Made by a program: the position numbers and the translations under genes | Assembly (NCBI GenBank): GCA_019118245.1 | Contig: DWZJ01000006.1 | Location: forward strand, 1 to 54,404 | Reading direction: 5' to 3' | Source: Candidatus Oscillibacter excrementigallinarum | Lineage (GTDB): Bacteria > Bacillota > Clostridia > Oscillospirales > Oscillospiraceae | DNA length: 54,404 bases | The notes under the pieces: model-generated | Database searches by the model: none | What the model was told of the DNA's origin: nothing | Seen by the model: the letters and a program-made list of their open reading frames with translations, nothing else | Part shown: positions 1 through 54,404 of the stretch, piece after piece | Position numbering within the stretch: the stretch's first letter is position 1 | Layout: every line of letters begins with the position of its first letter

Positions 1-529
1 CTCCTCCTCTCCCCACCGCGCGGAGCGCGGCGGGGGCCCCTTTTCGGTCTTGCCCAAAAAGAGAATGCGCCGCGCCCGGTGGAAGAGAAAAAGGCGCTAA
101 GCGCGCTCCGGTGCAGTGGCCCTCCGCGCGCGACGGGGGTCGGCGTATCGGTGCAAGCGCCGATTTGGCCCGGCCTTCGGGCACGCTTGGGTCTTCTGCG
201 AATTTGCAGCTGCCGTCCCGTGCCGGATGGTGCCGGCCTCGACGGGGTGGGCATCGCATTGAGCTGCTTCTCTTTTCGCTGCCGCTGGCTGTTCCGCGCG
301 GGGGCTGGTGCAACGGGCCGATGAGGGCATCGGCCCCTACGAGCGCCAGGGTAGCGCGTAGCGAAGCGGAACGCGCGGAAAGAGGAGCTGGTCAAATGCG
401 GTTTTACACCCCGTTGCCCGCCGTACCCGCGCCGCGGGAATCCGCCGTCAAGTCTGTACCGCACCCAGACGCGCCCGTCGTGGGGCCATCGCAAACACGC
501 AGGCACCATCTCGCGCCGACCCCCGTACA
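1..529. other. Non-coding, GC-rich intergenic stretch
   Basis: I found no credible gene here. The open frames on both strands are rich in Arg, Ala, Gly and Pro, overlap each other, and lack ribosome binding sites or recognisable domains. The stretch holds short palindromes, for example GGGCCGATG...CATCGGCCC around 317-338, which resemble dispersed intergenic palindromes of Oscillospiraceae genomes (recollection, not searched). Any gene upstream of argB, such as argC or argJ, would lie outside the window. Confidence 0.6.
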
Positions 530-692
530 GCAACTTTGTACGTACGTGCAAAGTTGCGACCAAAGCGTTTTTTCTCTTTGGACCGTGCACGGCCCGTTTC
601 TCTTTTGGCAAGACCAAAAGAGAAATGGGGGGTGCATTGCCCAGCTATCAACATAGCTGTCATTCCCGCGTCCAATGGGACGCACCCCCCAT
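530..692 (+). repeat. Hairpin array in the argB leader
   Basis: Consecutive stem-loops precede argB. There is a 28-nt near-perfect palindrome at 530-557 (GCAACTTTG arms), a CCAAAG/CTTTGG hairpin at 560-581, a CCGTGCACGG palindrome at 584-593, and a strong 12-bp TTTCTCTTTTGG hairpin at 597-625. The last element is a branched structure in which 625-635 pairs with 682-692 and encloses AGCTAT/ATAGCT (643-658) and GCGTCC/GGACGC (668-683). The pairings are read directly; function (leader regulation or mobile palindromic element) is unknown. Confidence 0.7.
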
Positions 693-736
693 ACCCCCGG
701 CGGCAGCCGATTTTCAAGAAAAGAGTTGATGTAACG

Positions 737-1597
737 ATGTCCTCCCACGCACAGCAGGCGCGGACGCTCGTGGAAGCCCTGCCCTATATCCAGAAATTCA
801 CCGGCAAGACCATCGTGGTGAAGTACGGCGGCAACGCCATGATCTCCGACAAGCTGCGAAGGGCCGTCATGTGCGACATCATCCTGCTGTCCCTGGTGGG
901 CATCCGGGTGGTGGTGGTCCACGGCGGCGGGCCGGAGATCAGCGAGATGCTGAAGAAGATCGGCCACGAGAGCCGCTTCGTGGACGGCCTGCGCTACACT
1001 GACGCCGAGACCATGGACGTGGTCCAGTCCGTCCTGTGCGGCAAGGTCAACAAGAACCTGGTGGCCCAGCTGAACCGGCTGGGAGGCCAGGCCATCGGCC
1101 TGTGCGGCATGGACGGGCAGCTGTTCCAGGCGGAGCAGCTGGACGAGAAGTACGGCCTGGTGGGAAGGATCACCAACGTGAATCCGGCGCCGGTGGAAAA
1201 CGCCCTGAGCAATGGCTACATCCCCGTGGTGTCCACTGTGGCCCAGGGGGTGGACGCCGACACCGCCTACAACATCAACGCCGACACCGCCGCCGCCAAG
1301 CTGGCCGCCGCCCTGGGGGCGGAGAAGCTGATCCTGCTGACGGACGTGCGGGGTCTGCTGCGGAATCCCAAGGACGAGGAGACTCTCATCCATGTGGTCC
1401 ACACCTACGACGTGCCGGGTCTGGTGGCCCAGGGCGTCATCTCCGGGGGGATGATCCCCAAGATGGAGTGCAGCGTGGACGCCATCGCCGGCGGCGTGGA
1501 GCGGGTCCACATCCTGGACGGCCGCATCCCCCATTCCATTTTGATCGAGCTGCTGTCCGACGAGGGCATCGGCACCATGCTGAAAAAGGAGGACTGA
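737..1597 (+). CDS. argB: Acetylglutamate kinase (ArgB)
   Basis: Phosphorylates N-acetyl-L-glutamate with ATP, the second step of arginine synthesis, in the cytoplasm. The 286-residue product fits the amino-acid kinase family: it has an N-terminal VVKYGGNAM nucleotide-binding motif, a VVHGGGPEI substrate loop and a GMIPKMEC motif near the C-terminus. The frame is open further upstream to 536, but that extension runs through hairpin repeats and is Arg/Pro-rich, so I chose the ATG at 737, where homology begins. The RBS is a modest GAAAAGAG. argD starts four bases after its stop, so the two are cotranscribed. Confidence 0.95.
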   Translation: MSSHAQQARTLVEALPYIQKFTGKTIVVKYGGNAMISDKLRRAVMCDIILLSLVGIRVVVVHGGGPEISEMLKKIGHESRFVDGLRYTDAETMDVVQSVLCGKVNKNLVAQLNRLGGQAIGLCGMDGQLFQAEQLDEKYGLVGRITNVNPAPVENALSNGYIPVVSTVAQGVDADTAYNINADTAAAKLAAALGAEKLILLTDVRGLLRNPKDEETLIHVVHTYDVPGLVAQGVISGGMIPKMECSVDAIAGGVERVHILDGRIPHSILIELLSDEGIGTMLKKED

Positions 1598-1601
1598 TCC
1601 C

Positions 1602-2780
1602 ATGACCAGCCAAGAGATCAAGGCCCTGACCGGGCAGTACATCATGAACACCTACGGCCGCTTCCCGGTGGCCATCGACCACGGACAGGGCGCCACCCTC
1701 TACGACCCGGAGGGCAACGCCTACATCGACTTCACCAGCGGCATCGGCGTCAGCGACCTGGGCTACGGCTGCCAGCCCTGGGTGGATGCCATCGCCAAGC
1801 AGGCAGGGAAGCTGGGCCACGCCTCCAACCTGTTCTACACGGAGCCTCCCGCCCGGCTGGCGGAGATCCTCTGCAAGCGCACCGGTATGAGCTGCGCGTT
1901 CTTTGCCAATGGCGGCGGCGAGGCCAACGAGGGTATGATCAAGCTGGCCAGAAAGTACAGCTTTGACAAGTACGGCAAGGGCCGCGCCACCATCGTCACC
2001 CTGAACAACTCCTTCCACGGCCGCACCATCACCACCCTGACCGCCACCGGCCAGGACGTGTTCCACAACTACTTCTTCCCCTTCACCGAGGGGTTCCGCT
2101 ATGCCGACGCCAATGACCTCAAGTCCCTGGAGGCCGCGGCGGGGGACGACGTCTGCGCCGTGATGATGGAAGTTGTCCAGGGCGAGGGCGGCGTGCTGCC
2201 CCTGGACCAGGACTATGTGAAGGCCGTTGCCAAGCTCTGCGCGGAGCGGGATTGGCTGCTGCTGATCGACGAGGTCCAGACCGGCGTGGGCCGGACCGGC
2301 AGCCTCTTCGCCTTCCAGCAGTACGGCATTGTGCCGGACGTGGTGTCCTTTGCCAAGGGTATCGCCGGGGGGCTGCCCATGAGCGGCATTCTGGCCAATG
2401 AGAAGTGCCGGGACGTGCTGGGGCCGGGCACCCACGCCACCACCTTCGGCGCCAACCCGGTGTGCGCCGCCGCGGGCCTGGTGGTGCAGGAGACCCTGAC
2501 GGACGCGTTCCTGGAGGACGTCCAGGCCAAGGGCACGTATCTGCGCAACCAGATCGAGGCCCTGGACCTGCCCTGCTTCGGGGCCACCCGGGGCCTGGGG
2601 CTCATGATCGGCATCGAGGTCAAGGACGGCTGGACCAACAAGGAGATCGCCAACAAGCTCATCGAAAACGGCCTGCTGGTGCTGACCGCCGGACCGGGCA
2701 TGCGGCTGCTGCCGCCTCTGGTGATCTCCAAGGAGGAGATGGACAAGGGGCTGGCGATCATGAGGGAAACGCTGGGATAA
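1602..2780 (+). CDS. argD: Acetylornithine aminotransferase (ArgD)
   Basis: PLP-dependent transaminase that converts N-acetylglutamate semialdehyde to N-acetylornithine in arginine synthesis; this family may also act on succinyl-diaminopimelate in lysine synthesis. Its 392 residues match the family length. Visible class III aminotransferase features are the NGGGEANEGMIKLARKY region, the LLLIDEVQTGVGRTG segment with the cofactor-binding Asp, and the PLP-lysine motif SFAKGIAGGLPMSG. The AAAAAGGAGG RBS lies inside the end of argB, indicating tight coupling. The following gene, argF, is separated by a palindromic repeat. Confidence 0.95.
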   Translation: MTSQEIKALTGQYIMNTYGRFPVAIDHGQGATLYDPEGNAYIDFTSGIGVSDLGYGCQPWVDAIAKQAGKLGHASNLFYTEPPARLAEILCKRTGMSCAFFANGGGEANEGMIKLARKYSFDKYGKGRATIVTLNNSFHGRTITTLTATGQDVFHNYFFPFTEGFRYADANDLKSLEAAAGDDVCAVMMEVVQGEGGVLPLDQDYVKAVAKLCAERDWLLLIDEVQTGVGRTGSLFAFQQYGIVPDVVSFAKGIAGGLPMSGILANEKCRDVLGPGTHATTFGANPVCAAAGLVVQETLTDAFLEDVQAKGTYLRNQIEALDLPCFGATRGLGLMIGIEVKDGWTNKEIANKLIENGLLVLTAGPGMRLLPPLVISKEEMDKGLAIMRETLG

Positions 2781-2781
2781 T

Positions 2782-2892
2782 TCGGAACTTGGAATGAGAA
2801 ATTAGGAATTGTGGTGTGCGCCGTAGGCGCACGATTTGGATATGTCCGGCTGTGCCGGACTCCAAAATTCCTAACTCCTAATTCCTCATTCG
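2782..2892. repeat. Dispersed palindromic repeat, copy 1 (before argF)
   Basis: The outer arms are made of ATTAGGAATT / AATTCCTAA-type units and pair with each other. Inside are two hairpins, GTGCGCC-gta-GGCGCAC (2816-2832) and GTCCGGC-tgt-GCCGGAC (2844-2860). A second copy with the same architecture and a near-identical second hairpin lies at 46071-46190, upstream of argS. It looks like a non-autonomous (MITE- or REP-like) element. It separates argD from argF. Confidence 0.85.
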
Positions 2893-2929
2893 ATAACGTG
2901 AATACGATATGCAGAAAGGAAAGCCCGCT

Positions 2930-3913
2930 ATGAACAACCATAAGCACTTCTTAAAGCTCCTGGACTTTACCCCCGCGGAGATCCAGCAGTTTCTGGACAC
3001 CGCCGCCGACCTGAAGGCCAAGAAGAAGGCCGGCGTTCCCCACCGGTACCTGGAGGGGAAGAATGTGGCATTGATCTTTGAAAAGACCTCCACCCGGACC
3101 CGGTGCGCCTTTGAGGTGGCCTGCCAGGATCTGGGGATGGGCTCCACCTACCTGGGGCCCACCGGCAGCCAGATCGGCGTGAAGGAGTCCATCGCCGACA
3201 CCGCCCGGGTGCTGGGGCGGATGTACGACGGCATCGAGTACCGGGGCTTCGGGCAGACAATCGTGGAGGAGCTGGCCCAGTACGCCGGCGTGCCGGTGTT
3301 CAACGGCCTGACCAACGAGTTCCACCCCACCCAGATCCTGGCGGACTTCCTCACCATCCAGGAGCACTTCGGGAAGCTGAAGGGCATCAAGCTGGTGTAC
3401 CTGGGGGACGCCCGGTTCAACATGGGCAACAGCCTGATGGTGGGCTGCGCCAAGATGGGGATGCACTTTGTGGCCTGCGCCCCCAAGGCCTACATGCCGG
3501 ACCAGAAGCTGATCGACACCTGTCAGGCCATCGCCAGGGAGACCGGCGCGGTGCTGGAGTTCATCGAGGACCCCATGGCCGCCACCAAGGGCGCCGACGT
3601 GCTGTACACGGACGTGTGGGTCTCCATGGGCGAGCCGGTAGAGGTCTGGCAGGAGCGCATCGACGCCCTGGCCCCCTACCAGGTGACGCAGGCCCTGATG
3701 GACAACGCCGGGCCCCAGTGCAGGTTCATGCACTGCCTGCCCGCCTACCACGACCACAAGACCAAGGTGGGCAAAGAGATGGGCGAGAAGTTCGGCCGGG
3801 AGGCCATGGAGGTCACCGACGAGGTGTTCGAGTCCCCGGCCTCCATCGTCTTTGACGAGGCGGAGAACCGGATGCACACCATCAAGGCCGTCATGTATGA
3901 GCTGATGAAGTAA
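2930..3913 (+). CDS. argF: Ornithine carbamoyltransferase (ArgF)
   Basis: Condenses ornithine with carbamoyl phosphate to form citrulline in arginine synthesis. The protein has 327 residues. The carbamoyl-phosphate motif STRTRCAFE is near residue 50, [12 protein letters not shown] near 125-135, and the ornithine/catalytic HCLPAYH motif near 270. These residues favour a functional anabolic OTC. An in-frame ATG lies at 2909, but the AGAAAGGA RBS sits inside that extension and correctly spaces the ATG at 2930. A strong terminator follows, so argBDF probably ends here. Confidence 0.95.
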
Positions 3914-3922
3914 GAGAATGGG

Positions 3923-3957
3923 AAAGCGCCCCGGAGCGAGAGCTCCGGGGCGCTTTT
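3923..3957. terminator. Bidirectional terminator, argF / XRE gene
   Basis: A 15-bp perfect stem (AAAGCGCCCCGGAGC and its complement) closes on a GAGA tetraloop and is followed by a T run. The A run on the other side lets it also serve the convergent gene, whose stop codon overlaps the 3' edge. Confidence 0.92.
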
Positions 3958-5285
3958 TACGAATTTTCAATGGGGATCAGATCGCCGGGCTGCCAGCCAT
4001 CAGGAGCGGAAACCCTCCCCACCAGCGTGCCATCGTCGTTTTGCCAGTAATAAAACGGACGCCAGTCATTCCGGCCGTGGTCGTCGGCGATGCGGACGGC
4101 CGCTACCAGGGTGTCTCCGGGGTGCAGCGGCACTGGGTCCTCCGGCCCCATGGGAACGTGCATCTGCACATAGCCCTGCCGGTTCCACAGGTCCATGGCG
4201 GTGGTGAGGGGCGCGGACCACACCGGGACCGCATCGTCGTTGGAAAAGAGCGCCAGCTCTGCGTCTGTCAGCTCCAACGGAATGTCGGTTTCGTTGCTGA
4301 TCTGCAGGTCCAGTTCCTGGAACAGGAGACAACTGTTCTCCCACTCTTCCTCCCAGTTGCCGTTTATCCACAGCTGATAGGCGGACGGGTCCTCATACAG
4401 CGTTTCCAGGGATTCTATCTGACTGGTGTCCCCGTCGGTGAGGGTCACGGATACCTGGACCAGGGAGCCGCTCTCATCATCGTCCGCATCCATGACACCA
4501 GGCGGCACAGGCTCACCCATGGGCACGGCCCAGTTTTCCACCGTAAAGACGCCGCCGTCGTTCCGGGCCTGGGCCGATTCGGTTTTGCCGGTGTTGGTCC
4601 GGGCGGTGAAGGTGGCCACGGTGTCCGCCGTATACTCCTTGGGCGTTACGCTGGCGGTGAGATACCACACCGCTTTCTCCAGATCATAGTCCTGAATTTG
4701 GACGGTATAGTCGCTGATGAGGCTGTTCTGCTCCTCCAGCAGGCCGGAGATCTGGCCGGTGAGGGACTCGATTTGGCTGCTGACGCTGTCCTGAACGTAG
4801 TTGATCTGATCCTGGACCTGGTCCAGCTGGTACCCCAGAGAGAAAAAGATGCTGTCCAGAACCAGGACGAGCAGCAGCCCGGCGGCACAGGCCGCGGCCC
4901 CCGCGGCGAGCTTTTTCCGTCGGCTCCACCGGGGGCGCTGGACCGCCTCCAGATATTTTTGTACGATGGCCTCCACCGCCGCCAGCTCCCGGTCCGTCAG
5001 CTCTCCCGCCGGGGCGGCGTCCTCCGCCCCATCGCCGGGGGACTCCGGGGCGTCTCCTTCGGAAGGGGCCTCCGGCGGCTCCACCCCCAGCAGGGCGCCG
5101 ATGGTGATGCCGAAGATGCGGCTCATGGCGATGAGGTTCTCCAGGTCCGGCACACTGGCGTCAGATTCCCATTTGCTGACCGCCTGGCGGCTGACGCCCA
5201 GCCGCTCCCCCAGGGACTCCTGGGAGAGGCCGGCGGCCTTCCGGGCCTCTTGGACGCGGCGGCCCAGGGTCTGCTGCTCCCGCAT
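3957..5285 (-). CDS. XRE-family protein with one membrane helix and an extracellular domain
   Basis: The 442-residue protein begins with a classical XRE helix-turn-helix (residues about 5-60, with the GLSQESLGERLGVSRQAVSKWE signature). An acidic linker follows, then a basic RRKK stretch and one transmembrane helix near 126-148. Next is a short coiled coil rich in Gln/Ser and Leu (about 150-195), and a 240-residue domain with FxxEN-type content predicted to lie outside the cell. The start at 5285 is set by AAAGGAG seven bases upstream. The layout suggests a one-component membrane-bound regulator that senses something outside, but I do not recognise the sensor domain and cannot name targets. 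Confidence 0.8.
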   Translation of the reverse strand: MREQQTLGRRVQEARKAAGLSQESLGERLGVSRQAVSKWESDASVPDLENLIAMSRIFGITIGALLGVEPPEAPSEGDAPESPGDGAEDAAPAGELTDRELAAVEAIVQKYLEAVQRPRWSRRKKLAAGAAACAAGLLLVLVLDSIFFSLGYQLDQVQDQINYVQDSVSSQIESLTGQISGLLEEQNSLISDYTVQIQDYDLEKAVWYLTASVTPKEYTADTVATFTARTNTGKTESAQARNDGGVFTVENWAVPMGEPVPPGVMDADDDESGSLVQVSVTLTDGDTSQIESLETLYEDPSAYQLWINGNWEEEWENSCLLFQELDLQISNETDIPLELTDAELALFSNDDAVPVWSAPLTTAMDLWNRQGYVQMHVPMGPEDPVPLHPGDTLVAAVRIADDHGRNDWRPFYYWQNDDGTLVGRVSAPDGWQPGDLIPIENS

Positions 5286-5383
5286 GGTATCAACTCCTTT
5301 GCCACTACCATACCAGAGAACGGAGGGATGCGCAACCACCGGCGGGTTTCCCCAGTGTCAACCGGCGGTTGCGGCGGAATAGA

Positions 5384-5424
5384 CAACAGCGGCGCGGCTC
5401 CTTCAAGGAGCCGCGCCGCTGTTT
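5384..5424 (-). terminator. Terminator after the Opp/Dpp-type operon
   Basis: A long GC-rich stem (AACAGCGGCGCGGCTCC and its complement) lies 11 bases past the stop of the last transporter gene. The downstream U tract on the minus strand is broken (TTGTCTATT), so its efficiency is uncertain. Confidence 0.75.
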
Positions 5425-5434
5425 TGCGGGCGTG

Positions 5435-6436
5435 TTATGCGGGGGCCGCCATGTCCAGCTCCTGGAACCGGTGGCAGAAGATAAAGTGGCCCGGCTCCGC
5501 CTCCACCCACTTGGGCTCCTGGGCGCAGCACTCCGCCGCGTAGGGGCAGCGGGTGCGGAACCGGCAGCCGGAGGGCGGGTCCGCCGGGGAGGGGATGTCG
5601 CCCTCCAGAATGATGCGGTCCCGGCGGCCGAACTGGCCCACCCGGGGCGCGGCGGACAGAAGCGCCTTGGTATAGGGGTGCAGGGGATGGCGGAAGATGG
5701 CCTCGTTGCTGCCCAGCTCCACCATCTGGCCCAGGTACATGATGGCCACCCGGTCGCAGATATGCTCCACCACGCTGAGGTCATGGCTGATGAAGAGATA
5801 CGTCAGCCCCAGCTGCTGCTGCAGGTCCTGCAGCAGGTTCAGGATCTGGGCCCGGACAGACACATCCAGGGCGGACACCGGCTCGTCGCAGATGATGAGC
5901 TTGGGCTGTGTGGCCAGGGCCCGGGCAATGACGATCCGCTGGCGCTGTCCGCCGGAGAACTCATGGGGATAGCGGTCCATGTGGGTCTCGTTGAGGCCCA
6001 CCATCTGCAGAAGCTCCTTCACCCGGGCCTCCCGGGCGCCGGGCTCGGTGTACAGGCCCCGGATGCGCATGGGCTCCTCGATGATCTGCCGCACGGTCAT
6101 GCGGGGATGCAGGGAGCTGTAGGGGTCCTGGAACACGATCTGCATATCCTTGCGCATGGCCCGCAGCTGGCGCTTGCTCTGGGCCATCAGGTCCACGTCG
6201 TCAAACTGGATGCTGCCCTGGGTGGGCTCGATGAGCCGCAGGACCGTCCGGGCCAGGGTGGTCTTGCCGCAGCCGGACTCCCCCACCAGGCCCAGGGTCT
6301 CCCCCTCATAGAGATGGAAGGAGACATGGTTCACCGCCTGGACGTAGCGCTTGGGCCCGAAGGGCCAGCCCTTGATGGGGAACCACTTGCACACGTCCTC
6401 CACATCCAGCAGCACGCGGGGATCAGACTGCGTCAT
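5435..6436 (-). CDS. Peptide-type ABC transporter ATPase (OppF/DppF family)
   Basis: Second ATPase subunit of a class of importers that carry peptides, nickel or other small solutes. The 333-residue protein has a Walker A motif GESGCGKTT (residues about 52-60), the signature FSGGQRQRI, Walker B LIICDEP and the switch His in LFISHDL. It ends with the C-terminal oligopeptide/dipeptide domain, which carries a Cys-containing CRFRTRCPYAAECC motif. It overlaps the upstream ATPase gene by four bases (ATGA type), showing translational coupling. The lysine riboswitch ahead of the operon implies a lysine-related substrate. Confidence 0.93.
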   Translation of the reverse strand: MTQSDPRVLLDVEDVCKWFPIKGWPFGPKRYVQAVNHVSFHLYEGETLGLVGESGCGKTTLARTVLRLIEPTQGSIQFDDVDLMAQSKRQLRAMRKDMQIVFQDPYSSLHPRMTVRQIIEEPMRIRGLYTEPGAREARVKELLQMVGLNETHMDRYPHEFSGGQRQRIVIARALATQPKLIICDEPVSALDVSVRAQILNLLQDLQQQLGLTYLFISHDLSVVEHICDRVAIMYLGQMVELGSNEAIFRHPLHPYTKALLSAAPRVGQFGRRDRIILEGDIPSPADPPSGCRFRTRCPYAAECCAQEPKWVEAEPGHFIFCHRFQELDMAAPA

Positions 6437-7407
6437 TTGGACACCTCCTCACAGCGGAAGCAGCGGACGGACCGTCCGCCGCCCATGTCGTAGAGCGGGG
6501 GCTTTTCGGCGGCGCACCGCGCGGTGGCGTAGGGGCACCGGGGGGCGAACACGCAGCCCTTGGGGAAGTCCAGGGCGGAGGGCACGGAGCCGGGAATCAC
6601 GTGGAGCCGCTCCCGGGTGCCCCGCTCCGGCAGGGAGGCCTTCAGCCCCTCGGTATAGGGGTGGAGGGGGGAGGTCAGCAGGGACTCCGTGTCTCCCTCC
6701 TCCATGATCTCCCCGCAGTAGAGGACGATGGTGCGGCTGCACAGCTCGCTGACCACCCCCAGGTCGTGGGTGATGAAGGCGATGGCGGTGCCCAGCTCGT
6801 CCCGCAGCTTGCACATCAGGTCCAGCACCTGGGCCTGGATGGTCACGTCCAGGGCGGTGGTGGGCTCGTCGGCGATCAGCAGCTCCGGCCGGCAGGCCAG
6901 GGCCATGGCGATCATCACCCGCTGACGCAGGCCGCCGGAGAGCTCGTAGGGATAGCAGTCCACCCGCTTTTCCGGCATGGGGACGTTCACCATCCGCAGG
7001 GCCTCGATGGACTTCTCCCGGGCCTGTTTCTTGTCCAGCCCCTGGTGGAGGCGGAACACCTCCATCAGCTGGTGGCCCACGGTGAACACCGGGTTCAGGG
7101 AGGTCATGGGCTCCTGGAAGATCATGGACACCCGGTTGCCCCGGATCCTGCGGAAGTCCTTCATGGGCATGTCCAGCAGGCTCTGGCCGTCCAGGACGAT
7201 GGAGCCGGAGACCTTGGCGTTGGACTGGGTCAGCCGCATAATGGACAGGGCCGTCATGCTCTTGCCGCAGCCGGACTCCCCCACGATGCCCAGGGTCTCC
7301 CCCTTGTAGATGTCGAAGCTGATGCCGTGGAGGATGTCCAGGGTGGCGGTGTCGGTCTCGATTTGGACCCGCAGGTCCCGGACCTGCAGAGCAGTGTTGT
7401 CGTTCAT
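6433..7407 (-). CDS. Peptide-type ABC transporter ATPase (OppD/DppD family)
   Basis: First ATPase subunit of the five-gene importer. Its 324 residues include Walker A GESGCGKS (about 43-50), a slightly variant signature LSGGLRQRV, Walker B LLIADEP, switch His in FITHDLGVV, and the C-terminal oligopeptide/dipeptide domain with [14 protein letters not shown]. Its pairing with the next ATPase gives the usual OppD-OppF heterodimer on the cytoplasmic face. It lies 13 bases after the permease gene and overlaps the second ATPase gene. Substrate range cannot be read from the ATPases. Confidence 0.93.
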
Positions 7408-7420
7408 CTTGCCGCCTCCC

Positions 7421-8254
7421 TCACTTCATTTTCGGATCCAACAGGTCCCGCAGGCCGTCGCCCAGGATGCTGATGCTCAGGACCGTGATCACGATGGCCA
7501 GGCCGGGATAGATGGCCATATAGGGGTGGGTGATGACAAAGTCCTTGGCCGTGCTGAGAATGGCGCCCCAGGTGGGCACCGTGGGGTCCACGCCCACACC
7601 CAGAAAGCTCAGGGAGGCCTCCGTCAGAATGGCGCTGGCCATGGTGGTGGTGAACCGGATGATCAGCGGGGACACGCACAGGGGCAGGATATATCGGAAC
7701 ATGATGCGCCCGTCCGTGGCGCCCATGGCCCGGGCGCTCTCCACGTGCTCGCTCTCCTTGATGGAGAGGACCTGGCTGCGGACGATGCGGGCCACGCTGG
7801 GAGTGCCCACGATGGACAGGGCCAAAATCACCTTGTCCACGCCGTTGCCGAAAATGCAGGCCAGCGTCAGGGCCAGAAGCATATCCGGGAAGGCGGACAA
7901 TCCCTCCAAGATCCGCATGACGATGCGGTCCACTGTTTTGTAGTAGCCCATCAGCAGGCCCAGCACGATGCCCGCGGCCGTGGACACGGCGGCCACCGCC
8001 ACGCCCACCAGCAGGGAGACCCGGGCACCGTAGAGGACCCAGGAGAACACATCCCGGCCGAAGCGGTCGGTGCCCATCCAGTGGACGGCGCTGGGGAACT
8101 GCAGCAGCTCCGCGCCGTTGGTGGCGGTGGGCTCATAGGGGGTGATCAGAGGGGCGGCCAGGGTGGCCAGGACGATCAGCACCAGCACGCCGCCCCCCAG
8201 CAGGATCCGGCCGTACTTCCGCAGAAAGACCGAGGGTCTCATTCGATGTATCAA
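7421..8254 (-). CDS. Peptide-type ABC transporter permease (OppC/DppC family)
   Basis: Inner-membrane permease of 277 residues with an N-terminal helix followed by a periplasm-facing stretch and a BPD_transp_1 core; the EAA-type coupling segment is seen as ESARAMGATDGRIMFRYILP. I chose the TTG at 8254 as start because GGAGGG lies about seven bases upstream; the next in-frame ATG at 8242 would be too far from that RBS. It follows the other permease gene by 13 bases. Confidence 0.9.
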   Translation of the reverse strand: MIHRMRPSVFLRKYGRILLGGGVLVLIVLATLAAPLITPYEPTATNGAELLQFPSAVHWMGTDRFGRDVFSWVLYGARVSLLVGVAVAAVSTAAGIVLGLLMGYYKTVDRIVMRILEGLSAFPDMLLALTLACIFGNGVDKVILALSIVGTPSVARIVRSQVLSIKESEHVESARAMGATDGRIMFRYILPLCVSPLIIRFTTTMASAILTEASLSFLGVGVDPTVPTWGAILSTAKDFVITHPYMAIYPGLAIVITVLSISILGDGLRDLLDPKMK

Positions 8255-8267
8255 AGTTTGACCCTCC

Positions 8268-9215
8268 TCAGCTCAGCTCGACCCTGGGGTCGAACACCTT
8301 GTACAAGATGTCCACCACCAGGTTGATGACGATATAGACCAGTGCCACCACCAGGATGATGGCCTGGACCTGGGTGTAGTCCCGGCGGATCAGAGAGTCA
8401 TAGGCCAGCTTGCCCATGCCGTTGATGCCGAACACCGTCTCGATGACGCAGGCGCCGCCCATCAGGGACGCCATGTTGGTGCCGATGTGGGTGATGACCG
8501 GGGACATGGCGTTTTTCAGCGCGTGCTGGTACAGCACCACCCGCTCCGCAAGGCCCTTGGCCCGGGCGGTGCGGATGTAGTCCTCGCCCAGGGTGTCCAG
8601 CATGGTGGACCGGGTGTACCGGGCGATGGAGGCCACACTCTGGAAGCCCAGTGCCACCGAGGGCAGGATGACATACTGGATGGCCTGGCCCAGTCCCACC
8701 TGGGAGATGGGGTAGTAGTACATATTGGGCAGGACGCCCCACAGAGTGCCCACATAGTAGGCCAGCATGATGCCGCTCCAGAACACGGGGATGGAGAGGC
8801 CGAACACGGACACGGTCATCAGCAGATAGTCCAGAATGCTGTTGCGGTGGACGGCGCTGATGACGCCCACGGGGATGCCGATGACCACGGAGATCAGGAT
8901 GCTGAAGATCATGATCAGGATGGTGGGCTCCAGGCTGTTGCGGATGTTCTCCATCACCGGCAGGTTGTTGTACAGGGAGGTCCCCAGGTCCCCGTGGAGG
9001 ATGCCCTGGATGTAATCCCAGAACTGGACCAGCTTGGGCTCATTGAGGCCCAGGGTCTCCCGCAGAATCTCCAGGTCGCCCGGAGGGGCGTCGTGGCCCA
9101 GGATCTGCACCGCCACGTCGCCGGGCAGCATCCGCATCAGGAAGAAGGTGATGAACACCACGATGAGGAGCACGGGGATCGCGGAAAGGATGCGCTTGAC
9201 GATAAATTTGAACAC
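8268..9215 (-). CDS. Peptide-type ABC transporter permease (OppB/DppB family)
   Basis: Inner-membrane permease of 315 residues. It begins with a membrane helix after FKFIVKRIL, has the PGD motif (MRMLPGDVA) of the family, and an EAA-type loop around RTARAKGLAERVVLYQHALKN. The GTG at 9215 is taken as start: GAGGAAG lies upstream, and family homology starts exactly there. The frame is open to 9290, but that stretch is Cys/Arg-rich and unlike the family. Forms the translocation path with the OppC-type subunit. Confidence 0.9.
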   Translation of the reverse strand: MFKFIVKRILSAIPVLLIVVFITFFLMRMLPGDVAVQILGHDAPPGDLEILRETLGLNEPKLVQFWDYIQGILHGDLGTSLYNNLPVMENIRNSLEPTILIMIFSILISVVIGIPVGVISAVHRNSILDYLLMTVSVFGLSIPVFWSGIMLAYYVGTLWGVLPNMYYYPISQVGLGQAIQYVILPSVALGFQSVASIARYTRSTMLDTLGEDYIRTARAKGLAERVVLYQHALKNAMSPVITHIGTNMASLMGGACVIETVFGINGMGKLAYDSLIRRDYTQVQAIILVVALVYIVINLVVDILYKVFDPRVELS

Positions 9216-9321
9216 GGGATCTCTTCCTCTCTTGCAAACGGCGGCACAGGCTGACCTCCGCCGAACCGGGAAGCAGGGAAGGCAATCCACCTTGCCTCCC
9301 CTGCTCTGGGTGCCATGTGAT

Positions 9322-11004
9322 TTACGCGGCCTTAAAGTAGGAGTTCCACCAGTACATATCCACGCCCTGGCGGTCCGGGATCATGTTCTCGGAATACCAG
9401 CAGACGGTGCCGAAGTCGCCCAGGATGATGTAGGGCACCTGGTCGTCCAGCAGGGTGCAGAAGTCGGCAAAGGCCTGGATGCTCTCCTCGCTGCCGGCGG
9501 CGGTGCTGCCCAGCCGCTCGATGATCTCGGTGCGCTCGGGGCTGTCCCACAGCAGGTAGCCGGAGACGAACTGGCTCAGCAGCGGGTGGAGATAGGACTT
9601 CTGGGTCTCCCGGCAGCAGATGTCGAAGTCGGCGCAGTTGGGGTCATTGTAGCTGGCCTCGTAGGTGGTCACGTCCATCAGAGACAGCTCCACATTGACG
9701 CCGATGGCCTTCAGGTTCTCAGAGGCGGGCAGGGCGGTGGTGTAGTAGGAGTCGGAGTCCGCGCACCACCAGCGGATGGTCTCGCCGTTGTAGCCGGAGG
9801 CGTCCAGATACTCCTTGGCCTTCTCCAGGTCCTGGCCCATGTTCTGGTTCAGGATATCGTTGTAATAGGGGCTGGAGGGCATCATGGGGCAGCCGTCCAC
9901 CTCATACTGGGTGGGGTCGGTCTTGGTGGACAGGAGGATGGAGTCTGCGTCCAGGCAGGCCCGGACGGCCCGGCGGAAGTTCACATCCTGGACGATGCTG
10001 TTGGCGTTGGCGTCGGACAGGTTGAAGATGATGGTGGGGGACCAGCCGTTCCAGTCCTTGTCGCTCCAGCAGCCGGCGTTTTCCAGCTGGGGCGCCATGG
10101 CGGTGAGGATGGAGGTGGAGTAGTCAAAGACGTTGCCGATCATGCCGTTGGCCCGGGCGGTCTGGTCGCTGGCCACGGAGCAGTAGATCTTGTCGAAATA
10201 GGCGTGCCGGGGGGCGGCGGGGCCGGTGCCGGCGATGTCGTCGGGCACGGGGACGTAGTCCTCGAACCGGGTGAGGGTCAGGTCCGTCTCCCGGTTCCAG
10301 CTCTCCAGCATATAGGGGCCGGTGCCCACGATCTCACTGTCGTCGGTGATATAGGAGTCCATGTGGGCCTGGGCGATCTCGGCGGGCATCACCTTGCAGC
10401 CGCCCTTCAGCTCACCGATGGTCAGCAGGGCGATGGGGGCCACCTCGGAGAGGGTGTACACCACCGTCATGTCGTCCTGGACCTGGGTGTCCACGATATA
10501 GTCGCCGAAGTTGGCCTGGCCGGTGGAGGAGTACACCAGGAACCGGTCGATGGAGGCCACCACGTCGTTGACGTCCACCGTGTCGCCGTTGTGGAACTTG
10601 ACGCCCTCCCGCACGGTGAGCGTCAGCCGCAGGTTGTCGTCGCTCATCTCATAGGTGCACACGCCGGGCCACACGGAGCCGTCGTCCGCCACCTGCACCG
10701 GGGACTCGTAGATGTGGTAGCCGGGGACATAGTTCTGGTTGGTGAAGAACTGGGCCGGGTCCAGGGAGTTGGTGGCGCCGTTGAAGTTCAGGCGCATGGT
10801 GCCGCCGTACTTCTCCTCCTCCGGCGTGGTGTCGGCGGCCAGGCGCTCGGCGCTGGTGCCCTCGGTGAAGGCGCTGCCGGTGGTGCCGCCGCCGTCCGGA
10901 GTCGTGGTGGTGCCGGCCTGCTGGCCGCCGCAGCCGCTCAGCGCGCCCGCCAGCAAAGCCGCAGCGGTCAGTACGCTGAGGAGCCGGCCATGGAATTTCA
11001 TCAT
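9322..11004 (-). CDS. Peptide-type ABC transporter solute-binding lipoprotein (SBP_bac_5)
   Basis: Extracytoplasmic binding protein of 560 residues that delivers substrate to the permeases encoded downstream. The signal peptide ends in a lipobox (GALSGC, Cys near residue 29), followed by a Thr/Gly linker and a typical SBP family 5 body (VREGVKFHNGDTVDVNDVVAS). The start at 11004 is placed by GGGAGG eight bases upstream; the open frame to 11097 runs into the riboswitch terminator and is not translated. As first gene behind the lysine riboswitch, this protein is the most direct candidate to bind lysine, a lysine-containing peptide or a lysine precursor. That substrate is inference. Confidence 0.92.
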   Translation of the reverse strand: MMKFHGRLLSVLTAAALLAGALSGCGGQQAGTTTTPDGGGTTGSAFTEGTSAERLAADTTPEEEKYGGTMRLNFNGATNSLDPAQFFTNQNYVPGYHIYESPVQVADDGSVWPGVCTYEMSDDNLRLTLTVREGVKFHNGDTVDVNDVVASIDRFLVYSSTGQANFGDYIVDTQVQDDMTVVYTLSEVAPIALLTIGELKGGCKVMPAEIAQAHMDSYITDDSEIVGTGPYMLESWNRETDLTLTRFEDYVPVPDDIAGTGPAAPRHAYFDKIYCSVASDQTARANGMIGNVFDYSTSILTAMAPQLENAGCWSDKDWNGWSPTIIFNLSDANANSIVQDVNFRRAVRACLDADSILLSTKTDPTQYEVDGCPMMPSSPYYNDILNQNMGQDLEKAKEYLDASGYNGETIRWWCADSDSYYTTALPASENLKAIGVNVELSLMDVTTYEASYNDPNCADFDICCRETQKSYLHPLLSQFVSGYLLWDSPERTEIIERLGSTAAGSEESIQAFADFCTLLDDQVPYIILGDFGTVCWYSENMIPDRQGVDMYWWNSYFKAA

Positions 11005-11032
11005 AATTGGGGCCTCCCTCTCTTCAAATCTG

Positions 11033-11083
11033 CAAAATAAAACTGCCATGAGAATCCCCTGAACCGAGGAACATCCATGGCAG
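11033..11083 (-). terminator. Riboswitch expression-platform terminator
   Basis: On the minus-strand transcript the stem CTGCCATG...CATGGCAG (with an inner TCCTC/GGGGA helix) is followed by TTTTATTTT. It lies between the lysine aptamer and the binding-protein gene, where a transcription-off switch would place its terminator. Confidence 0.88.
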
Positions 11084-11111
11084 GATACGGACGGCAAGGC
11101 CCGTAAGCACA

Positions 11112-11284
11112 GTCAATGATAACGCTCCACAAGGTTTTGTGGCAGTCTGGGGGATATTCTCCCACAGCCCAGGCAACCGTCCGCAGGGGGCATCGGACGG
11201 CCCTTCGGCGGCAGCGCCTTTCTCCGAAGGATTGCCTGTCCTGTTGCTCGGATACTCTTCACGACCGCGCCTCTACCATTGATC
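11112..11284 (-). promoter_or_regulatory. Lysine riboswitch (L-box)
   Basis: The minus-strand RNA shows the conserved L-box blocks in order: AGAGGCGCGGTCGTGAAGAG with the AGTA turn, GGAGAAAGGCGC, GCCGAAGGGC, CTGGGCTGTGGGA..TCCCCCAG (P5), GACTGCC and GTGGAGCG. The closing P1 helix pairs 11274-11284 with 11112-11122. At about 173 nt it matches the class size. A terminator follows at 11033-11083, so lysine binding should end transcription of the five-gene ABC importer. Confidence 0.95.
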
Positions 11285-11332
11285 TATTCTGACCGGCCCA
11301 AAAACGAGCCGGAACCATATAAATCGGCAATT

Positions 11333-11361
11333 ATTCTATCAAAACTTATACGGTGTGTCAA
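11333..11361 (-). promoter_or_regulatory. Consensus promoter of the lysine-riboswitch operon
   Basis: On the minus strand TTGACA (11356-11361) and TAGAAT (11333-11338) are separated by exactly 17 bases. The expected transcript start, near 11326, lies about 40 bases upstream of riboswitch P1. Confidence 0.88.
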
Positions 11362-11440
11362 TATAGGGGCACAAATATTTTAATAGAGGATGCCATGGAA
11401 AGGGGGATGGCGGAGGCCGGAATTTGTGCAAAAAGAGGCG

Positions 11441-11469
11441 TTGCATTTTGCGGGCGCACGTGCTATTCT
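11441..11469 (+). promoter_or_regulatory. Promoter of the alanine-dehydrogenase-like gene
   Basis: TTGCAT (11441-11446) and TATTCT (11464-11469) are 17 bases apart on the plus strand, 65 bases before the start codon. It is divergent from the riboswitch promoter. Nothing else recognisable lies in 11362-11440. Confidence 0.65.
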
Positions 11470-11533
11470 GTAGCCATCATAGGGCGGCCGGCCTGGAAGG
11501 GGGCGGCGCCCGGAAAAGGCAGATGGAAACGTC

Positions 11534-12700
11534 ATGATTTTTGGTATCCTGAAAGACATCAAGGAAGAGGAATTCCGGGTGATCTGCACCCCCATGGAGG
11601 TCCACAGCATCCGCGCCGCCGGACACGAGGTCTGGGCCCAGCACGACTGCGGCAAGCTGGCCGGCTTCCCGGACGAGGCCTACGCCGCCGCCGGCGCCCG
11701 GATCGTGGAGACGGCTGAGGAAATGTACGCCGGCTGCGACATGGTGGCCAAGGTAAAGGAGTTCACCCCCGCCGAGTGCGCCATGATGCACCCGGGCCAG
11801 ATCGTGCTGGGCTGCATCCACCCCGCCGCCCACCCGGAGGAGGTGGACGCCCTGCTGAAGAGCAAGTGCATCGCCTTCACGGCGGAGGACTCTCACCGGT
11901 ACGGCTCCCCCAACTGCGAGGCCGCCGGCAAGGAGGGCGCCCTGCTGGGACTGGAGTCCATGCTGACCGTCAACGGCGGCAAGGGCAAGTACGTGGGCGG
12001 CTTCGCCGGCGCTCCGGGCATGAACGTGCTGATCCTGGGCGGCGGCACCGTGGGCCAGGCGGCATTGCAGGTGCTCCACGCCCTGGGGGCCAAGTGCACG
12101 GTGATGGACATCAACGTGGGCATCCTCCGCACCCTGTCCAACCAGTACCAGGGCACCATCGACACCATGTTCTGCAACCAGGAGACCATTGCCTCCGTGC
12201 TGCCCCAGACGGACATGGTGCTCAACTGCGTCAAGTGGCCCAAGGAGCGCACCGACTTCCTGATCACGAAGGAGATGCTGAAGCTGATGGAGCCCGGCTC
12301 CGTGCTGGTGGACATCTCCAACGACGATCCCGGCGCCATCGAGTCCAGCCACGAGACCCACTTCGACAACCCCCGGTACGTGGTCAACGGCGTGGTCCAC
12401 TACTGCGTCAGCAACATCCCCAGCGCGGTGGCCAACTCCACCTCTGTTGCCTATGCCGCCGAGATGCTGCCCTTCATTTTGAGCATCCTCAACAACGGCG
12501 TGGCGGAGTGCTGCGCGCGGGACGGCTTCTACCGCCGGAGTCTGACAGTGTATGAGGGCTACCTGACCCACGAGGAGACCAGCGCCATCCAGAACAAGCC
12601 CTGGATCCGCCCGGAGGACATCCTGGGCATCGCGGACCGGAAGCTGGACATGGCGCCCCCCGCCACCGTCACCCGCTCCACCCTGTTTTACGAGAAGTGA
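11534..12700 (+). CDS. Alanine dehydrogenase / PNT-family amino-acid dehydrogenase
   Basis: The 388-residue protein has the N-terminal AlaDh/PNT fold (MIFGILKDIKEEEFRVICTP; KVKE; GCIHPAAHPE with the catalytic-type His), a Rossmann NAD(P) site VLILGGGTVG near residue 170, and the family's VVNGVVHYCVSNIPSAV motif. Classical Ald makes pyruvate and ammonia from alanine. This protein is divergent in several stretches, and relatives in the superfamily act on lysine (saccharopine dehydrogenase) or on ornithine/lysine with pyruvate (carboxyethylornithine synthase), so substrate should not be assumed. Its divergent position beside a lysine-regulated importer makes a basic amino acid worth considering. 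Confidence 0.8.
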   Translation: MIFGILKDIKEEEFRVICTPMEVHSIRAAGHEVWAQHDCGKLAGFPDEAYAAAGARIVETAEEMYAGCDMVAKVKEFTPAECAMMHPGQIVLGCIHPAAHPEEVDALLKSKCIAFTAEDSHRYGSPNCEAAGKEGALLGLESMLTVNGGKGKYVGGFAGAPGMNVLILGGGTVGQAALQVLHALGAKCTVMDINVGILRTLSNQYQGTIDTMFCNQETIASVLPQTDMVLNCVKWPKERTDFLITKEMLKLMEPGSVLVDISNDDPGAIESSHETHFDNPRYVVNGVVHYCVSNIPSAVANSTSVAYAAEMLPFILSILNNGVAECCARDGFYRRSLTVYEGYLTHEETSAIQNKPWIRPEDILGIADRKLDMAPPATVTRSTLFYEK

Positions 12701-12723
12701 TCCCCAGCGGAAAATCAAAGCCG

Positions 12724-12765
12724 ATCCCCCGGACACAGGAGACATCCTGCGTCCGGGGGATTTTT
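12724..12765. terminator. Terminator between the dehydrogenase and MATE genes
   Basis: Stem ATCCCCCGGAC / GTCCGGGGGAT with a 16-base loop, followed by TTTTT on the plus strand. It lies between convergent genes and may serve both. Confidence 0.88.
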
Positions 12766-12781
12766 GTGGGGGGATTGTGCC

Positions 12782-14143
12782 CTACGCCCGGGGGGCGCCC
12801 TCCCAGGAGAGCAGCCGCTGCTTCCGGAGAAGGTAGTACAGGAAGCCGGTGATGTCCGCCAGGGCCCAGCCGATGGGCACGGACCACCAGATGCCCGTCA
12901 CCCCGAAGAAGGGGATGGCGGAGAGGGCGTAGGCCAGGGCCACCCGGGTGCCCAGGGAGATGACGGTGAGCACCACGCTCATGCCGGGCCGGCCCAGGGC
13001 CCGGTACAGACCGTACAGCAGGAACAGGCAGCCGATGCCGCAGTAGAAGGCCCCCTCGATGCGCAGGTACCGGGCGCCCTCGGCGATGATGGCGGTTTCC
13101 GTGCCTTCCACGAACAGGGCCATCAGGGGCCGGGCAAAGACCCACACCAAGGCGGAGATCACCACGGAGAAGGCCACCGCCGCCAGGACCGCGCCCTTCA
13201 GGCCCTTCCGGATGCGGTCCTCCCGCTGGGCGCCGTAGTTCTGAGCGATGAAGGTGGAGAAGGCGTTGCCGAACTCCTGCACCGGCAGGTAGGCGAAGGC
13301 GTCGATCTTCACCGCCGCGGCGAAGGCGGCCATCACCGTGCTGCCGAAGCTGTTCACCAGGCCCTGGACCATCAGGATGCCCAGGTTCATCACCGACTGC
13401 TGGACGCAGGTGAGGAGAGAGTAGCTGCCGATCTCCCGGACCCGGGCCCAGCGGATGGGCGGGGCCCCCCGGCGGGGCCGCAGCTGGGGACAGCGGAGCA
13501 GGGCGAAGAGCCCCAGGCCCAGGCCGGAGACGTACTGGGAGATCACCGTGGCCTCCGCAGCGCCGGCCACGCCCCACCGGAGGCCCACGACGAACCACAG
13601 GTCCAGGCCGATGTTCAGCAGGGCGGAGGCCGCCAGGAAGAGCAGGGGCGTCACCGAGTCCCCCACCGCCCGGAGGTAGCAGGCGAAGTAGTTGTAGAGG
13701 AACGTGCCGGCGATGCCCCAGAAGATCACCGCCAGGTACTCCCGCATCAGGGCCCAGATGGCCGCGTCCGACACCCGGAGAAAGACCTGGATGCCGTCCA
13801 GGCACAGGAAGGCCAGAACATTCAGCACCACCGTCAGGGCGGCGATGAGGACAAAGGAGGCCCGGGCGCTCTCCCGCAAAGCCGCCTCGTCCCGCTGGCC
13901 GAAGCGGATGGAGAACACCGCCCCGCTGCCCATACAGAGCCCCAGCAGAATGGAGGTGAGAAAGGTCATCAGCGTGAAGGAGGAGCCCACCGCCGCCAGG
14001 GCGTCGGGCCCCAGGTACCAGCTGACGATCAGCGTGTCCGCCACGTTGTAGCATTGCTGCAGCAGGTTCCCCAGGATCATGGGCACCGCGAACAGCAGCA
14101 TGGAGCGCATCACCGGCCCCTGAGTCAAATCCCGGTGTTTCAT
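12782..14143 (-). CDS. MATE-family multidrug/cation efflux protein
   Basis: Membrane antiporter of 453 residues with about 12 hydrophobic helices in two similar halves. The N-terminal sequence (LTQGPVMRSMLLFAVPMILGNLLQQCYNVADTLIV, here in part) is characteristic of the NorM/DinF branch, in which Na+ or H+ entry drives drug export. The start ATG at 14143 is followed by the typical MKHRDLTQGP segment. It is convergent with the dehydrogenase gene and divergent from the Lrp-type regulator, which might control it. Substrate is unknown. Confidence 0.9.
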   Translation of the reverse strand: MKHRDLTQGPVMRSMLLFAVPMILGNLLQQCYNVADTLIVSWYLGPDALAAVGSSFTLMTFLTSILLGLCMGSGAVFSIRFGQRDEAALRESARASFVLIAALTVVLNVLAFLCLDGIQVFLRVSDAAIWALMREYLAVIFWGIAGTFLYNYFACYLRAVGDSVTPLLFLAASALLNIGLDLWFVVGLRWGVAGAAEATVISQYVSGLGLGLFALLRCPQLRPRRGAPPIRWARVREIGSYSLLTCVQQSVMNLGILMVQGLVNSFGSTVMAAFAAAVKIDAFAYLPVQEFGNAFSTFIAQNYGAQREDRIRKGLKGAVLAAVAFSVVISALVWVFARPLMALFVEGTETAIIAEGARYLRIEGAFYCGIGCLFLLYGLYRALGRPGMSVVLTVISLGTRVALAYALSAIPFFGVTGIWWSVPIGWALADITGFLYYLLRKQRLLSWEGAPRA

Positions 14144-14223
14144 GACATCACATCCAAAATGAAAGTTATAGCTTACGTTTTGAAATTATTGTAGCAACGG
14201 CGGAGAATAAAGTCAAGACGCGG

Positions 14224-14252
14224 TTTACATTTCGGCGGCCAGGCCCTATAAT
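14224..14252 (+). promoter_or_regulatory. Promoter of the Lrp/AsnC gene
   Basis: TTTACA (14224-14229), a 17-base spacer and a perfect TATAAT (14247-14252), 30 bases before the GTG start. No terminator was seen before vanR, so this promoter may also read into the van genes. Confidence 0.82.
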
Positions 14253-14282
14253 GGACAAAAGGCCATGAAAGGGGGAGACGCC

Positions 14283-14741
14283 GTGTTTCTGGAGGGATTG
14301 GACGCCCTGGACCAGAGGATCGTCCGGCTGCTGATCGAAAACGCCCGGGCCTCATACTCGGAGATCGGGGAGCGGGTGGGCATCTCCCGGGTGGCGGTGA
14401 AGGCCCGCATCCAGGCGCTGGAGCAGCGGGGGATCATCGAGGAGTACACCACCATCATCAATCCCCAGAGGATCAGCGGGGCGGTGTCCTGCTATTTTGA
14501 GATCGAGACCCTGCCGGAGACCCTGGGGTCGGTAACGGAGATCCTACGGCAAAACGAGACCATCACCCAGATCTACCGGGTCACCGGCCGGGACAAGCTC
14601 CATGTCCACGCGGTGGCCGCCTCCGGTGAGGAGATGGAGCGGCTGATGGCGGAGGTCATCGACCCCCTGCCTGGGGTGGTCCGGTGCGACTGCAACATCA
14701 TCCTGTCCCGGATCAAGGACATCAAGGGCCTGCGGCTGTGA
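14283..14741 (+). CDS. Lrp/AsnC-family transcriptional regulator
   Basis: The 152-residue protein has an N-terminal AsnC helix-turn-helix (LDALDQRIVRLLIENARAS; SEIGERVGISRVAVKARI) and a C-terminal RAM ligand-binding/oligomerisation domain. Such proteins sense amino acids and control amino-acid metabolism or export. I prefer the GTG at 14283 because AAGGGGGAG lies six bases upstream; an ATG at 14265 overlaps that RBS. It is divergent from the MATE gene and 46 bases ahead of vanR on the same strand, but its targets cannot be read from the sequence. Confidence 0.88.
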   Translation: MFLEGLDALDQRIVRLLIENARASYSEIGERVGISRVAVKARIQALEQRGIIEEYTTIINPQRISGAVSCYFEIETLPETLGSVTEILRQNETITQIYRVTGRDKLHVHAVAASGEEMERLMAEVIDPLPGVVRCDCNIILSRIKDIKGLRL

Positions 14742-14787
14742 GGCCCAGGTCCCCGCGCCAGAAGATTTTTGGAGAGAGGCGGCAGAC

Positions 14788-15483
14788 ATGAGCACAGATA
14801 TTCTGGTGGTGGACGACGAGACCGCCATCGCGGACCTGGTGGAGATCTGTCTGAAAAACGAGGGCTACACCGTCCACAAATTCTACAACGGCACCGAGGC
14901 CCTGGCCTGCGTCCGGCGCCAGCACCTGGATCTGGCCATCCTGGACGTGATGCTGCCGGACGTGGACGGCTTCACCCTGTGCCAGCGGATCCGGGAGGAG
15001 CATTTGTTCCCCATCCTCATGCTCACCGCCAAGGTGGAGGATATGGACAAAATCATGGGGCTGACCCTGGGGGCGGACGACTATATCACCAAGCCCTTCA
15101 ACCCCCTGGAGCTGGTGGCCCGGGTCAAGACCCAGCTGCGGCGCTACACCCGGTACAACACCGGGGAGGCCCCGCCCCAGGAGGTCACGGAGTACGACTT
15201 CCGGGGGCTCCAGATCTCCAGGGCCACCCACAAGTGCGTGCTGTTCGGGGAGGAGCTGGCGCTGACGCCCCTGGAGTTCGCCATCCTGTGGTATCTCTGT
15301 GAGCGGCGGGGGAACGTGGTGTCCAGCGAGGAGCTGTTCGAGGCCGTGTGGGGCGAGAAGTACATGGACAGCAACAACACCGTCATGAGCCATATCGCCC
15401 GGCTGCGGGAGAAGATGCACGAGCCCAGCCGCAGGCCGAAATTCATCAAGACTGTCTGGGGGGTGGGGTATACCATTGAGTAA
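14788..15483 (+). CDS. vanR: VanR-type response regulator (OmpR/PhoB family)
   Basis: The 231-residue protein has a receiver domain (acidic pocket DDE near residues 9-11, phospho-acceptor Asp in AILDVMLPDVDGF, switch Thr in LTAK, Lys in ITKPF) and a C-terminal winged-helix DNA-binding domain ending in KTVWGVGYTIE. It overlaps the sensor kinase gene by eight bases and heads a vanG-type cluster, so it most likely activates vanG-vanXY-vanT in response to cell-wall stress from glycopeptides. The RBS GGAGAGAGG is well spaced. Confidence 0.88.
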   Translation: MSTDILVVDDETAIADLVEICLKNEGYTVHKFYNGTEALACVRRQHLDLAILDVMLPDVDGFTLCQRIREEHLFPILMLTAKVEDMDKIMGLTLGADDYITKPFNPLELVARVKTQLRRYTRYNTGEAPPQEVTEYDFRGLQISRATHKCVLFGEELALTPLEFAILWYLCERRGNVVSSEELFEAVWGEKYMDSNNTVMSHIARLREKMHEPSRRPKFIKTVWGVGYTIE

Positions 15484-16588
15484 GCGGAGAGAACGGACAG
15501 CGCTGTCGGAGCGGAGCCGCAGCCGGGCCCTTAGGACCTGGGGCCTCTATCTGCTGGCCCTGACCGCCTGGGTGACGGTGGTGCTGCTGTTGGCCTTTCT
15601 GGGGTATCTGGTGTGCAGCGCCATCACCTGGTACGATCCCCTCAATCCGGTCTACCAGTTTTTGAACTGGGTGCGGGACTACTTCTTCTTCGTGTGCATC
15701 CTGGTGGTGCTGGCGGGCTGGGTGGTCATCAGCTACTTTTTCATCACCCGGCCGGTGGAGCAGCTGGAGGAGCTGGCCGCCGCGGCGGGCCGTCTGGCAT
15801 CCCCCGAAGAGGAGCCCATCCACCTGTCGGCGGGCCTGGGGGATGTGGAAGTCCAACTGAACGCCGCCCGGGAGCGGGCGCTGCGGGACGCCCGGGCCGC
15901 CAAGGAGGCGGAGCAGCGGAAAAGCGATCTGGTGGTCTATCTGGCCCACGACCTGAAGACGCCCCTCACCAGCGTCATCGGCTATCTGACCCTGCTGCGG
16001 GACGAGCCCCAGCTCTCGCCGGAGCTGCGGGGGCGGTACACGGGCATCGCCCTGGACAAGGCGGAGCGGCTGGAGGACCTGATCAACGAGTTCTTCGACA
16101 TCACCCGCTTCAACCTCACCCACCTGGAGCTGGAGAAGCGGTCCACGGACCTGACGCGGATGCTCCAGCAGGTGGTGAGCGAGTTCCAGCCCATGCTGGC
16201 GGAGGCGGACCTGACCTGCCGCCTGGACCTGCCGGAGAAGCTGATGTGCCCCTGCGACGGGGAGAAGCTCTCCCGGGTGTTCGACAACCTGCTGCGCAAC
16301 GCCTCCCACTACAGCCTCCCCGGCACGGAGGTGCGCATCACCGGCGGCCGAGACGGGGACACCATCACTCTGACCTTTGTCAACGCCGGAAAGACCATCC
16401 CCCAGGAGAAGCTGGACCGCATCTTCGAGCAGTTCTTCCGGCTGGACAGCGCCCGGGCCACCCGCACGGGGGGCGCCGGGCTGGGCCTGGCCATCGCCAA
16501 GGAGATCGTGGAGCTCCACGGCGGCACCATCCGGGCGGAGAGCGCCGACGACACCGTGACCTTTACCGTGACCCTTCCGGCGTCGTAA
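15476..16588 (+). CDS. vanS: VanS-type sensor histidine kinase
   Basis: Membrane kinase of 370 residues with two transmembrane helices (about 18-48 and 62-85) flanking a very short external loop, as in VanS-B/G-like sensors. A HAMP-like linker follows. The H box is VVYLAHDLKTPLTSVIGYL, the N box VFDNLLRNASHYS, and the G box GGAGLGLAIAKEI. It starts at a TTG within the end of vanR, with a G-rich RBS upstream. It should phosphorylate the neighbouring response regulator. The ligand, glycopeptide or wall intermediate, is not shown by the sequence. Confidence 0.87.
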   Translation: MSKRRERTALSERSRSRALRTWGLYLLALTAWVTVVLLLAFLGYLVCSAITWYDPLNPVYQFLNWVRDYFFFVCILVVLAGWVVISYFFITRPVEQLEELAAAAGRLASPEEEPIHLSAGLGDVEVQLNAARERALRDARAAKEAEQRKSDLVVYLAHDLKTPLTSVIGYLTLLRDEPQLSPELRGRYTGIALDKAERLEDLINEFFDITRFNLTHLELEKRSTDLTRMLQQVVSEFQPMLAEADLTCRLDLPEKLMCPCDGEKLSRVFDNLLRNASHYSLPGTEVRITGGRDGDTITLTFVNAGKTIPQEKLDRIFEQFFRLDSARATRTGGAGLGLAIAKEIVELHGGTIRAESADDTVTFTVTLPAS

Positions 16589-16594
16589 GAAAAT

Positions 16595-16695
16595 CACAAG
16601 AACTTCACAATGGGTTTGCAGGAACTCCGCAGGAAAACCTGAAAACAAAAACCGCCGTGTTCTGGTACGATCCTCGTATCAAGCAAGGCGGTTTT
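16595..16695 (+). promoter_or_regulatory. vanG control region: repeated half-sites and a leader hairpin
   Basis: TCACAAG and TTCACAA (16594-16610) resemble tandem half-sites for an OmpR-type regulator. Farther down, AAAACCGCC (16648-16656) pairs perfectly with GGCGGTTTT (16687-16695), with an inner TACGA/TCGTA helix. The only TAnnnT -10-like element, TACGAT at 16666-16671, has no -35 and lies inside the hairpin. Both an activator-dependent promoter and an attenuator are possible. Confidence 0.5.
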
Positions 16696-16718
16696 CGCCA
16701 TTTCAGGAGGTCGATTCC

Positions 16719-17759
16719 ATGCAGACGATTTTGGTGCTGTTCGGCGGGTGCTCCACCGAATACGAGGTGTCCCTGCAGTCCGCCCACGGCGTGCTGAGCC
16801 ATCTGGACCGGAGCCGGTTCACGCCCCTGACGGTGGGCATCACCCGGGAGGGCCGCTGGCTGCGGTACGGCGGGCCCCTGTCCGGCTTGGAGACCGGGGA
16901 CTGGGCGTCCCGGCCGGACTGTGTGCCCTGCGCCCTGTCCCTGGACCGGGGGGACCGGCGGCTGCTGTGGCTGGATGGGTCCGGCAGGAGCGAGGGATTT
17001 GACGCGGCGTTCCCCATCCTCCACGGCAAGAACGGGGAGGACGGCACCGTCCAGGGCCTGCTGGAGCTGATGGACGTGCCCGTCGTGGGCTGCGGGGCCC
17101 TGTCCAGCGCACTGTGCATGGACAAGGACCGGGCCCACAAGCTGGCGGCCCTGGCGGGGGTGCGGGTGCCCCGGAGCCGCCTGTTCCGCCGGGGCGCCGT
17201 CCTGCCCCAGATGGCCCAGGCGGCGGAGGAGCTGGGCTATCCCCTGTTCGTGAAGCCCGTGCGGGCCGGGTCCTCCTTCGGCATCTCCAAGGTGAACGCC
17301 CCCGACCAGCTGCCCGCCGCTGTCTGGACAGCCTTTGCCCACGACCGGGAGATCCTGCTGGAGGAGGCCGTCCCCGGCTTTGAGGTGGGCTGCGCCGTTA
17401 TGGGCAGCGACGAGCTGACCGTGGGCGCGGTGGACGAGATCGAACTTGCAGACGGTTTTTTCGACTACACGGAGAAGTACAGCCTGATCACCTCCCGCAT
17501 CCACTGCCCGGCCCGCATCTCCCCGGAGAAGGCGGCGGAGATCCAGGAGGCTGCCAAGGCCGTCTACCGAGCGCTGGACTGCCGGGTGTTCGCCCGGGTG
17601 GACCTGTTCCTGACGCCCTGGGGGGAGATCGTCTTCAACGAGGTGAACACCATCCCCGGCTTCACCGCCCACAGCCGCTACCCCGGCATGATGGCCGCCG
17701 CGGGCTGGGACTTCAGCCGCCTCATCACCCGCCTGATCGAATTGGGGGTGGGTGCATGA
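16719..17759 (+). CDS. vanG: VanG-type D-alanine:D-serine ligase
   Basis: ATP-grasp ligase of 346 residues. It has the Ddl motif GGCSTEYEVSLQSA at the N-terminus, an ILHGKNGEDGTVQGLLE motif and a metal-binding FNEVNTIPGF near the C-terminus. The omega-loop reads FFDYTEKYSLITSRIH, the EKY form seen in D-Ala-D-Ser ligases of the VanC/E/G group rather than the VanA/B D-lactate type. A product ending in D-Ala-D-Ser lowers vancomycin affinity. GGAGG precedes the ATG, and the stop overlaps the vanXY start (ATGA). The surrounding genes confirm the VanG type. Confidence 0.92.
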   Translation: MQTILVLFGGCSTEYEVSLQSAHGVLSHLDRSRFTPLTVGITREGRWLRYGGPLSGLETGDWASRPDCVPCALSLDRGDRRLLWLDGSGRSEGFDAAFPILHGKNGEDGTVQGLLELMDVPVVGCGALSSALCMDKDRAHKLAALAGVRVPRSRLFRRGAVLPQMAQAAEELGYPLFVKPVRAGSSFGISKVNAPDQLPAAVWTAFAHDREILLEEAVPGFEVGCAVMGSDELTVGAVDEIELADGFFDYTEKYSLITSRIHCPARISPEKAAEIQEAAKAVYRALDCRVFARVDLFLTPWGEIVFNEVNTIPGFTAHSRYPGMMAAAGWDFSRLITRLIELGVGA

Positions 17760-18499
17760 GGACCGTGCGGCTTTCCAGAGAACAGAGCTTCACCGGGCCC
17801 CTGGCGCTGGTGAACCGGCGGCATCCGCTGAGGACCGCCGCCGGGGAGGGCCTGACCGCCGTGGACGGCGGCCACCCGGACATCCTGCTGGACCGGCAGG
17901 CCGCCCGGCTGCTGGCGGCCTGCATCCAGCGGGTCCGGGGCGGGGCGGAGATCGTCCCCGTCTCCGGCTGGCGGAGCCAGGAGGAACAGCAGAAGATCTG
18001 GGACGACACCCTGGCGGAGAACGGCCCGGATTTCACCCGCAGGTACGTGGCCTATCCCGGGTGCAGCGAGCACCAGACGGGCCTTGCCATCGACCTGGGC
18101 AGGGCCGCCGGACACATCGACTTCATCCGACCCGCCTTCCCCTATGACGGGGCCTGCGGGGCCTTCCGCAAAGCGGCGGCCGCCTACGGCTTCATCCAGC
18201 GGTACCGGCGGGAGAAGGAGGACCTCACCGGCATCGCCGAGGAGCCCTGGCACTTCCGCTATGTGGGCGCGCCCCACGCCCGGCTGATGGAGGAAAACGG
18301 CCTGTGCCTGGAGGAGTACGGGGACTTCCTCCGGCAGCGGCCCCGCTCCTGCCCGCTGCCGGACGGGCGGCTGGCCCAGGTGTTCTACGTGCCCTGCGCC
18401 GGGGAGGAGACGGAGATCCAGCTGCCGGAGGGCTGCTGCCAGGTCTCCGGTGACAACGCCGGGGGCTTCATCGTCACCGCCTGGGGGCGGCCCGCATGA
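17756..18499 (+). CDS. vanXY: VanXY-type D,D-dipeptidase/carboxypeptidase
   Basis: Zinc peptidase of the VanY/DacB family, 247 residues, that removes D-Ala-D-Ala ends so that D-Ala-D-Ser precursors dominate. Zinc and catalytic motifs are intact: SEHQTGLAIDL (His106 and Asp113 as ligands) and EEPWH (Glu163 base, His166 ligand). No signal peptide or membrane anchor is seen, consistent with the cytoplasmic bifunctional VanXY form. It overlaps vanG and vanT by four bases on each side. Confidence 0.9.
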   Translation: MRTVRLSREQSFTGPLALVNRRHPLRTAAGEGLTAVDGGHPDILLDRQAARLLAACIQRVRGGAEIVPVSGWRSQEEQQKIWDDTLAENGPDFTRRYVAYPGCSEHQTGLAIDLGRAAGHIDFIRPAFPYDGACGAFRKAAAAYGFIQRYRREKEDLTGIAEEPWHFRYVGAPHARLMEENGLCLEEYGDFLRQRPRSCPLPDGRLAQVFYVPCAGEETEIQLPEGCCQVSGDNAGGFIVTAWGRPA

Positions 18500-20556
18500 G
18501 GCGCCCGTCTCCGGCCCTGGACCGCTTCCGCCTGCTGGCGGCGGTGCTGGTGGCGGCCATCAACACCTCGCCCCTGACCACTTACACAGCCCTGGGGGAC
18601 GTCTATCTCACCCGGGTGCTGGGACGGGTGGCGGTGCCCTTCTTCCTGATGGTCAGCGGGTACTTTCTGGACCAAAAGGGCTGGCGCACCGTCTGGCCCT
18701 TCTGGAAAAAGACGGCGCTGCTGTACGGCGTCTGCGTGCTGCTGTACCTGCCCCTGAACCTCTACACCGGGCAGCTGGACGGGGACTTTTTCCGGCGGCT
18801 GGTGACGGACGGCACCTTCTACCACCTGTGGTACTTCCCGGGCCTGCTGCTGGGCATCCCCATCGCCTGGCGGCTCCGGCGGCTGGGGCTGCGGCTGGCG
18901 CTGCCCCTGGCAGGACTGTTGTACCTCGTGGGCCTGGGCGGCGACAGCTATTACGGCCTGATTGCCCAGGTCCCGGCCTTGGAAGCGGCGTACAGCGCCA
19001 TCTTCCAGGTGTTCTCCTACACCCGGAACGGGCTGTTCTATGTGCCGCTGTTCCTGCTGCTGGGGACGGCGGGACGGCGGTTCTCCCGGCGGGCCACGCT
19101 GGCGGGGTTCCTGCTCTCTCTGGCCGCCATGAGCGGCGAGGCGCTGTGGCTCCACAGCCTGGGCGTCCAGCGGCACGACAGTATGTACCTCTTTTTGCCG
19201 CTGGCGATGCTCTTTCTCTTCTCCGCCCTGCTGGGGGCTGATCGGGGGGAGGATCGCTGGTGCCGCCGCCTGTCCGCCCTGGTGTATGTGCTGCATCCCT
19301 GGTGCATCGTCCTGGTGCGCTTCGGGGCGGAGCTGCTGGGGGCGGAGCGGCTGCTGGTGGCAAACAGCCTGGGCCACTTCTGCGCCGTGCTGGCTCTCTC
19401 CTTCGCCCTGTCCGCCGCCGCGCTGGCCCTGGCGCCCCGGCGGCTCCCGCCCGCCGCCCGGGCCTGGCGGGAGGTGGACCTGGAGGCCCTGGCCCACAAC
19501 GCCGGTGCCCTCCAGCGGGCACTGGCTCCCGGCCAGAAGCTGATGGCAGTGGTGAAGGCGGACGCCTACGGCCACGGGGCGGTCCGGGTGTGCCGGCGGC
19601 TCTGGAGATCCGGCGTCCGGGCCTTTGCCGTGGCCTGCCTGGCGGAGGGCATCGCCCTGCGCCGGTCCGGCGTCCGGGGGACGATCCTGATTTTGGGCTA
19701 CACCCGGCCGGAGGACGCGCCCCTGCTGGCCCGGTGGCGCCTGACCCAGACGGTGGCGGACGCGGACCACGGCCGGGCCCTGGACGCTCAGGGCGTCTGG
19801 CTCCGGGTCCATCTGGCCCTGGACACCGGGATGCACCGGCTGGGCATCCCGGCGGGGGACCGGGCGGCCATCGCCGCCATGTACCGCCTGCCCCAGCTGC
19901 GGATCACGGGCACCTTCTCCCACCTGTGCGTGGCGGACAGCCTGACGGCGGCGGACACCGCCTATACCCAGCGCCAGCTGGCGTCCTTTTATGAGACCGT
20001 GGACTGGATGCGGGCGGCCGGATACGACCCCGGCGCCATCCACGTCCAGGCCAGCTACGGCATCTGGAACCTGCCGCCCCAGCCCTGCGCCTACGCCCGG
20101 GCGGGCATCGCCCTGTACGGCGTCCGCAGCGGTGAGGCCCCGGTCCAGAGGGCCCTGGACCTGCGGCCGGCGCTGTCCCTCCGGGCTCGGGTGGCCAGTG
20201 TGCGGCGGCTGGAGCCGGGGGAGGCCGCCGGGTATGACCTGGCCTTTCACGCCCACCGGGAGACCCGGCTGGCGGTGGTGACCATCGGCTACGGCGACGG
20301 CCTGCCCCGGGAACTGCCCCAGCGGGGCGGGGAGGTGCTGCTCCGGGGCCGCCGGTGCCCCATGGTGGGGAACCTGTGCATGGACCAGCTGCTGGTGGAT
20401 GTGACGGAGCTGGACACCGTCGCCCCCGGCGACGTGGTGACCCTGATCGGCCGGGACGGCGGCCAGGAGATCCGGGCCGAGGCGGTGGCGGAGCAGTGCG
20501 GCACCATCACCAACGAGCTGCTCTCCCGGCTGGGGAGGCGGCTGGAGCTGGGATGA
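18496..20556 (+). CDS. vanT: VanT-type membrane serine/alanine racemase
   Basis: Two-domain protein of 686 residues. Residues 1-320 form a polytopic acyltransferase-3-like membrane domain (about ten helices), proposed for serine uptake in VanT. Residues 325-686 are a fold-III PLP racemase with the Schiff-base lysine in AVVKADAYGHG (Lys354), the RAGIALYGV segment and TIGYGDGLPR. It would supply D-serine to the VanG ligase. The ATG overlaps the end of vanXY. Distinguishing serine from alanine preference requires alignment or assay; the operon context favours serine. Confidence 0.92.
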   Translation: MRRPSPALDRFRLLAAVLVAAINTSPLTTYTALGDVYLTRVLGRVAVPFFLMVSGYFLDQKGWRTVWPFWKKTALLYGVCVLLYLPLNLYTGQLDGDFFRRLVTDGTFYHLWYFPGLLLGIPIAWRLRRLGLRLALPLAGLLYLVGLGGDSYYGLIAQVPALEAAYSAIFQVFSYTRNGLFYVPLFLLLGTAGRRFSRRATLAGFLLSLAAMSGEALWLHSLGVQRHDSMYLFLPLAMLFLFSALLGADRGEDRWCRRLSALVYVLHPWCIVLVRFGAELLGAERLLVANSLGHFCAVLALSFALSAAALALAPRRLPPAARAWREVDLEALAHNAGALQRALAPGQKLMAVVKADAYGHGAVRVCRRLWRSGVRAFAVACLAEGIALRRSGVRGTILILGYTRPEDAPLLARWRLTQTVADADHGRALDAQGVWLRVHLALDTGMHRLGIPAGDRAAIAAMYRLPQLRITGTFSHLCVADSLTAADTAYTQRQLASFYETVDWMRAAGYDPGAIHVQASYGIWNLPPQPCAYARAGIALYGVRSGEAPVQRALDLRPALSLRARVASVRRLEPGEAAGYDLAFHAHRETRLAVVTIGYGDGLPRELPQRGGEVLLRGRRCPMVGNLCMDQLLVDVTELDTVAPGDVVTLIGRDGGQEIRAEAVAEQCGTITNELLSRLGRRLELG

Positions 20557-20578
20557 CCGGAGGCAGGAGATCAAAATA

Positions 20579-20606
20579 GGAGGAGCGGCCCTTTTGGGCC
20601 GCTCCT
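20579..20606. terminator. Hairpin between vanT and the convergent VOC gene
   Basis: GGAGCGGCCC-tttt-GGGCCGCTCC stem with flanking AGGA/TCCT. T-rich bases follow on both sides (CTTGCTTTT on plus, ATTTTGA on minus), so it can end both convergent operons. Confidence 0.72.
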
Positions 20607-20635
20607 CTGCGCTTGCTTTTCCAACGGACGCGGGC

Positions 20636-20959
20636 TCACGCCTCCTGGTACAGCTCCAGGATGGCGCCGTCCTTCCAGACGAAGGCCAGCCGGTCGCCCT
20701 GGTCGTTGGCGGCCATGGGGCCGCAGATGACGCTGTCCGCGTCGGCGATGTACTTCTCCAGGTCGTCCACCTTGTAGGCCACGTGGGGGTTGCGGTGGAT
20801 CTCCTCCGGGAAGGGGGTGCCCTCCTCGAATTTCAGGTACTCGATCTTGTAGTCGTAGTCATCCACGTTGCTGACCCAAAACTTGGCCCCCTCGTTGTAG
20901 GTCATGCCGGGCTTGCGGTTGGTGATGGGAATGCCGATGTGCATGTACTGCGCAGACAT
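20636..20959 (-). CDS. Small VOC-superfamily protein
   Basis: A 107-residue protein with a vicinal-oxygen-chelate look: HIGIP near the start, NPHVAYKVDDLEKYI in the middle and ILELYQ at the end supply the usual His, His and Glu metal ligands. Such folds host isomerases, epimerases and glyoxalases. AAGGAGGA precedes the ATG, and the gene starts 12 bases after lsrF, as last gene of the dhaL-dhaK-lsrF operon. An isomerase step on the phosphorylated keto-sugar of this pathway is a plausible inference, not shown. Confidence 0.75.
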   Translation of the reverse strand: MSAQYMHIGIPITNRKPGMTYNEGAKFWVSNVDDYDYKIEYLKFEEGTPFPEEIHRNPHVAYKVDDLEKYIADADSVICGPMAANDQGDRLAFVWKDGAILELYQEA

Positions 20960-20971
20960 AGTGGCTCCTCC

Positions 20972-21856
20972 TTATTTAGCGTTTTTGACTTCCTGATAGA
21001 CCTCGTAGGCCTGCTGGGCGGTGTAGCCCTCGTGGACCACCTTGCCGATGGCCTGGGCCATGCCGGCGGGGCAGTCGGACTGGAAGATGTTCCGGCCCAT
21101 GTCCACGCCGTGGGCGCCCTCCGCGATGGCCCGGTAGGCCATCTCCAGGGCCTCCAGCTCCGGCAGCTTCTTGCCGCCGGCGATGACGATGGGCACCGGG
21201 CAGGCGGCGGCCACCCGCTCGAAGCCGTCGCAGTAATAGCTCTTGACGATGTTGGCGCCGTTCTCCGCCAGCACCCGGGTGGCCAGCAGGAAGAACTTCT
21301 CCGTCCGCTCCATCTCCTTGCCCACGGCCACCACGCCCAGGGTGGGGATGCCGTAGCGGGTGCCGGCGTCGGCGGTGCGGGAGAGCAGCTCCAGGGAGCG
21401 GGACTCGCCGGGGGCGCCGATGAAGGTCTGGACCGCCATGCAGTCCGCGTCCATGCGGATGGCGTTCTCAATGTCGCAGGCGATGCCGCCGCCGTTGGAC
21501 ATGTCGTCGTAGAGGACGGTGGAGTCATAGGTCACCCGGACGCAGCGGGCCACCCGCTGGGCCGGGGAGATGCAGGAGCGGATGACCCCTTTGGTGCCCA
21601 TCAGCACGTCCACATAGGGGATCAGGGGCGGGATCACCAGGTCGATGCGCTCTAAGCCGGCGGTGGGGCCCATGATGTAGCCGTGGTCAAAGGCCAGCAT
21701 CACCGCGTTGCCGGACTTGGGGTCAAACATCCGGGCCAGGCGGCTCTTCATGCCGAAGTCACAGTGGGCCGCGCCCTTGACGTAAAAGCCCTCCTGGGCC
21801 ACGGGCACGTCCAGATGGTAGTCGTGGGCGGCCTTGTTTCCGATGTTGTCTGCCAT
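20972..21856 (-). CDS. LsrF-like 3-hydroxy-5-phosphonooxypentane-2,4-dione thiolase / class I aldolase
   Basis: The 294-residue protein follows E. coli LsrF nearly end to end, including GMKSRLARMFDP, VMLAFDHGY.GPT.GLERID, PIVIAGGKKLPELEALEM and HGVDMGRNIFQSD. The Schiff-base lysine corresponds to Lys in IVKSYYCDGFERV. LsrF transfers an acetyl group from phosphorylated AI-2 product to CoA, but homologues serve other phosphorylated keto-sugars. It begins just after dhaK, with AAGGAGT overlapping the dhaK stop. No lsrK or lsrACDB is present in the window, so AI-2 use is uncertain. Confidence 0.85.
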   Translation of the reverse strand: MADNIGNKAAHDYHLDVPVAQEGFYVKGAAHCDFGMKSRLARMFDPKSGNAVMLAFDHGYIMGPTAGLERIDLVIPPLIPYVDVLMGTKGVIRSCISPAQRVARCVRVTYDSTVLYDDMSNGGGIACDIENAIRMDADCMAVQTFIGAPGESRSLELLSRTADAGTRYGIPTLGVVAVGKEMERTEKFFLLATRVLAENGANIVKSYYCDGFERVAAACPVPIVIAGGKKLPELEALEMAYRAIAEGAHGVDMGRNIFQSDCPAGMAQAIGKVVHEGYTAQQAYEVYQEVKNAK

Positions 21857-21859
21857 GGC

Positions 21860-22858
21860 TCACTCCTTGCTGTAGGCGGGAGTGTGGCAGGGGGTGTTCC
21901 ACAGCCGCAGGGTCTCGTCGTCCCACTTGGCGATGTTCATCTGGAAGCCGCCGGCCTCCTGAACGGTGAGGATCTCGCCCACCATGCTGGCCACCACGTC
22001 GATGCCCTTGGCCTTCAGGAACTCCACGGTGTCCTTGAACAGCACCAGCATCTCCATGGTGGTGGTGGCGCCGCAGCCGTTGATCATCACAAAGGTCTTG
22101 TCCCCGGCCTTCAGGTCCAGGGCCTTGCACAGGGCCTCCGCCACATGGGCCACCGTGTCCTTGGAGGACATCATGGGCACCCGGACGCCGCCGCCCTCGC
22201 CATGCTGGCCGGCGCCGATCTCCATCAGGTCCGTCTCCCCCAGGTCGCCGAAGGACATGCCGTTCTGGGGATGGGTGGCGTCGGTGGACTTGACGGTGAG
22301 GGAGGCCATGTTGTCGGCGTACCGCTGGGCGATCTCCGCCACCTCATCCAGGCTCTTGCCCTCCCGGGCGGCGGCTGCGGCGATGTGGTACAGGGCCACC
22401 GCGCCGGCCAGGCCCCGCTTGTTGTCCTCGCCGTTGGGATCGTACTGGATCTCCTCGCCGGTGATGACCTGGCGCACGTTGAGGCCCGCCTTCTTGGCCA
22501 GCTTCATGGCCTGCTTGCCCGCCAGCTGGTCGCCGGCGTAGTTCAGCGTCAGCAGCAGCACGCCGTGGCCCTTGTCCGCCATCTTCATGGCGTCGAACAC
22601 CAGCTGGCCGTTGGGGGCGGCGAAGATGTCGCCCACCGCCTGGATGTCCAGCATCCCACGGCCCACGAAGCCCGCCTGGGCGGGCTCATGGCCGGAGCCG
22701 CCGTAGGTGACGATGGTGACCCGGTCCGCGTCGGCCAGATCCTTGCTGATGACCAGGTGGCCGTCCACATCCAGGATGTCCGGATAGGCCAGGCCGAGGC
22801 CCACCAGCTCCTCGTCGGTGATGGTCTCAGGGGCGTTGATGAACTTCTTCATTTTCAT
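21860..22858 (-). CDS. dhaK: Dihydroxyacetone-kinase-type subunit DhaK
   Basis: Substrate-binding subunit of 332 residues of a two-part keto-sugar kinase. Family motifs include VTIVTYGGSGHEPAQAGFVG near residue 50 (with the substrate His) and GDIFAAPNGQ, with the covalent-hemiaminal His expected in GAGQHGEGG near 215. The start at 22858 is set by GGGAGG eight bases upstream; the longer frame to 23080 overlaps dhaL. No dhaM (PTS phosphoryl donor) gene lies nearby, so either a distant DhaM or direct ATP use is needed. The true substrate may be a C4-C5 ketose. Confidence 0.9.
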   Translation of the reverse strand: MKMKKFINAPETITDEELVGLGLAYPDILDVDGHLVISKDLADADRVTIVTYGGSGHEPAQAGFVGRGMLDIQAVGDIFAAPNGQLVFDAMKMADKGHGVLLLTLNYAGDQLAGKQAMKLAKKAGLNVRQVITGEEIQYDPNGEDNKRGLAGAVALYHIAAAAAREGKSLDEVAEIAQRYADNMASLTVKSTDATHPQNGMSFGDLGETDLMEIGAGQHGEGGGVRVPMMSSKDTVAHVAEALCKALDLKAGDKTFVMINGCGATTTMEMLVLFKDTVEFLKAKGIDVVASMVGEILTVQEAGGFQMNIAKWDDETLRLWNTPCHTPAYSKE

Positions 22859-22892
22859 GGAAAAAACCTCCCGTTTGAAATACAGAGTGAAA

Positions 22893-23504
22893 TCACGCCT
22901 GGGCCAGGCCCTGGAAGAAATAGGACATGGACATGGCGCCGGCGTCCGGCGTGCCGATGGTCTGGGCGCCGTAGCTCTTGGCCCGGCCGAACTTGGAGAC
23001 AAAGTTTTTGCTGTTCTCCGCGCCGGCGGCTGCGGCCTTGGCCGCGGCGTCGAAGAGGCCGCCCTCGTCGCTGCCCGCATAGGCGGCGATGGCCTCGCTG
23101 GCGGGGATCAGGGCGTCCATCATGGTCTTGTCGCCCACCTGGGCGCCGGACATGTCGTTCAGCTCCTCCAGCGCCTTGGCGAAGATGGCCTGGAGGCCGG
23201 GGACGTCGATCTCCTCCCCCTCCGGCGCTTCCTCCTGCATCCCGTCCAGCCAGGTGTTCCACAGGGGCACGGCGCTGCCGCCGTTCAGGGACATGACCGC
23301 CATGGCCGCGTCGTCCAGCATGGACTGGATGCCGCCGTCCGACTGGTCCACCGCCTCGGTGATGGCCCGGGCGATCTTGGCCATGGTCAGGCCGTGGTCC
23401 GCGTCGCCGAATTTGGAGTCTATCTCCGTCAGCTCCTGCTCGGCGGCGATGACCGCGGCGCAGGCGTGCTTCAGCCGGGCGGCCAGGTCCGTTTTTGTCA
23501 TCAT
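22893..23504 (-). CDS. dhaL: Dihydroxyacetone-kinase-type subunit DhaL
   Basis: Nucleotide-binding subunit, 203 residues, mostly helical, with the Mg-ADP-binding DSKFGDADHG motif near residue 30 and MDALIPASEAI and KFGRAKSYG segments of the family. The ATG at 23504 has AAGGAGG seven bases upstream. First gene of the operon dhaL-dhaK-lsrF-VOC; the promoter is at 23550-23578. The split DhaK/DhaL form is typical of PTS-dependent kinases, yet no DhaM is seen. Confidence 0.9.
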   Translation of the reverse strand: MMTKTDLAARLKHACAAVIAAEQELTEIDSKFGDADHGLTMAKIARAITEAVDQSDGGIQSMLDDAAMAVMSLNGGSAVPLWNTWLDGMQEEAPEGEEIDVPGLQAIFAKALEELNDMSGAQVGDKTMMDALIPASEAIAAYAGSDEGGLFDAAAKAAAAGAENSKNFVSKFGRAKSYGAQTIGTPDAGAMSMSYFFQGLAQA

Positions 23505-23549
23505 AAGGATTCCTCCTTGAAGTCATGGAAGATTTACGTTTGTGCGTCC

Positions 23550-23578
23550 ACGGTATCACTTACGGTTACAAAAGTCAA
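23550..23578 (-). promoter_or_regulatory. Promoter of the dhaLK-lsrF operon
   Basis: On the minus strand TTGACT (23573-23578) and TACCGT (23550-23555) are 17 bases apart. The spacer and -10 contain two direct ACGGT(A/T) units 11 bases apart on the plus strand, a possible site for the neighbouring SorC-type regulator. Confidence 0.6.
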
Positions 23579-23646
23579 TACAAAAAGCGCGTGTTTTCCA
23601 TATCTGATAGAATGAATAGGGTTGATTTATGGATAATGCGCATAAA

Positions 23647-23684
23647 TCAAAAACCTCCCGGACGAAACTATCGTCCGGGAGGTT
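23647..23684 (-). terminator. Terminator of the SorC-type regulator gene
   Basis: AACCTCCCGGACGA and its complement form a strong stem just past the regulator stop; TTTTTGATTT follows on the minus strand. It isolates the regulator from the dha operon. Confidence 0.9.
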
Positions 23685-23695
23685 ACATATGTTAC

Positions 23696-24631
23696 TCACT
23701 GCGGGTCCAGCAGGGACTTCACCAGCTCCGACCGGGCCACCAGATGGGTGAAGACCCCGGACCGGAGGGCCCCCAGCAGGGCCTTCGCGCCGGTGTTGGC
23801 GGAGCAGACGCCGATGATGCGGGGGCACTGGCGCAGCGTGTCCAGGGGGATCTGGATGGCGAAGTCCTGGTCCGACTGGATCACCGTCCCCTGCTCATTG
23901 AAATAGTAGACCAGCATCCGGCCGCAGGCGTGGTACTGCTGGAGCAGGCTGCCGTACCGCACCAGGGAGGCGAAGTCTGGGCTGGAGGGGTAGTTCCCGA
24001 TGTTCACCAGGGCCGTGTCCAGCTGCTCCCACTGCTGGTGGATCTGGCGGTAGACCTCCGTGGAGCAGAGGAGCTGCTTTTCCTCCAGCCCCTCCGGCAG
24101 GGCCGGGAGGTAGAGGAAGTGGGGCGCGGCCCCCAGCTGCTGGGCCATCAGGCGGACGTTCTCGTTGGACTGGTAGTTCCGGGCGGGGATGTTGGCGTTG
24201 CCCACCAGGGGGCAGATGTCGGTGACGGGGCTGTCCGGCTGGGGGTGCTTCTCCAGCCAGGTCACCAGCTGGCCGATGAGATAGCCCCAGCCCACCCCCA
24301 GGCGGCGGGTCTCCAGCTGCCGCAGCAGCTCCACCGCACCCTGGGAGAGCAGCTGGTTGGTGGCGTCCTCGTCCGCGCCGTCCTCCACCAGCACGCCGCC
24401 CCGGATGGAGGTGGACAGCCGCAGCCGCTCCAGCAGGGTGGCGGTCCGGGTCCCGGCGTCGTGGACGGTGATCTCCACCACGCCCAGCTCCCGGGCCTCG
24501 GCCAGCATCCGGCTGACCATGGGGCGGGAGACCCCCAGCTCCTTGGCGATGTCGCTCTGGCGCTGGTCCTCCAGATAATACCGGCGGGCCACATACGCCA
24601 GCTTCTTCTGTTTTTCCTGACTGATCTTCAC
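23696..24631 (-). CDS. SorC/LsrR-family transcriptional regulator
   Basis: The 311-residue protein has an N-terminal helix-turn-helix (RRYYLEDQRQSDIAKELGVS; PMVSRMLAEAR) and a large sugar-phosphate-binding domain (RLGVGWGYLIGQLV; FAIQIPLDTLRQCPRIIGV), the SorC layout shared with LsrR, DeoR-like CggR and SorC. Such repressors are released by phosphorylated sugars. The GTG at 24631 is chosen for its AGGAGAG RBS. It lies directly upstream of, and on the same strand as, the dhaLK-lsrF operon, which is its likely target. Confidence 0.88.
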   Translation of the reverse strand: MKISQEKQKKLAYVARRYYLEDQRQSDIAKELGVSRPMVSRMLAEARELGVVEITVHDAGTRTATLLERLRLSTSIRGGVLVEDGADEDATNQLLSQGAVELLRQLETRRLGVGWGYLIGQLVTWLEKHPQPDSPVTDICPLVGNANIPARNYQSNENVRLMAQQLGAAPHFLYLPALPEGLEEKQLLCSTEVYRQIHQQWEQLDTALVNIGNYPSSPDFASLVRYGSLLQQYHACGRMLVYYFNEQGTVIQSDQDFAIQIPLDTLRQCPRIIGVCSANTGAKALLGALRSGVFTHLVARSELVKSLLDPQ

Positions 24632-24654
24632 GATGGTGTCTCTCCTGAAAAAGG

Positions 24655-24676
24655 TTGCATCTGTAATAGATGTAAC
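24655..24676. promoter_or_regulatory. Candidate operator upstream of the SorC-type gene
   Basis: CATCT-gtaat-AGATG inverted repeat (24658-24672) within GCATCTGTAATAGATGTAAC, 26 bases before the regulator start. Position suggests autoregulation; identity of the binder is inferred. Confidence 0.4.
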
Positions 24677-24718
24677 ACAAACCGGCGGACTTTGCAACAG
24701 CGGACCTGCGGCCGGGGG

Positions 24719-24768
24719 AGAAAAGCCGCGCCGCCGGGAGGCTCCGGCCGTATTTGCGGCGGCGCGGG
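24719..24768 (-). terminator. Terminator of asnB
   Basis: CCGCGCCGCC (24726-24735) pairs with GGCGGCGCGG (24758-24767). On the minus strand the stem is followed by CTTTTCTCC, nine bases past the asnB stop. Confidence 0.78.
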
Positions 24769-24776
24769 ACCTCGGC

Positions 24777-26621
24777 TCATCCCACGTGATAGCGCAGCAT
24801 CCACGCGTTGAGCTGGATCCAGTAGGCGACCAGCTGGGGGCCGGCCATCAGCTGGCCGAACCAGGGGCGGCCGTAGTCCTTGGGAGCGGCGAGAAACCGC
24901 TCGGCCTTGCCCCGGTCCAGAAAGCGGCGGACGGGGGCCGCCGGGGCCTCCAGGATCTCCCGGAAGCGCTGGTACAGCAGGGCTTCGTACTGAGGGGCGT
25001 AGGGCTTGGGATAGGGGCTCTTCTTCCGGTACAGAAGCTGCGGCGGCAGAAGGTCCCGGCAGGCGTCCCGCAGCAGGGCTTTTTCCAGACCGTCCCGGTA
25101 CTTCATCCGCCAGGGCACGTTGTAGAGGTACTCCACCAGCCGGTGGTCCGCGAAGGGGACCCGGGCCTCCAGGCCGCAGGACATACTGGCCCGGTCCATC
25201 CGGTCCAGCAGCGTCTGCATGAACCAGCGGAGGTTGAGATAGCTGACCTCCCGCCGGCGGCGGTCGTCCCCGGTCTCCCCGGGAAGGGCCGGGACCTCCT
25301 TCAGCGCGTCCGCGTAGCGCTGGCGGACATAGTCCTCCAGGTCCAGAGCACGGATGGCCTCCTCTGACAGCAGGGCCGTCCTGGCGGAGAGGTCGGCGGA
25401 CCAGGGGAAGCCGTCGGCGTGGAACAGGTCGTCCCGATAGAACCAGGGATAGCCGCCGAAGATCTCGTCCGCGCACTCGCCTGTCAGGGCCACCTTGTTG
25501 CGCTGCTTCACCTGGCCGCAGAAGTACATCAGGGAGGTGTCCACATCCGTCATGCCCGGCAGGTCCTTCACCGCCACCGCCGCCGGCAGCAGGTCCGCCG
25601 GGGTGGACTCGTCACACATCAGATAGGTGTGCCGGAGGGGATAGAGGGAGAGCACCTGGTCCACATAGGGCCGGTCCTGGGTGGGCTGGAAGGCGTTGGA
25701 CTGAAAATACGCGGCGTTATGGGTGAAGTCAAAGGAGAAGGTATTGAGGGTCTTTCCCTCCCGTGCCAGGACGCCCGCGGCCAGGGCGGTGACCACGCTG
25801 GAGTCCACCCCGCCGGAGAGAAAGCTGCACACCGGCACGTCGGACACCATCTGACGCTCCACGGCGTCCCGCAGCAGCCAGGAGACCTTCTCCACCGTCT
25901 CCGGATAGCTGTCCGTATGGGGGCGGGCCTCCAAAGCCCAGTAGGGGACCTCCCGGAAGCCTTCCCGGTCAAAGACCGCGAGATGCCCGGGCCGCACCTC
26001 CCGGATCCCCTTGAACACCCCGCAGCCGGGCGCCCTGGCCGGGCCGATGCCCAGGAGCTCCCGGAAGCTGTCCAGGTCCGCCTCCGCCGGGACCTGGGGG
26101 TGGCAGAACAGCGCCTTGGGCTCGGAGCCGAACACCAGGACGCCGTCCCGGACCGTGTAAAACAGGGGCTTGACGCCCAGGCGGTCCCGACAGAGGATGA
26201 GCCGCTCCGCCTCCGCATCCCAGATGGCAACGGCAAAGATGCCGTTCAGCTTTTCCGCAAAGTCCAGGCCGTACGCCATGTAGGCATAGAGAATGGCCTC
26301 CGTGTCGCAGGTGGTGGCAAAGCGGTACCCCCGCCCCGTCAGGTCCGGAACCAGCTCGTCTGTGTTGTACACCTCACCGTTGTAGACGATGACACAGTCC
26401 CGGCCATCCCGGCTCCGCGCCATGGGCTGGGCGCCGCCGGCCAGATCCCGGATGGACAGCCGGGTGTGGGAGAGGCCCGCGCTCCGGTCCAGATATTCCC
26501 CGGTCTGGTCCCGGCCCCGGTGGGCCAGGGACTTCCGCATCTCCACCAGGACATCTGTCCAAAATTCCCGCCTTTGGAGAAGGTCCCCTTCAAGCTGACA
26601 AAAACCCGCAATTCCGCACAT
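24777..26621 (-). CDS. asnB: Asparagine synthase, glutamine-hydrolysing (AsnB)
   Basis: Makes asparagine from aspartate, ATP and glutamine. The 614-residue protein starts MCGIAGF with the nucleophilic Cys2 of the class II glutaminase domain, which reaches about residue 200 (LAHRGRDQ, YNGEVYN motifs). The synthetase domain carries the ATP-pyrophosphatase loop SGGVDSS at 269-275 and GECADEIFGGY. The start is fixed by Cys2, because a catalytic Cys must follow the initiator Met, and by a GAGGTG RBS; the open frame upstream to 26798 is not coding. A possible attenuator precedes the gene. Confidence 0.95.
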   Translation of the reverse strand: MCGIAGFCQLEGDLLQRREFWTDVLVEMRKSLAHRGRDQTGEYLDRSAGLSHTRLSIRDLAGGAQPMARSRDGRDCVIVYNGEVYNTDELVPDLTGRGYRFATTCDTEAILYAYMAYGLDFAEKLNGIFAVAIWDAEAERLILCRDRLGVKPLFYTVRDGVLVFGSEPKALFCHPQVPAEADLDSFRELLGIGPARAPGCGVFKGIREVRPGHLAVFDREGFREVPYWALEARPHTDSYPETVEKVSWLLRDAVERQMVSDVPVCSFLSGGVDSSVVTALAAGVLAREGKTLNTFSFDFTHNAAYFQSNAFQPTQDRPYVDQVLSLYPLRHTYLMCDESTPADLLPAAVAVKDLPGMTDVDTSLMYFCGQVKQRNKVALTGECADEIFGGYPWFYRDDLFHADGFPWSADLSARTALLSEEAIRALDLEDYVRQRYADALKEVPALPGETGDDRRRREVSYLNLRWFMQTLLDRMDRASMSCGLEARVPFADHRLVEYLYNVPWRMKYRDGLEKALLRDACRDLLPPQLLYRKKSPYPKPYAPQYEALLYQRFREILEAPAAPVRRFLDRGKAERFLAAPKDYGRPWFGQLMAGPQLVAYWIQLNAWMLRYHVG

Positions 26622-26636
26622 GAAAAACACCTCGAC

Positions 26637-26666
26637 AAAAAAAGAATGGCCGCCGAACCCGGCGGC
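26637..26666 (-). terminator. Possible attenuator in the asnB leader
   Basis: GCCGCC-gggttc-GGCGGC followed by CATTCTTTTTTT on the minus strand gives a terminator-like hairpin only about 16 bases upstream of the asnB start. No other minus-strand gene lies upstream to need a terminator. No T-box core motif was seen. Confidence 0.5.
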
Positions 26667-26816
26667 GCCCTTGCCAATACAGTCTATGCGGCCCGGCGCC
26701 ATTTGTGTCCCCCCACTGCCGGCCGCGGAGGGGCACACGGGAAGGACGCCTGCCGGTCCGGGGCAGAGGTGAGAAACAAACAGAGAATTTTCATGCATCT
26801 TTGTAGCCTCTGTCTC

Positions 26817-26845
26817 TTGATTTGCAGGAGGATGTCATGTATAAT
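26817..26845 (+). promoter_or_regulatory. putP promoter
   Basis: TTGATT (26817-26822), 17-base spacer, perfect TATAAT (26840-26845), 41 bases before the start codon. Confidence 0.82.
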
Positions 26846-26886
26846 ATTGCATATTTTTGCGTGGAGAATGGAGGTTCGGAGGGATC

Positions 26887-28440
26887 ATGGGAGATTCACT
26901 GCAGATCATGGTGGTCATGATCGCGTATATGCTGGTGGTGATCGGCATCGGCGTGGCCTTTGCGCGTCGGGCCAACCAGAGCTCTGAGGACTATTTCCTG
27001 GGCGGGCGGACCCTGGGGCCCTGGGTCACGGCCATGAGCGCGGAGGCGTCGGATATGTCCGGCTGGCTGCTGATGGGCCTGCCCGGCGTGGCCTACTGGT
27101 GCGGCATCTCGGACGCGGCCTGGACGGCCATCGGCCTGGCGGCGGGCACCTATATCAACTGGCTCATCACATCCAGGCGGCTTCGCCGGTACAGCGAGAA
27201 AGCGGGGAACGCCATCACCCTGCCGGAGTTCTTCTCCAACCGGTTCCATGAGCAGGGCAAGGTCATCATGACCATCGCAGCCCTGTTCATCCTGATCTTC
27301 TTCACGGTGTACGCGGCCAGCTGCCTGGTGACCTGCGGCAAGCTGTTCTCCACCCTGTTTGGGCTTGGCTATGTGCCCATGATGATCGTGGGCGCGGTCT
27401 TTGTGCTGGTCTACACCATCATCGGCGGCTTCCTGGCGGAGAGCGCCTCGGACTTCATGCAGGCGGTGGTGATGATCGTGGCGCTGCTGGTGATCGTCCT
27501 CACCGGCACCGCAGCGGCGGGCGGCCTGGACGCGGTGCTCGACAACGCCAGATCCATTCCCGGCTTCCTGGACTTCTTCGGCATCGCCACGCCGGTAACG
27601 GTGGACGGGGTGCAGCAGGCGGTGAACGGCGTGCCCCAGTTCGGCGAGGCGGGCAGCTACGGCTTTTTGAGCATCGTCTCCACCCTGGCCTGGGGCCTGG
27701 GCTATTTTGGGATGCCCCAGGTGCTGCTGCGGTTCATGGCCATCCGGCATGAGAGGGAGCTGACCGCCTCCCGCCGCATCGCCACCGTGTGGGTGCTCAT
27801 CTCCCTCGCCGTGGCGGTATTCATCGGCCTGGTGGGCCGGACGCTGTTCCCCACGGCGCTGACCACGGCTTCTGACGCGGAGAACGTGTTCATCCTGCTC
27901 TCCACCAGCCTGCTGCCGCCGGTGCTGGCGGGATTGGTGATGGCCGGCATCCTAGCCGCCACCATCAGCTCCTCGGACTCCTATCTGCTGATCGCGGCCT
28001 CCGCCTTCTCCAAGAACATCTACCAGGGCCTCTTCCACCGGAAGGCCACCGACAAGCAGGTGCTTCTGGTCTCCCGGCTGACACTGCTGGCCGTCACGGC
28101 GGTGGCCATCGTCATCGCTCTGGATGAGAACAGCGTCATCTTCACCATCGTCAGCTTTGCCTGGGCAGGCTTCGGCGCCACCTTCGGGCCTCTGATGCTG
28201 CTGAGCCTGTTCTGGAAGCGGATCAACCGGGCCGGGGCCATCGCCGGCATGCTCGGCGGCGGCGTCATGGTGTTCGTCTGGAACCTGCTGGTGCGGCCTC
28301 TGGGCGGCATGTGGGATATTTACGAACTGCTGCCCGCCTTCCTGTTTTCCTGCCTGTGCATCGTGGTGACGAGCCTGCTGACGGCACCGCCCTCCCAGGA
28401 GATCCAGCGGGAGTTCGACGAGGTGCGCGCCGGCATCTGA
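26887..28440 (+). CDS. putP: Sodium/proline symporter (PutP)
   Basis: SSS-family membrane transporter of 517 residues with about 13 helices that couples Na+ entry to proline uptake. Family features include the N-terminal FLGGRTLGPWVTAMSAEASDMSGW segment (here in part), GYFGMPQVLLRFMA and AGILAATISSSDSYLL with the Na-site Ser pair. The ATG at 26887 has GGAGGG close upstream; an ATG at 26857 lies before that RBS. It is divergent from asnB and followed by a strong terminator. Proline rather than another solute is inferred from overall resemblance. Confidence 0.9.
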   Translation: MGDSLQIMVVMIAYMLVVIGIGVAFARRANQSSEDYFLGGRTLGPWVTAMSAEASDMSGWLLMGLPGVAYWCGISDAAWTAIGLAAGTYINWLITSRRLRRYSEKAGNAITLPEFFSNRFHEQGKVIMTIAALFILIFFTVYAASCLVTCGKLFSTLFGLGYVPMMIVGAVFVLVYTIIGGFLAESASDFMQAVVMIVALLVIVLTGTAAAGGLDAVLDNARSIPGFLDFFGIATPVTVDGVQQAVNGVPQFGEAGSYGFLSIVSTLAWGLGYFGMPQVLLRFMAIRHERELTASRRIATVWVLISLAVAVFIGLVGRTLFPTALTTASDAENVFILLSTSLLPPVLAGLVMAGILAATISSSDSYLLIAASAFSKNIYQGLFHRKATDKQVLLVSRLTLLAVTAVAIVIALDENSVIFTIVSFAWAGFGATFGPLMLLSLFWKRINRAGAIAGMLGGGVMVFVWNLLVRPLGGMWDIYELLPAFLFSCLCIVVTSLLTAPPSQEIQREFDEVRAGI

Positions 28441-28485
28441 GCCCCGCGGACAAGCGGAACAAAACGGCACATTTGATTTTGAACA

Positions 28486-28527
28486 CGGTACCGGGCGGGA
28501 GCTTCCCGCCCGGTACCGCGCGTTTTT
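28486..28527 (+). terminator. putP terminator
   Basis: A 15-bp stem CGGTACCGGGCGGGA / TCCCGCCCGGTACCG with a 3-base loop, followed by CGCG and TTTTT. Confidence 0.9.
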
Positions 28528-28604
28528 GGGGGATCTTGTTTGCCGGCGCCACCCAAAAACGACGATTTTTGGCGATTTTATGAGGGCTCTGTGCGGGGTG
28601 CATA

Positions 28605-28633
28605 TTGAAAAATCAGATCCGCTATTGTAAAAT
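28605..28633 (+). promoter_or_regulatory. Promoter of the LTA-synthase-like gene
   Basis: TTGAAA (28605-28610), 17 bases, TAAAAT (28628-28633). A 9-bp inverted repeat CCGCTATTG (28619-28627) / CAATAGCGG (28662-28670) has one arm in the spacer and the other ending directly at the ATG, suggesting operator or leader folding. Confidence 0.75.
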
Positions 28634-28670
28634 ATGCGTAAAATTTGTCGAACGGAAGTGTCAATAGCGG

Positions 28671-31247
28671 ATGAAAGAGATACGCAGCAAGCTGAAAACG
28701 GACTGGAAGGACAACTGGCGCGCCCTGGCTGTCTGCGGCATCCTCCCCCTGGTGCTGGAAGGGATGCTGCATCTGTTTGTCTATGGCGGATTCTCCGCGC
28801 GGATCATCTATCCGTGCATCTTTGCGCTGGCCGCCGGATGCCTGCTCTGGATCGTCAGCACCCTGTTCGAGGAGCGGGTCAACAGGATCGTGTTCCTGGC
28901 GCTGTCGTCCCTCATCACGGTGTATTTTGAGATCCAGCTGGTGTACAACTCCATCTTCGGGGAGTTCATGTCCTTCTGGCAGTTCAGCTTCGGCGCGGAG
29001 GCCGTGGCCAACTTCTGGCAGCAGATGCTCTACGGCATCTGGGAGGCGCTGCCCCAGATCCTGTTGCTGCTGCTGCCCCAGGCGGCGTTGTTCGTGCTGG
29101 TCCTCAGGGGCAAGTGGGGCCTGCGGTTCCCCAGGTGCCGGCGGCGGATGCACGTTGCCGCCGGAGCACTGCTGGTGGCCCTGCACCTGTGTGCGGTGGG
29201 CACCATGGCCTTGCAAAACGACAATGCCTTTTCCGTCTATCGGCTGTACCAGAACCCCAACACCGCCACGGAGATCAGCGTCCAGAACATCGGGCTCCTC
29301 TCCACGGCCCGGATGGAGTGCAAGTACATCCTCCTGGGGGAGACGGTCAGCAGCGTCTCGGCCAGCTACTATGCCGACGGAGAGAAGGTGGACATCGACC
29401 TGGCCGAGATGGGCGACAACAATATGCTGGCCATCGACTTCGACGCCCTGGCGGAGGAGACGGACGACGAGCAGCTGAAAAAGCTGGACCGCTACTTTGC
29501 CCAACAGGAGCCCACCCGGAAGAACCAGTACACGGGCATCTTCCAGGGCTACAACCTGATCACCATCTGCGCCGAGTCCTTCTCCCCCTACCTGATCGAC
29601 CCGGAGCGGACCCCGGCCCTCTATGAGCTGTCCACCAACGGGTTTGTGTTCAACAATTACTACGGCTCCTTCGGCAGCAACACCACCAACGGAGAGTACA
29701 CATTCTGCATGGGCCTGTATCCGGACCTGTCCCGGCAGAAGACCACGGCCAGCTTTTACGCCTCCCAGAACAACTATCTGCCCTTCTGCCTGGGCAACGC
29801 CTTCAAAAGCGCGGGGGCCGAGACCTGGGCCTATCACAACTACACAGGGGAGTACTATTCCCGCAGCGACACCCACCCCAACATGGGATACACGTTCCAA
29901 TCCGCCACGGATGGGCTGGACATCGAGCTGAACTGGCCCTCCTCCGATCTGGAGATGATGGAGCAGTCCGTGGACGACTACATCGACAGCGGCGAGCAGT
30001 TCTGCACCTACTACATGACCTTCAGCGGCCACTACCAGTACAACTGGGACAACCCCATGAGCGAAAAGAATCGGGATGTGGTGGAGGACCTGCCCTATTC
30101 AGAGACGGTGAAGGCCTACATTGCCTGCAACATGGAGCTGGAGTACGCCCTGGAATATCTGATGGACCGCCTGGAGGAGGCGGGCATCGCCGACAGGACG
30201 GCGATCGTCCTCACCAACGACCACTACCCCTACGGCCTGACGGAGGAGGAGTACAACGAGCTGGCTGGCCGGGAGGTGGACACCACCTTTGAGAAGTACA
30301 AAAACAGCTTCATCTGCTACGTCCCGGGCGTACAGATCCCTGTGGACACCTACTGCAGCACGGCGGACATCCTGCCCACCCTGCTGAACCTCTTCGGGTT
30401 CCCCTATGACTCCCGGCTCCTGGCCGGGAAGGACGTCCTCTCCGAGGACGCCAGCGGCTATGCGGTGCTCTCGGACCAGAGCTTCATCACGGCGGACTTC
30501 GCCTTCGACACGGCCACCGGCACCGCCGTGTATTTTGCGGAGGACCTGGACCGGGCGGCGGCGGACGCGCGGATCCTGGAGATCCAGGAGGAGATCGCGG
30601 ACAGATTCAGCGTGTCGGCGGATATGCTCTCCAGCGACTACTTCGCCCATGCCCTGCTGGGCAAGGAGGAGGGGGGCACCGCTGTCAAGAGCTATGACTT
30701 CACGGACATCACGGACGCGGTGGGCATGGGGGCCCTGGACTATGTGTATGGGAACGGGTATATGGACGCGGTCTCGGACACGGAGTTCGGCTTTGCGCTG
30801 CCCGCCACGTACGCGGAGTTCCTGAACGCCCTGTATGAGATCGACGGTGCGCCGGGGCCGGCCTCCGGCAGCACGGCGGCCGGCGGGGCGGAACCGTACG
30901 CCCCGGCCATCGCCTGGGCGGAGGAGAACGGGCTGATTGACCCCTCCGCCGGGACCGTGGACGCGTCCACGCCCCTGACCAGAAAGAACATCGCCGTGAC
31001 CCTCTACGCGTATGCCGGCTGCCGGGGCTTGAACACCTGGGTGAGCAGAAGCGGTCTGGCCCCGTATCTGGAGCAGTATCCCGACTTTACCCGGGAGGAG
31101 GCCAAGGCCATCTACTGGTGCTTTGACCGCGCGGTGCTCCGGGCTTCCGGCACGGTGGAGTCCGCCTTCGAGACCGCGGGCGGCGCCATGACCCGCAAGC
31201 TGGCCTTGATCTCCCTGTATAACTACCACCTCTATGTGCTCAGCTGA
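28671..31247 (+). CDS. LTA-synthase-like sulfatase-fold membrane protein with C-terminal SLH repeats
   Basis: A long protein of 858 residues. About five N-terminal transmembrane helices (residues 18-170) precede an extracellular sulfatase-fold domain (about 270-600). It carries ICAESFSPY (metal-site Glu), SNTTNGEYTF (catalytic-type Thr) and LTNDHYPYG (Asp-His metal ligands), as in lipoteichoic acid synthases that transfer glycerol phosphate. Residues about 672-858 look like three S-layer-homology repeats (YDFTDITD..YVYGNGYM; AIAWAEENGLIDP; REEAKAIYWCFDRAVLR). This anchoring module is not part of standard LtaS. The true polymer made is unknown. Confidence 0.82.
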   Translation: MKEIRSKLKTDWKDNWRALAVCGILPLVLEGMLHLFVYGGFSARIIYPCIFALAAGCLLWIVSTLFEERVNRIVFLALSSLITVYFEIQLVYNSIFGEFMSFWQFSFGAEAVANFWQQMLYGIWEALPQILLLLLPQAALFVLVLRGKWGLRFPRCRRRMHVAAGALLVALHLCAVGTMALQNDNAFSVYRLYQNPNTATEISVQNIGLLSTARMECKYILLGETVSSVSASYYADGEKVDIDLAEMGDNNMLAIDFDALAEETDDEQLKKLDRYFAQQEPTRKNQYTGIFQGYNLITICAESFSPYLIDPERTPALYELSTNGFVFNNYYGSFGSNTTNGEYTFCMGLYPDLSRQKTTASFYASQNNYLPFCLGNAFKSAGAETWAYHNYTGEYYSRSDTHPNMGYTFQSATDGLDIELNWPSSDLEMMEQSVDDYIDSGEQFCTYYMTFSGHYQYNWDNPMSEKNRDVVEDLPYSETVKAYIACNMELEYALEYLMDRLEEAGIADRTAIVLTNDHYPYGLTEEEYNELAGREVDTTFEKYKNSFICYVPGVQIPVDTYCSTADILPTLLNLFGFPYDSRLLAGKDVLSEDASGYAVLSDQSFITADFAFDTATGTAVYFAEDLDRAAADARILEIQEEIADRFSVSADMLSSDYFAHALLGKEEGGTAVKSYDFTDITDAVGMGALDYVYGNGYMDAVSDTEFGFALPATYAEFLNALYEIDGAPGPASGSTAAGGAEPYAPAIAWAEENGLIDPSAGTVDASTPLTRKNIAVTLYAYAGCRGLNTWVSRSGLAPYLEQYPDFTREEAKAIYWCFDRAVLRASGTVESAFETAGGAMTRKLALISLYNYHLYVLS

Positions 31248-31282
31248 AAGGACGCCGGGGGAAATGGCGGGCGCGTTGGGAG

Positions 31283-31312
31283 TTGACAGGTCCGGCGGGA
31301 AGCGTTCATAAT
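31283..31312 (+). promoter_or_regulatory. Promoter of the AraC-family gene
   Basis: Perfect TTGACA (31283-31288), an 18-base spacer and CATAAT (31307-31312). Expected transcript start is near 31319, so the 17-bp repeat at 31326-31342 lies in the 5' UTR. Confidence 0.75.
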
Positions 31313-31325
31313 AGAGAACGTAAAA

Positions 31326-31342
31326 ACCGGACTTTTTTGCGG
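31326..31342 (+). repeat. 17-bp inverted repeat, 5'-UTR arm
   Basis: ACCGGACTTTTTTGCGG is the exact reverse complement of 32276-32292, just behind the stop codon of the AraC-type gene. A partial direct copy, CCGGACTTTTT, occurs at 31377-31387. Confidence 0.9.
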
Positions 31343-31401
31343 GGTGCTCTGTCCCCGCGGAAAACCGTGCCGGGATCCGGACTTTTTGGTGGTGAGCGCA
31401 C

Positions 31402-32274
31402 ATGGGACCAGCGGAATTCAATCAGCAGAGGCCGATCTATACGGCCGGGGAGGCAGCGGAGCTGCTGCGGGACCAGCCCTATGCGGCCTACGTCTGCTAT
31501 TCGGACTGGGCCGGAGAGACCCACTCCACGCTGATGCACCGCCACGAGGACATTGCGGAGATCCTGCTGATCCTGAAGGGGCGGGGGCTCTATACCGTGG
31601 ACCTGCGGCGCTACGAGGTGGCGGCGGGGGACGTGATCCTGTGCAACAGCGGCGCGCTGCACGATGAGTTTCCCCAGGCCGGGGAGCCCTACCGCACCCT
31701 CTGCCTGGGGATCGGGGGCCTGGCGCTGCCGGACCTGCCCGCCGGCAGCTTTCTGGAGAGCCGGTTCAGCCCCATGTTCCACCGGCCGGAGCAGTTCGGG
31801 GACCTGATGCAGCTGTTCTGCCAGATGGACCGCTATGCGGCGGAGCGGGAGAGCGGCTATCAGATCCTGTGCCAGTATCTGATGCTGGCCGCCCTGGAGC
31901 TGGTGAAGCGGATGACCCGGGAGCGGAAAAACGTGCCGGACACGCCGGAGGACTCCATCTTCTGGCAGATCGCCAAGTACATCGATCTCCACTACGCGGA
32001 GGACGTGACCATCGAGCGGCTGGTGAAGGAATTCTACATCAGCCCGTATCACCTGTCCCATATGTTCAAGCAGAAGACGGGCTATTCCGTGAAGCAGTAT
32101 CTTCTGCGCCGCCGCCTGGGGGAGGCCCAGATCCGGCTGGCCATGACCCAGGACTCCGTGCAGACCATCGCCGAGGAGAGCGGGTTTGAGGACGCCAGCT
32201 ACTTCTCCCGGATCTTTTCCAAATACATCGGGCTCACGCCCACGGAATACCGAAAATACCGGACCACCACCTGA
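31402..32274 (+). CDS. AraC-family transcriptional regulator with cupin sensor domain
   Basis: The 290-residue protein has an N-terminal AraC-type cupin (HRHEDIAEILLILKGRGLYT; YEVAAGDVILCNSGALHDE) and a C-terminal double helix-turn-helix (IDLHYAEDVTIERLVKEFYIS; SVQTIAEESGFEDASYFSRIF). Such regulators usually bind a sugar or related small molecule and activate neighbouring genes. Its own transcript has a perfect 17-base match between its 5' and 3' untranslated regions. The next gene, a YczE-like membrane protein, has its own promoter. The start follows a GGTGGTGAG RBS. Effector unknown. Confidence 0.88.
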   Translation: MGPAEFNQQRPIYTAGEAAELLRDQPYAAYVCYSDWAGETHSTLMHRHEDIAEILLILKGRGLYTVDLRRYEVAAGDVILCNSGALHDEFPQAGEPYRTLCLGIGGLALPDLPAGSFLESRFSPMFHRPEQFGDLMQLFCQMDRYAAERESGYQILCQYLMLAALELVKRMTRERKNVPDTPEDSIFWQIAKYIDLHYAEDVTIERLVKEFYISPYHLSHMFKQKTGYSVKQYLLRRRLGEAQIRLAMTQDSVQTIAEESGFEDASYFSRIFSKYIGLTPTEYRKYRTTT

Positions 32275-32275
32275 A

Positions 32276-32292
32276 CCGCAAAAAAGTCCGGT
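32276..32292 (+). repeat. 17-bp inverted repeat, 3'-UTR arm
   Basis: CCGCAAAAAAGTCCGGT begins one base after the stop codon and precedes the terminator at 32303, so it is transcribed. Exact complement of 31326-31342. Confidence 0.9.
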
Positions 32293-32302
32293 CCTGACAG
32301 CA

Positions 32303-32337
32303 CCGCGCAGAGGGAGAAGCTCCCTCTGCGCAGTTTT
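32303..32337 (+). terminator. Terminator of the AraC-family gene
   Basis: Stem GCGCAGAGGGA / TCCCTCTGCGC (32305-32315 with 32321-32331), loop GAAGC, then AGTTTT. Confidence 0.85.
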
Positions 32338-32342
32338 GTCCC

Positions 32343-32371
32343 TTTCCAATCCGGCGGGACACGGCTATAAT
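32343..32371 (+). promoter_or_regulatory. Promoter of the YczE-like gene
   Basis: TTTCCA (32343-32348), 17 bases, perfect TATAAT (32366-32371), 39 bases before the ATG. Confidence 0.7.
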
Positions 32372-32410
32372 CGGGGCATCACAGGGGCACAGGCCCAAGG
32401 GAGGATCTCG

Positions 32411-33058
32411 ATGTTCAAAGAGCGGGCTGCGGCGCTGGGATGCCTGTGCGCCGGTTTTCTCTCCTCGGGGATCAGCTGTTCCCTGTACGTGTCCTGCGGC
32501 CTGGGGTCCGACGCCTTCAATGTGATGACTCAGGGCCTCTCCGACACCCTGGGCATCCAGACGGGGAACGCGTTCTACCTCATCCAGGGGGCCATGCTCC
32601 TGCTGGTGCTGGTACTGCGGCGGCGGGAGATCGGCCTTGGGACACTGTTCGGCACCTTCCTGATCGGAGCGGTCATGAACCTGTGGTCCGTGCTGCTGAC
32701 GCCGCTGCTGGCGTCGGCGGAGCTTGTTGTCCGCCTGTGCTGCGCCGCCGCCGCGCCGGTGTTCACCGGGCTCGGCATCTCGCTGGTGAAGAAGTCCGGC
32801 TTCGGCCTGACGCCCTGCGACATCCTGACGCTGATTTTCCACAGCTGGCTGCCCCGCCTGCAGTTCCGCACGGTGCGGATGCTGTATGACGGCGCCATGT
32901 TCCTGACGGGACTGCTGCTGGGCGGCACCATCGGCATCGGCACCATTTTCTCCGTGCTGCTGACCGGGCCCTGCATCCAGGCGGCGTCCGCCCTGCTGGA
33001 CAGGACCCCGCCGGCCGGGGCGCGGCCGCGGAGGATGCGGCGCAGCCCGGGCATTTGA
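32411..33058 (+). CDS. YczE/YyaS/YitT-family membrane protein
   Basis: Integral membrane protein of 215 residues with about five helices. The SLYVSCGLGSDAFNVMTQGLS segment and the LVKKSGFGLTPCDILTLIFH segment are typical of the YczE/YitT family. Function in the family is poorly defined; B. subtilis YczE influences bacillaene production. The ATG at 32411 has GGGAGGAT upstream; the longer frame overlaps the AraC-type gene. The short tail is Arg/Pro-rich and cytoplasmic by the positive-inside rule. Confidence 0.8.
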   Translation: MFKERAAALGCLCAGFLSSGISCSLYVSCGLGSDAFNVMTQGLSDTLGIQTGNAFYLIQGAMLLLVLVLRRREIGLGTLFGTFLIGAVMNLWSVLLTPLLASAELVVRLCCAAAAPVFTGLGISLVKKSGFGLTPCDILTLIFHSWLPRLQFRTVRMLYDGAMFLTGLLLGGTIGIGTIFSVLLTGPCIQAASALLDRTPPAGARPRRMRRSPGI

Positions 33059-33182
33059 TTTCCCTTGCTGACTCGTCTGCCGTCGGGACAGAGACGGCGG
33101 CGGATGACTTCTTTTCTCCTTTTGCGGCACCGTTCATGTGGACGGCGCCGCAATTTTTCTGTCCGAGCCGCCGGGCCTGAAG

Positions 33183-33227
33183 AAAAAACAACAGGATATG
33201 CCGGGCCATATCGGCCCGGCATATCCT
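33183..33227 (-). terminator. Terminator of the sugar ABC operon
   Basis: AGGATATGCCGGGCC (33193-33207) pairs with 33213-33227. On the minus strand it is followed by TGTTGTTTTTTCTT. It lies about 60 bases past the ATPase stop. Confidence 0.92.
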
Positions 33228-33285
33228 GACAGAGGTCCTCCGCGACTGCGGGGATTGAAAAGCGTGGTCTGCCCGCCCGGCGCGC

Positions 33286-34416
33286 TCAGCAGAACAGGCT
33301 TTTTTCCGTGGCGGGGTCAAAGAGGTGGACCAGCTGGCTGGAGAAGGTGAAGTGCATCCGGGTCCCATAGGGGACATTTCCCCGGTACTGGGCGGGCAGG
33401 TCCGTGGTGGGGATGCGCATAACCACGTCCTGGGCCGCCTCACCGCTGCCCACCACCGCGTGGAGATACACCTCGCTGCCCATGAGCTCGGAGACCTCCA
33501 CCGTGGCGGAGATGGCATTCTCCTCCTGGGCCTGGAGCTGGATGTGCTCCGGCCGCACGCCCACGATGACCTCGCCGCCGCTTTGGCCGCCTGCGGCCAG
33601 ACGGGCCGCCTGCTCCGCCGTCACAGAGAGGGTCGCGCCCATGCACTGGATCTGATAGCCCTCCCCCGCCTTTTCCAGGCTGCCCCGGAAGAAGTTCATC
33701 TGAGGCGTGCCGATGAAGCCGGCCACGAACAGGTTGTTGGGGGTGTCGAACACCTCCTGGGGGGTGCCAATCTGCTGCACCACGCCGTCCTTCATGATGA
33801 CGATCCGGTCGCCCAGAGTCATGGCCTCGGTCTGGTCGTGGGTCACATAGATGAAGGTGGTGTCGATGCGCTGGCGGAGCTTGATCAGCTCGGCCCGCAT
33901 CTGGTTGCGCAGCTTGGCGTCCAGGTTGGAAAGGGGCTCGTCCATCAGAAGGACCTTGGGCTCCCGGACGATGGCCCGGCCGATGGCCACCCGCTGGCGC
34001 TGGCCGCCGGAGAGGGCCTTGGGCTTGCGGTCCAGGTACTGGACGATGTCCAGGATCTCCGCCGCCTGCTGGACCCGGCGGTTGATCTCCTGCTTGTCCA
34101 CCTTCCGCAGCTTCAGGGGGAAGGCCATGTTCTCCCGCACGGTCATGTGGGGATACAGGGCGTAGCTCTGGAACACCATGGCGATGTCCCGGTCCTTGGC
34201 CTCCACATCGTTGACCAGCTTGCCGTCGATATACAGCTCGCCTTTGGAGATGTCCTCCAGCCCAGCCACCATCCGCAGGGTGGTGGACTTGCCGCAGCCG
34301 GAGGGACCCACCAGCACGATGAACTCCTTGTCGGCGATCTCCAGGTTGAAGTCACTCACCGCGGTGACGTTGTTGTCGTAGATCTTATAGATGTTTTTCA
34401 GACTGACAGTTGCCAT
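33286..34416 (-). CDS. Carbohydrate ABC transporter ATPase (MsmK/UgpC/MalK family)
   Basis: ATPase of 376 residues. It has Walker [10 protein letters not shown] near residue 38, Q-loop [14 protein letters not shown], signature [14 protein letters not shown], Walker [13 protein letters not shown] and switch His [10 protein letters not shown], then a C-terminal TOBE/OB regulatory domain typical of the CUT1 group. It energises the permeases encoded at 35666 and 38011. It is last in the operon, 241 bases after the hydrolase gene, and I see no strong RBS directly before the ATG at 34416. Confidence 0.92.
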
Positions 34417-34657
34417 AGTGTTGGGCCGCGATCCCCTTGCCTCCGCGCAGGGACCTCCCCGTGCGGGAGCGAGACCCGCACAGGATTACGGCAGGTCTCC
34501 ACACTGCCGCACCGCCGGCCGGCGGCTTGTTCCTCCTTTGTTGGGCCCGGCAGACCGAAGGGCGTGGAGCGGTCTGGGGGCTGTCAGAATGGCGCGCTCC
34601 CGGGGGAGGCGCGTGTGAGGGCGTGGGCCCGGGTCCGCGGCGCGATCCGCGGCACGA
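34417..34657 (-). other. Intergenic gap inside the sugar ABC operon
   Basis: No gene seen. It contains short hairpins, including GTGCGGG...CCCGCAC near 34460-34480, but no clear promoter, so the ATPase gene may be read from the operon or from an unrecognised start. Confidence 0.5.
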
Positions 34658-35659
34658 TCATCCGGGCAGAGGGTCGTAGGTGATCTCCGGGGACAGCCCG
34701 CCTCCCAGGCGGATGGTCAGCGCCTGATGGGGCGGCGGTGCGCCGATCCCGTCGGGCACCTCCGGGCAGTCTGAGAAGTACAGCCTGGCTCCGGTGTCGG
34801 AGATCATCCGCAGCAGCTCAGGCGCCGCGCTGTTGTAGCGCCGGTCGCTGGAGGCGCAGCACACCACCGCCCGGGGGGCGATGATGCGTATTTGGCCGGG
34901 GGAGATGCCGTCCCGCTGGCCGTGGTGCCCCAGCTTGAAGAGGTCCGCCCGCAGGTCGGCCGGCGCAAGACCGCCGTAGCCCATGCGGTTGGTGTCTCCG
35001 GGAAGCAGGATCCGGATGCCCTGGTACTCCAGCCGCAGGATCAGGCTGAAGTTGTTCATGGCGGCGTCCAGATGGTCCAGCCGCCGCCAGAAGGCGGCCT
35101 CGTCCGTCTCCTGATACAGCGACAGGCACATGGTCTCCAGCTGGCGGGCACGGCTGGACGAGGGGCCCAGCACCCGGGCGGTGAGGCCCCGGCACAGCGG
35201 GAGCTCCGCTCCCGCCTCCGGCCTCAGCCGGGGACAGCCCCGCTCGTCCAGATGCTGGCAGAGCAGCCGGTAGTCGTTCAGGGCGTGGAGAAATTTGCGC
35301 CGGGAGGGGTTGAGCCCCTCCGGGATGTCCAGGGGCCGCATGGCCCGGAAAAAGCCCGGCGGCAGGGTCTGCCAGAACCGGCCGGGGAGCATCCGCTCCG
35401 CCACGGGCAGCAGGCCGCACAGGTGATCCTCATGGATGTGGGTGGCGGCCATCAGGTCGATGTGGTCCAGTCCCCGCCGGGCCAGATAGCGGTCCAGGGG
35501 GACGCGGCCGGAGGCGGCGTTTTGATACTCCTCTGGCTCGGCGCTGCCGCCGTCGATCACCATGACGAAGACGCCGCCGGGACAGGCCGGGTCCGGGCAC
35601 TCCAGCACCATGGCCTCTCCGTAGCCCACGTTGACGAAGGTCAGCTTCAGCTCTCCCAT
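34658..35659 (-). CDS. ComEC-type metallo-beta-lactamase-fold hydrolase
   Basis: The 333-residue protein opens with LKLTFVNVGYGEAMVLE, the strand and loop seen in the ComEC/Rec2-like MBL hydrolases. It carries the metal motif ATHIHEDH (His74, His76, Asp78, His79) and later FSLILRLEYQGIRILLPGDTN and FKLGHHGQRDG with further metal ligands. There is no signal peptide or membrane helix, so it is cytoplasmic. It starts six bases after the MalF-type permease gene and is cotranscribed with it. Such an enzyme is unexpected in a sugar importer operon; the substrate (lactone, phosphodiester or nucleotide) is unknown. Confidence 0.83.
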   Translation of the reverse strand: MGELKLTFVNVGYGEAMVLECPDPACPGGVFVMVIDGGSAEPEEYQNAASGRVPLDRYLARRGLDHIDLMAATHIHEDHLCGLLPVAERMLPGRFWQTLPPGFFRAMRPLDIPEGLNPSRRKFLHALNDYRLLCQHLDERGCPRLRPEAGAELPLCRGLTARVLGPSSSRARQLETMCLSLYQETDEAAFWRRLDHLDAAMNNFSLILRLEYQGIRILLPGDTNRMGYGGLAPADLRADLFKLGHHGQRDGISPGQIRIIAPRAVVCCASSDRRYNSAAPELLRMISDTGARLYFSDCPEVPDGIGAPPPHQALTIRLGGGLSPEITYDPLPG

Positions 35660-35665
35660 AGGCGC

Positions 35666-36562
35666 TCAACCCATGGCGCGCTTGATGTAGAAGCTGGACA
35701 GGATCAGGACCAAAATCGTCATGACGATGGCGCCGGCGCTGCCGAAGCCGAAGTCCAGAGGCTTGATGCCGTAATTGTACAGGAACTGGGTGATGGTCGT
35801 GGTGGTGCCCGCCGGGCCGCCGCCGGTGAGGACGTTCACCTTCTCGAACAGGCGGAAGGTGTCAATGGTCCGCAGCAGGGCGCACAGGGCCAGGCTGCCC
35901 TTAATGTTGGGCAGGGTGATGTACCAGAACTGCTGGAGGGCGCCGGCGCCGTCAATGCGGGCGGCCTCGTACTGGCTCTCCGACACGGATTGCAGAGAGG
36001 CGTACAGCAGCAGGAACACAAAGGGCACATTCTGCCACACGTCGATCACCAGAATGGTGCCGAAGGCCGTCTTGGTGTCCATGAACCAGTTGAACACCGG
36101 CAGGCCCAAAGTCTCCAGGACCTGATTGACGATGCCGTAGTTGGCGGAGAGCATCATCCGCCAGCTGAGGGCCACGGTGACGGCGGGCAGCAGATAGGGC
36201 AGGAGCAGCAGCGTGCGCATGATCTTCTGCCCCCGCTTGAGGGAGTTGACGAACACCGCCACCAGAAGGCCGAAGCCCATCTCCAGCACCACAGCCAGAA
36301 GGGTAAACACGATGGTGTTCACCACCGCCTGCTGGAAGTATCCGTTCTGGAACAGGGAGGTGTAGTTGTCAAACAGGATGAAGGAGGCGTTCTCCGTGCC
36401 CTTCAGATAGTTGTAGTCGGTAAAGCTGTAGATGAATGTAAAGACCAGGGGGTAGGCCGTCATGACCACCAGGACGATCATGGTGGGGGTGAGCATCCCC
36501 AGGCCGAAGCGGTTGGTGGCCGCCTGGGCGCTATTCAGTTTTCGAATCTCGTTTCTCTTCAT
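35666..36562 (-). CDS. Carbohydrate ABC transporter permease (MalF/UgpA type)
   Basis: Inner-membrane permease of 298 residues with six helices and the coupling motif EAARIDGAGALQQFWYITLP. The N-terminus (LTPTMIVLVVMTAYPLVFTFIYSF) is typical of CUT1 importers. It follows the solute-binding-protein gene by about 120 bases and pairs with the MalG-type subunit at 38011. Substrate unknown. Confidence 0.92.
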   Translation of the reverse strand: MKRNEIRKLNSAQAATNRFGLGMLTPTMIVLVVMTAYPLVFTFIYSFTDYNYLKGTENASFILFDNYTSLFQNGYFQQAVVNTIVFTLLAVVLEMGFGLLVAVFVNSLKRGQKIMRTLLLLPYLLPAVTVALSWRMMLSANYGIVNQVLETLGLPVFNWFMDTKTAFGTILVIDVWQNVPFVFLLLYASLQSVSESQYEAARIDGAGALQQFWYITLPNIKGSLALCALLRTIDTFRLFEKVNVLTGGGPAGTTTTITQFLYNYGIKPLDFGFGSAGAIVMTILVLILSSFYIKRAMG

Positions 36563-36681
36563 ACAAGGACCTCACAAGCTGGAGAGGTTTGGACCCGGGA
36601 GACCGGGATCCCTGGAAGGGCGGCCGGGACGCCTGGCGGCGCCCCGGCCGGGTGATGTGGCGTTGGTTCGGCGGACTTCGA

Positions 36682-37947
36682 TCAGCCGGCCATCAGCTGT
36701 TCCAGCTGCTCCTGGGCGTAGGACAGGGCTTCGTCCATGGTCTTGGTGCCCTGGATGATGTTGTCCATCTCGGTGCCCAGGATGTTGGTGAACTGGGTCC
36801 ACTCCTCGATCACAGGGCGGTACACGCCGGTCTGCAGCGCGCCGCAGACGGTCTCCAGGTGGGGATAGGTCTCCAGCACGGTGGGGTCGGTCAGGCAGCT
36901 GAACCGGCAGGGCACGCCGTTCTCCTCAATGGAGGCCAGCTGCACCTCGGGGCTCATGACGTACTCCAGCAGCTCCAGAGCCAGGTCCTTGTGGGGAGCG
37001 TTGTCGGGGATGCCGATGCACCACACGCCCTGCAGGGCCACGGCGCCCATATCCTGGCCGTCGTCGGTCAGCTTGGTGGGGATGGTGATGTAGTCGGCGG
37101 GGCCGTCGGCGGTGGGGGTGTACCAGCCGGGCCAGATCTGGGCCATGGCGGTCTCACCGGAGGTCACAGAGGCCACGATGTCGTCCTTGTCCAGGGTGCC
37201 GCCCACGTTGTACAGGGCCAGGTAGTCCTCCATGGCGGCGCGGAACTCGGGGGTGTCCACAGTGGGGTTGTTGTTCTCATCCACAACCCAGCCGCCGTGA
37301 ACCACCAGGTGGGGCAGGAAGTCGGAGAGGATGTTGTCGGCGCTGCCGCCGCGGATCAGGAAGCCGTTCTTGCTGGAGTCAGCGGCACGGGTCTTCTGGG
37401 CGATGTCCTGGATGTCCTGGAAGGAGTCGATGTCCTCAGGGGCATAGCCGGCGTCGGCGAGCAGCTGCTTGTTGTACATCATCACCGTCACGTTGCCGTA
37501 GTAGGGCGCCAGGTAGATGTTGTCGTCCACCATGCAGATGGAGGTGGTGGCGGGGATGATGTCGTCGTCGAAGCTGTAGCCCATCTCGCTGAGGTTGGCC
37601 AGCACGCCGTTGGCCGTGAACTCGGCCATCCAGGAGCCGTCCACCATGCACAGATCATAGGTGCCGGTCTCGTTGACGGCGTCCAGGGCGATGCCGGTGT
37701 GCAGATCATCGAAGGACAGGAGCTGCACCTCGATGTCCACGTTGTGCTCCTCCTCGAAGGCGGGCAGCATGGCCTGCAGGGACTCGCCATAGGCGCCGCC
37801 GCGCAGGATCAGGGTCATCTTGGTGGGCTCGCCGGAGCTGGAATCTCCGCTGCTGCCGGAGTCGGTGGCCGTGGTATCGCTGCCGCCGCAGGCCGCCAGA
37901 GACAGGGTCATGGCCAGCGCCAGAACCAGGGTCAGTAGCTTTTTCAT
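36682..37947 (-). CDS. Carbohydrate ABC transporter solute-binding lipoprotein
   Basis: A 421-residue binding protein of SBP family 1. The signal peptide ends in lipobox SLAAC (Cys about residue 20), followed by a Ser/Gly/Asp linker and a body with LAPYYGNVTVMMYNKQLLADAGY and AMAQIWPGWY segments, the latter typical of sugar-binding clefts with stacking aromatics. AGGAGGAAATGAA gives an excellent RBS. It lies between the two permease genes, an unusual order (MalG-type, SBP, MalF-type). Ligand not predictable. Confidence 0.93.
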   Translation of the reverse strand: MKKLLTLVLALAMTLSLAACGGSDTTATDSGSSGDSSSGEPTKMTLILRGGAYGESLQAMLPAFEEEHNVDIEVQLLSFDDLHTGIALDAVNETGTYDLCMVDGSWMAEFTANGVLANLSEMGYSFDDDIIPATTSICMVDDNIYLAPYYGNVTVMMYNKQLLADAGYAPEDIDSFQDIQDIAQKTRAADSSKNGFLIRGGSADNILSDFLPHLVVHGGWVVDENNNPTVDTPEFRAAMEDYLALYNVGGTLDKDDIVASVTSGETAMAQIWPGWYTPTADGPADYITIPTKLTDDGQDMGAVALQGVWCIGIPDNAPHKDLALELLEYVMSPEVQLASIEENGVPCRFSCLTDPTVLETYPHLETVCGALQTGVYRPVIEEWTQFTNILGTEMDNIIQGTKTMDEALSYAQEQLEQLMAG

Positions 37948-38010
37948 TTCATTTCCTCCTACTTTTTCCGTTTGTGAGTGGGTTCAGGAATGGGACTGCG
38001 TATATTTTTG

Positions 38011-38850
38011 TTACTCTTTGACAGCGCCGCTTGACAATCCGGAGATCAAGTAGTTCTGCGCAAAGATCACAAACAGGGTGATGGGGATGACGGACACCAC
38101 GCCGCCGGCGGCCACCAGGCCGAAGTTGGTCAGGTTGTCCTCCGTATTCAGGACCGACAGGGCCAGGGGCACCGTGTAGTTGCTGGGACTGCGGGTGAAG
38201 ATGACGGTGTAGGTGTACTCGTTCCAGGCGTACATAAAGGACAGCATGGCCACCGCCGCGATGCCCGGCGCCACCAGGGGCAGGACGATCCGGACAAAGA
38301 GCTGCCACTCTGTGGCGCCGTCCACCCGGGCGCTCTCCTCAATCTCCTCCGGCAGGTCCTGGAAGAAGCTGATGAGGAACCAGATGATCAGCGGCACATT
38401 GATCAGCACGCAGGCCAGCGTCACGGGGAGCTTGGTATTCAGCAGGCCCAGCCGGCTGAACATGGTGTACAGCGGGATGGTGAAGGCCACCGGCGGCAGC
38501 ACCCGGACCAGCAGGACCCAGTAGGTCAGGGGCTTTTTCAGCCGGAAGCGGAACCGCCGCCGGGCGATGACGTACGCGGCGCAGACGCCCACGATTAGCG
38601 ACAGCACCAGGGAACTCAGGGTGGTCTGGAGGCTGTTGATGGTGGCCTGCCCGAAGCCCTCGTTGACAAACAGGTTCACGAAGTGCTCGATGGTGAGGGA
38701 CTGGGGGATCAGGGCGATCTGCCCCTGCATCTCCGCCGTGGGCCGGATGGCCATGGCCACCAGCCAATAGATGGGGAACAGGGAGATCACCAGCAGCACC
38801 GCACAGCCGACGGCCTTTCCCAAGGTCCCGATTTTTCGTTTCGCTCTCAT
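38011..38850 (-). CDS. Carbohydrate ABC transporter permease (MalG/UgpE type)
   Basis: Inner-membrane permease of 279 residues with six helices. The coupling motif is EESARVDGATEWQLFVRIVLP, and the FPIYWLVAMAIRPTAEM segment is characteristic of the MalG branch. GAGGAGAGG precedes the ATG. It lies 68 bases after lacI on the same strand without an intervening terminator, so the operon probably begins with the regulator. Confidence 0.92.
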   Translation of the reverse strand: MRAKRKIGTLGKAVGCAVLLVISLFPIYWLVAMAIRPTAEMQGQIALIPQSLTIEHFVNLFVNEGFGQATINSLQTTLSSLVLSLIVGVCAAYVIARRRFRFRLKKPLTYWVLLVRVLPPVAFTIPLYTMFSRLGLLNTKLPVTLACVLINVPLIIWFLISFFQDLPEEIEESARVDGATEWQLFVRIVLPLVAPGIAAVAMLSFMYAWNEYTYTVIFTRSPSNYTVPLALSVLNTEDNLTNFGLVAAGGVVSVIPITLFVIFAQNYLISGLSSGAVKE

Positions 38851-38918
38851 ATCCTCTCCTCCTCAAAATTGCACAGGGCAAAATTCCGTGTGCTGTTGGA
38901 TGCTTTTCTCTTGAAAGG

Positions 38919-39908
38919 TCAGCTGGAGCCCCGCACCCGCAGCTCCGCCGGCACCACGGTCACAGGCGGGACGTCCTGGTCGCCGGCCAGCAGGGCTTGG
39001 AGACGGGCCACGCTCAGCTCCCCCATCCGGTGGCAGTCGATGTGGACGGAGGTGAGCTCCGGCTCCAGCATCCCGCAGGCGGAGCTGTCGTCCAGTCCCG
39101 TCACCGCCAGGTCGTCGGGGATCCGCAGGCCCATGCGCCGGGCGGCCTTCATGGCGCCGGCGGCCAGCACGTCGTTGGCGGCGAAGATGGCTGTGGGCCG
39201 GTCCGGATGGGACAGCAGCTCCTGGCAGGCCGCAGCGGCGCTCTCCACCGTGGGGTCGCACAGCTTGATGTGCCGGGCGTCCGCCGCCAGGCCGTGGGCC
39301 TGAGTGATCTCCAGAAAGGCCCGGTACCGCTCCCCCAGAATATAGGGGGAGAAGCGGCCCGCCAGCATGGCGATGTTCTGGTGGCCCCGGCTGATGAGAT
39401 GCTCCAGGGCCAGCCGGACGCCGCCGTATTCATCTGAGACGACGCAGGGGATGTCCAGACCGGAGATCCGGTTGTTCACCAGCACCACCGCCAGATTGCG
39501 GCTCTGCAGCTCGGAGATCATGTCCGGCCGGGCATTCCCCCCCAGGATGACCCCCTCCACCTGCTTGTTCTTGGAGGTGTTGGCGGCCATGTCCCAGTCT
39601 GCGGCGGTGGAGATCACCAGCTCGTAGTCGGTCCGGTTGGTCTCCCCCATGATGCCGTTGCAGATGCCGGCGTAGAACTCGTCCAGGATGGAGGCCCCCT
39701 CTTTACAGATGAGGAAGGCGATCTTGTCCGTCCGCTGGCGGGCCATGGCCTGGGCGATGGCGTTGGGGGAGTAGTGGAGGACCTCGGCGGCCTCAAAGAC
39801 CTTCCGCCGGGTGCTCTCCCGCACACGGTCGGGATTGGAGAAGGCCCGGGACACTGTGGCGATGGAAACACCGGACAGCCGGGATACGTCATAGATCGTT
39901 GAATTCAT
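38919..39908 (-). CDS. LacI-family transcriptional regulator
   Basis: The 329-residue protein begins STIYDVSRLSGVSIATVSRAF, the LacI helix-turn-helix, with a hinge helix (SPNAIAQAMARQ) and a periplasmic-binding-type sensor domain. The ATG at 39908 is chosen because homology begins there and AGAGGG precedes it; the frame to 39980 crosses an operator. Two identical operators flank its promoter, indicating autoregulation and control of the downstream ABC importer. The inducer should be the imported sugar or its product. Confidence 0.93.
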   Translation of the reverse strand: MNSTIYDVSRLSGVSIATVSRAFSNPDRVRESTRRKVFEAAEVLHYSPNAIAQAMARQRTDKIAFLICKEGASILDEFYAGICNGIMGETNRTDYELVISTAADWDMAANTSKNKQVEGVILGGNARPDMISELQSRNLAVVLVNNRISGLDIPCVVSDEYGGVRLALEHLISRGHQNIAMLAGRFSPYILGERYRAFLEITQAHGLAADARHIKLCDPTVESAAAACQELLSHPDRPTAIFAANDVLAAGAMKAARRMGLRIPDDLAVTGLDDSSACGMLEPELTSVHIDCHRMGELSVARLQALLAGDQDVPPVTVVPAELRVRGSS

Positions 39909-39922
39909 AGGCCCTCTTTTCG

Positions 39923-39936
39923 TGTAAGCGCTTTCT
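39923..39936. promoter_or_regulatory. LacI-type operator, proximal copy
   Basis: TGTAAGCGCTTTCT, centred on the AAGCGCTT palindrome, lies between the promoter and the lacI start. It matches the LacI/CcpA site consensus, so CcpA could also bind. An exact inverted copy lies at 40107-40120, 184 bp away centre to centre. Confidence 0.8.
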
Positions 39937-40002
39937 TTCTCCTTGCAAAAATCAATGGGAAAGAAACCGGGGAATCGCACCTGTCTTTTCCTTTACAATT
40001 CA

Positions 40003-40031
40003 AAATTAGCATATATTCTCAAAAAAATCAA
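40003..40031 (-). promoter_or_regulatory. Promoter of lacI and the sugar ABC operon
   Basis: On the minus strand TTGATT (40026-40031), 17 bases, TAATTT (40003-40008) in an AT-rich stretch between the two operators. Confidence 0.6.
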
Positions 40032-40106
40032 GAAAAATCAGATATTTCATGTACATTTTACATAGACGACGAAAAGCCTTAACATTTCTTGTGGGATTCT
40101 TCAAAG

Positions 40107-40120
40107 AGAAAGCGCTTACA
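40107..40120. promoter_or_regulatory. LacI-type operator, distal copy
   Basis: AGAAAGCGCTTACA, exact reverse complement of the proximal site, located upstream of the promoter. Paired sites permit repression by DNA looping. Confidence 0.78.
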
Positions 40121-40271
40121 TATTGCCGGAATTGAAAACCAAGGCAGGCGGTACATGGGCGTCCCATGCGGAAAGCAGGCGTCCGGCCCCGGAAGGACAG
40201 CGCTTCAGAGGGAATGCAGCCGCCGGTGTTCCCGGGAGAGCCGCACGCCGGCCCCGCCTGACCGGGGAACA

Positions 40272-40307
40272 GAATGCCCCTGGTCCCGGTGGGGACCAGG
40301 GGCATTT
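40272..40307. terminator. brnQ terminator
   Basis: AATGCCCCTGGTCCC and its complement around a short loop, 33 bases past the brnQ stop. TTTT follows on the plus side; on the minus strand the tail is TTCTGTTCC. The adjacent stretch 40125-40270 shows no gene. Confidence 0.75.
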
Positions 40308-40339
40308 TCCGGCAGAGTCCGGCGGGACCGCCGACGGCG

Positions 40340-41620
40340 TTACGGACGATTGGAGGTCTGACCGGGGAGGAGGGCGCCGATCACGCCGCAGACCGCGGCG
40401 GGCACCACCCAGCCGAAGCCCAGGGAGGACAGGGGCAGCAGGTCCAGGAAGGCCAGCTCCGCGCCGGTGTAGGTGCGGAGCACCTCCAGCAGGCTTACCG
40501 CAAGGGCGCCCAGGGCTGCCAGGCGGAACACCCAGTCTTTCCGGATGCGCTGGCCGGTGAGGGCCAGGACGATCAGCACCAGCGTGGGGGGATAGACCAC
40601 GCTGAGGATGGGGGAGGCAATGGCGATGATCTCGTTGAGGCCGAAGTTGGACACCACGGCGCTGAACACGCAAATGATGCACACCAGCAGCCGGTAGGAG
40701 ACGCGGCCGCCGGAGAGGCCGGCGAAATAGTCGGCGCAGGCGCTGACCAGGCCCACGGCGGTGGTGACGCAGGCCAGGGCCACCACCACGGCGAAGAGAA
40801 TGATCCCGGCACTGCCCAGCAGGTTCCGGACAATGGATACCACCAGATAGGTACGGTCCACCGTGATGTCGAAAAAGCGGGCGGTGGTGGCGCCCAGATA
40901 GGTCAGGCCCAGGTAGACCACCAGCAGGCCCACGCCGGCCACCAGACTGGCACCGGAGACGACCCGTATCTGAGCCCCGGATTCCGCATGTCCTTTTTCC
41001 CGGGCACTTTTCAGGATGATGTAGCCGAACACGATGGCGGCCAGCACATCCATCGTCTGGTAGCCTGCCTCGATGCCGGTGGCGGCTACGTTCTCCACCA
41101 GCGGCTGCTCCCCCACCGGGCCGATGGGATGAACCACGCCGATCACGATCAGCACCAGCAGGCCGATCAGCAGGGCGGGAGTCAGGATCTTGCCCACGAT
41201 GTCCACTACCGCTGTCTCCCGCACACACAGCAGCAGGATCAGCAGGAAGAACAGCACGGAGAAGAGCACCGGGCTGAAACCGGACACCAGCGGGGCCAGG
41301 GAGGTCTCATAGGTGGTGGCGGCGGTGCGGGGGATGGCCAGCATGGGGCCGATGCACAGCACGATGGCGCACATCAGCATCGTGGATGGGACCTTGCCGA
41401 TCCGGGCGGTGATGCCGTCCGGACTGCCCTGGCGGAGGATGGCGAACATGGCCAGCATGGCCAGGCCGATATCCGCCAGGAAATAGCTGAGAAAGCCTAG
41501 CAGCCACTCCGGGCCGGATTCCAGGCCCAGGTAGGGGGGGAAGATCACATTTCCGGCGCCAAAGAACATGGAGAACAGCGCAAAGCCAATGACCAGGCTG
41601 TCCTGTAGATGCTTTTTCAT
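40340..41620 (-). CDS. brnQ: Branched-chain amino acid:cation symporter (BrnQ)
   Basis: LIVCS-family membrane transporter of 426 residues with about 12 helices, importing Leu, Ile and Val with Na+ or H+. The N-terminal FALFSMFFGAGNVIFPPYLG motif is diagnostic of the family. The ATG at 41620 has AAGGAGG five bases upstream; the frame to 41686 is not coding. Its leader holds a GC-rich hairpin (41669-41690), and a strong promoter lies at 41728-41756. An azlCD exporter pair occurs 7 kb away. Confidence 0.94.
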   Translation of the reverse strand: MKKHLQDSLVIGFALFSMFFGAGNVIFPPYLGLESGPEWLLGFLSYFLADIGLAMLAMFAILRQGSPDGITARIGKVPSTMLMCAIVLCIGPMLAIPRTAATTYETSLAPLVSGFSPVLFSVLFFLLILLLCVRETAVVDIVGKILTPALLIGLLVLIVIGVVHPIGPVGEQPLVENVAATGIEAGYQTMDVLAAIVFGYIILKSAREKGHAESGAQIRVVSGASLVAGVGLLVVYLGLTYLGATTARFFDITVDRTYLVVSIVRNLLGSAGIILFAVVVALACVTTAVGLVSACADYFAGLSGGRVSYRLLVCIICVFSAVVSNFGLNEIIAIASPILSVVYPPTLVLIVLALTGQRIRKDWVFRLAALGALAVSLLEVLRTYTGAELAFLDLLPLSSLGFGWVVPAAVCGVIGALLPGQTSNRP

Positions 41621-41727
41621 AAAGACCTCCTTGCGTTGCGGGCGGGGCGTGTCCGCCATGTAAGGGCAAAGGGGCCGCGCGGGCAACGCGCGGCCGGTGC
41701 GTTTTTTCGGGGGATTTGTTCAAAACG

Positions 41728-41756
41728 ATTATATTGGAATTTCCGCGAAAAGTCAA
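41728..41756 (-). promoter_or_regulatory. brnQ promoter
   Basis: On the minus strand TTGACT (41751-41756), exactly 17 bases, perfect TATAAT (41728-41733). Confidence 0.87.
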
Positions 41757-41893
41757 TGTTATACACGCTGCACGAAGAAGCGGGATGAGCTGTCAAAATG
41801 TCCGCCCAATGGGAACTTTTTTCAAAGAGAAGCCGTCTAAGCTGGCAAACGACGGCAGCACGCCGTAAAATCCATCGAATCAGGAGAGAGACA

Positions 41894-42751
41894 ATGAAAA
41901 AGAGAGGACTTGCACTTTTGATGGCCCTGGCCCTGACGCTGTCCCTGGCCGCCTGCGGCGGCACGGAGGAGACCCCGGACGACACGGCGGACACGGCGGA
42001 GGAGACGATCCCCTCCGGCGGGGAGGCGGATCTTGCGGAAGAGGAGACCCCGGAGGAGGAGACCCCGGAAGAGGACGGCACGACGGAGGCCATCGATGAG
42101 ATCGAGAAAGAGGAGACGGACGAGCCGGAAATGGGCTCCGGCACGGCGGACCCGGCCCAGAAGCCCCAGACGGGCACGGCCCCCGCGGATCCCAACAAAA
42201 CGTCCGATGCCAAGCCGGTGCAGGAGCCGCCGTCCGCGCCCCAGGAGCCTGCCAGCGGCAGCGGCACGGACGCCCAGCCGCCCGCAGAGGAGACGGCCGG
42301 CGGCACGGAGCCTGAGACGCCGGCGGAGGGGACGGACACCTCCGCGGTGGACCTGGCGGCCTTCGCCGCTTCTGTCACCAGCGACCAGGAGACCTGGCCC
42401 GGCATGATGGCCATGGAAGGGGAGTCTCTGGACATGTTCTATGCCGGCCTGTCCGGCATCGCCACTCGTCAGTGCCTGGTGCAGATGGCCATGATCTCCG
42501 CCTCCGGCGATGAGATCGCCCTGGTGGAAGTGGAGAACAGCGCGGACGTCCAGGCGGTGAAGGACATCTTCCAGGCCCGGATCGACTATCAGGTGGGAGA
42601 CGGCACCGCCCCCGGCGGCGCCTGGTACCCCGCCCCCACGGAGATGTGGCGGAGCGAGTCCCGCATCGTCTCCAACGGCAACTTTGTGATGCTGGTGGCC
42701 CACACCGGCGCGGACGCCGTGGTGGAGCAGTTCAACGCCCTGTTCGCGTGA
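41894..42751 (+). CDS. DUF4358-type lipoprotein
   Basis: The 285-residue protein has a signal peptide with lipobox SLAAC (Cys about residue 21). A strikingly acidic, Pro/Thr/Glu-rich low-complexity linker follows (about 25-150), and then a folded C-terminal domain with PGMMAMEGESLDMFYAGL and VEVENSADVQAVKDIFQARI segments that I recognise as DUF4358-like. It would sit on the outer face of the membrane; function unknown. AGGAGAGAG precedes the ATG. A weak promoter (TGGCAA-17-TAAAAT) lies at 41843-41871. Confidence 0.82.
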   Translation: MKKRGLALLMALALTLSLAACGGTEETPDDTADTAEETIPSGGEADLAEEETPEEETPEEDGTTEAIDEIEKEETDEPEMGSGTADPAQKPQTGTAPADPNKTSDAKPVQEPPSAPQEPASGSGTDAQPPAEETAGGTEPETPAEGTDTSAVDLAAFAASVTSDQETWPGMMAMEGESLDMFYAGLSGIATRQCLVQMAMISASGDEIALVEVENSADVQAVKDIFQARIDYQVGDGTAPGGAWYPAPTEMWRSESRIVSNGNFVMLVAHTGADAVVEQFNALFA

Positions 42752-42768
42752 GCGGGCAGCCTGGCGGC

Positions 42769-42807
42769 AAAAAAGAAGCAGGACCAGTCGGTCCTGCTTC
42801 TTTTTTC
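42769..42807. terminator. Bidirectional terminator, DUF4358 / DUF362 genes
   Basis: AAAAAAGAAGCAGGACC pairs perfectly with 42790-42806 around AGTC, giving A and T runs on both sides for the two convergent genes. Confidence 0.93.
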
Positions 42808-42813
42808 TGTCGG

Positions 42814-43935
42814 TCAGATCTTGATGAGCTCGTAGTCCCGGGTGCCGATGCCGAGCTTCTCCGCGTGCTCCAGGCAGACCTCCCACTCCGTGTCCGGATG
42901 GGCGGCGTGGAAGTAGTCCTTGTCGCCGCAGTCGCAGCCCTCGTCGAACAGGGCGGAGTTGGGGGCGGGCGTCTGGGCCAGCACCGCGTCGGCGCAGGCC
43001 TGGTCCAGGGCCACCGGGTCGAAGGAGGCGAACATGCCCACGTCCGGGACGATGGGCACGTCGTTCTCCCCGTGGCAGTCGCAGTTGGGGGACACGTCCA
43101 CCACCAGGGACACGTGGAAGCAGGGGCGGCCGTCCACCACCGCCTTGGTGTACTCGGCGATCTTCTTGTTCAGGATGGCCGGGGCCTCGTCATACAGGCA
43201 CTGGATGGCGTCCTTGGGGCACACGGCGATGCACCGGGCGCAGCCCACGCACTTGTCCGTGTCGATGGTGGCCTTGCCGTCGGCGCCGAACTGGGGGGCG
43301 CCGTGGGCGCAGATCTTGGCGCAGGCCCGGCAGCCGATGCACTTCTTCTGCTTGACGAAGGGCTTGCCGGAGTTGTGCTGCTCCATCTTGCCGGCCCGGG
43401 AGCCGCAGCCCATGCCGATGTTCTTCAGGGCGCCGCCCATGCCCGCCTGCTCGTGGCCCTTGAAGTGAGTCAGGGAGATGAACACGTCTGCGTCCATCAC
43501 CGCCCGACCGATCTTGGCGGCCTTCACGTACTCGCCGCCTTCCACGGGGACCTCCACCTCGTCGTTGCCCTTCAGGCCGTCGGCGATCAGGATGTGGCAG
43601 CCGGTGGAATAGGGGGTGAAGCCGTTGACGTAGGCGGACTCGATGTGGTCCAGGGCGTTCTTCCGGCCGCCCACGTACAGGGTGTTGCAGTCCGTCAGAA
43701 AGGGCTTGCCGCCGTGGGACTTCACCAGGTCCGCCACGGCCCGGGCCCAGTTGGGCCGGAGATAGGCCAGGTTGCCCGGCTCGCCGAAGTGCATCTTGAT
43801 GGCCACGTACTTGCCGTCCATGTCGATGTCGCCGAAGCCGGCGGTCTCCATCAGGCGGGCCAGCTTCTGGGGCAGGTTCTCCCGCCAGCTGGGGCAGCGG
43901 AAGTCTGCAAAATAGACCTTGGATTTTTCAGACAT
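42814..43935 (-). CDS. DUF362 protein with two 4Fe-4S clusters
   Basis: The 373-residue protein combines a DUF362 domain (KMHFGEPGNLAYLRP; FLTDCNTLYVGGRKNA; FKGHEQAGMGGALKNIGMG) with a bacterial-ferredoxin insert holding CIGCRACAKIC and CVGCARCIAVC, two complete CxxCxxCxxxC sets. The segment HGENDVPIVPDVG follows. Such proteins are widespread in anaerobes; an electron-transfer or redox-enzyme role is likely, but substrate is unknown. The start at 43935 has AAAGGAG upstream. Cytoplasmic. Confidence 0.88.
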   Translation of the reverse strand: MSEKSKVYFADFRCPSWRENLPQKLARLMETAGFGDIDMDGKYVAIKMHFGEPGNLAYLRPNWARAVADLVKSHGGKPFLTDCNTLYVGGRKNALDHIESAYVNGFTPYSTGCHILIADGLKGNDEVEVPVEGGEYVKAAKIGRAVMDADVFISLTHFKGHEQAGMGGALKNIGMGCGSRAGKMEQHNSGKPFVKQKKCIGCRACAKICAHGAPQFGADGKATIDTDKCVGCARCIAVCPKDAIQCLYDEAPAILNKKIAEYTKAVVDGRPCFHVSLVVDVSPNCDCHGENDVPIVPDVGMFASFDPVALDQACADAVLAQTPAPNSALFDEGCDCGDKDYFHAAHPDTEWEVCLEHAEKLGIGTRDYELIKI

Positions 43936-44025
43936 GCTCTTGTTGCTCCTTTTTTCTCTTTCTGGTCGTCCCAACAAAAATCTGGGGCAGGGGACCCCTC
44001 CCGCCGGGGCGGCGTGCCTTCCGCC

Positions 44026-44436
44026 TCACGGCAGGTCCACGGAGATGTTGTCGGTGCCGTGCTCGTCGAATTCGGACAGGTAGGCGTCGATCCGGTCCAT
44101 CAGTTCCCCGTAGTTTTCCCGGGTCAGGGGCTCCCCATCCATGTCCCGCAGGGCCAGCTCCTCCGCCAGGATCTCATAGAACACAATGTCCTCATAGTGC
44201 TCGATGGCCTCGTGGATGCCGCCGTCCGCGAAGGCCTTGGAGGGGATCAGCTCCCCCCGGTACAGCTCCACCAGCTTGCTCATCTTATGATGCAGGCAGT
44301 GGGAGAAGACCAGGCTCTCCACCTGGTCGTATTCCTGGATGCGGTCGTTTTCCCGGGTGGAGTTGATGACCCAGTTTCCTATGTACACCAGATCCAGCAG
44401 ATACCGAAACTGCTGTTCCGTCAGTTCGATCTTCAT
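44026..44436 (-). CDS. Conserved hypothetical helical protein
   Basis: I do not recognise this 136-residue acidic protein. It begins KIELTEQQFRYLLDLVYIGNWVINS and looks all-helical, with no signal peptide or membrane helix. GGGAGGTG precedes the ATG at 44436, and a TATAAT box lies at 44486-44491 on the minus strand, so it is very probably expressed. The frame to 44700 overlaps murI and is not coding. Divergent from murI. Confidence 0.72.
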   Translation of the reverse strand: MKIELTEQQFRYLLDLVYIGNWVINSTRENDRIQEYDQVESLVFSHCLHHKMSKLVELYRGELIPSKAFADGGIHEAIEHYEDIVFYEILAEELALRDMDGEPLTRENYGELMDRIDAYLSEFDEHGTDNISVDLP

Positions 44437-44548
44437 GGGGCAGACACCTCCCAAATGGATGATAGGGTTGGATGATACTGACACGATTATAGCAGAGACA
44501 TACGGAAAATTCCATATAAAAAACAGGGCAAAAAGCCTAAAATCTGTC

Positions 44549-44577
44549 TTGCGGCAGAGGGCTCCGCATAGTATAAT
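44549..44577 (+). promoter_or_regulatory. murI promoter
   Basis: TTGCGG (44549-44554), 17 bases, perfect TATAAT (44572-44577), 63 bases before the ATG. Confidence 0.72.
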
Positions 44578-44640
44578 ATGTAATTCAGATGTGAAATGCC
44601 AGCCGGGCGGCGCCGGCGGAGGAAAAGGAGGCTGGGCGGA

Positions 44641-45456
44641 ATGGACCAGCGGCCCATCGGGGTGTTCGACTCCGGCCTGGGGGGGCTGACGGCGGTACAC
44701 TCCCTCTGGAAGATCTTGCCGGAAGAGGACCTGATCTACTTCGGCGACACCGCCCGGGTGCCCTACGGCGGGCGATCCCGGGAGACCATTTTGAAATACG
44801 CGCGGCAGGATGTGCGGTTTTTACAGTCCTTTGATCTGAAGGCCATCCTCATCGCCTGCGGGACCGTCACCACCACCTCCCTGACCACCCTGCAGGCGGA
44901 GAACGACCTGCCCATGGTGGGGGTGGTGGAGCCCACCTGCCGCCGGGCGGCGCTGATGACGAAAAACAAGCGGGTGGGCATGATCGCCACGGCGGCCTCC
45001 GTCCGCTCCGGCGCCTATGAGGCGGCGCTGCGGCGGCTGGACCCGGAGATCCAGGTATTCTGCCGGGCCTGCCCCCTGTTCGTGCCCCTGGCGGAGGCCG
45101 GGCGCATCCGGCGGGGGGACGTGGTGATCGAGACCGTGGCCCGGGAGTATCTGGCGCCGCTGAAAGAGGCGGGGGTGGACACCCTGATCCTGGGCTGCAC
45201 CCACTACCCCCTGCTGGCGGATGTCATCGGCGACGTGATGGGCCCCGGCGTGGCGCTGGTGTCCGCCGGGGAGGAGTCCGCCTTTGAGCTGAAGCGGATG
45301 CTGAAGGCCCGGGATCTGCGGGCGGATGAGACCCGCCGGGGCGAGACGGAGTTCTACGTCAGCGACCGGGTGGAGGATTTTGAGCAAACGGCCTCCCTGT
45401 TTTTGCAGGAGGACCTGCGCCATATGGCACGGAGGGTGGACATTGAGCGATATTGA
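44641..45456 (+). CDS. murI: Glutamate racemase (MurI)
   Basis: Supplies D-glutamate for peptidoglycan. The 271-residue protein has FDSGLGGLTAV near residue 9, YFGDTARVPYG near 40, the first catalytic Cys in ILIACGTVTTT and the second in LILGCTHYPLL. The usual CNT at the first Cys reads CGT here, but the cysteines are intact. AAGGAGG is nine bases from the ATG at 44641. The end overlaps the ywiB-like gene by 14 bases, so the two are coupled. Confidence 0.93.
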   Translation: MDQRPIGVFDSGLGGLTAVHSLWKILPEEDLIYFGDTARVPYGGRSRETILKYARQDVRFLQSFDLKAILIACGTVTTTSLTTLQAENDLPMVGVVEPTCRRAALMTKNKRVGMIATAASVRSGAYEAALRRLDPEIQVFCRACPLFVPLAEAGRIRRGDVVIETVAREYLAPLKEAGVDTLILGCTHYPLLADVIGDVMGPGVALVSAGEESAFELKRMLKARDLRADETRRGETEFYVSDRVEDFEQTASLFLQEDLRHMARRVDIERY

Positions 45457-45889
45457 GACGCGGCAGGGGCCCCTGCCGGTGACACTGTTCATCCGGGGCG
45501 AACAGTATTTTGACGACGTGGACCCGGACGCCACGGAGCTGGTGACCGAGGGGCTCCTGGAATTGACGGAGGAGGGCCTGCGGCTGACGTATCAGGAGAC
45601 GGCCCTCACCGGCATGGAGGGGACCACCACCACCTTTGAGGTCAGCGGCCCCCAGGTGATCCTGCGCCGGGCGGGCACGGTGAACTCCCAGATGGTGTTT
45701 GAGGAGGGGCGGCAGCACACCTCCCTGTACGAGACCCCCTATGGGGAGCTGTCCGTGGACATCCAGACCAGCGCCCTGCGCCACAACCTCAGCGAGCGGG
45801 GAGGACTGCTGGAGATCAAATACTCCATCGCGGTGGAGCACACGGCGACGGGAAGAAACAGCTTTAAGATCCGGGTGAAGCGAAAGTGA
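45443..45889 (+). CDS. DUF1934 (YwiB-like) beta-barrel protein
   Basis: The 148-residue protein resembles the YwiB/DUF1934 family: RLTYQETALTGMEGTTTTFEV and YSIAVEHTATGRNSFKIRVK are typical of this small calycin-like barrel. Start is a TTG at 45443 with GGAGGG six bases upstream, inside the end of murI. In other Bacillota ywiB is next to argS, as here. Function unknown. The last 45 bases are duplicated exactly at 46023-46067. Confidence 0.85.
   Translation: MSDIETRQGPLPVTLFIRGEQYFDDVDPDATELVTEGLLELTEEGLRLTYQETALTGMEGTTTTFEVSGPQVILRRAGTVNSQMVFEEGRQHTSLYETPYGELSVDIQTSALRHNLSERGGLLEIKYSIAVEHTATGRNSFKIRVKRK
45838..45882 (+). repeat. 45-bp direct repeat, copy 1 (3' end of the ywiB-like gene)
   Basis: Runs from GCACACGGCG to GTGAAGCG and is identical to 46023-46067. 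It encodes the last residues of the protein before KRK and the stop. Confidence 0.95.
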
Positions 45890-46022
45890 AGGAACTGTTC
45901 CGGCGGACCGCGCGGCAGCGCGTCCAAGCATTTTGGCAAAGCCAAAATCTTGCCGGAGGGCGAATTCACTTCGCCCGAGGATTTGAATAAAAGGGCTCCC
46001 GCGGGACAAGTCCCGTGGGAAT
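45883..46022. repeat. Hairpin cluster between the two 45-bp copies
   Basis: The 140-bp segment contains four stem-loops in a row: GGA(c)CGCGC/GCGCGTCC (45905-45925), ATTTTGGC-aaa-GCCAAAAT (45930-45948), GGGCGAA/TTCGCCC (45958-45976) and CCCGCGGGA/TCCCGTGGG (45998-46019). No open frame of note. It looks like an inserted or duplicated palindromic element. Confidence 0.8.
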
Positions 46023-46067
46023 GCACACGGCGACGGGAAGAAACAGCTTTAAGATCCGGGTGAAGCG
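46023..46067 (+). repeat. 45-bp direct repeat, copy 2 (remnant)
   Basis: Exact copy of the 3' end of the ywiB-like gene; its frame continues to AAAAATTAG. Not translated as part of a larger gene. Confidence 0.95.
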
Positions 46068-46070
46068 GAA

Positions 46071-46190
46071 AAATTAGGAATTAGGAGTTAGGAATTAGGA
46101 ATTGCGGTGCCGCCGCAGGCGGCAATTAAAATCTGTCCGGCTTTGCCGGACACCAAAATTCCTCATTCCTCATTCCGAATTCCTCATTCA
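46071..46190. repeat. Dispersed palindromic repeat, copy 2 (before argS)
   Basis: Same architecture as 2782-2892: outer TTAGGAATT/AATTCCTCA arms, inner hairpins TGCCGCC-gca-GGCGGCA (46108-46124) and TGTCCGGC-ttt-GCCGGACA (46134-46152), followed by the shared CCAAAATTCCT. The RBS of argS lies just beyond. Confidence 0.88.
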
Positions 46191-46206
46191 CGAAAGAGGG
46201 AACGAT

Positions 46207-47952
46207 ATGATCAACATGGTACAAAACGCGAAGGACCAGGCGGCGGCCCTGGCCATGGCGGCCTATCAGGCGGCGGTGGCGGACGGCACCCTGCCCCAGG
46301 CGGAGGTCAAGACCGCGCCGGTGGAGATCCCCAAGGACACCGCCAACGGCGACTTCACCACCACCTTTGCCCTGGCGGCCTCCAAGGCGCTGCGGCAGGC
46401 GCCCCGGAACATCGCCCAGGCGCTGCTGGACCACATGGACCTGACGGGCAGCTACTTCGCCTCCGCGGAGATCGCGGGGCCCGGCTTCCTGAACTTCCGC
46501 CTGAACGACAGCTGGTACGCCGCCGTCTGTGAGGCGGTGGAGGCGGAGGGCGCCGCCTACGGCACCGCCGACCACCTGAAGGGGCAGAAGATCATGGTGG
46601 AGTTTGTCTCCGCCAACCCCACCGGCCCCATGCACATGGGCAACGCCCGGGGCGGCGTGCTGGGAGACACCCTGGCCTCCGTCCTCGCCGCCTGCGGCGC
46701 CGACGTGACCCGGGAGTTCTATGTGAACGACGCCGGCCACCAGATCGACAAGTTCGCCCACTCCATCGAGGCCCGGTATCTCCAGCTCATCCAGGGCGAG
46801 GACGCGGTGCCCTTCCCGGAGGACGGGTACCAGGGCGAGGACATCCGTGACCTGGCCCGCGCCTACTACGAGCAGAACGGGGACAAGCTGGTGGATGTGC
46901 CGGAGCAGGAGCGCCAGGAGACCCTGGCCCAGTTCGGCCTGTCCGTCAACCTGCCCAAGATGAAGACCGACCTGGAGCGGTACAAGATCCACTACGACAA
47001 CTGGTTCTACGAGTCCACCCTCCACGAGAGCGGCTATGTCCAGGAGACCGTGGACCTGCTGACGGAGCGGGGGTGGACCTATGAGAAGGACGGGGCCCTG
47101 TGGCTCCGCACCGCCGACATCCTCCGGGACCACTTCCGCAAGCAGGGGAAGAAGGAGGCGGACATCGAGAAGCTGGACCTGAAGGACGACGTGCTGCGCC
47201 GGGCCAACGGCTTCTACACCTACTTCGCCGCGGACATCGCCTATCACCGGAACAAGTTCGCCGTCCGGGGCTTTGACAGGGTCATCAACATCTGGGGCGC
47301 CGACCACCACGGCCATGTGGCCCGGCTGAAGGGGGCCCTGGACGCCCTGGGGCTCAACGGCAGCGAGCGGCTGGACATCGTGCTGATGCAGCTGGTGAAG
47401 CTGCTGCGGGACGGCGAGGTGGTGCGGATGAGCAAGCGCACCGGCAAGGCCATCTCCCTGTCCGACCTGCTGGACGAGGTCAGCGTGGACGCCGCCCGGT
47501 GGTACTTCAACGCCAAGCCGGACACTCAGATGGAATTCGACCTGGGGCTGGCGGTCCGGGAGGACAGCGAGAACCCCATCTACTACGTGGAGTACGCCCA
47601 CGCCCGCATCTGCTCCCTGCTGCGGGCCCTGGGGGAGGAGGGCGTCACCGTGCCGGCCCAGGCGGACGTGGACATGGCCCTGCTGACCGGCGAGGCGGAG
47701 AAGGCCCTGCTGAAGCAGATCGCCCAGTTCGGCGAGGAGATCAAGCTGGCGGCCCGGGACTATGACCCCAGCCACATCAACCGCTATCTCCAGGAGCTGG
47801 CGGCCTGCTTCCACCGGTTCTACACCGCCTGCCGCATCAAGGGCGAGGCGGCGGCTGTCCGGGATGCCCGGCTGAAGCTGGCGGACGACACCCGGATCGT
47901 CCTGCGGAACGGCTTGAAGCTCATCGGCGTGGACGCGCCGGAGAAGATGTGA
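46207..47952 (+). CDS. argS: Arginyl-tRNA synthetase (ArgS)
   Basis: Class I aminoacyl-tRNA synthetase, 581 residues. An N-terminal ArgS-specific domain (about 1-85) is followed by the catalytic Rossmann fold with the HIGH-like motif in NPTGPMHMGNARG. The KMSKS-like motif is RMSKRTGKAI, and the C-terminal DALR anticodon-binding domain ends with LKLIGVDAPEKM. The ATG at 46207 has AGAGGG upstream; the longer frame to 46102 lies inside the palindromic repeat. A strong terminator follows. Confidence 0.96.
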   Translation: MINMVQNAKDQAAALAMAAYQAAVADGTLPQAEVKTAPVEIPKDTANGDFTTTFALAASKALRQAPRNIAQALLDHMDLTGSYFASAEIAGPGFLNFRLNDSWYAAVCEAVEAEGAAYGTADHLKGQKIMVEFVSANPTGPMHMGNARGGVLGDTLASVLAACGADVTREFYVNDAGHQIDKFAHSIEARYLQLIQGEDAVPFPEDGYQGEDIRDLARAYYEQNGDKLVDVPEQERQETLAQFGLSVNLPKMKTDLERYKIHYDNWFYESTLHESGYVQETVDLLTERGWTYEKDGALWLRTADILRDHFRKQGKKEADIEKLDLKDDVLRRANGFYTYFAADIAYHRNKFAVRGFDRVINIWGADHHGHVARLKGALDALGLNGSERLDIVLMQLVKLLRDGEVVRMSKRTGKAISLSDLLDEVSVDAARWYFNAKPDTQMEFDLGLAVREDSENPIYYVEYAHARICSLLRALGEEGVTVPAQADVDMALLTGEAEKALLKQIAQFGEEIKLAARDYDPSHINRYLQELAACFHRFYTACRIKGEAAAVRDARLKLADDTRIVLRNGLKLIGVDAPEKM

Positions 47953-47955
47953 GAG

Positions 47956-47984
47956 CAGGGCCCGCGGCGCGGGCCCTGTTTTTT
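47956..47984 (+). terminator. argS terminator
   Basis: CAGGGCCCGC-ggc-GCGGGCCCTG followed by TTTTTT. Confidence 0.94.
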
Positions 47985-48013
47985 CCAATCGTTTTGTACA
48001 GAGGAGGTCTGGG

Positions 48014-48736
48014 ATGGAAGAGACACGACAGCAAGGAGGCCGGGCGGCTCTGCGGGCGGCGTTCCCCGCCACCATTCCGGTGATGACGGGCTTTTTGTGC
48101 CTGGGCATTGCCTACGGCGTGCTGATGCAGTCCAAGGGGTACGGGCCGCTGTGGTCCGTGCTGATGAGCGCCATCGCCTTCGGCGGCAGTATGCAGTTCG
48201 TGGCCATCACCCTGCTGACCACAGCTTTTGACCCCATCCAGGCGTTTCTGCTGTCCGTCATGGTCAATGCCCGGCATATGTTCTACGGGCTGAGTTTGCT
48301 GGACAAGTACAAGGGGCTGGGGAAGGTGCGGCCGTTTCTGATCTATGTGCTGTGCGACGAGACCTTCTCCCTGGTGTCCACCCTGGAGCCGCCGGAGGGC
48401 GTGGCCGGAAAGGACTTCTACTTCTGGATCTCCCTGCTGGACTACCTCTATTGGATCACGGGCACGGCCCTGGGGGGCCTGGCGGGGAATCTCATCACCT
48501 TTGACACCACGGGGCTGGACTTCGCCCTGACGGCGCTGTTCGCGGTGCTGTTCCTGGAGCAGTGGAAAAAGCCGGAGAACCGGCCCGCCGGGGTCATCGG
48601 CATCCTCTGCGCCGCCGTGAGTCTGGCGGTGTTCCGGGCGGACAACATGGTGATCCCCGCCATGGCGCTGGTGCTGGCGGTGCTGCTGGGCGGGCGGCAT
48701 CGCCTGGAGTGGAACAGAGAGGAGGATGCCCTGTGA
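48014..48736 (+). CDS. azlC: AzlC-family branched-chain amino acid exporter subunit
   Basis: Large subunit of the AzlCD (LIV-E) exporter, 240 residues with about seven helices. The segments FPVMTGFLCLGIAYG-like (here ATIPVMTGFLCLGIAYGVL), AFGGSMQFVAI and SVMVNARHMFYGLS are typical of AzlC. GAGGAGG is well placed before the ATG. It overlaps azlD by four bases. Exports excess branched-chain amino acids or analogues such as azaleucine. Confidence 0.92.
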   Translation: MEETRQQGGRAALRAAFPATIPVMTGFLCLGIAYGVLMQSKGYGPLWSVLMSAIAFGGSMQFVAITLLTTAFDPIQAFLLSVMVNARHMFYGLSLLDKYKGLGKVRPFLIYVLCDETFSLVSTLEPPEGVAGKDFYFWISLLDYLYWITGTALGGLAGNLITFDTTGLDFALTALFAVLFLEQWKKPENRPAGVIGILCAAVSLAVFRADNMVIPAMALVLAVLLGGRHRLEWNREEDAL

Positions 48737-49068
48737 CGCTGACGCCTGTGGAGACCCTGGGCATCATCCTGGCGGTGGCCGCCGGGACCCAGCTGACCCG
48801 CTGGCTGCCCTTCTGGCTGTTCCCGGAGAAGAAGCGGCCCCCCGCTGTGGTGACGTATCTGGGCCGGGTCCTGCCGCCGGCCATGATGGGACTGCTGGTG
48901 GTGTACTGCCTGAAGAGCGTCACCTGGCTGTCGGCTCCCCACGGGGCGCCGGAGCTGATCGCCATTGCGGCGGTGGCGGCGCTGCACACCTGGAGACGGA
49001 ACGTGCTGCTGTCCATCGCCGGAGGCACGGCGCTGTACATGGTGCTGGTCCAGGCGGTGTTTGTCTGA
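48733..49068 (+). CDS. azlD: AzlD-family branched-chain amino acid exporter subunit
   Basis: Small membrane subunit, 111 residues with about four helices, including the family's GTQLTRWLPFWLFP and YLGRVLPPAMMGLLVVY segments. The GTG at 48733 overlaps the azlC stop (GTGA) and has GGAGG upstream; the longer open frame lies over azlC. Partner of AzlC. Confidence 0.92.
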   Translation: MTLTPVETLGIILAVAAGTQLTRWLPFWLFPEKKRPPAVVTYLGRVLPPAMMGLLVVYCLKSVTWLSAPHGAPELIAIAAVAALHTWRRNVLLSIAGGTALYMVLVQAVFV

Positions 49069-49073
49069 ACGGA

Positions 49074-49114
49074 AAAAGAATGCCGGACGGGCGGAAGCCC
49101 GGCCGGCATTCTTT
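49074..49114 (+). terminator. azlCD terminator
   Basis: AAAGAATGCCGG pairs with CCGGCATTCTTT, with an inner GGGC/GCCC helix. The T tract is short. Confidence 0.82.
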
Positions 49115-49258
49115 GCGCCGCCGGGAGAGGCGCACTGTTTCTGAATTGTTATGATTTGTAACAAAAGTGTGGAGATTTTTTGAAAAAATCCAGGTATGCT
49201 GAACTTATAGCGGAAAACCGGGGACCCGGGCCGAATTTTGAAAAGCGAGGTGCCGAAT

Positions 49259-50470
49259 ATGAAGCGGATTCTTCTCTGCTGGATGCTGCTGGCGCTGCTG
49301 ACCGGCTGCGGCAAGGCCGGAGAGCCGGTGCCGGAGGGAGTCCCGGAAGAGGTTTTGGAGGGAGAGACAGAGTCCCTCTCCGGCGAGGCGCTGGTATCCT
49401 CCGCCATGGAGGCCTACGCCGCAATCACGAAGGACCTGACATTCACCCTGGATATCCTGGATGCGGCGGCGGAAGACGCCGAATTTCTCACCTTCTCCAT
49501 CACCCCGGAGAGCGCCTGGAACGTGGCGGGGCGGGAGAACCTGTTTCCCGACAGCTACCGGTGGGAGCCGGCCTCGGCCAGCACCTTTGGTGTACAGTGG
49601 ACCGATATGGAGAATCGGGGGTTATGTTTTACCATGACTGCCCCGGACGGGGAGACCGCTCTGCGGTGCTGTACCGGCAGGGACGCGGTGATGTGGAACG
49701 TGGACGGAGAGGCCCACTATGCCCTGGTGACGGCTGTGGAGGACGGGGGCCCCGGACTGGATGACCTGCTGCGGGGGATCGCCGAGGACGCCCTGCGGGA
49801 GGCGGCATTTTCCGCCCCCACGGTGGACGGGGCCGAGACGGACTGCGAAGAGATCGCCCGGCAGCTGAACGAGGCCATGGCGGAGAACGTCCGCAGCGTG
49901 CCGGACTGGGTCACCTGGAAGCCTCTGGACTTCCAGGCCAGCGGCGCCAGCGTGTTTGACGCCTACTACGGCCAGCCGGAGAACTTCTGCGCCGGGCTGG
50001 GTTTCCGGCTGCTGGTGGATGACCCGTATGGAGAGATGGCCAACAGCTGGCAGGCGGGCGCGGGGCTGGGAGAGCCGGACGCGGACGGGTATTACGGCTG
50101 GGGCGGAGCGGCCGCCATTCGGAAGAATGCGGACGGAGACTGGTGCTGCGACGGCCTGGCCACCGGGGGGAGCTCCGTGGAGCTGCCCCTGTCCGCCCCC
50201 GGGGCGGAGGCGCCCCTTTCGGAGCTGGTGGACGCCTTCTTCCTGACGGTGGGGGAGAGCCACGACTGGCTGGTGCCCTATTACATCCTGGAACACCCGG
50301 CGGAGGATATGGCGGCCCTGCCCGCCCTGCTGGACCAGCGGACCGACGGGGAGGCCCGGGAGCTGTGCGGCGTCCTGGGCCAGTGCCTGCGGGACAGCAC
50401 TTGGGACAACTGGACGATGGAGACGCTGGCGGCGGCCCTGGGGCGATACGGGGCGTATTTGGATGCATAA
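49259..50470 (+). CDS. Hypothetical lipoprotein
   Basis: The 403-residue protein has a short signal peptide with lipobox LLTGC (Cys about residue 17) and a Glu/Pro-rich linker. A domain with LVSSAMEAYAAITKDLTFTLDIL and SPESAW-type sequence follows, and then a second half rich in Trp and Gly (SWQAGAGLGEPDADGYYGWGG). I do not recognise a family. It should be anchored on the outer membrane face. The ATG at 49259 follows GCGAGGTG; the upstream ATG at 49238 precedes that RBS. Flanked by terminators, so it is monocistronic. Confidence 0.8.
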   Translation: MKRILLCWMLLALLTGCGKAGEPVPEGVPEEVLEGETESLSGEALVSSAMEAYAAITKDLTFTLDILDAAAEDAEFLTFSITPESAWNVAGRENLFPDSYRWEPASASTFGVQWTDMENRGLCFTMTAPDGETALRCCTGRDAVMWNVDGEAHYALVTAVEDGGPGLDDLLRGIAEDALREAAFSAPTVDGAETDCEEIARQLNEAMAENVRSVPDWVTWKPLDFQASGASVFDAYYGQPENFCAGLGFRLLVDDPYGEMANSWQAGAGLGEPDADGYYGWGGAAAIRKNADGDWCCDGLATGGSSVELPLSAPGAEAPLSELVDAFFLTVGESHDWLVPYYILEHPAEDMAALPALLDQRTDGEARELCGVLGQCLRDSTWDNWTMETLAAALGRYGAYLDA

Positions 50471-50494
50471 ATCTGCCAATCCCGGCATAAACTG

Positions 50495-50524
50495 GGACTG
50501 CGGCAAAAGCCGCAGTCCTTTTTT
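50495..50524 (+). terminator. Terminator of the hypothetical lipoprotein gene
   Basis: GGACTGCGGC-aaaa-GCCGCAGTCC followed by TTTTTT. Confidence 0.94.
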
Positions 50525-50543
50525 GCGCTTGAAGGAGGCGGGT

Positions 50544-51080
50544 ATGGGAAAGCGATTGCTGTATTGGGAGCTGGCGGGGGCCCTGTTCACGGCGGCGCTG
50601 GGGACGCTGCTGCATTTCACCTATGGCTGGAGCGGCGGCTGGAGCGTGGCGGCGGCTTTCTCGGCGGTCAATGAGTCCACCTGGGAACATATGAAGCTGC
50701 TGTTTTTCCCCCTGTTCCTGTTCTCCGTGGTCCAGCTGTGCTGCCTGGGGCGGACGTATCCCAACTTCCTGGCGGTGCGGGGCGTCAGCGCGCTGACGGG
50801 CGCGGCGCTGGTCCCGGTGCTGTTCTACACCTATACCGGCGTGGTGGGGACCCATGTGCTGTGGGCGGACATCGCGGTGTTCTATCTGGCGGTCCTGGGG
50901 GCCTTTGCTCTGGACTTCCGGCTGCTGCGGCGGGGGCGGTTCACCTCCCTCTGGCAGCAGCTGCTGGGGCTGGCCATCCTGTGGGGGCTGGCGTTTGCGT
51001 TCGTATACTGCACCTTCCATCCGCCGGAGCTGGGCCTTTGGCTGGACCCGCTGACCGGGCGCTATGGCGTGGGCGGATGA
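50544..51080 (+). CDS. DUF6512-type integral membrane protein
   Basis: A 178-residue protein with about five or six helices. FSAVNESTWEHMKLLFFP in the second loop is a conserved segment of this family of uncharacterised membrane proteins. The ATG at 50544 has a near-ideal GAAGGAGG. Function unknown. It sits directly after a terminator, with no obvious promoter recognised. Confidence 0.75.
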   Translation: MGKRLLYWELAGALFTAALGTLLHFTYGWSGGWSVAAAFSAVNESTWEHMKLLFFPLFLFSVVQLCCLGRTYPNFLAVRGVSALTGAALVPVLFYTYTGVVGTHVLWADIAVFYLAVLGAFALDFRLLRRGRFTSLWQQLLGLAILWGLAFAFVYCTFHPPELGLWLDPLTGRYGVGG

Positions 51081-51141
51081 ACAGGCGGGCGGTCCCGACA
51101 GGGCCGCCCGCCTCGTTTTCGCGGATTTTACACCCGGACCG

Positions 51142-51170
51142 TTGACCGGGGTCCGGATGGAGGGTATAAT
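51142..51170 (+). promoter_or_regulatory. Promoter of the xpaC-telA operon
   Basis: TTGACC (51142-51147), 17 bases, perfect TATAAT (51165-51170). An inverted repeat CCGGACC (51134-51140) / GGTCCGG (51150-51156) brackets the -35 box and may be an operator. Confidence 0.85.
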
Positions 51171-51211
51171 AAATCATCATAACAGCGCGCGAACGCAAGG
51201 AGGGCTTTGGC

Positions 51212-51928
51212 ATGGAGACGAACAAGCGGAAGAGCACGGCGCCCTTTTACGCGGCCGCGGCGGTGTGGCTGGCCTACGCGGTGATCTTCCCCCTGTATGA
51301 GCCGCTGCACTATGTCCTGGCGGCCGGAGCGGCCCTGCTGGCCTTCCTGGTGTCGTCCGCCCTCTGCCGGAGCGGCCCGGCGGGGGAGACGGCCCGGCCG
51401 CAGGAGCGGACGGAGGCTGAACAGAAGCCGGCCTCCACCGGCAACGCGGAGCTGGACAAGATGATCCGGGACGGGGCCCTGGCCATCCAGGAGATGAAGC
51501 GGCTGGATGAGAACATCGCAGACCCGGGCATCTCCGCCGACATCGTGCGGCTGGAGCAGGTCAGCGCCAAGATCTTTGAAGAGGTGCGCCAGCACCCGGA
51601 GAAGCTGCCCCAGATCCGGCGCTTTTTGGACTACTATCTGCCCACCACGCTGAAGCTGCTGAACGCCTATGACCGGATGAGCGGCACCGGCGTCTCCGGG
51701 GAGAACATCGACACCACCCTTGCCAAGGTGGAGGGGATGATGCGGACCATCGTGGCGGCCTTTGAAAAGCAGCTGGACAGCCTGTACGGCGCCGAGGCCC
51801 TGGACATCTCCACGGACATCACGGTGCTGGAGAACATGATGGCCCGGGAGGGCCTGACCGGCGACCCGCTGAAAGCGGAGACGAAAAAGGCGGAAAAGGA
51901 CGGGAGCGATATCCAGCTGGAGCTGTGA
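51212..51928 (+). CDS. XpaC-like protein (5-bromo-4-chloroindolyl phosphate hydrolysis family)
   Basis: The 238-residue protein has two closely spaced N-terminal membrane helices (about 12-30 and 33-52), then a helical cytoplasmic domain with LPQIRRFLDYYLPTTLKLLNAY, the signature of the XpaC family. The family name comes from an old phenotype; true function is unclear. It is the usual genetic partner of TelA, found here two genes downstream. AAGGAGG precedes the ATG. Confidence 0.88.
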   Translation: METNKRKSTAPFYAAAAVWLAYAVIFPLYEPLHYVLAAGAALLAFLVSSALCRSGPAGETARPQERTEAEQKPASTGNAELDKMIRDGALAIQEMKRLDENIADPGISADIVRLEQVSAKIFEEVRQHPEKLPQIRRFLDYYLPTTLKLLNAYDRMSGTGVSGENIDTTLAKVEGMMRTIVAAFEKQLDSLYGAEALDISTDITVLENMMAREGLTGDPLKAETKKAEKDGSDIQLEL

Positions 51929-51940
51929 GGGGGTGCCTCT

Positions 51941-52207
51941 ATGCAGACGGCGAAAAAATGGCCTAAGTCGGACCACGAGCTGTTTTCTGCTGTGGTGTGT
52001 ACGCTGGCCGCTGCTGCGTGGGTCTATGACGCCGCTGTGCGGCAGCTGGTGCCAGTTGAGGTGTGGTTCCGCTGGGGGCTTGCCGTGGCAACAGGGGGCC
52101 TGGCTGTGAGACAGTGGTATCACTGGCTCCGATGCCGGAAGCACCAGATGGATGATGCGGGCGCCGCGGAGGCCCCGGAGACCAACTATGATCGAGAATA
52201 CGAATAA
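51941..52207 (+). CDS. Small membrane protein between xpaC and telA
   Basis: An 88-residue protein with two predicted helices (about 14-33 and 42-60) and a charged C-terminal tail ending NYDREYE. It lies 12 bases after xpaC and 15 before telA with GAGGGGG upstream, so it is part of the operon. I do not recognise a family; it could help assemble the XpaC-TelA complex at the membrane. Confidence 0.72.
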   Translation: MQTAKKWPKSDHELFSAVVCTLAAAAWVYDAAVRQLVPVEVWFRWGLAVATGGLAVRQWYHWLRCRKHQMDDAGAAEAPETNYDREYE

Positions 52208-52222
52208 ACGGAGGAGAACACA

Positions 52223-53404
52223 ATGGCTGACGAGAAGAGCATGATGCCCGAGCTGACCCTGGATCCCGACCGGACGGAGGAGGTGCCCCAGCTGACGCTG
52301 GACCCGGTGGCTCCCGCCACCCCGGCCACGCCCGCTCCGGAGCCCGCCAAGCCGGAGGTGACGCCGGTGCAGATGGACGAGAACCTGCTGAACGACGCGG
52401 AGAAGCAGGCGGTGGAGGCGTTCTCCAAGAAGATTGACCTGACGGACTCCAACCTGATCCTCCAGTACGGCGCGGCGGCCCAGAAGAACGTGGCCAGCTT
52501 CTCGGAAAACGCGCTGAACTCCGTGCGCACCAAGGACCTGGGGGAGGTGGGCAAGTCCCTCTCCGACCTGGTGGTGGAGCTGAAGGGCTTCGGCGAGGAA
52601 GAGGAGAAGAAGGGCTTCTTCGGCTTCTTCAAAAAGGCCGGCAGCAAGCTGGAGGCCATGAAGGCCCAGTACGCCAAGGTGGAGACCAACGTGGACAAGA
52701 TCGCCCGGGAGCTGGAGCAGCACCAGGTGACGTTGCTGAAAGACGTGGCCATGCTGGACCAGATGTACGAGCTGAACCTGAAATACTACAAGGAGCTCAC
52801 CATGTACATCCTGGCGGGCAAGAAGAAGCTGGAGGATGTGCGAGCCAATGAGCTGCCCGCCCTGAAGGCCAAGGCGGAGCAGTCCGGCGCCCAGGAGGAC
52901 GCCCAGGCCTACAACGACATGGTCCAGATGTGCGAGCGGTTCGAGAAGAAGCTCCACGACCTGGAGCTGACCCGGATGATCTCCGTCCAGATGGGCCCCC
53001 AGACCCGGCTGCTGCAGAACAACGACACCCTGATGGTGGAGAAGATCCAGTCCTCCCTGGTGAACACCATCCCCCTGTGGAAGAGCCAGATGGTGCTGGC
53101 TCTGGGGCTGGAGCACAGCCGTCAGGCCACCGCCGCCCAGAGCGCCGTCACCGAGGTGACCAACGACCTGCTGAAAAAGAACGCCGACATGCTGAAAATG
53201 GGCACGGTGGAGACCGCCAAGGAGGCGGAGCGGAGCATCGTGGACATCGAGACGCTGCAGCACACCAACCAGCAGCTGATCTCCACCCTGGATGAGGTGA
53301 TGAACATCCAGCGGGAGGGCGCGGCGAAGCGGAAGGCCGCCGAGGCGGAGCTGGGCCGCATCGAGGGCGAGCTGAAGCAGAAGCTGCTCGAGCTGAGAAA
53401 TTAA
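52223..53404 (+). CDS. TelA-family toxic anion resistance protein
   Basis: The 393-residue protein matches the TelA (KlaA/YaaN) family. A variable acidic N-terminus is followed by a long helical, coiled-coil-prone body (about 60-390) with KGFFGFFKKAGSKLEAMKAQY, LLKDVAMLDQMYELNLKYYKEL and LLQNNDTLMVEKIQSSLVNTIPLWK segments typical of it. Members are linked to tellurite, bacteriocin or envelope-stress tolerance; mechanism unknown. Cytoplasmic, cotranscribed with xpaC. AACGGAGGA precedes the ATG, and a strong hairpin follows the stop. Confidence 0.9.
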   Translation: MADEKSMMPELTLDPDRTEEVPQLTLDPVAPATPATPAPEPAKPEVTPVQMDENLLNDAEKQAVEAFSKKIDLTDSNLILQYGAAAQKNVASFSENALNSVRTKDLGEVGKSLSDLVVELKGFGEEEEKKGFFGFFKKAGSKLEAMKAQYAKVETNVDKIARELEQHQVTLLKDVAMLDQMYELNLKYYKELTMYILAGKKKLEDVRANELPALKAKAEQSGAQEDAQAYNDMVQMCERFEKKLHDLELTRMISVQMGPQTRLLQNNDTLMVEKIQSSLVNTIPLWKSQMVLALGLEHSRQATAAQSAVTEVTNDLLKKNADMLKMGTVETAKEAERSIVDIETLQHTNQQLISTLDEVMNIQREGAAKRKAAEAELGRIEGELKQKLLELRN

Positions 53405-53669
53405 AGGGGGAGCAGGCTCCCCCTTTGCCCGCAAGGGGCACGCCGCATCCGTAAAGCGGCAAAGCCGCTAACGGCTGCGCAGTAGAACCCCCACCACCAG
53501 TGACGTCGGCCACTGGTGTGTGCGCCCCACGGGCGCACGGGTCGGGGAATTTTCGCCACGTACACGCCGCGGCGAAAATGATTGAAATTTCTTCATTCGC
53601 CAGAGGCGAACGAACTGGGGAAAATCGGAGGTTTTCCCCTAGTCCCCTTTCCCGCTGGCGGGGAAGGGG
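53403..53669. repeat. Array of nine consecutive hairpins
   Basis: Stem-loops at 53403-53426 (telA terminator-like, AAAGGGGGAGC arms), 53427-53439, 53444-53479, 53495-53518, 53520-53538, 53549-53579 (ATTTTCGCC arms), 53596-53610, 53617-53639 (GGGGAAAA arms) and 53644-53669 (12 bp). Almost every base is in a stem or short loop. It fills the whole gap between telA and the TPM gene, and no open frame is credible. Confidence 0.85.
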
Positions 53670-53687
53670 CGGAGAGGACATACGACT

Positions 53688-54404
53688 ATGAAGTTTTTTC
53701 AGAAACGGGCCGTGGCGGTGGTGGTGCTGGTGTTGGCCATCGTGGCCGGGGTGGCCATCGGGCAGGCCAAGAGGCCGGACACCAGCGGTGAGGCGTCTAC
53801 CGCCATCGTGGGGTCCTATACATATGTATACGACTACGCCGGGGTGCTGACGGATGAGACCATGGAGCATATCGACGCCATGAATGCCTCCCTGTTCGCC
53901 CAGACCGGGGCTCAGATCCTGGTGGATGTGGTGAATTCCACCGGCGGCGTGGACATCATGGAGTACGCCGCGGACCTGGGGAACACCTACGGCGTGGGCT
54001 CCGCGGAGCGGAACAACGGCGTGGTGATGCTGCTGGCCCTGGACAACATCTCCCAGAGCGGCCTGATGGGCGACTACTGCGTGGTGGTGGGGACCGGGCT
54101 GGAGAGCTATGCGGACGATTTCGTCAGCCTGCAGTCCTATTACCTGGAGGAGGATTTTGCCGCCGGGGACTACGACGCGGGCGTGGAAAAGACCTTCGAC
54201 GCCTTCATCGACTGGTTCGCCGACTTCTACGGCGTCACCATCCGGGAGGGGTATATCCCGGCTGTCCGGGAGACCTATTCCAGCGGCAGCGGGTACTATA
54301 CGGAGACCCACGGCTATGTGGCCCCGGCCTTCGGGTCCCTGGTGAGCGGCGTTGTGATGCTGCTGGTGGTGCTGGTGGTGCTGTGGGTGATCCTGGACGG
54401 CGTG
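53688..54404 (+). CDS. TPM-domain membrane protein, 3' end cut by the window
   Basis: The first 239 codons are present and the frame is open at the window end. An N-terminal membrane helix (about 8-25) precedes a TPM domain (about 45-190). The latter opens with YVYDYAGVLTDETMEHIDAMN and has AQILVDVVNSTGGVDIMEYAADLG and NNGVVMLLALDN, the YgcG pattern. A second membrane helix begins near 222. TPM proteins are extracytoplasmic, often beside XpaC/TelA genes, and may act as phosphatases or assembly factors. GGAGAGG is the RBS; ATG at 53688. Confidence 0.85.
   Translation, partial: MKFFQKRAVAVVVLVLAIVAGVAIGQAKRPDTSGEASTAIVGSYTYVYDYAGVLTDETMEHIDAMNASLFAQTGAQILVDVVNSTGGVDIMEYAADLGNTYGVGSAERNNGVVMLLALDNISQSGLMGDYCVVVGTGLESYADDFVSLQSYYLEEDFAAGDYDAGVEKTFDAFIDWFADFYGVTIREGYIPAVRETYSSGSGYYTETHGYVAPAFGSLVSGVVMLLVVLVVLWVILDGV

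Follow-up and report, generated by a model that had tools for sequence, protein, structure and literature searches.

A predicted lysine riboswitch (L box, RF00168) stands in front of a five-gene ABC importer of the SBP_bac_5 (Opp) type on the minus strand of the 54,404-nucleotide stretch of Candidatus Oscillibacter excrementigallinarum DNA analyzed here (the window). We consider it likely that this element is a transcription-attenuating OFF switch for the importer, and that the imported compound is turned into lysine. The aptamer, promoter, terminator, a possible alternative pairing and the conserved arrangement were computed; from these we infer lysine binding, the direction of control and the import of a compound that the cell converts to lysine. 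The riboswitch belongs to a known class, but its target is, as far as the literature searched shows, of a new kind.

The initial annotation had read a complete lysine riboswitch with a matching P1 helix from the minus strand, and proposed a scan of 11112-11284 with the Rfam lysine model. An Rfam scan of the whole window returned a significant covariance-model match at 11283-11112 (-), with 84.8 bits (E 7.8e-21) against a gathering score of 30 bits and covering model positions 1-182 of 182; it is one of two Rfam matches above gathering score in the window. The P1 strands, at about 11282-11274 and 11121-11113, are paired as had been claimed, and in the printed alignment the junction blocks of the RF00168 consensus are largely present in the window aptamer. 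Among six orthologous aptamers, two-sided changes that keep pairing were found in 11 of 54 predicted pairs, some of which are broken in other sequences. By sequence, this leader element is a lysine riboswitch, and it is predicted to bind lysine. The consensus promoter also held up: a pattern scan placed a near-consensus sigma-70 type promoter (TTGACA-17-TAGAAT, 11 of 12 matches, with an extended -10 in the form of TG before the -10 box) at 11361-11333 (-). Promoter-like sites numbered four in the 701-base region scanned, against 0.4 (sd 0.6) in shuffles.

The aptamer is followed by an intrinsic terminator at about 11083-11034 (-), again in line with the initial annotation: a hairpin of -21.2 kcal/mol with the stem CTGCCATG...CATGGCAG, then the T run TTTTATTTT. 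A simple pattern scan of the leader region did not list it, probably because the stem is interrupted by internal loops. Terminators are present in all six orthologous leaders, the window's included (-21.2 to -25.6 kcal/mol). Across the six, the terminator 5′ arm (11083-11073 in the window, CTGCCATGGAT) is nearly invariant and the 3′ arm varies, mostly by one-sided changes (for example G-C to G-U) and with four broken cells, which is what a second partner for the 5′ arm would lead to. We propose as this partner the 5′ strand of P1 (11283-11273, minus strand), which in the window would form 10 pairs and one mismatch with the terminator arm (-12.0 kcal/mol). Of 300 dinucleotide shuffles, 8 gave a duplex as low in the window, and 5, 7, 15, 33, and 41 did so in the orthologous loci L053, L054, L055, L056, and L057, respectively. 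For the antiterminator, this amounts to a clear signal in the window, L053 and L054, a fair one in L055 and a weak one in L056 and L057.

We folded the nascent leader, ended before the terminator 3′ arm, and found the antiterminator preferred over P1 by 7.3 (window), 8.2 (L053), 5.1 (L054), and 7.0 kcal/mol (L055), and P1 preferred over the antiterminator by 1.0 (L056) and 2.5 kcal/mol (L057). Once the terminator was complete, the P1-forced fold beat the antiterminator-forced fold in all six leaders by 0.8 to 14.8 kcal/mol, with energies that contain no ligand or tertiary term; a third fold was the free optimum of the complete leader in the window, L053 and L055, lying below the P1-forced fold by 0.5, 3.8, and 2.5 kcal/mol. 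Modeled folding thus favors an OFF switch, clearly in four of the six species. With lysine scarce, the P1 5′ strand would pair with the terminator 5′ arm as an antiterminator and the operon would be read; with lysine bound, P1 would close, the terminator arm would be freed and transcription would end before the start codon. A leader that looks like an OFF switch implies that a shortage of lysine should bring on expression of the importer. Terminator-like hairpins, called without a shuffle control, also lie 3′ of the genome's other two lysine riboswitches and after the riboswitches of loci L169, L170, L280, L282, L171, and L175 (weakest in L282, -14.9 kcal/mol).

Domain models for all five genes 3′ of the riboswitch, all on the minus strand, bear out the earlier reading of an Opp/Dpp-type ABC importer (SBP_bac_5 class). 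A Shine-Dalgarno-like GGGAGG and an ATG at 11004, after the terminator, begin the gene for a 560-residue solute-binding lipoprotein (SBP) of the SBP_bac_5 family (9322-11004; PF00496, 164.9 bits; lipobox assigned by eye). Two BPD_transp_1 permeases follow, one of the OppB/GsiC type (8268-9215; PF00528, 147.3 bits, and PF19300, the stretch 8268-9206 having been scanned) whose start is probably the GTG at 9215, the frame staying open up to a GTG at 9290, and one of the OppC type (7421-8254; PF00528, 105.0 bits; PF12911 just above cut-off). The set ends with two ABC ATPases, of the OppD type (6433-7407; PF00005 and PF08352, oligo_HPY) and the OppF/DppF type (5435-6436; PF00005 and PF08352; NF008453 at 415 bits, cut-off 408). 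Intergenic gaps of 106, 13, and 13 bases and then a 4-base overlap give operon-like spacing. None of the NCBIfam SBP equivalogs (OppA, NikA, GsiB, and others) reaches its cut-off with the SBP, the best being NF045468 at 68.2 bits against 600; the family models therefore give no specific cargo. Beyond the ATPase genes, this strand carries a gene for an HTH protein (3957-5339) that was not found at this place in the ortholog loci.

The initial annotation had called for a survey of genomes for the same arrangement. An SBP search of GTDB genome contigs gave six loci from five genomes (an uncultured Oscillospiraceae bin, Candidatus Flavonifractor intestinipullorum, Clostridiales SUG478, Pseudoflavonifractor MSJ-37, and one further bin, whose operon is split over loci L057 and L058), with SBPs 78-91% identical to the window's. 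An RF00168 match of 75.1-86.7 bits precedes the orthologous importer in all five loci that reach upstream of the SBP gene, so that the pairing of riboswitch and importer is found in six of six species, the window's included. The four loci that reach far enough have the complete set of five opp genes. The genes 3′ of OppF differ among the ortholog loci, and the block is therefore held together by more than general synteny. Within the family, some SBP_bac_5 match is found in 239 of 300 genomes, and the window SBP at 80% or more in two (the window's own and G064, which was counted once with the Pseudoflavonifractor ortholog), the next match being at 30%; the arrangement was seen in none of the 300 outside the six species. 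A tblastn search of plasmids and phages for a mobile copy of the SBP gave only distant SBPs, every best place being below 60% identity.

We consider it quite probable that the cargo yields lysine, whether as bound lysine or diaminopimelate or as free lysine or a derivative. Between these, we think free lysine a weaker candidate than lysine in bound form or its precursor diaminopimelate (as short peptides or a derivative). The window's genome has three RF00168 matches, the window's included. The second precedes a 302-residue SBP_bac_3-type amino-acid binding protein whose best NCBIfam match is TIGR01096 (lysine/arginine/ornithine; 96.8 bits, below the cut-off of 256.35), and the third precedes a dapA-dapB-dapD/H-like cluster, the gene names being read from the sequence. 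A LysA-like decarboxylase is also encoded (265.8 bits, under its 297.9 cut-off). Free lysine is the less likely cargo because the genome already has this riboswitch-preceded amino-acid ABC system.

One tentative reading is that the importer salvages wall-derived or other peptides bearing diaminopimelate or lysine, cell-wall peptides then being a lysine source under lysine control. It draws on two further Opp-type operons behind lysine riboswitches in the family. The riboswitches of genomes G180 and G116 (96.5 and 91.1 bits) precede a wall-peptide recycling operon (L169 896-10848 and L170 758-10963) in the order MR_MLE epimerase (L-Ala-D/L-Glu-epimerase-like), SBP_bac_5, OppB, OppC, OppD, OppF, S66 LD-carboxypeptidase, and NlpC/P60 with SH3_16. 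Family models cover four of the L169 proteins (epimerase, SBP, carboxypeptidase, and NlpC/P60), and the permeases and ATPases of both loci were identified by eye and by tblastn matching to those of the window; L170 has an additional beta-lactamase-like gene, below cut-offs. The dpp-ykf operon of Bacillus subtilis is likewise a wall-peptide operon, in which ykfABC encode an epimerase, an LD-carboxypeptidase, and an NlpC/P60 protein, the same three additions seen in L169 and L170; it is controlled by CodY and is not known to be under a lysine riboswitch. In the third operon, a riboswitch of G156 (96.6 bits) precedes a peptidase S58, SBP_bac_5, OppBCDF, and a DppA-like M55 D-aminopeptidase.

The riboswitch was found in 4 of 20 loci of epimerase relatives (G180, G230, G116, and G014, all of genus g15), in each of which an OppA-type SBP follows the epimerase, the full operon being read in two (G180 and G116). 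In the locus of G269, the fifth g15 genome with the epimerase gene, the riboswitch is absent. The SBP lies beside the epimerase in 15 of the 20 loci, but 11 of these lack a riboswitch, so this operon is mostly not under one; among 20 relatives of the S58 peptidase, one has the riboswitch. That 16 of the 20 epimerase relatives examined go without one weighs against wall-peptide salvage, as does the window operon itself, which has no peptidase gene and in this differs from dpp-ykf.

The gene diverging from the window operon might also point to wall peptides. It encodes an alanine-dehydrogenase-like oxidoreductase (11534-12700, plus strand; PF05222 and PF01262) that stays below the alanine dehydrogenase cut-off (TIGR00518, 260.8 against 391.85 bits). 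Its Arg15, Lys75, His96, and Asp270, which we take to be the catalytic residues of alanine dehydrogenase, align as the same residues in alanine dehydrogenase alignments. It is the divergent neighbor in all five ortholog loci that reach that far, a contig end cutting it in L055. Against its value as evidence, orthologs near full length at 58% identity or more occur in 12 of 300 family genomes (plus a fragment in G185), of which two have the window importer and 10 have no window-type SBP; in G224 one lies, by eye, right behind oppD-oppF-like genes. The neighbor is a weak clue to the cargo because its orthologs also occur in these other contexts. We dropped an identity as carboxyethyl-lysine synthase, since the nearest solved relatives are alanine dehydrogenases. 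By eye, members of this subfamily adjoin transporter or peptidase genes in some relatives.

The binding protein offers a further comparison. MppA binds the peptide amino terminus through Asp439 (PMC6022919). In our alignment, E. coli OppA, MppA, and DppA and both epimerase-operon SBPs have Asp in this column, and the S58-operon SBP has Lys; Ser is found in E. coli GsiB (which is annotated as binding glutathione) and in five window-type SBPs (the window and L053-L056; L057 is cut before the column). A quick tree also places the epimerase-operon SBPs with OppA and MppA, and the window-type SBPs belong to another branch. The window operon thus shares the SBP-B-C-D-F gene set of Opp/Dpp and murein-peptide permeases (OppA, MppA, and DppE), but its SBP is without the Asp of OppA and MppA. 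The name "peptide importer" is therefore not secure: absence of the aspartate leaves room for peptides but takes away the main sequence reason for the name. The window SBP matches that of L171 at 25% over 349 residues, and no match was reported to those of L169 and L170. Being distant from the SBPs of the other two operons and without the N-terminus aspartate, it need not share the wall-peptide cargo suggested by analogy.

The missing aspartate is also what argues for a second possible reading, in which free lysine or a small derivative of it (an opine-like compound or a Maillard adduct, for example) is imported instead of peptides; we give it the same credence as wall-peptide salvage. Also on its side, AgaA, a nickel-binding protein, and Lmo0135 are among the nearest solved chains to the SBP, next to an unnamed SBP. 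The aspartate is not decisive, GsiB being without it in the same alignment, and the second riboswitch-preceded amino-acid ABC system speaks against free lysine. An AlphaFold2 model of the SBP built on the six orthologs gave no usable fold (mean pLDDT 33.4, pTM 0.27). The relationships of the aptamer itself lean toward amino-acid transport. In a FastTree of 155 aptamers (a short alignment, with moderate support) the six window-type aptamers form one group (0.847), and the sister of this group (0.875) belongs to an SBP_bac_3-type ABC operon of G064 (genes assigned by eye) that lies some 27 kb from the window-type locus on one contig. The riboswitches of the epimerase operons form a separate clade (0.989); by tree distance, their closest neighbors outside it are again of the SBP_bac_3 type. 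The tree makes it probable that on more than one occasion an amino-acid transporter's leader riboswitch was copied to an Opp-type operon. It is with reserve that we put forward a wider reading: in this family of gut Clostridia, Opp-type importers, the complete wall-peptide operon included, might have gained lysine riboswitches independently on two or more occasions; cell-wall peptides, or other bound lysine and diaminopimelate, would serve as a lysine reserve directly controlled by lysine; and the window SBP would be a new, non-OppA type of protein binding such a compound.

The same resemblance to amino-acid-transporter riboswitches would fit a third and unlikely reading, that the riboswitch was copied before the operon and controls it while the cargo, as for a general nitrogen or metal scavenger, is unrelated to lysine. 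Family-level matches of the SBP do include nickel-binding models, all far below cut-off. Against this, the arrangement is kept in all six species with highly similar SBPs and differing downstream genes, and the targets of lysine riboswitches elsewhere are mostly lysine genes. An ON switch, under which lysine or lysine peptides would be taken up as fermentation substrates, is very improbable: kal-kce-like lysine-fermentation genes (by eye) do follow a lysine riboswitch in 3 of the 147 listed family matches classed, but the terminator and alternative pairing of the window leader fit an OFF switch, and a BKACE (kce-type) protein was looked for and not found in the window's genome (95.76% complete), so that lysine fermentation through that enzyme is not indicated.

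We surveyed the genes behind lysine riboswitches in the family and the class. In the family, an RF00168 match is present in 160 of 200 genomes, and we classed the first gene behind 147 listed matches other than the window's own (G191:C12 and G081:C98 left out), taking an ORF start within 900 bases and the best BLASTP match, at E up to 1e-4, to reference proteins named from family models or by eye. These first genes were SBP_bac_3-type (41), NhaC-like antiporter (37), DapA-like (29), Asd-like (24), LysA-like (3), Kal-like (lysine fermentation; 3), epimerase (2), M14-like (2), S58 (1), amidohydrolase (1), amino-acid permease (1), and unclassed (3). The class survey comprised 70 listed matches, 30 of them supplied as loci and the other 40 picked largely from genomes that have several riboswitches, and is biased to high scores, so its counts are no frequency estimate: Asd-like 22, NhaC-like 20, DapA-like 8, SBP_bac_3-type 3, LysA-like 2, permease 1, and 14 without a reference match, 12 of which are LysP-, LysC-, or YfcC-like by eye. 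SBP_bac_5 was the first gene behind none of the 70 listed class matches; both surveys cover first genes, so that neither would catch an SBP_bac_5 gene in a later operon position.

Published riboswitch-controlled transporters are lysP/gabP, lysW (NhaC), yvsH, and lysX-lysY, with COG0833, COG1757, COG0531, and COG0834, in Table 2 of PMC5584792, and an SBP_bac_5 transporter is absent from the target survey in section 12 of that paper. The available portions of PMC3766115 and PMC11477304 name no Opp target of a lysine riboswitch, and a link between riboswitch and Opp is absent from those of PMC2222628, PMC6848492, and PMC12452182; PMC6848492, in the part available, has opp-3a and lysine genes in one list of ClpX-affected genes, with no riboswitch claim. 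In the mostly open-access literature searched, an SBP_bac_5 or Opp-type importer was not found as a lysine riboswitch target. The window element resembles the class known from dapA, lysC, lysP, lysW/NhaC, and lysX-lysY in its full aptamer, its predicted attenuator-type platform, and its place before a transporter, and differs in the SBP_bac_5/Opp-type importer that it precedes. A close comparison is lysX-lysY, an amino-acid ABC importer with a riboswitch, similar to the SBP_bac_3-type system elsewhere in the genome, and window-type aptamers look derived from such a leader; lysX-lysY is, however, of the SBP_bac_3 kind with a small SBP, whereas the window system has SBP_bac_5 and OppD/OppF-type ATPases. 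The lysine riboswitch before oligoendopeptidase F in Mycoplasma (PMC5584792, section 12) is likewise tied to peptide use, but involves a peptidase and a membrane protein and no SBP_bac_5 importer.

A riboswitch is one of the better pointers to what a transporter carries, and here a lysine riboswitch narrows the cargo of an SBP_bac_5 importer that annotation would call "peptide" or "nickel." Its place before the importer in these Flavonifractor-related gut bacteria suggests that the cargo serves as a lysine source. Together with the wall-peptide operon of relatives, it makes a testable case in which cell-wall or dietary bound lysine or diaminopimelate is a regulated lysine source in gut bacteria.

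Some other RNA elements were seen along the way. The three lysine riboswitches before kal/kce-like lysine-fermentation genes (by eye), where an ON switch would be expected, lie at G187:C87:4485-4661 (-), G125:C1:1267073-1267248 (-), and G036:C7:4977-5153 (+). Lysine riboswitches also precede two genes whose products look secreted, one with a weak match to zinc carboxypeptidases (M14; L173 857-4036) and the other an amidohydrolase (L172 844-2910). Elsewhere in the window, a malK-I RNA (RF03069, 117.6 bits) at 34411-34587 (-) stands directly before 33286-34416, a sugar-type ABC ATPase-like gene by eye.
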